This document shows, in pieces, positions 1-29,021 of a stretch of 29,021 nucleotides of DNA (its first letter is position 1; the number at the start of each line of letters is the position of its first letter). A program made the translations under genes and the position numbers. The stretch lies in IMG/VR virus record IMGVR_UViG_3300017963_000632, positions 1 to 29,021 of that record. The stretch is one strand, 5' to 3'. Below the pieces are notes generated by a model. It made no database searches. It worked only from the letters and a program-made list of their open reading frames with translations, and was not told the origin of the DNA. Source of the stretch: a virus.

Positions 1-552
1 AAATGTTTGAATTTTGAACCGGGGGAATTGTTCCGGCGGGCGATCGGTCGAAATTTCGTCGCGTTAGAAACGGACGCCGACGTCGTATGGTTTACCGATA
101 TCGATTATTTGTTCGGTCCGGAATGTTTGGCGACGGTCGCGGATTTGGTCGGACCCGACGACGGGTTGGTTATCCCGGCGGCGATTTGGATTCATCGCGA
201 CCATGCGACCGGGGACGCGGACGTCGAACAATACCGGTTGGCGACATTGAAACCGATCCCGTTCCACCATTTCGTCGAACGACGCCAAAAAATCGCAATC
301 GGCGGTTGCCATATCGTCGGCGGCAATACGGCCCGGCGGGTTGGGTATTGCAAACAATCGCCCAAATACATGGAACCGGTCGACCCGTCGTTCGGGTTCC
401 GTTCATGCCGATGCGACCGGGCGTTCCGGAAACTCAACAATTTTGAAGCGAAACGGTTGAAAATCCCGAACGTTTTTCGGATGCGGCATACGGTCGACGG
501 CCGCGATTACGATTTGACGGGCGGCAAAGGCGAAGGGAAAACCAATTGGTAA
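1..552 (+). CDS. Glycosyltransferase-like protein, 5'-truncated by window edge
   Basis: The reading frame is open from base 1, so the start lies outside the window; 183 codons are visible. A hydrophobic strand ending in a DxD-type motif (VVWFTDIDYLF, bases about 79-114) is the hallmark of GT-A fold nucleotide-sugar transferases, where the aspartates hold the metal and the sugar nucleotide. The later GGCHIVGGNTAR stretch and a C-terminal FRMRHTVDGRDYD stretch also fit a family 2-like or galactosyltransferase-like fold. Phage glycosyltransferases modify DNA bases or host surface sugars; nothing here tells which. The TTG at base 7 could serve as a start but has no ribosome binding site, so truncation is preferred. 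The fold assignment rests on the DxD context only. Confidence 0.6.
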   Translation, partial: KCLNFEPGELFRRAIGRNFVALETDADVVWFTDIDYLFGPECLATVADLVGPDDGLVIPAAIWIHRDHATGDADVEQYRLATLKPIPFHHFVERRQKIAIGGCHIVGGNTARRVGYCKQSPKYMEPVDPSFGFRSCRCDRAFRKLNNFEAKRLKIPNVFRMRHTVDGRDYDLTGGKGEGKTNW

Positions 553-761
553 GCGACGCGGAAATCAAACGATTGCGGCGGGCGATCCATTTGTTGTGGG
601 TCGACGACGATTTCATCGGCGGAATGGAAATTTTGGCCGACATGGCAAACGTCGAAATCCCCGGAATCAACGCGTTGAAATCCGCGAAAACGGTTTCGAT
701 TTTTGATGTATTAAGGGGACCAAATGACAACGACGAAACATCCATTGGCGGCGGAAATTGA
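546..761 (+). CDS. Small hypothetical protein, 71 aa, TTG start
   Basis: Not recognised. The proposed TTG start overlaps the stop of the upstream gene by 7 bases and has a GAAGGG-like ribosome binding site about 10 bases upstream. The 3' end overlaps the next gene by 38 bases, more than is usual here, so the C-terminus may be less certain than the rest. The first 50 residues (WVDDDFIGGMEILADMANVE) look like a soluble alpha-helical acidic protein. Codon choice follows the AG/CT-avoiding pattern of the rest of the window, which supports real coding. Confidence 0.5.
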   Translation: MVSDAEIKRLRRAIHLLWVDDDFIGGMEILADMANVEIPGINALKSAKTVSIFDVLRGPNDNDETSIGGGN

Positions 762-1014
762 ACAATTCGACGCCCGGGACGGAATGGCGGTCGCGGTCGG
801 GTTATTGACGGCGGCGGCCGAACAATTGGACGAATTCCAACATTTGTTCGATTTGCAATGGTCCCGTATGCAGGAATCGATTGCGTTGTACCAAGCGGCG
901 CATCCGGAAAAAAACGAACAATACCCGCACGGGTACTGGCCCGATTTGGGCGACATGTTGGATTGGATGAACAACGAAATTCGCCGATTGCGGGAGGAAA
1001 CGCCGGGTGGGTAG
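724..1014 (+). CDS. Hypothetical protein, 96 aa
   Basis: Not recognised. The ATG is preceded by AAGGGG at a good distance. The product is a soluble, mostly helical acidic protein (AAEIEQFDARDGMAVAVG near the N-terminus, DMLDWMNNEIRRLREE near the C-terminus) with no cysteine cluster or membrane segment. It ends in TAG, one of only three genes in the window to do so. It lies in a run of small overlapping genes downstream of the glycosyltransferase-like gene. Confidence 0.65.
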   Translation: MTTTKHPLAAEIEQFDARDGMAVAVGLLTAAAEQLDEFQHLFDLQWSRMQESIALYQAAHPEKNEQYPHGYWPDLGDMLDWMNNEIRRLREETPGG

Positions 1015-1291
1015 CCGATCAACCTATCGTCGCCCGCGCGGGTTGACGTTACGCGAACCGCCGAACGGTCGCCCCGTTTGGGAATACCCCAAACCGTTAC
1101 GCCCAATCGTCCGGGTTTGCCGCCGGTCGCCATGGGATGAATCGTATATTTTGGGAACCGTCGAACCGGCCGACGGGATGTACCGATCGTCGGCCGATGT
1201 CCAAATCGCCCAGCGTTTCAATTGGGAACGAAAACGAATCCAAATTTGCAACCGAACCCGGCGCCGTCGAAAACGGAAACGGAAACGATGA
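1007..1291 (+). CDS. Small basic hypothetical protein, GTG start
   Basis: This 94-aa product was not recognised. The GTG start overlaps the previous stop by 8 bases and has a strong GGGAGG ribosome binding site at 992-997, 9 bases upstream. The protein is very basic; its last residues are an Arg/Lys tail (RTRRRRKRKRKR) suggestive of nucleic-acid binding. That tail arises from repeated GAAACG-type sequence near 1262-1290 and could be partly a composition effect. The stop overlaps the next ATG as ATGA, consistent with translational coupling. Confidence 0.55.
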   Translation: MGSRSTYRRPRGLTLREPPNGRPVWEYPKPLRPIVRVCRRSPWDESYILGTVEPADGMYRSSADVQIAQRFNWERKRIQICNRTRRRRKRKRKR

Positions 1292-1485
1292 GTATCGCGT
1301 TGACATGGGCGAAAACGTTTGCCAAACGTTGGTCGGTCAACGGCCGCGACATTACGGTCGACGTTGAATCGTTGGACGCGTTGATCCGGGAACGGGACCG
1401 GTTGCACGGTCAATTGGACGAAATGCGGGATTTGTACGACAGTTGCCGCCGGGACGAATCGGATTCGCCCAGAACGCCGAGGTAA
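1288..1485 (+). CDS. Hypothetical protein, 65 aa, coiled-coil-like
   Basis: Not recognised. I choose the ATG at 1288 because it forms an ATGA overlap with the upstream stop; an in-frame TTG at 1222 lies deep inside the upstream gene and lacks a ribosome binding site. The protein begins MSIALTWAKTFAKRW and continues into a charged helix (LDALIRERDRLHGQLDEMRD) with heptad-like leucines, so a short coiled coil is likely. Confidence 0.6.
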   Translation: MSIALTWAKTFAKRWSVNGRDITVDVESLDALIRERDRLHGQLDEMRDLYDSCRRDESDSPRTPR

Positions 1486-1513
1486 TTTTCGCGATTAACG
1501 GGGTACGGCAAAA

Positions 1514-1708
1514 ATGATACGCTGCCCGAATTGTAAATATACGCCCAAACGTTCGGACGATTCGTCGGATTGGACCGTTTGGGATTTTTTGGAATTTTTC
1601 GAAGTATTGGGGTGCGACGACGGCAACATCATGTGCCCCCGATGCGGATTCGAATTCGGTTTCAGGACGTCCGAACATGAACGGAAACAACAGCGGGTCC
1701 TTTTCTAA
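1514..1708 (+). CDS. Zinc-ribbon protein, 64 aa
   Basis: Two CxxC knuckles, CPNC near residues 4-7 and CPRC near residues 41-44, make a treble-clef or zinc-ribbon metal site likely. The segment between them is acidic and aromatic (DWTVWDFLEFFEVLG). Small phage zinc ribbons often bind nucleic acid or act as adaptors on host machinery; the specific role is unknown. The ATG is the first after the upstream stop. The 3' end overlaps the methyltransferase gene by 32 bases. Confidence 0.65.
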   Translation: MIRCPNCKYTPKRSDDSSDWTVWDFLEFFEVLGCDDGNIMCPRCGFEFGFRTSEHERKQQRVLF

Positions 1709-2327
1709 CAAGCACCAACAACGCCGCAAATCGAAACCATGCGACGAACGGTTGTTGGCGGCATTCGAACGAATCATCCCCGCCGAATCGACGGTCGTTG
1801 ACATGGGGGCCGGAACCGGGCGATACGTCCGGGCGTTGCGCGAACGCGGGTTCCTGGCGGTCGGGATCGACGGGACGCCGGGGGTTTTTGATTTGTCCGA
1901 CGGGTTGGTCCGCGAAGTCGATTTGTCCGTCCCGGTTTGTTTTGGCGACGCGGCCGATTGGGCGATTTCGATCGAGGTCGGCGAACATATCCCGCCCGAC
2001 GGCGTCCGGGCGTACGTTGGCAACCTATGCAATGCGGCCCGGCATGGGATGATTGTTTCGTGGGCCATCCCTGGACAACGCGGTCGGGGGCACGTTAGTT
2101 GCCGCCCGCCGAGTTGGGTAATCCGGGCCGTTACGCGTCGCCCCGAATGGTATTGGGACGTCGACGCGACAACCATTGCGCGTGAAATCGCGGGCGGGGG
2201 TTGGCGGAAAAAATTGTTAATCTTTCGGCACAAGGAGGCCGAAAATGTGGAAATGGATTCGACGTTTGTTGAGGAAATCCCAACCGATCCCGAACGCCCC
2301 GAGCGACGGCCGGTTATTGTTTGTTAG
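1677..2327 (+). CDS. SAM-dependent methyltransferase (class I, small)
   Basis: The 216-aa protein has Rossmann-fold methyltransferase motifs. Motif I VDMGAGTGR (residues 41-49) is the glycine-rich AdoMet loop, VGID (62-65) gives the acidic residue that usually holds the ribose, and ISIEVGEHIP (98-107) is the motif IV region in the form seen in Methyltransf_11/23-like enzymes acting on small molecules or sugars. There is no D/N-PP-Y signature, so adenine or cytosine DNA methylation is not indicated. It lies near the glycosyltransferase-like gene, which fits a sugar- or surface-modification pair. The end overlaps the next gene by 83 bases, an unusually long overlap, and the stop is TAG. Substrate unknown. 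Confidence 0.75.
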   Translation: MNGNNSGSFSNKHQQRRKSKPCDERLLAAFERIIPAESTVVDMGAGTGRYVRALRERGFLAVGIDGTPGVFDLSDGLVREVDLSVPVCFGDAADWAISIEVGEHIPPDGVRAYVGNLCNAARHGMIVSWAIPGQRGRGHVSCRPPSWVIRAVTRRPEWYWDVDATTIAREIAGGGWRKKLLIFRHKEAENVEMDSTFVEEIPTDPERPERRPVIVC

Positions 2328-2550
2328 GTTACCGGTAAACGGGGGCGGAACGACCGAATGTCGGATCGTCGGGACCGCCGGGTTGTATTTGGACGTTATG
2401 GACGACCGCGACGGGCGGCGAACGCGGCGATTGGTTGGCGTTTACGATACGGCAATGGACCCGTCCGAATTTTGGACAGCATGGAAACAATGGGGCGGCG
2501 AACGGATATTCGACGACGACGGAAATGAAATCGATCCGTCGGATTTTTAA
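2245..2550 (+). CDS. Hypothetical protein, 101 aa
   Basis: The start is set by a near-perfect AAGGAGG ribosome binding site 6-7 bases before the ATG, inside the 3' end of the methyltransferase gene. The product is not recognised. The N-terminus is basic and aromatic (MWKWIRRLLRK), the middle is probably beta-stranded, and the C-terminus is acidic (IFDDDGNEIDPSDF). It is the last gene before the promoter at 2552, so it probably ends the first operon, although I see no terminator hairpin after it. Confidence 0.7.
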   Translation: MWKWIRRLLRKSQPIPNAPSDGRLLFVRLPVNGGGTTECRIVGTAGLYLDVMDDRDGRRTRRLVGVYDTAMDPSEFWTAWKQWGGERIFDDDGNEIDPSDF

Positions 2551-2551
2551 G

Positions 2552-2579
2552 TTGACAATTGTTTCGCCGACGGTACAAT
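2552..2579 (+). promoter_or_regulatory. Sigma70-like promoter of the recombination operon
   Basis: TTGACA at 2552-2557, a 16-base spacer and TACAAT at 2574-2579. The -35 is a perfect consensus. The 16-base spacing, the TACAAT hexamer and a GACGG just before it match the other promoters listed here. It lies directly after the stop at 2550 and about 67 bases before the exonuclease ATG. Confidence 0.8.
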
Positions 2580-2645
2580 TGCGGCATGCGGATCGGCAAC
2601 GGTTGGCCGATCAAATGGCGACATCGCAAAACGGGAGAAACGGTC

Positions 2646-3512
2646 ATGTCGACGCGTAACGCGGCGACCCGGATCGAATTGCCGACCGGCGGTCGGGCGT
2701 ATCATTCGGTTCCGGGTATCAGTCAATCGGGTTTGAAATTGTTTGCCGACGACCCGGGCAAATATTACGAACGGTATGTTTTGGGGATCGATCAACGGTC
2801 GACGTCCCCATCGTTACAATGGGGGTCGGATTTCGAAAATTTGATAATGTTCGACCGGTTGCCCGGGGTATTGGTTCCGAACGACGTTTTGTCGCAATCC
2901 GAACGCGACGGGAAAGTAGTTTATTCGCGACGCGGCGCCGCATGGAACGAATGGAAACAACGGCAAATCGACGAATTCGGCCCCGACGTTCGGTTGTTGA
3001 AACAGGACGAATGGGATTCGCAAATCGCCCCGTTGTTGGTCGCCCGGGACAACGTCCGCGACCATTTCAAAGCGTCCAAATTGTTGGACGGCGAAAATCA
3101 TGTTTCGTTGACATGGAAAGACGAAACGACCGGTTTGGATTGCAAATGCCAAATCGACGTCGCGTCCCGTTGGAAAATGTTGACCGATTTGAAAACCGCC
3201 CAAGACGCGACCCCCGACGGGTTCAACCGGGCGGTTTTGAATTTTCGGTATCATTGGCAGGCGTATTGGTACCGGGAAGCATGGCGGCGGTATACCGGCG
3301 AAGATTGGCCGTTTGCGTTCGTCGTTGTCCAAAACAAACCGTCGTATTTTTGCGAAACGTACGATCTGCATCCGGATTGGTACAATTTGGCGGCGGTACA
3401 AATCCGGTCGACGTTGGACCGGTTGGCCCAATGTTTGGAATCCGGGATTTGGAAATCGGAAACGTTCGGGCGGGTTATTACGTTACGGCCGCCCAAATGG
3501 GCATTCAAATAA
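2646..3512 (+). CDS. RecE-like exonuclease, PDDEXK-like domain (DUF3799 type)
   Basis: The 288-aa protein resembles the putative exodeoxyribonuclease 8 PDDEXK-like domain used by phages to resect double-stranded ends for recombination. The N-terminal motif GISQSGLKLFADDPGKYY (24-41) is typical of the family. The catalytic core is visible as CQID (168-171) followed by TDLKTA (180-185), the D...DxK arrangement that binds two metals, and YHWQAYWYREA follows as the usual Q/Y-rich helix. The ATG at 2646 is chosen because ACGGGAG lies 8 bases upstream; earlier in-frame starts precede or overlap the expected transcription start. It is followed by the probable annealing protein, the standard exonuclease-plus-SSAP pair. 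Confidence 0.85.
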   Translation: MSTRNAATRIELPTGGRAYHSVPGISQSGLKLFADDPGKYYERYVLGIDQRSTSPSLQWGSDFENLIMFDRLPGVLVPNDVLSQSERDGKVVYSRRGAAWNEWKQRQIDEFGPDVRLLKQDEWDSQIAPLLVARDNVRDHFKASKLLDGENHVSLTWKDETTGLDCKCQIDVASRWKMLTDLKTAQDATPDGFNRAVLNFRYHWQAYWYREAWRRYTGEDWPFAFVVVQNKPSYFCETYDLHPDWYNLAAVQIRSTLDRLAQCLESGIWKSETFGRVITLRPPKWAFK

Positions 3513-3526
3513 TAACGGGGGGCGTC

Positions 3527-3706
3527 ATGTCGGACGACAAACGACGGAACCGGTTACAACGTTTGGTCGACGAAATCGACGACGACGGGGTCGGGTTGAC
3601 CCCATGGGAAATCGAATTCGTCGAATCCATGATGGACCGTTTGGATTTTTCGGCCCGGCAAGCCGATATGATCGAACAGATCCACGAACGACGGGTCCAA
3701 CGATAA
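3527..3706 (+). CDS. Small hypothetical protein, 59 aa
   Basis: Not recognised. The ATG follows the exonuclease stop by 14 bases and is preceded by a run of six G residues acting as ribosome binding site. The protein is charged and helical (RNRLQRLVDEIDDDGVG, then MMDRLDFSARQADMIEQIHERR), and the second half could bind nucleic acid or a protein partner. A factor-independent terminator follows immediately, so it is the last gene of the short exonuclease transcript. Confidence 0.7.
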   Translation: MSDDKRRNRLQRLVDEIDDDGVGLTPWEIEFVESMMDRLDFSARQADMIEQIHERRVQR

Positions 3707-3747
3707 CCCGGAACCCGCGTCGGATTGCCAACCGACGCCCGGGACCG

Positions 3748-3788
3748 CCCCGCCCGTTTTCTTCCCGTTTTCGGGCGGGGTCTTTTTT
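3748..3788 (+). terminator. Factor-independent terminator
   Basis: CCCCGCCCG (3748-3756) pairs with CGGGCGGGG (3772-3780), then TCTTTTTT. It closes the exonuclease operon. The U-tract abuts a TACAAT at 3806, so a new transcript may start directly after it. Confidence 0.9.
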
Positions 3789-3811
3789 GAATTTACCGTC
3801 GGCGGTACAAT
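3785..3811 (+). promoter_or_regulatory. Possible promoter of the annealing-protein gene
   Basis: CGGTACAAT (TACAAT at 3806-3811), preceded by GTCGG, matches the -10 end of the repeated promoter family. A good -35 is not visible: only TTTTGA or TTGAAT at 3785-3792, with too short a spacer of 13-15 bases. Position after a terminator and before a gene supports it. Confidence 0.5.
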
Positions 3812-3853
3812 GGCCGCCGGGGTTTTTGTTTTTGAAAATTGGAGGATCGGAAA

Positions 3854-5122
3854 ATGGCGGAAGCATGGGAACAAATCGGAAACGATGGTTTGGACGATAA
3901 TTTGTTGATCGAAGCGTCCGGGTTGGGCGACGCGGGCAAATTGATGAAATCGGGCGGTACGTTGCAAAAGGTCGGGTCGCAATATACGACCGCCGTCAAA
4001 GTCCAAGAACCTCGCAATTTGCAACAACGCGCGAAAATGTTGTTGGCCGAAGCCCGGATCGCGGGCGAATCGTTCTATTATGGTTGGGGGACCGGCGACA
4101 ACAAAACGATCGGCCCGTCCATCGGGTTGGCAATGGCGGCGGCCCGCGTTTGGGGCAATTGCGCGGTCGAACCGGGACCGATCCAGGATACCGAGGATTC
4201 GTGGATTATGCCGGTTCAATTCATCGATTTGGAAACCGGGTTCACGTTGGGCCGGTCGTTCCGGCAATCGAAAAAATGGACCGTATACGGGAAATTTGAC
4301 GCGGAACGCAAAGACGACGTTCGGTTCCAAATCGGGCAATCCAAAGCCGCCCGAAACGTTGTTTGTAACGCGTTGCCCAAATGGTTGATCGACGCGGCCG
4401 TCAAAGAAGCGCAAACCGGCGTTCGCGACCGGGTACAAAAATTCGTCAACGAAAACGGGTTGGTCCCGGCGATTGACGCGGTAATCGGCGGGTTGACCCG
4501 CGCCGGGGTGTCCGAAGCGGCGATTTTGGAAAAATGCGAGGTCGCGGGCCGCGAGGGAATGACGATCGATCACGTTGTCATGTTGCGGGGCGATTTGTAC
4601 GCGTTGCAAAACAATACCGACCGGGCCGAAACGTTGTTCCCGATGTTGGCCAAATCGGACGTCAAAACGCCGACGTCGGAATTGAACGACGCGTTGGACG
4701 GCGACGCCCCGCCGACGGCAACCGAACCGGAAACCAAAAAACGACGCGGTCGGCCGAAAGGGGCCAAAAACAAACCCAAACCGGCAACCCCGGAACCGGA
4801 ACGCGACGCCGACGGAACGGTCATCGGGGACGGCATGGAACCGCCGCCGGGGGCATTGCCGGGGGACGAACCCGCGCAACCCGCTGGTGCGACCGCCCAG
4901 TCCGCCCCAGAACCGACGAACGCCCCCGCCGATGAATCGATCGCCGCCGCGTTGCCGGATGGCCTGGAAACGGCGTTGGGGGCCGCTCAAGCGGTTTCGC
5001 AAGTTGAGGAAATCCGGGCCCAATTCGAATCGGGGGCCGAAACGCCGGACGTATTCGCGGCGATTGGGGCCGAATGCGAACGACGCGCGAACGAAATCCG
5101 GGCCGCGTATCGCGGTTGGTAA
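3854..5122 (+). CDS. Probable single-strand annealing protein with AT-hook tail
   Basis: The 422-aa protein has a conserved-looking N-terminal domain (about 1-250) containing AEARIAGESFYYGWGTG followed by GPSIGLAMAAARVWGNCAVE. I associate this pattern with phage Rad52/Erf-superfamily-like annealing proteins that work with exonucleases of the neighbouring type; this is recollection and was not checked. The middle (about 296-310, KKRRGRPKGAKNKPK) is a canonical AT-hook core (RGRPKG) that would bind AT-rich minor groove. A Pro/Ala/Glu-rich linker and a short helical C-terminus follow. The ATG at 3854 is chosen because GGAGG (3841-3845) lies 8 bases upstream. SSAP function is inferred from context plus the N-terminal pattern. 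Confidence 0.6.
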   Translation: MAEAWEQIGNDGLDDNLLIEASGLGDAGKLMKSGGTLQKVGSQYTTAVKVQEPRNLQQRAKMLLAEARIAGESFYYGWGTGDNKTIGPSIGLAMAAARVWGNCAVEPGPIQDTEDSWIMPVQFIDLETGFTLGRSFRQSKKWTVYGKFDAERKDDVRFQIGQSKAARNVVCNALPKWLIDAAVKEAQTGVRDRVQKFVNENGLVPAIDAVIGGLTRAGVSEAAILEKCEVAGREGMTIDHVVMLRGDLYALQNNTDRAETLFPMLAKSDVKTPTSELNDALDGDAPPTATEPETKKRRGRPKGAKNKPKPATPEPERDADGTVIGDGMEPPPGALPGDEPAQPAGATAQSAPEPTNAPADESIAAALPDGLETALGAAQAVSQVEEIRAQFESGAETPDVFAAIGAECERRANEIRAAYRGW

Positions 5123-5124
5123 TC

Positions 5125-5334
5125 ATGGCGAAACGACGACGACGATGTCCATGCGGGACGAATCCCGAATTTTGGCGGGACGTCCCCAACGGGGACCGGG
5201 CCGGTTGGGTCCGGACGGAATGCCGCGAATGCGGCCGGTTTATTGGCAACCGACCGATCGACGCGAAATCGTCGACGGTCCAACAACAAAACGGGGGAGA
5301 TGATGGCGAAAAAAAAGGCAAACGGAAAAAATAA
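5125..5334 (+). CDS. Zinc-binding small basic protein, 69 aa
   Basis: Four cysteines in CPCG (residues 8-11) and CREC (about 33-36) form a plausible zinc ribbon. The N-terminus (MAKRRRR) and the Lys-rich C-terminus suggest nucleic-acid binding. The ATG lies 2 bases after the upstream stop, so it may be translated by re-initiation. The 3' end overlaps the next gene by about 32 bases. Function unknown. Confidence 0.65.
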   Translation: MAKRRRRCPCGTNPEFWRDVPNGDRAGWVRTECRECGRFIGNRPIDAKSSTVQQQNGGDDGEKKGKRKK

Positions 5335-5695
5335 CGACGACAAACCGGAAACGGGCGGAAAATCGATCGTTCGGCCGGACGGATTAAACGGATTCGAATT
5401 CGATTTGGTCCGATCCATCGCGGCCGACGTTTGGGCATCGGCCCGGGATTTGGCGGCGGAACAACGGTCGGGGTCGGCGTTGAATTCGCAACGCATGACG
5501 GCCTGCATTGAACGCCATATTTTGGCCGCTGCGGCGACGATCGCGGAACGGATTGAATCCCGGCGGCAACCGTTGGAAGCGCTGAAAACGCAATTGGCGG
5601 AATCCAGGGCGATCGTACGGGAAATCCGGGCAACGAACCGGGCTTTGGAGCAACGGTTGGCCCGGTTAGAATCGGCGGCCCCGAAAACGGATTGA
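5303..5695 (+). CDS. Hypothetical coiled-coil protein, 130 aa
   Basis: Not recognised. Two adjacent ATGs (5300 and 5303) follow a GGGGGAG ribosome binding site; 5303 gives slightly better spacing, but either is possible. A Lys-rich N-terminus precedes a helical body, and residues about 85-125 (ALKTQLAESRAIVREIRATN, then RALEQRLARLES) form a good coiled coil. It is the last gene before the terminator at 5710 and closes the recombination operon. Confidence 0.7.
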   Translation: MAKKKANGKNNDDKPETGGKSIVRPDGLNGFEFDLVRSIAADVWASARDLAAEQRSGSALNSQRMTACIERHILAAAATIAERIESRRQPLEALKTQLAESRAIVREIRATNRALEQRLARLESAAPKTD

Positions 5696-5709
5696 CCGTT
5701 GGCGCATAC

Positions 5710-5750
5710 AAAACGCCCGGGGTTTCTGGTAACGCCCCGGGCGTTTTGCA
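5710..5750 (+). terminator. Factor-independent terminator, A/T-flanked
   Basis: AAAACGCCCGGGG (5710-5722) pairs perfectly with CCCCGGGCGTTTT (5735-5747) around a 12-base loop. The arm begins with A residues opposite the T tract, so it could work in both directions. It separates the recombination and replication operons. Confidence 0.9.
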
Positions 5751-5783
5751 ATCTATGGACCCGTACAAAGGAGTTCGCGGATT

Positions 5784-6776
5784 ATGTCCGAAAAACGCCC
5801 ATTTATCAAGTTCTTTTACCGCGATTGGTTGTCGGATTTTGCGTTGTCCGGTTGCGCGGCCGCGACCCGGGGGATTTGGTTTGATTTGCTATGCCGGATG
5901 CACGACGCGGATTCCGGGATGGTTTCCGGGACGATCGCGGAATTGGCCCGGTTGGCGCGGGCGACCCCGGACGAAATGTCGGCCGCGTTGGACGAATTGG
6001 GGCGGTCGGGGACGGCGGAAATCGAATCGTCGGACGACGGCCGGATCGTCGTAACATGCCGCCGTGTCAAAATTGAATCGGACCGGCGGGCGAAGGACCG
6101 GGCCCGGAAACAATACAAACGGGACAAAAACCGGGAGTATTATTTGCGGGACAAAATAACCGAACAATCGTCGGGGGGTTCGACGATTCGGACAAAATTC
6201 GGACAAAATTCGGACAAAATTCGGACAAAATTCGGACAAAATTCGGACACACCGACCGGCGACGTAAACCGTTGCGACGAAACGGAAAACGACCGGGGGG
6301 TACGAGTTGTCCGCGAAATTTCCGCGCCCTTATTGCATATTACAAATTGCTTTAGTAATCCGGACACCCCTGTCCGCGACCGCGAATTTTGGAAGTTGGA
6401 CGAATCCGAACGGTTGATGTTGGACGAAATTTTGACCGAATCCCAATGCGGGGAACTATCCGGGCGGGCGTCCGAATTGGCCGACGTTTTGGGCGGGGCG
6501 GATTCGATCGACCCCGACGACCATCGCGACCGGCGGTTGGTTATCGGGACGGCGTTTTTGGTCATGGTCCGCGCGATCAACGCGGACGAATACGCGACGG
6601 CGATTCGGGCGACGAAAACCAAACCGTTACGTCGCCGGGTCGGTTATTTTTACGGGACGATGCGAGGATTGATTGGCGAACGGACCGACGGGCCGACGTT
6701 CGACGAATTGTTGAATTCGTTGCGGGTTCCGGCGGCGCCGTTTCCGCGAGTTTCCGAAGTTGACGCGACGGGTTGA
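5784..6776 (+). CDS. Replication initiation / replisome-organiser-like protein
   Basis: The 330-aa protein opens with FIKFFYRDWLSDFALSGC, the entry typical of phage replication proteins with an N-terminal winged helix (DnaD/replisome organiser type). WFDLLCRMHDADSGMVSG then ELARLARATPDEMSAALDEL reads as the winged-helix DNA-binding domain. A basic linker follows (RAKDRARKQYKRDKNREYY), then a low-complexity segment encoded by six iterons at 6186-6250. The C-terminal half (about 205-330) is helical. AAAGGAG precedes the ATG. DnaB follows directly, so its role is probably to bind the origin and load the helicase. Bases 6330-6380, just after the iterons, are AT-richer and less AG/CT-depleted than the flanks. 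Confidence 0.75.
   Translation: MSEKRPFIKFFYRDWLSDFALSGCAAATRGIWFDLLCRMHDADSGMVSGTIAELARLARATPDEMSAALDELGRSGTAEIESSDDGRIVVTCRRVKIESDRRAKDRARKQYKRDKNREYYLRDKITEQSSGGSTIRTKFGQNSDKIRTKFGQNSDTPTGDVNRCDETENDRGVRVVREISAPLLHITNCFSNPDTPVRDREFWKLDESERLMLDEILTESQCGELSGRASELADVLGGADSIDPDDHRDRRLVIGTAFLVMVRAINADEYATAIRATKTKPLRRRVGYFYGTMRGLIGERTDGPTFDELLNSLRVPAAPFPRVSEVDATG
6186..6250 (+). repeat. Six 11-bp iterons inside the rep gene; candidate replication origin
   Basis: ATTCGGACAAA is repeated head to tail starting at 6186, 6197, 6208, 6219 and 6230, with a sixth partial copy (ATTCGGACAC) at 6241. The 11-bp period places every copy on nearly the same DNA face. Phage and plasmid initiators often bind iterons lying within their own gene, as lambda O does. 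A T/A-rich stretch at about 6330-6358 could be the unwinding element. The repeat translates as TKFGQNSDKIR-type residues, which look like filler, supporting a DNA-level function. Confidence 0.75.
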
Positions 6777-6789
6777 AATGGGGTACTGT
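6760..6789 (+). promoter_or_regulatory. Possible promoter for dnaB
   Basis: TTGACG (6760-6765), an 18-base spacer and TACTGT (6784-6789) lie across the end of the initiator gene and 38 bases before the helicase ATG. The spacer is longer than the 16 bases of the repeated family and the -10 is weak, so this is tentative. Confidence 0.35.
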
Positions 6790-6826
6790 TTCGATCCGCG
6801 ACATTTCAAAACGGGAGTTTGATTTG

Positions 6827-8278
6827 ATGACAAATCGCGAAGTTTTAGAACGGGTGCCGCCCGCCGACATCGAGGCGGAAATGGCGGTTTTGGGGTCGGC
6901 GTTATTGCGGCCGGAAACGTTGGATGATATCGCGTTGATAATTACGCCGGGCGATTTTTACGACGACGCGAATCGGACGCTATACGCAACGATGGTCGAT
7001 TTGTACGAATCGGGATCGCGCGTCGACGTCGCGTTGTTGGTCGATCGGTTGCGTACCGATGGGCAATTCGAACGGGTCGGCGGGGCCGCGTTTTTGGCCA
7101 AAATTTCCCAATCGGTCCCCAACGCGGCGCATGCCCGATATTACGCGGGCGTTGTCCGCGACAAATCGTTGTTGCGGGGGTTGATCGAATGCGCGTCCGA
7201 TGCGTTGTCCGATGCGTTCAATTTGGACGGGCGGGCCGCGACCGAAATTGTTGAAATGGCCGAAAACCGAATGTTTGCGGTCGTCGAACGCGGGGTTGCG
7301 TTGGGCGCGAACGTTGTTTCGGTCAACGATGCAATCCGCGAAGCGTTGGACCGGATCGACAATCGGCGAACGGGCGATTTGAACGGCGTTCCGATCGGGT
7401 TGTCCGGCGTCGATGAATTGTTGGGCGGATTGCGCCCGCGCGAACTAACCGTCGTCGGCGGTCGTCCCGGGCAAGGCAAAACGTCGTTCGGGTTGGGCAT
7501 CGCGGCGGCGGCGGCCGAATCGAATTCGGTTTTGTTCGTTTCGTTGGAAATGTCCCGGGCCGAATTGTCGGAACGGATGTTGTCGATGCGATCGCGAATC
7601 AATTTGTACCGCATGCGAAACGGGACGATGTCGGCCGACCAACGCCGCCAAGTCGTCGCCAGTGCCGCCCAGTTGTCCCAGTTGCGGTTGTACTTGGAGG
7701 ATTCCCCATCGCGTACCGTATCGCAAATCGGGGCGTTGGCGCGGCGTCATGCCCGCCGTAACGGGTTGGATTTGTTAATCGTCGATTATTTGCAATTGGT
7801 AACCCCGGACAACGGCCGCGATCCCCGCCAAGAACAGGTCGCGAAAATGTCCCGGCGAATGAAACAATTGGCGCGCGAATTGGATTGCGCGGTTTTGGTA
7901 TTGGCCCAAGTCAACCGCCATTCGGCCGACGCGGCCCGCGCCCCGCGATTGTCCGAACTACGCGAATCCGGCGCAATCGAACAGGACGCCGATATCGTTT
8001 TGTTCGTCCATCGGCCCGCCGAATACGACCCCCGGTTCCGGCCCGAATCGGCCGACGAGGCCGAGGTCGCCCAAATCATAATCGCGAAACATCGCAACGG
8101 ACCCGTCGGAACCGTGGACGTCAATTGGCGTCGCGAATGCGCGGTATTTGAAACCCGCGACGAACGGACCGACGAATCCGGGTGGCGCGATACGTACGCC
8201 GAACCCGATCCGGAAGATTGGGGCCCGCCCGCCGACGATACGCCGCCGACGGCGGGTCGAACGACCGGTTTGTTTTAA
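6827..8278 (+). CDS. dnaB: Replicative DNA helicase DnaB
   Basis: The 483-aa protein is a full-length DnaB-family hexameric helicase that unwinds the fork. The N-terminal domain begins PPADIEAEMAVLGSALLRPE, a classic DnaB opening. The RecA-like domain carries Walker A GRPGQGKT (212-219), followed by VLFVSLEMSRAELSERM, Walker B LLIVDYLQLV, and the LAQVNR and ELRESGAIEQDADIVLF motifs. The ATG at 6827 is chosen because ACGGGAG lies 9 bases upstream and the product then starts near the normal DnaB N-terminus. It follows the initiator gene, forming the replication operon. All GAG codons I examined in it are followed by G, in line with the AG-avoiding codon rule. Confidence 0.97.
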   Translation: MTNREVLERVPPADIEAEMAVLGSALLRPETLDDIALIITPGDFYDDANRTLYATMVDLYESGSRVDVALLVDRLRTDGQFERVGGAAFLAKISQSVPNAAHARYYAGVVRDKSLLRGLIECASDALSDAFNLDGRAATEIVEMAENRMFAVVERGVALGANVVSVNDAIREALDRIDNRRTGDLNGVPIGLSGVDELLGGLRPRELTVVGGRPGQGKTSFGLGIAAAAAESNSVLFVSLEMSRAELSERMLSMRSRINLYRMRNGTMSADQRRQVVASAAQLSQLRLYLEDSPSRTVSQIGALARRHARRNGLDLLIVDYLQLVTPDNGRDPRQEQVAKMSRRMKQLARELDCAVLVLAQVNRHSADAARAPRLSELRESGAIEQDADIVLFVHRPAEYDPRFRPESADEAEVAQIIIAKHRNGPVGTVDVNWRRECAVFETRDERTDESGWRDTYAEPDPEDWGPPADDTPPTAGRTTGLF

Positions 8279-8294
8279 CGAAGGAGGGTACCGC

Positions 8295-8624
8295 ATGTCG
8301 GGCGTTTTATTGCATTGGCAAACATTTGAACAACGGTGGCGATATACCGTTTTTCGGGATCGCGACGACGATAAAATGGGAATGATCGACCGGGCGAACA
8401 TTCTGTCCGACGGACAATTGGCGCAACGGGTCGTCGAAATTGTCGCCCGCGAATGTCGCCGCAAAATCGATATCGCCGACGTCGACATCGTCGAATCGGG
8501 ATACGTTGCGACATGGGGGACGGTTCCGTCGAACGTTTTTGATCGGTTCCCCGGGTTGGCGGCGACTAAGTTAGCCGAACGCCAAAAATTGGAAGCCGAC
8601 GACATTTTGGAGGAAATCGCGTAA
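8295..8624 (+). CDS. Hypothetical protein, 109 aa
   Basis: Not recognised. A perfect AAGGAGG (8281-8287) lies 7 bases before the ATG, so strong translation is expected. The protein looks mixed alpha/beta (LLHWQTFEQRWRYTVFRDRD, later RKIDIADVDIVESGYVATW). The stop overlaps the next start as TAATG. It sits between DnaB and the probable nuclease and probably belongs to the replication transcript. Confidence 0.7.
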   Translation: MSGVLLHWQTFEQRWRYTVFRDRDDDKMGMIDRANILSDGQLAQRVVEIVARECRRKIDIADVDIVESGYVATWGTVPSNVFDRFPGLAATKLAERQKLEADDILEEIA

Positions 8625-9283
8625 TGCGAAATTCGCATGTCAAACCGGACCCGGATTTGACGATCCAATTGACCGACGAACAATGGGCGACCTGCGTTCG
8701 GGCGGGCGGCGGCCGGACGAAAATCAACCAACTAAGCAACGTCAAAACGCAAATTTGCGCACCGAACGACGACGATTTGAAAATTTCCGAAGTCGGGACC
8801 GTCGGCGAAGGGGCGTTTGCGTTGTTGTTCGGCGGGCAATCATGGTGGGACCAATGGGCGAAAATCGCCGTATTGCGACGACCCCAGGAACCCGGTACGC
8901 CGGACGTCGGGCCGTTCCATGTTCGCGCGACGGCGCGACGGTACGGGTTGCGGTTCAAAGCGCCGGGCCCTAACGGCGAATGGCCGCCGGACCGGAACGG
9001 CAACCCGCGACCCAAAAAATTCGACCCGTTGTTGCCGCCGTTTGTTTTGATTTGGGTGAAACCGGCGGCGCGAATGGCCGCGTTCATCGGTTGGTGCCAT
9101 GGGTTCGAAATCTATCGCAACGGCGACCCGTTGCATTGGGACAAAACGCAACCGACCCCGTGTTGGTGCCGCGATCCCGGAACGTTGTTCGGTTGGGAAC
9201 GGTTGCGGATTTGGTACAAACAATGGCGCGCGGATGGTTCCCCGGCATTCGAGGAACAATTCCCGCCGGGACATGAAGGGTAA
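8624..9283 (+). CDS. Possible PD-(D/E)XK nuclease-like protein
   Basis: The 219-aa product has a pattern I read as a PD-(D/E)XK-like core. GEGAFALLFGG (about residues 61-71) would be the helix with the first acidic residue, TPDVGPFHVRAT (about 92-103) would carry the catalytic D and the following strand (R in place of the usual K), and PLLPPFVLIWVKP is the next strand. This arrangement is common in phage-encoded nucleases of unknown target, but the K-to-R change could mean inactivity or a wrong reading. Start is coupled to the upstream stop (TAATG). Confidence 0.4.
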   Translation: MRNSHVKPDPDLTIQLTDEQWATCVRAGGGRTKINQLSNVKTQICAPNDDDLKISEVGTVGEGAFALLFGGQSWWDQWAKIAVLRRPQEPGTPDVGPFHVRATARRYGLRFKAPGPNGEWPPDRNGNPRPKKFDPLLPPFVLIWVKPAARMAAFIGWCHGFEIYRNGDPLHWDKTQPTPCWCRDPGTLFGWERLRIWYKQWRADGSPAFEEQFPPGHEG

Positions 9284-9300
9284 AACGAGGACGCGATACC

Positions 9301-9771
9301 ATGACCGACGAAAAATTGACGGCCGAACAACGCAAACAACGTCGCGACGCGGAACGCCGCGAATACGACGAAAACGAATTGCAGTTTTTTCGGCAATTGT
9401 CGCACAACGCGTTGTTGCGCGAACCGCATTTGGCCCGCGAGTTAATGCAATTATTGGAGTACGGGTTGACCGGTTCGAACGCCCGTGAATTGCCCGGCGA
9501 AACGTCCGAAATGGGCAAAGTTGAAATGCCGGAATTGCCGCCGTATCCAAAACCGGCGGTCCCGCGCGACGACCAATTCGATTTACAATTGTACCGGCAA
9601 ACGGCAATGCAAAGTTTGATGCGACAATCGTTGATCGTTTCGCAATTGTTTATTTTGTTGCATACGGCAATTCGGGGCGACCGCGAATCGATCAAAAAAC
9701 AAATCGACGACGCGTTGGTCAAATTTCGGCCAATGGCAGGGGGGAATCATGGCGACGAACAGCAAAATTGA
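9301..9771 (+). CDS. Hypothetical helical protein, 156 aa
   Basis: Not recognised. The ATG follows a GAGGA-containing leader. The N-terminal 40 residues are highly charged and helical (EQRKQRRDAERREYDENELQ), followed by a Leu-rich helix, a Pro-rich linker (MPELPPYPKPAVP) and a second helical region with VSQLFILLHTAIRG. The last 23 bases overlap the DUF5131 gene. Two helical parts joined by a proline linker would suit a structural or adaptor protein; no function is assigned. Confidence 0.65.
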   Translation: MTDEKLTAEQRKQRRDAERREYDENELQFFRQLSHNALLREPHLARELMQLLEYGLTGSNARELPGETSEMGKVEMPELPPYPKPAVPRDDQFDLQLYRQTAMQSLMRQSLIVSQLFILLHTAIRGDRESIKKQIDDALVKFRPMAGGNHGDEQQN

Positions 9772-10774
9772 ATGGACCGACCATACCGCGAATTTTTGGT
9801 GGGGATGTTCGAAAATCGCGTCCGGTTGTGCGCGTTGTTACGCCGAATCGGACGCCAAGCGGTACGGGCGGGATTGTTTCGGCGACGACGTCCCGCGTCA
9901 ATTCGTCAAATCGGTTTGGTCCGATGTACGGCGTTGGAACAACGACGCGCGGAAAACCGGCAAACGGGCCCGGGTTTTCGTTTCGTCGATGTGCGATTTT
10001 TTCGAAGAACCCCGCCCCGTTGTTTCGTTGGACGGTCGGCCGTTGCGGATCGACGCGCGGGACGGCAAATTCACGTTCGACGTTGGCGACCCGATCGATA
10101 CGGGCGGTTTGCGGAAAATGGCGTTTGAAATTATCGACGAATGCGAAATGTTGGATTTCCTATTGTTGACCAAACGCCCGGACAACATCGGCCGGTTTTG
10201 GACGTTGCCGCAAAACGGCCGCGACCCATCGGACCCGATGGTCGCCAAACGCGAAAACGTATGGTTGGGTTTTTCGGCGTCCGACAACGATTCGATGGCG
10301 TCCGATTTTCAAAAATTCGTCGATCAACGGCCGCGATATTTGGCCGCCGGGACGTTTTTGTCGGCCGAACCGTTGTTGGAATGTTTGTCGTTTACCGTCC
10401 CCCGTGAAGAAGGCGACGGGCAAATCGCATTCGATTACCCACTGGAAGGTCGCCGGACCCATAAAAGCGGGGCATGGGACGACGCGAACGTCAAATTGGA
10501 TTGGGTCATTATCGGCGGCGAATCGGGCCCCCGGGCCCGGGAATGCGGCGTCCGTTGGATCGAATCCATGGTCGGGCAATGCCAAAAATACGACGTCCCG
10601 GTTTTCGTCAAACAATTGGGCAGCAACCCGTTCGTCGAGGATGTAACGGATTGCGAACATTGCGGCCAATCATATACGGAACGGTTTGGTTTGGATTTGG
10701 ACGACCGCAAAGGCGGCGACCCCGACGAATGGCCGTTGCCGGATTTGAACGTCCGGCAAATGCCGTTCGATTGA
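9749..10774 (+). CDS. Phage Gp37/Gp68 family protein (DUF5131)
   Basis: The 341-aa protein matches the DUF5131/Gp37-Gp68 family. It starts KIEWTDHTANFWWGCSKIAS, followed by GCARCYAE, so Cys20, Cys27 and Cys30 form the CX6CX2C cluster characteristic of the family, proposed to be radical-SAM-like. Later family motifs are FLLLTKRPDN, WLGFSASD, LSAEPLLE and WVIIGGESGPRAR, followed by WIESMVGQCQKYDVPVFVKQLG. A C-terminal CEHCG adds a possible metal site. The family is frequent in phages and prophages; its reaction is unknown to me. The start overlaps the upstream gene by 23 bases and is preceded by AGGGGGGAATC. It is the last gene before a terminator. Confidence 0.9.
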   Translation: MATNSKIEWTDHTANFWWGCSKIASGCARCYAESDAKRYGRDCFGDDVPRQFVKSVWSDVRRWNNDARKTGKRARVFVSSMCDFFEEPRPVVSLDGRPLRIDARDGKFTFDVGDPIDTGGLRKMAFEIIDECEMLDFLLLTKRPDNIGRFWTLPQNGRDPSDPMVAKRENVWLGFSASDNDSMASDFQKFVDQRPRYLAAGTFLSAEPLLECLSFTVPREEGDGQIAFDYPLEGRRTHKSGAWDDANVKLDWVIIGGESGPRARECGVRWIESMVGQCQKYDVPVFVKQLGSNPFVEDVTDCEHCGQSYTERFGLDLDDRKGGDPDEWPLPDLNVRQMPFD

Positions 10775-10827
10775 TTTTTCGTTTGGTACCCTTCGAGTCT
10801 GGGGCGCGTTGCCCCGGGCCGTTTCCG

Positions 10828-10876
10828 ACCCCGGGGCCATCGTTCGCTACCCGCCGCGATGGTTTCGGGGTTTTTT
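10828..10876 (+). terminator. Factor-independent terminator
   Basis: ACCCCGGGGCCATCG (10828-10842) pairs with CGATGGTTTCGGGGT (10857-10871), with three G-U pairs in the middle, followed by TTTTTT. A shorter GC-rich hairpin using GCCCCGGG (10811-10818) overlaps it and could compete. It ends the transcript that carries the DUF5131 gene. Confidence 0.85.
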
Positions 10877-10897
10877 CTCAAATTTTTCCGTTTGGGG

Positions 10898-10943
10898 GCC
10901 GATATACGTCTTGAGCGTTGTTCCGTTGCCGGTACAATTCGGG
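10898..10943 (+). promoter_or_regulatory. Repeated-family promoter with upstream box
   Basis: GCCGATATACGTC box (10898-10910), TTGAGC (10911-10916), a 16-base spacer with conserved GTTCCGTTGCCGG, then TACAAT (10933-10938). It shares box, spacer and -10 with the promoters at 17341, 20925, 22190 and 26989. Confidence 0.85.
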
Positions 10944-10974
10944 TATGGCAAATCAACAAACGGGAGACGCGGAA

Positions 10975-11742
10975 ATGACAACCAAACGCGACGAAATGTT
11001 GGCCGAACTAACGAAATCCGTTCGGCAATGGGCGATCGACAACGATTACGAATTGGGACGCGGCCGCGACGACGGCAAAATATACGTCAAATCGGCATGC
11101 CCGCGTTGCGGCGGTTCCGGGTCGTTTTCGTTTACCCCGCGATACGGGACGCGATGTTTCGAATGCGACGTCGCGTCCGGCGGCAAACGGATCGGTTGGA
11201 AATGGGAACCGGTCGAACGCCGGGTCCGTCGGGAAAAACGCCAAATCGCGGCGGAACGCAAGCGGGCGGCGGCCGTTGCCGAACGCGAACGGGCCGACCG
11301 GGAATTCATGGAATCAATCGACGGATTCGTCCCGATGGATGCGTTGATCGAATCGTTGAACGCGTTACGCGAACGCGAACAACAACGCAAACGCGACGCG
11401 TTGCAATGGATCGGCGACGCTGGCGAACGGTTGGACATTTGGGTTTCGGTCGACGCTATCATCGAATTCCCCGGGTACGATTACTATACCGGGCGGGAAA
11501 TTACCAAAACGTTGGTCAAATCCAAAACGGACGACGGAAATTTGGTCGTTTGGTACGCGACATCGTACGCGATGTTTCCGGGCGACAACGACGAACGAAT
11601 CCGGATTCGCGGGACCGTCAAAGACCATTCGATGTACGACGGCGAACGACAAACGGTCGTCAATCGGGTCAAAATCATGGACGCCGAAAAACCGGCGGAA
11701 ACCGTCGCGATTGGGCAATCGGAAAACGTCAAAAATTGGTAA
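10975..11742 (+). CDS. Zinc-finger phage protein with possible OB-like C-terminus
   Basis: The 255-aa product contains CPRCGG (about 42-47) and CFEC (about 61-64), a DnaJ-type CxxC...CxxC zinc finger, then a long charged helical segment (about 75-150, EKRQIAAERKRAAAVAERER) predicted to be coiled coil. The C-terminal part (DDGNLVVWYATSYAMF, then GTVKDHSMYDGERQTVVNRV) has the GTVKDH...G..QTV.NR pattern seen in many phage early proteins, perhaps an OB-like nucleic-acid-binding fold. The ATG at 10975 has CGGGAG at the right distance; the earlier in-frame ATG at 10945 lies at the expected transcription start. Role unknown, probably DNA metabolism. Confidence 0.65.
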   Translation: MTTKRDEMLAELTKSVRQWAIDNDYELGRGRDDGKIYVKSACPRCGGSGSFSFTPRYGTRCFECDVASGGKRIGWKWEPVERRVRREKRQIAAERKRAAAVAERERADREFMESIDGFVPMDALIESLNALREREQQRKRDALQWIGDAGERLDIWVSVDAIIEFPGYDYYTGREITKTLVKSKTDDGNLVVWYATSYAMFPGDNDERIRIRGTVKDHSMYDGERQTVVNRVKIMDAEKPAETVAIGQSENVKNW

Positions 11743-11749
11743 GATGTTC

Positions 11750-11780
11750 GGGCCCCGGGAACGACCCGGGGCCCCTTTTT
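11750..11780 (+). terminator. Factor-independent terminator
   Basis: GGGCCCCGGG (11750-11759) and CCCGGGGCCC (11765-11774) form a stem with a 5-base loop, followed by CTTTTT. It immediately precedes the GGAGGGG ribosome binding site of the next gene, so read-through is probably partial. Confidence 0.85.
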
Positions 11781-11792
11781 GGAGGGGACGAC

Positions 11793-12047
11793 ATGGACGC
11801 GGCAACGGTAATTCGGGACGTAACGGACGCGGTCGCCGACCGGGTCGAAAACGCGAAATCGGAATGGATGTCGGCGATTGGGGAATGTTCCAAACACCTA
11901 ACAGGGACGCCACTGTCGGCCGTATCGGGCGCAATCGCGGACGTCCGGTTCGATACGTATCGGGAACTTCAAAACGTTCTGGCGGCGTTGCGGGTCGCCA
12001 TGGCGGAAATTGAAACCATGGGGGCGGAATGTTTGTCGCGCCGGTAA
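11793..12047 (+). CDS. Hypothetical protein, 84 aa
   Basis: Not recognised. The ATG follows GGAGGGG by 6-7 bases. The product is a helical protein (VIRDVTDAVADRVENAKSEW in the first half; a longer helix in the second half). Bases 11895-11985 contain several CT and AG dinucleotides (CACCTAACAGGGACGCCACT and AACTTC), more than neighbouring genes, so this gene may be newer in the genome or under other constraints. Confidence 0.65.
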   Translation: MDAATVIRDVTDAVADRVENAKSEWMSAIGECSKHLTGTPLSAVSGAIADVRFDTYRELQNVLAALRVAMAEIETMGAECLSRR

Positions 12048-12187
12048 TCCCAACCCGCAAAAAACGATGTTGGGTCCAGTCCAAGGCAAACCACCAGCGC
12101 GATACCGGGACGCGTAGTTCCGGCGGGGTCGATTGGACGCCGTACGAATCAACGTTGCGGCGATCCGATCGGCCCCGATGTTTATGA
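12029..12187 (+). CDS. Possible small basic protein, 52 aa
   Basis: An ATG at 12029 with a GGGGGCGG-like site just upstream opens a 52-codon frame overlapping the previous gene by 19 bases. It would encode a basic, Ser/Arg-rich protein (MFVAPVIPTRKKRCWVQSK at the N-terminus). Base composition here contains more AG and CT (GTCCAGTCCAAGG, ACCAGCG, TAGTTCC) than true genes in the window, so it may not be coding; the alternative is an untranslated leader or structured RNA upstream of the next gene. Confidence 0.3.
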   Translation: MFVAPVIPTRKKRCWVQSKANHQRDTGTRSSGGVDWTPYESTLRRSDRPRCL

Positions 12188-12199
12188 AAGGTGAAAACG

Positions 12200-12451
12200 A
12201 TGTTGTTCGATATCAATGTTACGTCGTTGGAAATCGCCAACCGTCAACCGCGCGAATTCGTTTCCGTTACGTTGCCCGACCGGTCGGTTACCGTCCGGAT
12301 TTGGGCCGACGAATGCGTTGTCCGTCCGATCGCCCGTCGTTACGGGTTGATGCAACCGTTGCCGTTGTTCGCATCGTTTTACCGGGGCGGCGAACATATC
12401 GATACGTTCCGCCCCGACGAATGGTATTTGTTATCGATTGTTATCGATTGA
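12200..12451 (+). CDS. Hypothetical protein, 83 aa
   Basis: Not recognised. The ATG at 12200 is preceded by GAAAGGTG at good spacing; a GTG at 12191 in the same frame falls inside that site. The product looks beta-rich: LFDINVTSLEIANRQPREFV, SVTVRIWADECVV, PLPLFASFY, EWYLLSIVID. A small beta-barrel fold is possible. The following gene starts 15 bases after its stop. Confidence 0.65.
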   Translation: MLFDINVTSLEIANRQPREFVSVTLPDRSVTVRIWADECVVRPIARRYGLMQPLPLFASFYRGGEHIDTFRPDEWYLLSIVID

Positions 12452-12466
12452 AAAGGATGTCGCGCG

Positions 12467-12769
12467 ATGCGTTGGAACGAACCGGAATCAAAACCAGTAA
12501 TCGAGTTATTGCCCGTTGACGAAACCAAACGATTGAAAATACAAACGGCGTTGTCGAAATTGATCGCGATCGATTCGGATTTGTTCGCGGTCGGCGGCGA
12601 CCCGTATTGCGTGATTGCCGCGATGACCGCATATTTGGCGGGCAAAGCCATATCGACAACGAAATTACCCGGTACCGACCCCAAACGGGCGACGATTGCC
12701 GCCCGGGAATTGGAACGGCAATTGGACGTCGTCGTCGGCGGATATTTGGGCCAATTTGAACCGAAATAA
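12467..12769 (+). CDS. Hypothetical protein, 100 aa
   Basis: Not recognised. An AAAAGGATG-type ribosome binding site precedes the ATG. The protein is soluble and helical, with a central Ala-rich segment (YCVIAAMTAYLAGKAI) and a C-terminal helix RATIAARELERQLDVVVGG. It is followed after 10 bases by the RusA-like gene, so it probably belongs to a small DNA-processing operon. Confidence 0.65.
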   Translation: MRWNEPESKPVIELLPVDETKRLKIQTALSKLIAIDSDLFAVGGDPYCVIAAMTAYLAGKAISTTKLPGTDPKRATIAARELERQLDVVVGGYLGQFEPK

Positions 12770-12779
12770 AGGTCGACCC

Positions 12780-13229
12780 ATGGAATTGGTTTTCGACATC
12801 CCGCCGCGTGATTTACATCCCAACGCCCGCCCGGCAAATTGGCGGGTCCGGCATGGGGCCCGGTCCCGGTACCGAAATACGATGGGGCAAGTTGCCGCCC
12901 TTTTGGTTTTGGAACAATGCGGGGCGCGGCCGCGATGGACGGCGGCGACGATTCGGTTGGTTTTCTATTTCCCCAAACCGAAACGCGGCGGGTTCAAAAA
13001 ACACGACCCGGACAATTTGATCGCATGGTCGAAAACCGCGATTGACGCGTTGACCGACGGCGGCGTTTTGGCCGACGACCGGGACGTGATTTATTTGCCG
13101 CCCGAACAAAATGTTTTGCCCGCCGATTCGCCGGGTCGGTTGGAAATTACGGTCGAACCATGGGAGATGCGAGTTTGTCCATTTTGCCACCATGCGACGA
13201 AATTGCCGAACGATTCGCCCGGATGTTGA
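12780..13229 (+). CDS. RusA-like Holliday junction resolvase
   Basis: The 149-aa protein matches the RusA family, small dimeric resolvases that cut four-way junctions during phage recombination or packaging. Near the N-terminus LHPNARPANWRVRHGARSRY is the conserved opening with the basic helix. The core HDPDNLIAWSKTAIDAL, followed by GVLADDRDVIYL, contains the metal-binding aspartates and the ADDRDV motif of the active site. Usual family length is about 120-140 residues; here the C-terminus is extended with CPFC, a possible half zinc site. The ATG at 12780 fits the conserved start. It overlaps the HNH-like gene by 70 bases. Confidence 0.9.
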   Translation: MELVFDIPPRDLHPNARPANWRVRHGARSRYRNTMGQVAALLVLEQCGARPRWTAATIRLVFYFPKPKRGGFKKHDPDNLIAWSKTAIDALTDGGVLADDRDVIYLPPEQNVLPADSPGRLEITVEPWEMRVCPFCHHATKLPNDSPGC

Positions 13230-13591
13230 TCGACGTTCGGAATCCATGGTGTTGGATTTGCGGCCGCGACGAACGCCAATCGCCCGAATGGTGGTACGCC
13301 CCATGGATGGTCCATCGGGCCCATGTTGTCAACAAACCGCGCGTCGCGGATCGGCGGGCGGTTGTCCTACTTTGCCCGGTTTGCCATGGCGTCGCCCATG
13401 GGCAACGGTTCGCGGCGGCCCCGGAATTGCCGGAAATCGGGTTGTCCAACCTGTTGTGGGCCAAATTGAAACGCGATTTTCGATATTACGACCGGCCGTT
13501 TTTGGCCCGCCATACGATCGGACGGTTGCCGATCGCCGATCCGCCCGCCCCATGGTACGTCGACCAATATTGCCAACGCCGGGGGCTGTAA
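13160..13591 (+). CDS. HNH-like endonuclease
   Basis: The 143-aa product has a zinc-finger HNH arrangement. CWIC (31-34) and CPVC (72-75) are the structural CxxC pairs, HRAHVV (52-57) supplies the catalytic His pair region and CHGVAHG (75-81) the C-terminal His residues. The central asparagine appears as VNKP (57-60). Phage HNH enzymes serve in packaging, host-DNA attack or as mobile nucleases. It begins inside the RusA-like gene in another frame, a 70-base overlap. No intron or intein boundary is visible, so a free-standing phage nuclease is more likely than a homing element. Confidence 0.7.
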   Translation: MGDASLSILPPCDEIAERFARMLIDVRNPWCWICGRDERQSPEWWYAPWMVHRAHVVNKPRVADRRAVVLLCPVCHGVAHGQRFAAAPELPEIGLSNLLWAKLKRDFRYYDRPFLARHTIGRLPIADPPAPWYVDQYCQRRGL

Positions 13592-13599
13592 GGTAGAAT
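13570..13599 (+). promoter_or_regulatory. Possible promoter of the envelope block
   Basis: TTGCCA (13570-13575), an 18-base spacer and TAGAAT (13594-13599) overlap the end of the HNH-like gene. The spacing differs from the 16-base family. The downstream leader (13605-13655) is rich in CT and AG for this genome, which may indicate RNA structure or regulation. Confidence 0.4.
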
Positions 13600-13666
13600 T
13601 CCGCGATAGCCTGGGCGGTTGCGCTTCACATCATTCCATGGATTTGGTCAAAGATGAGGGGCGGAA

Positions 13667-14113
13667 ATGGCGACAAACGGAAACGGTAACAAAAACGGAA
13701 ACAACGGCGGGCGGCGAAAAACCATCGATCGGGAATGGGTTTTCATGTTCATGTTCCGATGCGTTTGCATTGGGTCCGTCATTTTTGCGACATGTTTCCT
13801 TCCTTGGTCGATTTGGGTCACCCATTCGGTTTTCCGATCCAATCATCATATCGACTTTAAACCGCATGCTGCGGAACCGGTCGAGGCCCGCGACCTATTG
13901 AACCGATTGGACGCGATCTACAATACGATCCACGAATTGCCGCCGCCGGATTGGCGAAAACGAATTGAAGCGTTGGAAAACGAAAACGAACGCCGCCGCG
14001 AATCGTATTTGGAATTGGACCGGGAAAACCGGGCGGACCACGCAAAAATTATGATGTCGCTCGAAGTCATCAAATTAAAATTGGGAATCCCGCCGGACGA
14101 CGGCGGAACGTAA
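13667..14113 (+). CDS. Membrane protein with cytoplasmic-type N-terminus and coiled coil
   Basis: The 148-aa product has a Gly/Asn-rich basic N-terminus (NGNGNKNGNNGGRRK), one transmembrane helix at about residues 24-51 (VFMFMFRCVCIGSVIFATCF) and a C-terminal helix from about 95 (RIEALENENERRRESYLELD) likely to form a coiled coil. This layout (short basic tail, one TM, periplasmic coiled coil) resembles an inner-membrane spanin or a membrane-anchored structural protein; spanin function is only a guess from topology. GAGGGGCGG precedes the ATG. It is first in a run of membrane or secreted products. Confidence 0.65.
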   Translation: MATNGNGNKNGNNGGRRKTIDREWVFMFMFRCVCIGSVIFATCFLPWSIWVTHSVFRSNHHIDFKPHAAEPVEARDLLNRLDAIYNTIHELPPPDWRKRIEALENENERRRESYLELDRENRADHAKIMMSLEVIKLKLGIPPDDGGT

Positions 14114-14139
14114 ACGTTTGACGGTCGGGAGGGCATGCG

Positions 14140-15663
14140 ATGATTCGTTTTTTGATTGCGATTTTGTTGTTGTTGATGTTCCCGGCGACGGTCGGGGCGG
14201 ATCGGCCAATCGTTCGACATACGCAAGTTGATAGCCGAACCGGTACGTTGTTACGCGATACCGGGCGGTTGGATTTGCCGGTCGGAAAACGTTACGACGA
14301 ATGGGTCGCCGCCGGGCGTTGGACGTTTACGAAATCCCGGAAATCGCATTTTGGCATTTGCCGGACGAAACAAAACGATTTTTCCGAACGGATAACCCGG
14401 ACCGGGTCCGGCGTTTTGGTATGGTCCGACGGCAAACGCGGGTTCGTTTTGACGGCCAACCATAGCGTCCCGAACAACGACCCGGTTTTGTGTCATTGGC
14501 CAAGCGGCAAACGATACGGGACCGTTGCCCGCCGCGATACGGCGGCCGATATCGCGATGATTATGTTGGACGATGTCCCGCGCGATGCGATCGTTGTTCC
14601 GGTCGATATGGGGTCGACGCCCAAACCGGGCGGGTACGTTGAAATTTGCGGGTACGGCGCACAGGTTTCGGACATCCGGACATTTTGGGGATTGATCCGG
14701 ACCGATACGACGTACGACGTCCAGATCGTCGCCAACGCGTACATCGTCCACGGGGATAGCGGGGGCCCGATGTTGCAACGCGACCGCGTCGTCGGCGTTG
14801 CGTTGGGCGGTACGCGCGAAAAAGCGGTCCAAACGACCAACGGTCCGATCGCGATCATATACCCGGCATGCGGGTGCGGCCCGGGCCCGATTCGGCGAAT
14901 GTTGCGTTGTATGTTTCGCAATCGTTGTATGCCCCGCGTGTACCCGGTTATTCCGATCCCGGTCCAACAATGCGCGCCGATGGGGGCGCCGGTTCCGATG
15001 TTGGTTCCGTCCCAACAACGACCGCAAACGATAATCAACAACAACGTCCCCCAACCGTTGCAACCGTTGCCGACGAAACAACCGGAACAAAAACCCGATC
15101 CGAAACCGGACGGGCCTGTAACGGCCGAAATCGAAATCGATTACAACAAATTAGCGGATTTGGTATACGAACGCATGGCGAACAACCCGGAACATTTCCG
15201 GGGCCCGCCGGGCGAAAAAGGGGACAACGGCAATCCGGGCGGGACGCCCGAAATTGACTATGCGGTATTATCCGACCGAATTTACGAAAAAATTTCGGAG
15301 AACGCAGATCAATTCCGGGGCCCGCCGGGTTTGCCGGGCGCCCCGACGACGATCGGATTGTTGGACGGCGACGGAAATGTCGTAATGACCATATCGCCGG
15401 ATACGTCCGGCCAAATCAATTTGCCGCCGGTACGTATGCAAATCAAGCAAATCGACGGGTCAACCGATCAACAGGCGAAACCATTGGGCGAGCATATCCG
15501 GGTCAAATTGGTCCCGATCGACGCCCAAAAACAACCGAAACCGGACCCCAAACCGGACGCGGAACCGGGGCCGACGGGGGCGTCCGGGGATTTGCCGCCG
15601 CCGATCGGGGCCCAAAAAATCGAAAATTTGGGTTCGCAAAACGACGAAAAACCGGCACAATAG
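14140..15663 (+). CDS. Secreted trypsin-like serine protease with collagen-like repeats
   Basis: The 507-aa protein starts with a clear signal peptide (MIRFLIAILLLLMFPATVGA, cut near residue 20). A trypsin-fold protease domain follows with a full catalytic triad: His108 in TANHSV, Asp137 in DTAADIAM, and Ser207 in HGDSGGPM. After a cysteine- and proline-rich linker come two copies of a roughly 40-residue unit (IDYNKLADLVYERM and IDYAVLSDRIYEKI), each ending in collagen-like GPPG triplets (355-368 and 394-402), then a Pro/Lys/Asp-rich tail. A secreted protease with GXY stretches is unusual for a phage early region and may be a host-derived moron acting outside the cell or on the virion. The stop is TAG. 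Confidence 0.85.
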   Translation: MIRFLIAILLLLMFPATVGADRPIVRHTQVDSRTGTLLRDTGRLDLPVGKRYDEWVAAGRWTFTKSRKSHFGICRTKQNDFSERITRTGSGVLVWSDGKRGFVLTANHSVPNNDPVLCHWPSGKRYGTVARRDTAADIAMIMLDDVPRDAIVVPVDMGSTPKPGGYVEICGYGAQVSDIRTFWGLIRTDTTYDVQIVANAYIVHGDSGGPMLQRDRVVGVALGGTREKAVQTTNGPIAIIYPACGCGPGPIRRMLRCMFRNRCMPRVYPVIPIPVQQCAPMGAPVPMLVPSQQRPQTIINNNVPQPLQPLPTKQPEQKPDPKPDGPVTAEIEIDYNKLADLVYERMANNPEHFRGPPGEKGDNGNPGGTPEIDYAVLSDRIYEKISENADQFRGPPGLPGAPTTIGLLDGDGNVVMTISPDTSGQINLPPVRMQIKQIDGSTDQQAKPLGEHIRVKLVPIDAQKQPKPDPKPDAEPGPTGASGDLPPPIGAQKIENLGSQNDEKPAQ

Positions 15664-15723
15664 CCGATCGACAAACCAAACGCCTGGGAATGTTTTGTTT
15701 GTTCATGGACACGGGGCGCGAAT

Positions 15724-16011
15724 ATGGCGGAAAATGTTGACCCGCTTATCGTTCCGGTCCCAGACGTAGGAGATGACGTCATGGCATTCGCCGACGGGAC
15801 CGCCAATCAAGGTTTGGCGGCGGAACTTGTCGGGCAATCGATGGGCCAACTTTCGGGTTCGGCCGTCGTTGCTCAAAACAACTTCATTACGGTGAACAAA
15901 AGTTTGGATTATGACTTTATCGAAGGCAAACGCATCGTCGGTTTGACGGAAGCGGTTGGCGTTCGCGAAGTTTCGTCCAAAAAGGTTCCCGCCGGTCCGG
16001 TTTCGGACTGA
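15724..16011 (+). CDS. Small 95-aa protein of unlike composition (weak RebB-like pattern)
   Basis: Not confidently recognised. After an acidic N-terminus, residues about 25-50 (TANQGLAAELVGQSMGQLSG then SAVVAQNN) form an amphipathic small-residue helix, followed by LDYDFIEGKRIVGLTEAVGV. The helix recalls RebB-family R-body proteins (small residues then an AQNN/AQQQ stretch), but I hold this at low confidence. The gene has 9 AG and 7 CT in 288 bases by my count, only about twofold depleted, against about tenfold elsewhere, so it is either recently acquired or under other constraints. It has its own terminator at 16044 and may be a separately expressed or virion-related gene. Confidence 0.6.
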   Translation: MAENVDPLIVPVPDVGDDVMAFADGTANQGLAAELVGQSMGQLSGSAVVAQNNFITVNKSLDYDFIEGKRIVGLTEAVGVREVSSKKVPAGPVSD

Positions 16012-16043
16012 AGTTGTAGCGCGACAATTTAGCGCGATCGAAC

Positions 16044-16086
16044 GCCGATCGTCGATATTACGTCGGCGGTCGGCTTTTATTTTTGG
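16044..16086 (+). terminator. Factor-independent terminator
   Basis: GCCGATCGTCGA (16044-16055) pairs with TCGGCGGTCGGC (16063-16074) with G-U pairs and a 7-base loop, followed by TTTTATTTTT. It isolates the 95-aa gene from the downstream genes. Confidence 0.85.
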
Positions 16087-16097
16087 GGGCGCGAACG

Positions 16098-16385
16098 ATG
16101 GCGAAATCGAAACCCGTTTCCGAGGTCATGGCCGAATTGGCCAACCAATCGGCCGAACAACAACGCCGGTTTTTGGATGAATCCGCGCAAATGGATCAGG
16201 ATTTCCGCCAACGCAATACAGGACGCGAGGACAATGCCGTTACAAATGAAATCGAACGATCCGACGCCGGAACCCGGGACGACGACGGATCGGACAACGA
16301 CGCGGTCCCGGACGTTGACGCGGGGGACGTCGCACGGGGCGCGTCAAATAGAATTTACCGATCCGACGGTTGCCGATTCGGTTAA
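16098..16385 (+). CDS. Hypothetical protein, 95 aa, overlapped by the next gene
   Basis: Not recognised. The ATG at 16098 is preceded by GGGGGCGCG. The first 45 residues (SKPVSEVMAELANQSAEQQR then RFLDESAQMDQDF) are helical; the second half is Asp-rich and low-complexity (SDAGTRDDDGSDNDAVPDVD). The last 150 or so bases overlap the next gene in another frame, one of the longest overlaps in the window, so its C-terminus is doubtful: either the overlap is real or the downstream gene starts later. Confidence 0.5.
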   Translation: MAKSKPVSEVMAELANQSAEQQRRFLDESAQMDQDFRQRNTGREDNAVTNEIERSDAGTRDDDGSDNDAVPDVDAGDVARGASNRIYRSDGCRFG

Positions 16386-17007
16386 CAAATCGAACGCCCG
16401 CGTTCGGTTGTTGGGAACGATAACCGATTTGCTACGGATCAAAAAACAAAACAAAATCAATCGCGATTTGGTCCGGCAATCGCACGATCAATTCCGCGAA
16501 TTTGCCGACAACGTAAAGGGCGCAAAAAACATGAGCGGCGACGAACCGGAAGACGTCGTAAATATCGGCGATACCAATATCGAAATCAAAGCGGGCGACC
16601 TCGATCAGGTCGAAAAATTGTTGGACCTTTTGAGTCAACAAAACGAACCCGAACCCAAACCCGAACCGGAACCCGAACCGGAACCCGAACCGGAAAAATT
16701 GCCGCCAACCGGGGCGACGATTCAAACGACGCCGGATACGCCGATTACGGTCGGCCAAGGCCAACCGACCGGCGCCGACGTCCAAGTTGTTTTGGACGAA
16801 TTGCGAAACCAACGCCGACCGGCCGACCAACCCAAAAAAACCAATTGGTTGCCGTTGGCGACCGGGATTGCCGGGGCGGGAATAACCGCCGCGTCGATCG
16901 GGTTGGGGTCGTTGTTGGGCGGCGGCAACGATCCGCCGCCACGCGACCCGCCGCCCGCCGCCGTCGATACGAATACCGATACTCAAATCGGTATGGAATT
17001 TGACTAA
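16234..17007 (+). CDS. Membrane-associated protein with Glu-Pro repeat
   Basis: I start this 257-aa protein at the ATG at 16234, which has AGGACGCGAGGA just upstream; a longer version from 16177 is less likely. The N-terminus is Thr/Arg-rich and disordered, residues 50-135 are helical, residues 138-154 are an EP repeat (EPEPKPEPEPEPEPEPE) that would act as a stiff extended spacer, and residues about 205-230 (WLPLATGIAGAGITAASIGL) form one hydrophobic, Gly-rich membrane helix. EP-rich spacers before or after a membrane helix occur in TonB-like and envelope-spanning proteins. It precedes the holin-like gene. No enzyme motif is visible. Confidence 0.65.
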   Translation: MPLQMKSNDPTPEPGTTTDRTTTRSRTLTRGTSHGARQIEFTDPTVADSVNKSNARVRLLGTITDLLRIKKQNKINRDLVRQSHDQFREFADNVKGAKNMSGDEPEDVVNIGDTNIEIKAGDLDQVEKLLDLLSQQNEPEPKPEPEPEPEPEPEKLPPTGATIQTTPDTPITVGQGQPTGADVQVVLDELRNQRRPADQPKKTNWLPLATGIAGAGITAASIGLGSLLGGGNDPPPRDPPPAAVDTNTDTQIGMEFD

Positions 17008-17025
17008 AAACCCGCGAGGTGCCCC

Positions 17026-17244
17026 ATGCCAAAGGAATACCATTGGGAACGATTGGTCGAATTGATTATTTTAATGGCCGCCATATTGGCCCCCCAATTT
17101 TTGTTGGCCGCCGAGGTCGACGGCGACGAATTCGCCAAAGCAACGGTCGGCGTCGTGCTTGCCGGGGTCGTCGTCGGCGGATACAAAATTTGGATGTCGA
17201 CCCTTAAAAAATCCAAAAAACCCGACAAGGGCGACAGCAACTGA
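17026..17244 (+). CDS. Two-TM small membrane protein, holin-like
   Basis: The 72-aa product has two hydrophobic helices (about 10-29, LVELIILMAAILAPQFLLAA, and about 39-57, ATVGVVLAGVVVGGYKIWM) separated by a short acidic turn, with a Lys-rich tail (TLKKSKKPDK). Size, two TM helices and a basic C-terminus match class II holins, which open the inner membrane at lysis. No endolysin gene is recognised nearby, so holin identity is topological inference. GAGGTG precedes the ATG, and a terminator follows. Confidence 0.55.
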   Translation: MPKEYHWERLVELIILMAAILAPQFLLAAEVDGDEFAKATVGVVLAGVVVGGYKIWMSTLKKSKKPDKGDSN

Positions 17245-17269
17245 CCCGACCCTTCCTTTTCTTGGTCCG

Positions 17270-17307
17270 ACCCCGGGCGTCAATTTTCGGCGTCCGGGGT
17301 TTTTTTG
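17270..17307 (+). terminator. Factor-independent terminator
   Basis: ACCCCGGGCG (17270-17279) pairs with CGTCCGGGGT (17291-17300, one G-U) around TCAATTTTCGG, followed by TTTTTTT. It ends the envelope block and directly precedes the next promoter. Confidence 0.9.
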
Positions 17308-17327
17308 TCGAATATTTTTCCCGAAAC

Positions 17328-17373
17328 GTCGATATATGCCTTGAACGATGTTCCGGCATCGGTACAATACGGT
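17328..17373 (+). promoter_or_regulatory. Repeated-family promoter with upstream box
   Basis: GTCGATATATGCC box (17328-17340), TTGAAC (17341-17346), a 16-base spacer containing GATGTTCCG...CGG, then TACAATACGG (TACAAT at 17363-17368). The ATPase ATG lies 50 bases downstream, after CAGGAG. Confidence 0.88.
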
Positions 17374-17417
17374 TGTTCGGTTTGGCAATTAGCAACGTTC
17401 AAAACAGGAGACAAACG

Positions 17418-18944
17418 ATGAACGCACAAACTTTGGCACAAAACGAATTGATCCGGGCGATTAAGGCGGGCCGTCGCGTATCGGTTCCGATTTTCGCGGT
17501 TACGACGCCCGACATGTCGGCCGTACAGCGGTTGATTTGCGACGCGTTGAACGACGACAACGTCCCGAAAATTGCATGGGATTTGGTTCGCGGCATGAAC
17601 CCCCGCAACAATCGCGGGGCGGCGGTATTGGCCGAAATCGGCGACGACGTCGAACAAACCGAAGGCGATCCGGTCGCATGTTTGAAATTGGCGGCCCGGT
17701 TGCCGGAATCGTCGGTTTTGTTTTTCCATAACGCCCAACGATTCATCGACGACGCGTCCGTCGCCCAGGCGATTTTGAACCTACGCGACGAATTCAAAGC
17801 GGACCGTCGGTCGTTGGTTTTGTTGGGGCCGTCGGTACCCGTCCCGGTCGAATTGGTCGGATCGGTTGTCGAAATCGACGACCCGTTGCCCGACGATGAC
17901 CGGTTGGCCGAAATCGTCGAAAACCAAATCGGCGCGGTACCGCCGGAACAATTGGAATTCGACCCGACCGAAGAAGTTGTCGCCAACGCCGCGACGCGGT
18001 TACGCGGTACCATGGCATTCGGCGCCGAACAAACGGCCGCGATGGCGTTACGCAAGGCCGGATTCGACAACGATTTTTTGACATCGTCGGCGAAAAAAAT
18101 GATTGAACAAACCCGGGGCGTAACGTTCGAAGTCGGCGAAGAAACGTTCGACGACATCGGCGGTTTGGATTTCGCGAAAACGTTTGCCAATCGCATGGCG
18201 GCGGGCCCCGAAAAACCGGCGGTTATTGTCCGGGTCGAGGAATTGGAAAAATCGATGTCGGGGGCGACCGGGGGCGATTTGTCCGGGACGTCGTCCGACG
18301 CGCTGCAAGTCCTATTGTCCGAAATGGAGGACAACAACTGGTCGGGCATTTTGGCATTCGGTCCGGCGGGGTCGGGGAAATCGTTGTACTCGAAAGCGTT
18401 TGCGAATTCGACGGACGCGACCGCGATCAAATTAGATATTAACGAATGCAAAGGGTCGTTGGTTGGCGAATCGGAACAAAACATCCGGGCCGCGATGAAA
18501 ACGATTAAAACGATCGGCGGGACGCGGGTCTTTTTCGTTGCGTCGGTCAACCGGTTGGAATCGTTGCCGCCCGAATTACAACGGCGGTTCCGTTGCGGCG
18601 TTTGGTTTTTCGACATCCCATCGGCCAAAGAACGGAAAACGATTTGGGCATTGAACCGGGAAAAATTCGGGATCGACCCCGCCGACGTATCGCCCGACGA
18701 AACGGATTTGACCGGGGCGGACATCCGGAACATTTGCGAAATGTCCCGGCGGTTGGGTTGTACGTTGGCCGAGGCGTTGGATTTCGTTGTCCCGTTGAAA
18801 ACGCAATCGCCCGCGTCGATCCGGGAAACGCGCGAAAAGGCCCACGATCGATTCATCGACGCGGCGAACGGCGGCGTTTACAAATTGCCCGAAAAACGAC
18901 GCCGCAAATCGGGCAAAACGCGAACGGTTGATTTGGACGATTGA
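17418..18944 (+). CDS. Ycf46-like AAA+ ATPase with apparently permuted AAA domain
   Basis: The 508-aa protein resembles the Ycf46 family. Its N-terminal half (about 25-170: FAVTTPDMSAVQRLI, KIAWDLVRGM, SVLFFHNAQRFIDD, RSLVLLGPSVPVPVEL, then EIDDPLP) matches the degenerate, Walker-A-less N-terminal ATPase of that family. In the C-terminal half, the Walker-B-like segment VIVRVEELEK (269-278) and GDLSGTSSDALQVLLSEMED (286-305) come before Walker A GPAGSGKS (315-322), VGESEQNIR (349-357), sensor-1 VFFVASVN (371-378) and arginine-finger-like QRRF (388-391). In ordinary AAA proteins Walker B lies between VGES and sensor 1, so the domain appears circularly permuted. The Walker B acidic pair reads EE, not DE. 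A Lys/Arg tail follows. Role unknown. Confidence 0.8.
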   Translation: MNAQTLAQNELIRAIKAGRRVSVPIFAVTTPDMSAVQRLICDALNDDNVPKIAWDLVRGMNPRNNRGAAVLAEIGDDVEQTEGDPVACLKLAARLPESSVLFFHNAQRFIDDASVAQAILNLRDEFKADRRSLVLLGPSVPVPVELVGSVVEIDDPLPDDDRLAEIVENQIGAVPPEQLEFDPTEEVVANAATRLRGTMAFGAEQTAAMALRKAGFDNDFLTSSAKKMIEQTRGVTFEVGEETFDDIGGLDFAKTFANRMAAGPEKPAVIVRVEELEKSMSGATGGDLSGTSSDALQVLLSEMEDNNWSGILAFGPAGSGKSLYSKAFANSTDATAIKLDINECKGSLVGESEQNIRAAMKTIKTIGGTRVFFVASVNRLESLPPELQRRFRCGVWFFDIPSAKERKTIWALNREKFGIDPADVSPDETDLTGADIRNICEMSRRLGCTLAEALDFVVPLKTQSPASIRETREKAHDRFIDAANGGVYKLPEKRRRKSGKTRTVDLDD

Positions 18945-18968
18945 TCGGTTATCGGCGGGGCGGGGGAC

Positions 18969-19007
18969 GCGTCAGGCGGTCGCAGGGGCCGCCTGACGCC
19001 GGTTTTT
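18969..19007 (+). terminator. Factor-independent terminator
   Basis: GCGTCAGGCGG (18969-18979) pairs with CCGCCTGACGC (18989-18999), followed by CGGTTTTT. It lies between the ATPase gene and the 110-aa gene; no promoter is seen after it, so partial read-through is expected. Confidence 0.88.
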
Positions 19008-19026
19008 ACGAAACGGGAGACGAACC

Positions 19027-19359
19027 ATGATTCAAACGTATTTTTTGCCGACGCCCATTGCGGCGGCGGTCCGAACGAACCGGGCGGAATTCGTCGACGT
19101 TTACCTCGACGAAATGGAAACCCGGATCGAAAACGGCGACGATGTCGACCGGGAAAAATTGGAAATGGCGCGGTTGATCGGCGATTTGTTACGCGACCGG
19201 GCCGACATACAATACCGGTCGCATGGGATCGCGGAACGGTTGCGGTCGGTCGCCGGGGTCATCGGGTCCGCGTCGGATTTCGCCGACGGTTTGTTGGCCG
19301 CAGCGATGGGTATCGAAAACCATTCGGAATCGGGGGCCGCGAACAATGGAAATCGTTAA
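19027..19359 (+). CDS. Hypothetical helical protein, 110 aa
   Basis: Not recognised. AACGGGAG lies about 9 bases before the ATG. The product is soluble and helical (RAEFVDVYLDEMETRIENGD and later a Leu/Arg-rich helix). The last 14 bases overlap the metallopeptidase-like gene. It lies in the transcript between the ATPase and the HExxH protein, so it may serve with them; this is context only. Confidence 0.65.
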   Translation: MIQTYFLPTPIAAAVRTNRAEFVDVYLDEMETRIENGDDVDREKLEMARLIGDLLRDRADIQYRSHGIAERLRSVAGVIGSASDFADGLLAAAMGIENHSESGAANNGNR

Positions 19360-19981
19360 TACGACGGATTATCCCAAGATTCCGGATTACGTTGTCCGGC
19401 GAATGGTCGGTTGGATTTGCCGCGAATTGGAAATCCGCGTCCGGCATGTCCGAACATTCCGGTTGCGGAACCGCAACGACGGTTTCAATTCGGGCCGTTG
19501 TTGGATGTGGCGGGGCGAAATATTGGTTTCGGTCGGCCGCGTAATCGTAACCCAACCGGGCCCGGGGACGATGAAATCGCGCGAACGAAAATGGGGTCGC
19601 GGTAAACATTGGTGGGTTGACGCCGAGGGACTACGTCGGCGGGTCCGGAATGCGGTTTGGGTTTTCGCCCATGAATTGGCGCATTTGAAGTTGTATTTGG
19701 AACAAACCAACAAAAACGGTCGTTGCGAACGCGGGACCGATTGGTTTGCTAAACGGGTCAAAACGACGTTCGAATCGAACGCCGACGCGTTGTTGGATCA
19801 ATGGTTGGCGGAACCGAAACGGCGGGCGGCGGCATCGTCGCCGGTTGACCCGGACGCCCAACGCGCGGCCGCCGATGCGGCGTTGTTGAAACAATGGGAA
19901 CGCAAACAAAAAACGGCAAATACCAAAGTCAAAAAATACCGGGCCCGGGTCCGGAAATGGACGAAACGGGGGTTGTTATGA
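19346..19981 (+). CDS. HExxH zinc metallopeptidase-like protein
   Basis: The 211-aa protein carries HELAH (residues 109-113), the HExxH zinc-binding and catalytic motif, inside a helix (NAVWVFAHELAHLKLYLEQ). A later FESNADAL segment (142-149) offers a glutamate as third zinc ligand, the layout of gluzincin or SprT-like families. The N-terminal 100 residues contain beta-strand-like stretches and WMWRGEILVSVGRVIV. The C-terminus is very basic (KQKTANTKVKKYRARVRKWT), suiting a DNA- or RNA-associated protease. The start overlaps the upstream gene; the stop overlaps the next start as ATGA. Protease activity is inferred from the motif. Confidence 0.65.
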   Translation: MEIVNTTDYPKIPDYVVRRMVGWICRELEIRVRHVRTFRLRNRNDGFNSGRCWMWRGEILVSVGRVIVTQPGPGTMKSRERKWGRGKHWWVDAEGLRRRVRNAVWVFAHELAHLKLYLEQTNKNGRCERGTDWFAKRVKTTFESNADALLDQWLAEPKRRAAASSPVDPDAQRAAADAALLKQWERKQKTANTKVKKYRARVRKWTKRGLL

Positions 19982-20889
19982 TTCGGCGAATATACCGGCA
20001 CCGGGAAACCGGCGAAGAACGGGCGATCATTTTTCCGGGCGAATACGACAACGATTTCCGCGTCATTGTTCAACGGTATCCGTTATCGTCGACGCCCGAC
20101 CCGGCGTCCGAACATCGGGACCGGGCCGACGCCCGTCTGCATGCGTACCGGATCGTTCGCGAATGGATCGACGGCGGTTTCGTATTGAAACAATCTGATA
20201 CGGGCGACGTTCCCGCCCCGCGATCGCAACCGTTTATTCCGTTACCCGAACCGGCCCGGGTGTTATCCGAACCGGCCCGGGTTTGGTTGGAATCCGACCC
20301 GTTCGTCCCGCCCGGTTGGACCGGGCCGCCGGTCGTATCGATGTCCGGCAATGCCGAATCGGTCCAAATCGAATTCGCGGGGGTTTTGGAATCATTCGAA
20401 ACGGGCCAATCGGTCAACATGGGCGTCGATTTTCCGTCGTTGCCGAACATGACCGCCCGGGGGGCAATATCAAACATCGAAATCCAATTGGAATCGGGGG
20501 CGATCCCGCGAACGATTGTCGAGGTCCAAGTCCGGTCGCGAACGCCGGTCGAAACTGCCGTCGACGACATCGCGTCCCGGATCGATTTGTCCGGCCCGGT
20601 CAATTGGGCGTCGGTTTGGGATCAATTGGACGGGTTACGATCGCCCGTCGATCGCCGCCGGGCGTTGGCCGAATTGCAAACCATGGCGACCGATGCCCGC
20701 CGCGACGCCGAACTAGAGGCCGACCGGCAACGCCGCATTCAAGCCGAGGCCGACCGTTTGGAACGCATGCGCGAACGCGACCAACAAGCCCGCGAACAAA
20801 TCGCGGCCGACGAACGGGTCGCGGTCGAACGCGAATTGGAACGACGCGAATTCGGCGAAAAATCCCGCAAGATCGATTTGGACGAATAA
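19978..20889 (+). CDS. Hypothetical protein with C-terminal coiled coil, 303 aa
   Basis: Not recognised. The start forms an ATGA overlap with the upstream gene. The N-terminal domain (RRIYRHRETGEERAIIFPGE) is probably beta-rich. A duplicated short motif EPARVLSEPARVW occurs near residue 95. A third part (about 225-300) is a strongly charged coiled coil (AELQTMATDARRDAELEADR and following). It closes the ATPase operon, because a promoter of the repeated family starts right after it. A structural or scaffold-type role is possible. Confidence 0.65.
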   Translation: MIRRIYRHRETGEERAIIFPGEYDNDFRVIVQRYPLSSTPDPASEHRDRADARLHAYRIVREWIDGGFVLKQSDTGDVPAPRSQPFIPLPEPARVLSEPARVWLESDPFVPPGWTGPPVVSMSGNAESVQIEFAGVLESFETGQSVNMGVDFPSLPNMTARGAISNIEIQLESGAIPRTIVEVQVRSRTPVETAVDDIASRIDLSGPVNWASVWDQLDGLRSPVDRRRALAELQTMATDARRDAELEADRQRRIQAEADRLERMRERDQQAREQIAADERVAVERELERREFGEKSRKIDLDE

Positions 20890-20911
20890 TCGCAATATTT
20901 TTCCCGAACAT

Positions 20912-20957
20912 GCCGAATATGGTCTTGAATGATGTTCCGACTTCGGTACAATTCAAA
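20912..20957 (+). promoter_or_regulatory. Repeated-family promoter with upstream box
   Basis: GCCGAATATGGTC box (20912-20924), TTGAAT (20925-20930), a 16-base spacer with GATGTTCCGACTTCGG, then TACAAT (20947-20952). No terminator hairpin is seen between the upstream stop and this promoter. Confidence 0.85.
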
Positions 20958-21016
20958 TATCGGGTCGCAACGGGCGGCCCAACCGGTTGGCATTTGAAAA
21001 ACGGGAGACGCAGGAA

Positions 21017-22096
21017 ATGACGACGAACGACATGTTTGGACTGACGGAAACGGAAACCCGGGCGGCGATCGATGAAACGCGGGAACGGTTGGACAACATC
21101 CCGACCGAACCGGAACCGGATGTCGAACCGGCGGAACCAACGCCGACGGTCGACGTACCCGGGGGCGACGAACCGTTCGACGATCGGCCGTTCGCAGAAC
21201 GGTTGCGCGACGAAACGTCGGCGGTCCGGTTGCGGCGGCGGTATTTGGGTTTGACCCGGGCGTTGAAACCGGAACAACGGCGGCGGGCGGCGGCGGTATT
21301 CGGGGCGACCCCCGAGGCGGTCCGGGGCCGCAAAACGTTGGTCGATCATCCCGCAATCGCGGCATGCCATGCGGCGGTTGACCGGGCCGTCGATTATTGG
21401 AAATCGATGTCGGTTCCGTATCCGGCCGACCGGGGCGTCCGGTTGATCCGCCGCGATCGCATCGACGAATTCGAAGCAGGAATGCAGCGGATATTGGACG
21501 ATTTGGGGTCGGCTGTTGCCGCCGCAAACGAGGTATACGCTGAGGTTTTGGACAAAGCGCGGGCCGATTTGGACGAATTGTTCGACGCGTCCGATTACCC
21601 GGAATCGTTGATCGGGGGGTGGGGTTTCGATTGGGAATATCCGTCGATCGAACCGCCGGATTATTTGCAGGAACTGAACCCGGCGTTATTTGCGGCCGAA
21701 CAGGCTAGAATTCGCGCCCGGTTCGAGGAAGCGCTTGCCGCGACCGAACAATCGTTCGTCGAAGAATTCGGGTCGTTGGTCGCCAAAATAACGGACCAAT
21801 TGACGCCATCGCCCGACGGCAAGGTCAAGCGGTTCCATGAATCGAACGTTGAAAAATTGCGGGAATTTTTCGACCGGTTCCGGGAATTGAACATCGGGTC
21901 GAACGCCGAATTGGACCAATTGGTCGTCGCCGCCAAAGACGCGGTCGCGGGCGTTACCGGCAAAGGAATCCGCAAAGACGCCGACGAACGGACGTCGGTT
22001 CGCGAATCGTTGTCGGCGGTTTACGACCGTTTAACGTCGTTAATGGTTGACCGTCCGGACCGTCGTATTTCATTGGACGACAACGCGGACGATTGA
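21017..22096 (+). CDS. Conserved-looking protein, DUF3150-like, 359 aa
   Basis: ACGGGAG and AGGAA precede the ATG. The N-terminal 55 residues are acidic and disordered (Glu/Pro-rich). The body is helical with LRRRYLGLTRALKPEQRRRA, GRKTLVDHPAI, YWKSMSVPYPADRGVRLI, then FEAGMQRILDDLGSAVAAAN and a Trp-rich segment (GWGFDWEYPSIEPPDYL). This order of segments recalls the DUF3150 family and related large uncharacterised proteins often next to AAA ATPases; I recall similar ones in Planctomycetes but could not check. It has its own promoter and terminator, so it is a single-gene unit. Function unknown. Confidence 0.6.
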   Translation: MTTNDMFGLTETETRAAIDETRERLDNIPTEPEPDVEPAEPTPTVDVPGGDEPFDDRPFAERLRDETSAVRLRRRYLGLTRALKPEQRRRAAAVFGATPEAVRGRKTLVDHPAIAACHAAVDRAVDYWKSMSVPYPADRGVRLIRRDRIDEFEAGMQRILDDLGSAVAAANEVYAEVLDKARADLDELFDASDYPESLIGGWGFDWEYPSIEPPDYLQELNPALFAAEQARIRARFEEALAATEQSFVEEFGSLVAKITDQLTPSPDGKVKRFHESNVEKLREFFDRFRELNIGSNAELDQLVVAAKDAVAGVTGKGIRKDADERTSVRESLSAVYDRLTSLMVDRPDRRISLDDNADD

Positions 22097-22120
22097 CCGG
22101 TCGGGGCGGGGACGCGACGC

Positions 22121-22157
22121 GGCGGGTTCGGATTATCCGGCCCGCCGATTTTTTTTT
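22121..22157 (+). terminator. Factor-independent terminator
   Basis: GGCGGG (22121-22126) and CCCGCC (22141-22146), extended by CGGA/TCCGG with a U bulge, are followed by GATTTTTTTTT. It ends the single-gene unit at 21017-22096. Confidence 0.85.
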
Positions 22158-22176
22158 GGAATTATTGGTCCCGACG

Positions 22177-22222
22177 GCCGATATACCCCTTGTATGATGT
22201 ACCGGCGACGGTACAATACGGT
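22177..22222 (+). promoter_or_regulatory. Repeated-family promoter with upstream box
   Basis: GCCGATATACCCC box (22177-22189), TTGTAT (22190-22195), a 16-base spacer with GATGTACCGGCGACGG, then TACAATACGG (TACAAT at 22212-22217). It drives the DUF1257/DUF2997 gene run. Confidence 0.88.
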
Positions 22223-22255
22223 TGTAACATTCAAACATCCGAACGGGGGACAACA

Positions 22256-22675
22256 ATGGGCGCGACAAACTTTTCAATGACGGTTGCGGCGAAAACGGTC
22301 GACGAGGCGTATCGGGTCGCCAACGAAATGGCCCGGGATTACAACGGGCACCAGGACGGGTATTCGGGCGACATCCAAACGACAAACGGTTTTGTCGAAT
22401 TCAAATTGCGGCCCCGGTTGTCGGTCGAAAAATTCGAACGTTGGGTTTGGGATTGCGTTTTCGAACCTGAAGGGGCGTTTTTGAAACGACGCGGCATTCA
22501 AGATCACGACGTTCCGTTGATCCGTCGGGCGGCGGTTGTCGCAAACGAAAAATGGGGCCGTTGCGTTTGCGTTGAAATCACAGGCAAAGCGGCGACCGAT
22601 TGGAAAAAATCGCATGGATACGCCGGGAAACGCGGCGTTCGGGTTTACAAATTTTTCGGAACGGGCGCCGAATGA
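22256..22675 (+). CDS. Hypothetical protein, 139 aa
   Basis: Not recognised. The ATG follows GGGGGA. The product appears alpha/beta with two repeats of a strand-helix pattern (MTVAAKTVDEAYRVANEMAR and CVCVEITGKAATDWKKSHGY), and a basic C-terminus (YAGKRGVRVYKFFGTG). It is the first gene of the DUF1257/DUF2997 transcript, so it may be a partner or small-molecule-binding protein in that set. An RNA hairpin lies just after its stop. Confidence 0.65.
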   Translation: MGATNFSMTVAAKTVDEAYRVANEMARDYNGHQDGYSGDIQTTNGFVEFKLRPRLSVEKFERWVWDCVFEPEGAFLKRRGIQDHDVPLIRRAAVVANEKWGRCVCVEITGKAATDWKKSHGYAGKRGVRVYKFFGTGAE

Positions 22676-22685
22676 AACGGGGACC

Positions 22686-22707
22686 GGGGCCCGGTTCGCC
22701 GGGCCCC
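22686..22707 (+). other. Perfect GC hairpin with UUCG loop before the next gene
   Basis: GGGGCCCGG (22686-22694), TTCG loop, CCGGGCCCC (22699-22707). There is no T-tract, so it is not a normal terminator. It sits 21 bases before the next ATG and directly upstream of its CGGGAG site, so it could be an RNA processing, stability or translation-control element. Confidence 0.7.
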
Positions 22708-22728
22708 ATGGCAACGGGAGACAAAACG

Positions 22729-23040
22729 ATGCCATGTTGGGAAGTTCGAACGATGTCGGTCGAATTCAACGCCGAAAACCGCGACATGTTGGACCGGGCG
22801 ATCGCGGCCGTTGGCGAAACCGCAATTTGGACCGGGTCGATTGTTTCGTTGTACGGCGGGGCGATCCAAATCGATACGGAATCGAAATCGGCCCGGGTCC
22901 GGGACGGGTACCAAAACAATTTGAACGAATTAAAACGGTCGTATTCCCGCGAAGCGGTCAAAACGGCCGCCGCCCGCGCCAAATGGGCGGTCAAATTCGA
23001 CGGCAATCGGGCAACGGTCAAACGAAAAAAACAATGGTAA
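22729..23040 (+). CDS. Small protein of the DUF1257/DUF2997 cluster, 103 aa
   Basis: The product starts MPCWEVRTMSVEFNAENRDM and continues LDRAIAAVGETAIW, a strand-helix-strand opening resembling that of DUF1257-type proteins, then an IQIDTESKSARVRDG strand pair, a helix YSREAVKTAAARAKWAV, and a final basic strand. I read it as possibly related to the DUF1257 or DUF2997 group but cannot confirm. CGGGAG lies 9 bases before the chosen ATG; an in-frame ATG at 22708 directly after the hairpin is an alternative. It is followed by the DUF2997 gene after 14 bases. Confidence 0.6.
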   Translation: MPCWEVRTMSVEFNAENRDMLDRAIAAVGETAIWTGSIVSLYGGAIQIDTESKSARVRDGYQNNLNELKRSYSREAVKTAAARAKWAVKFDGNRATVKRKKQW

Positions 23041-23054
23041 ACGGGGGCGATCCC

Positions 23055-23273
23055 ATGGCGGCGAAAAACGAATTTGAAATCGAAATTTTGGAAGACGGGA
23101 CGATTTCCGTCACGACGGACGGGTTTGACGGTACGGTCCACAAATCGGCCGACGAATTCGTCAAAACATTGGGCGACATGTTGGGCGGGCCGGTCGTTAT
23201 CAAAAAACGGAAACGGCATCACCATCATTCGCATGGGGAACGAAACCGCAATCAGGCAAAAGCGAGGGGTTGA
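23055..23273 (+). CDS. DUF2997-like protein, 72 aa
   Basis: The product fits the small DUF2997 family: an N-terminal strand pair (EFEIEILEDGTISVTTDGFD), then a helix (KSADEFVKTLGDMLGG) and a last strand (PVVIKKRKR), followed by a His-rich tail (HHHHSHGE) that may bind metal. In cyanobacteria I recall DUF2997 genes next to DUF1257 (Ycf35); here the next gene is DUF1257. Two further DUF2997-like and DUF1257-like genes follow in the same run. GGGGGCG precedes the ATG. Confidence 0.75.
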   Translation: MAAKNEFEIEILEDGTISVTTDGFDGTVHKSADEFVKTLGDMLGGPVVIKKRKRHHHHSHGERNRNQAKARG

Positions 23274-23275
23274 AA

Positions 23276-23746
23276 ATGTCGCATATTTCGACGGTTCGAT
23301 TGACGTTGGATGATATGGACGCGTTGGCGGCGGGTTGCCGCCAATGCGGCGTCGAACTACGGTTGGGCCAAAAAACGTACCGGACGTACGGCAACGTCGA
23401 ACGTCCATGCGACGCGGCGATCGTTTTGACCGGGAACCGCTGGGCGTACGAAATCGGCGTCGTCCGCGTCCGGCAACAATCCGACGGAACGTACGTCGAC
23501 GATCCGAACGGGAACGAATGTCAATTGCGGTTCGACGATTGGGACCGGGGCAACGGCATGATGGACCAAGTCGGCCCGGAATGTTCGGCGTTGATGCAAC
23601 AATACGGGGTCGAAAAAACCCGGTCGATCGCCAAACGGAACGGTTGGTCGTTCAAAACGGAAACGCAACGCGACGGTTCGGTCCGTTGTTATTGCCAACC
23701 GAAGCAAAAAAAATGGGCCCGCGCGGGCGCCGGTCGGAAATGGTAA
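23276..23746 (+). CDS. DUF1257 (Ycf35-like) protein, 156 aa
   Basis: The opening MSHISTVRLTLDDMDALAAG is the signature of DUF1257/Ycf35 (MSHxS/T xxx xxxLxxL). YGNVERPCDAAIVLTG, then NRWAYEIGVVR, matches the family core, and the segment CSALMQQYGVEKTRSIAKRN, followed by GWSFKTETQRDGSVRCY, matches its C-terminal helix and strand. The family occurs in plastids, cyanobacteria and some bacteria; its biochemical role is not established. The start follows the DUF2997 stop by 2 bases with GAGGGG upstream. Together with a Ycf46-like ATPase 4 kb upstream and two DUF2997 genes it forms the set seen together in some bacterial genomes. Confidence 0.85.
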   Translation: MSHISTVRLTLDDMDALAAGCRQCGVELRLGQKTYRTYGNVERPCDAAIVLTGNRWAYEIGVVRVRQQSDGTYVDDPNGNECQLRFDDWDRGNGMMDQVGPECSALMQQYGVEKTRSIAKRNGWSFKTETQRDGSVRCYCQPKQKKWARAGAGRKW

Positions 23747-23785
23747 CGGGTTGTTCACGGTAACGAATTTGTTTTGGGGGATATC

Positions 23786-23980
23786 ATGGCGGAACGGGTA
23801 ATCGTAACGGTCGGGCCGACGGGCGAAATTACGGTCGAGGCCGACGGCGTCGTCGGGTCCGGATGCGGCGAATTGACCAAGGCGTTTCGGGACGGGTTGG
23901 GCGAACAAACGTCCGACCGGAAAAAACCCGAATATTACAAACGGGCCGATCAAGCCAACCAACAATCGGCGGGGAAATGA
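23786..23980 (+). CDS. DUF2997-like protein, second copy, 64 aa
   Basis: The core RVIVTVGPTGEITVEADGVV, then GSGCGELTKAFRDGLGE, is the DUF2997 layout (two strands with a turn, a Gly-Cys segment, then a helix), closer to the typical family pattern than the copy at 23055. The C-terminus is polar (YKRADQANQQSAGK). I choose the ATG at 23786 because GGGGG lies just upstream; one at 23774 overlaps that site. It follows the DUF1257 gene, so the cluster is DUF2997, DUF1257, DUF2997. Confidence 0.8.
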   Translation: MAERVIVTVGPTGEITVEADGVVGSGCGELTKAFRDGLGEQTSDRKKPEYYKRADQANQQSAGK

Positions 23981-23984
23981 TCCA

Positions 23985-24302
23985 ATGCAAATTACGATTC
24001 GATCCGACGGCCAAATCGAATTCGTCCGTTCGGACGCCCTGGCGGCCGCGTACGACGCGGTCGGGGCGGAACGGGCCGAACGTCGGGCGTCGCATGTCGA
24101 ACCGGTTTGCGCCCCGTTGCGGACGTTATTTCGGGCGATCCGGCGCCGGGTCCGGGATGATTCCGTTTTGGCGACATTCACCCGGTATTGGCCCGTTCGT
24201 TGGCGGGTCGCGATCGTTGGTGGGCCGACGTTTGGTCCGTTTTGGTCGCGTCGCGCCGCGATCCGGGCCGAAATCGAATGGTTGAACGAAAACGAACTTT
24301 GA
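23985..24302 (+). CDS. Hypothetical protein, 105 aa
   Basis: Not assigned to a family. The ATG follows the DUF2997 stop by 4 bases. The opening MQITIRSDGQIEFVRSDA is a strand-turn-strand; RASHVEP, then a Trp-rich strand (RYWPVRWRVAIVGGPTFGPF) and the last helix (RRAAIRAEIEWLNENE) follow. I associate RASHVEP...GGP..GPF...A...E..WL with a small family in Planctomycetes-like genomes, by recollection only. It is part of the same transcript as DUF1257/DUF2997. Confidence 0.6.
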   Translation: MQITIRSDGQIEFVRSDALAAAYDAVGAERAERRASHVEPVCAPLRTLFRAIRRRVRDDSVLATFTRYWPVRWRVAIVGGPTFGPFWSRRAAIRAEIEWLNENEL

Positions 24303-24318
24303 AACGGGAGGCGGCCAA

Positions 24319-24834
24319 ATGGCCAAAAAATCAATCGCGACGACATTGTTGGACAAACGGATCGTCGTTTCCGGGTCCGTTCGCGGAAACGTCCATTATC
24401 AAAACGTTGAACCGGGCGACGCGGGACGGATCGCGTCGGTTTATTTGGACGCGGATTCGACCCCGCAATATTCCGTTTTGATGGACGACGGACGGTTGGT
24501 CGAAATGTACCCGCAATCGTTCCGGGTCATGTCCGACCCGGCGGACGATTCCCAAGAATTGCGCGACGCCGTCCATACGGAAAAATACGGGGACGCCATG
24601 CGGACGGGCCGCGCGCCCCGGTTCGTTCATTTTTACCATCCAACCGGCGGCGAATCGAAATATGTCGAATGCGCCCCGGACGAATGGAATAAATTGACCC
24701 GCGAAGCCCGCGACCGTCGTTGCCCGTTGGATTCGTCGACATGCCATCCGGATTGGTTCGACGAATTGTACAACCGGCCGTCGGTTGCCGTTACCGACCC
24801 CGGTTCCGTTTTGGGCGAAATCCCCATTGTTTGA
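24319..24834 (+). CDS. Hypothetical protein, 171 aa
   Basis: Not recognised. ACGGGAGG lies before the ATG. The first 75 residues (IVVSGSVRGNVHYQNVEPGD, then ASVYLDADSTPQYSVLMDDG) look like a beta-barrel SH3-like or KOW-like domain; the second half contains HFYHPTGGESKYVECAPDEW and a short Cys pair near the C-terminus (CPLDSSTC). No catalytic motif was seen. Confidence 0.65.
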   Translation: MAKKSIATTLLDKRIVVSGSVRGNVHYQNVEPGDAGRIASVYLDADSTPQYSVLMDDGRLVEMYPQSFRVMSDPADDSQELRDAVHTEKYGDAMRTGRAPRFVHFYHPTGGESKYVECAPDEWNKLTREARDRRCPLDSSTCHPDWFDELYNRPSVAVTDPGSVLGEIPIV

Positions 24835-24848
24835 AAAGGACGCGACGA

Positions 24849-25799
24849 ATGAACGATCATATTGATTTCGAATGGTTGCGGGACATGATGAACCAACGCC
24901 CGGACGTACCCGCCGGGGAACGCGACGGAATTTCGATCGTCGTCGATACGTTGCCCGCCGGGAAAAAAACGACGGTCGTTTCGATGCGAAACGCATTGTT
25001 GCGGGGCGAACCCGTAACGGACATGTCGTTCGAATGCGACCATGCGATCCGGGCGTTGCGCGACGTCGACCACGGGGAATGGTTCCGCGACGACCCGCAG
25101 GAAGTTTGGCAAATGTACGACGCGTTGGAAGCGATCGCCGACATGGACGACCCGTCGGTTTTGGTCGGCGGGTTGGGGTTGGGGACGTTTTCCCGGTTGG
25201 CCGACGTTTACGCGGGCGGGATTGTTACGACCGTTGAACGGGACGAACGGATCGTCGAATTGGTCGCCAAATATGCGACGCGTCGGGTTATCGTCGCGGA
25301 TATATACAATTTCGTTCGCGAAATCGGCCCGGACGAATACGACATCGCGTTTTTGGACACATGGCAAATGACGGGCGAACAATGTTGGGTCGACGAAGTC
25401 GTCCCGTTGCGGCGGTTGATCGGCGGCAAAATCCCCGAAATCCATTGTTGGAACGAACGGGAAATGTTCGGCCAAATCGGGTTGGGGATATTTCGGGCGA
25501 TATCGATTCCGCTCGACAATTTGCCGAAAATGTCAATCCATTATCGGGTCGTCCGCCGGGCGGCCGAACGGGCGGGGATCGCCCCGGACGAACCGTTGCC
25601 GTCGGACGAAACGAAACGGATGTTTGCGATTATGGAACGGGCGGAACAAATGGTCGCGAACCCGGTCGCGCTTTCCATGGTTCGCCGGTTCGTTAACGAC
25701 GTCGGGTTGGACGATTGGGAAGCCGAATTCGGCGGTTTTTGGGACGACGAAACCCAACAACGCGTCGAATGGCGGCGAGCATCCGGGTTGACAGAATGA
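24849..25799 (+). CDS. SAM-dependent methyltransferase-like (spermidine-synthase-like fold)
   Basis: The 316-aa protein has a Rossmann methyltransferase core: VLVGGLGLGT (104-113) is the glycine-rich AdoMet loop, TTVERD (127-132) gives the acidic post-strand residue, and YDIAFLDTWQ (164-173) is the motif IV strand, as in spermidine-synthase-like enzymes. The N-terminal 100 residues are an extra domain, and the C-terminus (DETKRMFAIMERAEQMV) is helical. No DNA-MTase PPY motif is present, so a small-molecule or protein substrate is more likely. AAAAGGACG precedes the ATG. It is the last gene before the promoter at 25788. Confidence 0.65.
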   Translation: MNDHIDFEWLRDMMNQRPDVPAGERDGISIVVDTLPAGKKTTVVSMRNALLRGEPVTDMSFECDHAIRALRDVDHGEWFRDDPQEVWQMYDALEAIADMDDPSVLVGGLGLGTFSRLADVYAGGIVTTVERDERIVELVAKYATRRVIVADIYNFVREIGPDEYDIAFLDTWQMTGEQCWVDEVVPLRRLIGGKIPEIHCWNEREMFGQIGLGIFRAISIPLDNLPKMSIHYRVVRRAAERAGIAPDEPLPSDETKRMFAIMERAEQMVANPVALSMVRRFVNDVGLDDWEAEFGGFWDDETQQRVEWRRASGLTE

Positions 25800-25815
25800 C
25801 CGCCGACGGTACATT
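25788..25815 (+). promoter_or_regulatory. Promoter of the HTH regulator gene
   Basis: TTGACA (25788-25793), a 16-base spacer ending CCGACGG, and TACATT (25810-25815) overlap the 3' end of the methyltransferase-like gene. Same 16-base spacing and CGG-TAC junction as the family, but without the upstream box. Confidence 0.75.
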
Positions 25816-25849
25816 ACAAACGGCGGCGGGGATCGGGAGGTTTTGAACG

Positions 25850-26188
25850 ATGAACGATTTGGATAGGAATACATTTCGCGACATCCATTCCGGCATTTTG
25901 TCCGGGCGGCGCGATCAGGCGATTGCCCGGGCGGCGGGGGCCAAGGTCAACGTCGTCCGGGCCGCCCGTCGGAAATTGGAATCCGTTGGGGTCGACGCGC
26001 AAACGGAATTGTTTACGACGCCCCAGGCGGCGGCCGTATTGGGTTTGACGGATTCGTTGGTCCGGCGGTATTGCCGCGACGGGTATTTGGTCGCGAAAAA
26101 ATGGGGAACGCAACATCAGATCGCGAAAACGGATTTGTTGGAATTTTTGGCCGAGGGCGGGTTGCGCCCGAAATACGAACGGGCGTAA
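25850..26188 (+). CDS. Helix-turn-helix DNA-binding protein (HTH_17/excisionase-like)
   Basis: The 112-aa protein has a C-terminal MerR/HTH_17-type domain: FTTPQAAAVLGLTDSLVRRY, then CRDGYLVAKKWGTQHQIAKT and DLLEFL, the standard excisionase-like order (HTH, wing G-hydrophobic-hydrophobic-A, then the D-L helix). The N-terminal 50 residues are Arg-rich and helical (GRRDQAIARAAGAKVNVVRA). It may regulate phage genes or act in excision. No integrase is in the window. GGGAGG precedes the ATG; the promoter is 35 bases upstream. Confidence 0.75.
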   Translation: MNDLDRNTFRDIHSGILSGRRDQAIARAAGAKVNVVRAARRKLESVGVDAQTELFTTPQAAAVLGLTDSLVRRYCRDGYLVAKKWGTQHQIAKTDLLEFLAEGGLRPKYERA

Positions 26189-26190
26189 CG

Positions 26191-26340
26191 ATGGCGGAAC
26201 GACGCCGCAATACGTTTGACGACGGCCGCGAGGCGATCGCGTATTTGTTCGCATTGATCGCGGCATTTGCGGCGGTTGCGGTCATCATTGCGACCGCAAT
26301 TGCCGCAATTTACCGGGTTTGCCGTTGGGCAATCGAATGA
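26191..26340 (+). CDS. Small single-TM membrane protein, 49 aa
   Basis: A basic N-terminus (MAERRRNTFDDGREA) precedes one long hydrophobic helix (IAYLFALIAAFAAVAVIIAT, about residues 16-41). Unrecognised; such small phage membrane proteins often affect lysis, exclusion or host membrane enzymes. The ATG lies 2 bases after the HTH gene stop, suggesting coupled translation. Codon pattern fits the AG/CT-poor genome. Confidence 0.6.
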   Translation: MAERRRNTFDDGREAIAYLFALIAAFAAVAVIIATAIAAIYRVCRWAIE

Positions 26341-26346
26341 TATAAT
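26319..26346 (+). promoter_or_regulatory. Promoter upstream of the small-RNA candidate
   Basis: TTGCCG (26319-26324), a 16-base spacer and a perfect TATAAT (26341-26346). The only exact TATAAT -10 among the promoters listed; the 16-base spacing agrees with the family. Confidence 0.6.
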
Positions 26347-26352
26347 TCCCGC

Positions 26353-26454
26353 GTCGTCAAATGGGGCGTTTTCCTGCCGTTTCTTACGGCGCCCAACGCC
26401 TCCCGTTTTGTTCCGCCGACGGGGGTGTCGCGTCCTTCGTCGGCGGTTTTTTTT
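26353..26454 (+). ncRNA. Candidate small RNA or structured leader, about 100 nt
   Basis: A TATAAT promoter (26341-26346) is followed about 100 bases later by a strong terminator (26413-26454) with no open frame between them. GCCGTTTCTTACGGC at about 26374-26388 forms a small hairpin. The stretch keeps CT and AG dinucleotides (CCTGCC, CTTACG, CCTCCC, CCTTCG) that the rest of the genome lacks, as expected if its RNA sequence is under selection. It could be a free small RNA or an attenuating leader for the gene at 26469. Confidence 0.5.
26413..26454 (+). terminator. Strong factor-independent terminator
   Basis: CCGCCGACG (26413-26421) pairs with CGTCGGCGG (26438-26446), followed by TTTTTTTT. 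It ends the candidate small RNA before the next gene's GTGGGG site. Confidence 0.92.
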
Positions 26455-26468
26455 GTGGGGTCGAAACG

Positions 26469-26936
26469 ATGTTTTTGTCGCGATTGGATACGGCGGATAC
26501 GATCAACGTCGCGGTCGTATTGTCGCCCGACGACGTCCAGACGCCACGGAACGACCGTTCGTTGGGGTTTTCGTTGTATGATGCCGGATTGATTGGGCAT
26601 CGTCAGACGCGGGTTCTGGTCGCGTACGTCAAACCGGCAACGTTGGCCACGATGCGGTACGGGTATTGGCCAATTTTCGCCGATGCGCGGTATATTCTAT
26701 TATTGACGGACGAATCGTTCCGGCATTTGGACGCCGGGGAACCGGTCGCCATGCCAATGGGTTCCGAATCACCAGTGGACAGGTTTGTTTTGACCGTCGG
26801 CGACAAATTACCCGACGACGCGAACCGGGCGTTTGCGCGGTTGGGCATGGTCCCGGCGAACGACCTTGCACCGTTTTCGCAACGAATCCCGACCGGGGCG
26901 TTGCCGACCGTTTCGGTTGCCGTCCCGACCGTTTGA
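26469..26936 (+). CDS. Hypothetical protein, 155 aa
   Basis: Not recognised. The ATG follows GGGGTCGAAACG. The protein is mixed alpha/beta (TINVAVVLSPDDVQTP, RVLVAYVKPATL, ARYILLLTDES) without catalytic motif or membrane segment. CT and AG are somewhat commoner here (CCAGACGCCACGG, TTCTGG, TATTCTATTATTG) than in the flanking genes. It follows a terminator, so it is expressed by read-through or from an undetected promoter. Confidence 0.6.
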   Translation: MFLSRLDTADTINVAVVLSPDDVQTPRNDRSLGFSLYDAGLIGHRQTRVLVAYVKPATLATMRYGYWPIFADARYILLLTDESFRHLDAGEPVAMPMGSESPVDRFVLTVGDKLPDDANRAFARLGMVPANDLAPFSQRIPTGALPTVSVAVPTV

Positions 26937-26975
26937 CCCGCCCCGCAAAAAAACCTCAAATATTTCCGGTCCATT

Positions 26976-27021
26976 GTCGATATTCCCCTTGCATCATGTT
27001 CCGTTGCCGGTACAATACGGT
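26976..27021 (+). promoter_or_regulatory. Repeated-family promoter with upstream box
   Basis: GTCGATATTCCCC box (26976-26988), TTGCAT (26989-26994), a 16-base spacer with CATGTTCCGTTGCCGG, then TACAATACGG (TACAAT at 27011-27016). It drives the last gene run of the window. Confidence 0.88.
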
Positions 27022-27047
27022 AGGACATGAACGAAACGGGGGACGAC

Positions 27048-27392
27048 ATGAACCGGCGAAATGATTTGGGGGTGTGCCAAATGACGACATCGGCCAAAAC
27101 CACGACCGTTCGGGTTTCGTTTACGGGTTGGGATTGGGACGACACGTACACGATGCGGTCCCCGACGGGGCGTACGCGACGCGTTCGCCCGAACGGTCAT
27201 TGGTCCCATGGTAACGCCCCGCGACCCCGACGGTTGACGCCCGCCGAGGAAGATGTTTTGGCGTCGATCCGTCGGCATTGCGAAACCGTTGTTGCGGGAC
27301 GCCCGGTCGTCATTTGGGGCGACCCGATCGAAATGGTTGTTTCGTATGAATCAATGCGGTTGTTCGCGTTGGCGTCGGAAAAAACCGATTGA
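27048..27392 (+). CDS. Hypothetical protein, 114 aa
   Basis: Not recognised. The ATG at 27048 is chosen because GGGGGAC lies 6 bases upstream; an in-frame ATG at 27027 lies at the expected transcription start and would need leaderless initiation. The product begins with a basic segment, then strands (TTTVRVSFTGWDWDD, TYTMRSPTG) and ends in a region with PVVIWGDPIEMVVSYESM. A small beta-rich fold is likely. Confidence 0.6.
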   Translation: MNRRNDLGVCQMTTSAKTTTVRVSFTGWDWDDTYTMRSPTGRTRRVRPNGHWSHGNAPRPRRLTPAEEDVLASIRRHCETVVAGRPVVIWGDPIEMVVSYESMRLFALASEKTD

Positions 27393-27409
27393 AAACGGGA
27401 GGCATCGGG

Positions 27410-27577
27410 ATGATTTGGAAAATTACCGAAACGAAATGGGGTTGGATCATCGTTTGGCGGTCGCAAATGCCCAACCGCGAACAAATCGCGGCGGCGGTCG
27501 GAACGGACGAATTCCGAATCCGGATGCGGGCGCGGGGCGGGGAATTCGGCGTCGAACGAACCGGGGGCCGACGATGA
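27410..27577 (+). CDS. Small hypothetical protein, 55 aa
   Basis: Not recognised. ACGGGAGG lies about 8 bases before the ATG. The product MIWKITETKWGWIIVWRSQM... is a strand pair followed by a helix (PNREQIAAAVGTDEFRIRMR) and a basic tail. The stop overlaps the next start as ATGA. Confidence 0.6.
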   Translation: MIWKITETKWGWIIVWRSQMPNREQIAAAVGTDEFRIRMRARGGEFGVERTGGRR

Positions 27578-27909
27578 ACGCGACCGAAGTAAAACGTTGT
27601 TGGCGGTTGGACGTCATGGACGTCGTCGGGGGGTTTACGCCCGGCAACGTCGTTTTGATTTTGCGGGGCGAACCTGTCTTGGCCGAACTTGCGGGCGAAT
27701 CATTTATCGACGCCGACGCTATTTCGGCATGCGATGCGGTTGTTAATGCGTCATTAAATGCGGTCCATGCGCTGGACGGGTTGGACGTCGGCGTCCAGTC
27801 GGAGGACTTTGTGTCCGATTGGGTTGCCGAATTGATTACGGACGCGGAACGGGCCCAATTTTTGGGCTATTTATCTTTTTCGGATTTCGACGAACGGAGG
27901 TCGGATTAA
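27574..27909 (+). CDS. Hypothetical protein, 111 aa
   Basis: Not recognised. Starts by ATGA overlap with the previous gene, with GGGGG upstream. Acidic and helical (AISACDAVVNASLNAVHALD, then VSDWVAELITDAERAQF). Several CT or AG dinucleotides (GACGCTATTTC, CGCTGG, AGTCGGAGGACTTTG) make it less depleted than flanking genes. Confidence 0.6.
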   Translation: MNATEVKRCWRLDVMDVVGGFTPGNVVLILRGEPVLAELAGESFIDADAISACDAVVNASLNAVHALDGLDVGVQSEDFVSDWVAELITDAERAQFLGYLSFSDFDERRSD

Positions 27910-28379
27910 TGGACATGGAATCGGAACCCTCGTTGGGCCAAAAAATCATTTTGACGGTACGCGGAACGGACGACGAACGGCAAAAATTGTCGCGGTCGGC
28001 TGACATGGTCCATTTGTCGGGCAACGCGTACGCCCGTTTGCGGTTGGGGTTGTCACAACCCGAAGACGTCGACGGCGGCGGCGATTTTGTCGAATTACGG
28101 CAAGCGTTGATTGCGGCCAAATCCGACGCGCTGTTGAATTGCAAACGGGTAAACGACGGCCGCGAAACGGTAACCCGGGCGGTCGCGCGGTTGAAACGGA
28201 TCGACGACCGTTTGGACGACGCGTTGATTAAAATTGGCGGGATGTCGGACCGGGCGCAAACGGTCGAACAAATCCGGGATTTACGGACGTTGCGGTCCGA
28301 CATCGCAACGGCGGCATCGTTGGCCCGGGAAGCGTTGGACGTCGCCCGCGAGGCGGCGGCGTCATTGGCGGGCGATTGA
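27909..28379 (+). CDS. Hypothetical coiled-coil protein, 156 aa
   Basis: Not recognised. TAATG overlap with the upstream stop and GGAGG upstream. The N-terminal part (IILTVRGTDDERQKLSRSAD then MVHLSGNAYARLRLGL) looks like a ribbon-helix-helix-like opening (a strand, then two helices), which would suit a DNA-binding regulator; the C-terminal half (VTRAVARLKRIDDRLDDALI and on) is a long coiled coil. The RHH reading is tentative. Confidence 0.6.
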   Translation: MDMESEPSLGQKIILTVRGTDDERQKLSRSADMVHLSGNAYARLRLGLSQPEDVDGGGDFVELRQALIAAKSDALLNCKRVNDGRETVTRAVARLKRIDDRLDDALIKIGGMSDRAQTVEQIRDLRTLRSDIATAASLAREALDVAREAAASLAGD

Positions 28380-28412
28380 TCGGTTGGTAATTTCAAAACG
28401 GGAGATTTGAAA

Positions 28413-28949
28413 ATGGGCACGTACGTTTACAACATGCGGAAACGGCGTCGGAAATTGCGATTTGCGGACGGGATCGTCGAGGCGAACCAATACGATTATT
28501 CGTACAAAGAATGGTGGTCCGCGCCGTTCGATTCGCCGACCGAACGCCGCCGGGAATTCATCCGATCCAATTGCCAACGAACGGCCGACCGGGCATGGTC
28601 GGAAACGGATCACGCGGCGGTTGTATTGGGGGATTTTTCCGACGGCGACCCCGTATATTCGGACGTTACGTCGCCCGTTTGGGTTGATTGCAACGATTTC
28701 CCGGGCCGGTTGATTGGATTTATTCGCCGGGTTCGGTCGCGGTTGGACGTCGTTGGGGCGTCCAAATGGGAACCATGTACGCGGGGCGATGCGCCGATTT
28801 GGCGTCGGTATGTCGTTATGGGCGGCGTTCGGGTCGAGGAAACCATTGCCCGCGACCCCCGCGACAAAACGTCGCTTTGGTCGGTCCCGGGCGGCCGGTT
28901 TCATGGGTTGGCCAAATTGGCGATCGACCGCGAGGAATGCGTATATTGA
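28413..28949 (+). CDS. Hypothetical protein, 178 aa
   Basis: Not recognised. AACGGGAG lies about 9 bases before the ATG. The protein starts basic (MGTYVYNMRKRRRKLRF), has Trp/Tyr-rich segments (YDYSYKEWWSAPFDS), and an RRYVVMGGVRVEETIARDPR stretch towards the end. No cysteine cluster, membrane helix or known active-site motif was found. Confidence 0.65.
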   Translation: MGTYVYNMRKRRRKLRFADGIVEANQYDYSYKEWWSAPFDSPTERRREFIRSNCQRTADRAWSETDHAAVVLGDFSDGDPVYSDVTSPVWVDCNDFPGRLIGFIRRVRSRLDVVGASKWEPCTRGDAPIWRRYVVMGGVRVEETIARDPRDKTSLWSVPGGRFHGLAKLAIDREECVY

Positions 28950-28964
28950 CCCCGGCGACCGGCG

Positions 28965-28994
28965 TTGACCCGTTCGGCGATGTTCGGCGATAAT
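28965..28994 (+). promoter_or_regulatory. Possible promoter at the window end
   Basis: TTGACC (28965-28970), an 18-base spacer and GATAAT (28989-28994) follow the last gene; GTTCGGCGAT occurs twice in tandem across the spacer. The gene it would serve lies beyond the window. Confidence 0.45.
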
Positions 28995-29021
28995 CGGCGC
29001 CGGTTGTATTTCCAAAATTAC

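Follow-up and report, generated by a model that had tools for sequence, protein, structure and literature searches.

Few enzymes have been studied as much as AAA+ motors, and the order of their core strands is usually treated as fixed. Canonical Ycf46-like AAA+ proteins, such as Corndogvirus gp100 and those of Rhizobium phage L338C, the Manganitrophus plasmid CP114554 and Pirellulaceae chromosomes, have two domains, of which a D1-like half lacks ATPase motifs, and carry the signatures VGES, SG[TV]S after Walker B, and LPPEL. The permuted proteins described here share all of these features and the block lengths, and often a gene cassette encoding DUF1257, DUF2997 and DUF3150 proteins. The canonical proteins differ in placing the Walker B block between VGES and sensor 1, in a Walker A that always ends in GK[ST] and in an RxxRF arginine motif. 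CDC48/p97 resembles the permuted protein in the fold of both halves but differs in motif order, and the p97 N-domain is absent from the permuted model. We found no described function for the Ycf46-like AAA+/DUF1257/DUF2997/DUF3150 cassette in the literature searched; in cyanobacteria, DUF1257 and DUF2997 genes adjoin a ferredoxin gene, and the papers found show nothing more (PMC4284462).

Permutations that keep the motifs are known in P-loop GTPases, namely the YRG family (YjeQ, YlqF and YqeH) and cpRAS (PMC2741578, PMC2430557). There the whole domain is permuted, to G4-G5-G1-G2-G3 or G3-G4-G5-G1-G2, whereas in the protein studied here two adjacent blocks inside an AAA+ core have changed places. 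No permuted AAA+ family was found in the open-access literature that we searched; most subscription papers lay outside the search, and absence is unproven. In two papers (PMC7824862, PMC10853773), permuted methylases are the only permutation mentioned.

Order of the core blocks in the window ATPase

The window, by which we mean the whole stretch of DNA analyzed, is a 29,021-base IMG/VR record encoding a DnaB helicase, a RecE-like exonuclease and a RusA-like resolvase. A permuted AAA+ ATPase of 508 residues (positions 17418-18944, + strand, as are all features given with coordinates below unless they are side observations) was characterized by ORF translation, Pfam, block HMMs and in silico reordering. 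It is encoded in one open frame over its full length. Residues 1-232 (17418-18113) form a D1-like AAA half that lacks ATPase motifs and has canonical strand order. This assignment rests on AF2 secondary structure and on VIA-align of residues 3-489 with p97 D1-D2; the AF2 elements of this half span residues 25-172, and its sequence has no P-loop.

The translation contains FDDIGGL (residues 244-250), VIVRVEELEK (269-278) and SGTSSDALQVLLSEMEDN (289-306), all before Walker A. Block B (residues 265-306; 18210-18335), the moved block, was defined by block HMM and AF2 and comprises beta3 with Walker B, pore loop 2 and alpha3; its Walker B acidic pair is Glu274-Glu275 (18237-18242). Block A (residues 307-368; 18336-18521), defined in the same way, comprises beta1, Walker A, alpha1, beta2, pore loop 1 and alpha2, and includes Walker A as GPAGSGKS (315-322; 18360-18383) and VGESE (349-353; 18462-18476) in the pore loop 1 region. 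The sensor 1 strand with Asn378 (18528-18551; AF2 and motif counts) lies in the FFVASVN motif region (372-378) and is followed by RRF (389-391; 18582-18590), which corresponds to RxxRF in canonical relatives. VGES, sensor 1 and the arginine motif thus follow Walker A in their usual order.

We determined the block order with three profile HMMs, all built from canonical-order relatives only: A, from Walker A to alpha2; B, Walker B plus alpha3; and C, sensor 1 plus the lid. In the window protein, B matched at residues 269-305 (E 7e-7), A at 310-367 (E 2e-15) and C at 371-442 (E 3e-10). Shuffled sequences reached 7.4 bits at best; over 87 permuted viral rows, the moved block had a median of 38 bits and a median E of 5e-11, and chance occurrence of the motif was rejected. 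All 87 rows gave the order B-A-C. The permuted order in the window ATPase is real.

Sequential profiles behaved as follows. The Pfam AAA profile (PF00004) scored above its cutoff, over residues 311-365 only (columns 1-55 of 131), since the profile does not meet the remaining core elements where it expects them. When residues 265-306 were put back behind residue 368, in a reordered sequence that served as a search query only, this match rose from 46 to 67 bits and its coverage from columns 1-55 to 1-124. Reordering also raised the CDC48 (TIGR01243) score from 35 to 52 bits, far short of the curated cutoff of 802. In tblastn, it strengthened the match to Firecracker gp100 (70 to 115 bits) and weakened the one to the permuted protein of phage Tunturi_3 (223 to 167 bits). 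The strongest PHROG match, phrog_8638 (E 5e-36), was split into four stretches, as would fit a profile of canonical order, if we assume that order for phrog_8638 itself. The top BFVD matches carry the name ycf46. The identity of a circularly permuted GTPase was set aside, as the protein has AAA+ motifs (sensor 1, the arginine motif and the lid) and matched only AAA profiles, although no search for GTPase motifs was made.

Distribution and descent of the permuted order

The compared set consisted of 137 B-A-C proteins, from 87 viral loci and 50 bacterial contigs, and 44 A-B-C proteins. The permuted proteins reach down to ~31% identity, and some rows are near-copies of one another. Scans of IMG/VR reported 273 relatives, of which the best 80 were used; 95 GTDB relatives came from a scan with a narrower relative alignment. 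An earlier GTDB scan with the first relative alignment as query gave no match, and an IMG/VR scan with the Tunturi_3 protein as query found no relative. Among the GTDB one-per-species bacterial genomes, 50 loci were B-A-C and 26 A-B-C. The B-A-C records were deposited under Acidobacteriota (mostly Bryobacterales), Armatimonadota, Nitrospirota, Planctomycetes, Gemmatimonadetes, Deltaproteobacteria and, in one MAG, Bacteroidota; these host phyla are as deposited, and most of the records are MAG contigs. The order is also B-A-C in gp103 of the isolated Tunturiibacter phage Tunturi_3 (33% identity by tblastn), and normal in mycobacteriophage relatives such as Firecracker gp100. Block lengths hardly differed between the two orders (N 268/269, A 63/61, B 38/42 and C 138/141).

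Some Bryobacterales and Acidobacteria MAGs carry several permuted copies each (L123, L124, L131 and L143; L117, L125, L129 and L130; L136 and L145), with partner genes at most of the loci checked. At a Nitrospirales locus (L132), a CHC2-like primase and a possible integrase were seen by eye, which suggests integrated elements.

We examined descent with a quick IQ-TREE analysis that used only the unmoved N-terminal and sensor-1/lid parts and a sample of 40 permuted rows; its branches are long. All 40 rows fell on one branch (SH-aLRT 100) nested among canonical rows, and the order changed once on the tree, a count as low being reached in 0 of 500 shuffles. The canonical proteins nearest to this branch are from Desulfobacteraceae and Pirellulaceae. 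The permuted proteins are members of the Ycf46-like family by descent and form a permuted subfamily within it; within the limits of a quick tree, it is likely that the order arose once, from a canonical Ycf46-like ancestor. The likeliest route would be that the A-B segment was duplicated in tandem and that the first A and the last B were then lost. The intermediates expected from such a duplication, with block A or block B present twice, were absent from the compared proteins.

Predicted fold, active site and alternative explanations

An AF2 model made from 14 permuted sequences (mean pLDDT 84.7, pTM 0.69) contains all five core strands. Its elements run beta3 (269-273), alpha3 (291-305), beta1 (309-314), alpha1 (321-331), beta2 (335-339), alpha2 (351-367), beta4 (371-377) and beta5 (395-397). 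Together with the block HMMs, this gives the strand order beta3-beta1-beta2-beta4-beta5 and not the linear beta1-beta2-beta3-beta4-beta5. The model has no strand between VGES and sensor 1, where the helix at 351-367 fills the segment.

VIA-align superposed the permuted model on p97 D2 (6g2v) over 200 residues (2.7 A, Z 16.3), compared with 249 residues (3.1 A, Z 22.2) for the canonical relative L025 on the same 6g2v chain. The shortfall of ~49 residues fits a 42-residue moved block that a sequential aligner skips. Alignment to p97 D1-D2 (7lmz) covered 401 residues (6.8 A, Z 18.1). The structural match lists contained only classical AAA proteins, and do not exclude other folds.

We also analyzed co-variation by the mean-field method in the 137 permuted sequences (effective number 86), a small set with noise among the top pairs. 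Pairs 274-376 and 273-373 link the moved strand with the sensor 1 strand, and pair 269-367 links it with the end of alpha2; pairs 294-353 and 302-364 link the moved alpha3 with alpha2. Among the 10 strongest pairs with a residue in the moved block, six connect elements that lie side by side in the normal AAA+ fold, where 1.2 were expected (P 5e-4). This P is optimistic, since the list of adjacent elements, written from general knowledge of the AAA+ fold, postdates sight of the top pairs. From secondary structure, co-variation and alignment length, though not from measured coordinates, the moved strand likely neighbors the sensor 1 strand as in an ordinary AAA+ fold.

These results bear on a first-pass annotation made from the sequence alone. 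It had called the protein a Ycf46-type AAA+ ATPase with a degenerate ATPase half in front, and had placed a Walker B-like VEELEK and the LLSEMED helix before Walker A, the remaining motifs (VGES, sensor 1 and arginine) in normal order, and no Walker B between VGES and sensor 1. All of this held, the placement before Walker A in translation, block HMMs and AF2 alike. It would have been refuted by a normal Walker B strand between residues 357 and 371, which the AF2 model lacks, or by a sequencing or frameshift error, which fails against B-A-C order in independent records. The term "circularly permuted" held only in part: the order is permuted, but by an internal swap from A-B-C to B-A-C that leaves the N- and C-terminal parts unmoved. 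Of the checks that it proposed, the search for the same order in other phages uncovered a large family that includes bacterial genomes, and structural alignment to p97-type AAA domains gave, with a sequential aligner, the 200-residue match to D2.

The active site is conserved, with changes. All 137 permuted proteins keep the Walker A Lys, the Walker B Glu, the sensor-1 Asn and the final Arg of the arginine motif. At the sixth position of Walker A, 95 of the 137 have Ala, Ser or Cys, and all 44 canonical proteins have Gly; Walker A ends in AK[ST] or SK[ST] in most permuted proteins and in 0 of 44 canonical ones. In place of the RxxRF spacing, the permuted proteins have [RK]RRF or similar, with two to three basic residues before Phe. 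The Glu-Glu Walker B pair that had been pointed out in the window protein is correct there, but it is a minority variant and no family hallmark: the first acid is Glu in 11 of 137 permuted proteins, the window protein included, and the pair is Asp-Glu in 126. Since the catalytic residues are invariant, the permuted protein is probably an active but re-tuned ATPase; this is an inference from sequence, without ATPase assay data.

Other explanations deserve weighing against a real permutation. A frameshift, chimeric assembly or sequencing artefact could be raised because the window comes from one viral record of metagenomic origin. However, its open frame is unbroken, and B-A-C recurs in Tunturi_3, an isolated phage, as well as in more than 80 other IMG/VR contigs and at 50 GTDB loci; as the order is found across 137 proteins down to ~31% identity, we consider an artefact all but excluded. 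Alternatively, VEELEK could be only a look-alike in a degenerate AAA+ protein with an insertion before Walker A, the true Walker B being lost or elsewhere. In favor of this reading, the window motif is VEELEK rather than hhhhDE. Against it, 126 of 137 relatives have Asp-Glu at that position; the 38-column HMM derived from canonical proteins fits the whole block, including an SGTS stretch that is specific to the family; canonical proteins carry nothing additional at this place, and the two orders agree in block length; a single helix lies between VGES and sensor 1; and the segment co-varies with beta4 and alpha2. We regard a look-alike as very improbable.

It is also conceivable that the permuted domain keeps its fold but serves as a nucleotide-binding scaffold or regulator and not as a motor. 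The change of the Walker A Gly to Ala or Ser and the shortened arginine motif would then reflect lost or slow hydrolysis, and the Glu that replaces the first Walker B acid in the window protein could be read in the same way. However, the 137/137 invariance of four catalytic residues is hard to explain without selection for hydrolysis, and MCM helicases, whose Walker A has Ala or Ser at this residue, are active. We consider a scaffold unlikely.

Gene cassette and a proposed motor

The window contains, within 17418-24302, a full set of ATPase, DUF3150-like, DUF1257-type and DUF2997-type genes. Downstream of the ATPase are a protein of unknown kind without a PHROG match (19978-20889), whose tail, SRKIDLDE, is of the same type as that of the ATPase, and the DUF3150-like partner (21017-22096; family HMM E 2.7e-88), with the tail RRISLDDNADD. 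These are followed by a small protein beginning MPCW, distantly DUF1257-like (22729-23040; HMM E 2e-18 and family alignment); a small DUF2997-like protein with a His-rich tail (23055-23273; HMM E 1e-15 and family alignment); a DUF1257 (Ycf35)-like protein (23270-23746, start uncertain; family HMM E 3e-32); a DUF2997 protein (23774-23980, start uncertain; family HMM E 8e-18), of a family whose members match PF11211; and a small unknown protein, cluster 3 (23985-24302; HMM E 8e-18). PF11348 is matched by 10 of 32 members of the DUF3150-like family and PF06868 by 8 of 14 members of the DUF1257 (Ycf35)-like family.

A DUF3150-like gene lies downstream of the ATPase in 85 of the 87 viral permuted loci. 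DUF1257-type genes occur at 74 and DUF2997-type genes at 79 of these loci, counting the distant small families, and the cluster 3 protein at 41, as well as at 8 canonical loci. Canonical relatives on Candidatus Manganitrophus, Nostoc and Geminocystis plasmids have part or all of the cassette, and the nearest canonical relatives, on Planctomycetota chromosomes, have the same cassette. Since canonical relatives carry the cassette too, the ATPase was rearranged inside a pre-existing cassette.

C-terminal tails of the form R-x-hydrophobic-x-hydrophobic-acidic end 52 of 73 partners and 34 of 84 ATPases, compared with 51 of 1415 other ORFs; these counts overstate independence, because homologous proteins share tails by descent. 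In the window, R-x-[ILVF]-x-[LFI]-(D/E) tails were observed at 18921-18941 (RTVDLDD, the tail of the permuted ATPase, + strand), 20866-20886 and 22058-22093. The same tail type was seen in L004 gp99 and in downstream genes of L099, L100 and L102, canonical cassettes included.

Other genes of the window were observed in passing. Directly downstream of the ATPase, 19346-19981 encodes a 211-residue protein with an HExxH motif (VFAHELAHLKL), a possible metallopeptidase without a PHROG match. A trypsin-like protease (PF13365) is encoded at 14140-15663, and a DUF5131 protein (PF07505, phrog_2045) at 9749-10774; DUF5131 genes also occur in the vicinity of the ATPase at another five permuted loci.

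The explanation that we favor as likely, taken as a whole, is that a Ycf46-like two-domain AAA+ protein was rearranged in place, keeping its core fold and single active site, and acts as a motor; structure, ATPase activity and ring are inferred. The 42-residue beta3-pore loop 2-alpha3 block with Walker B would have moved from after alpha2 to before beta1, and the retained AAA+ fold would let Walker A, Walker B, sensor 1 and the arginines still build one active site. The protein may assemble into a p97-like ring and hydrolyze ATP in its permuted half but not in its D1-like half, although there are no ring or ATPase data. From fold and neighborhood, it would be an ATP-driven motor that remodels proteins of the phage or mobile element, and the DUF3150-like protein, judging from its gene neighborhood, would be a dedicated adaptor or substrate. 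The common C-terminal tails could possibly act as docking tags, an idea that rests on a short motif only.

A bolder reading, to which we give slightly less than even credence, is that this is the first natural permutation of an AAA+ core to be described, one that became fixed a single time and then spread through mobile elements in several bacterial phyla. If it is true, the re-tuned active site that goes with the permutation, with its Walker A Gly-to-Ala/Ser change and new arginine spacing, suggests that chemistry and subunit signaling may be wired unlike those of all other AAA+ motors. Permuted proteins of which sequential profiles catch only part also expose a blind spot of such profiles. 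The cassette is widespread and its function undescribed in the literature found, and the phage proteins and their sisters offer a way in. With a large permuted family beside canonical sisters in the same cassette, the role of connectivity in a ring motor can readily be studied by comparison.
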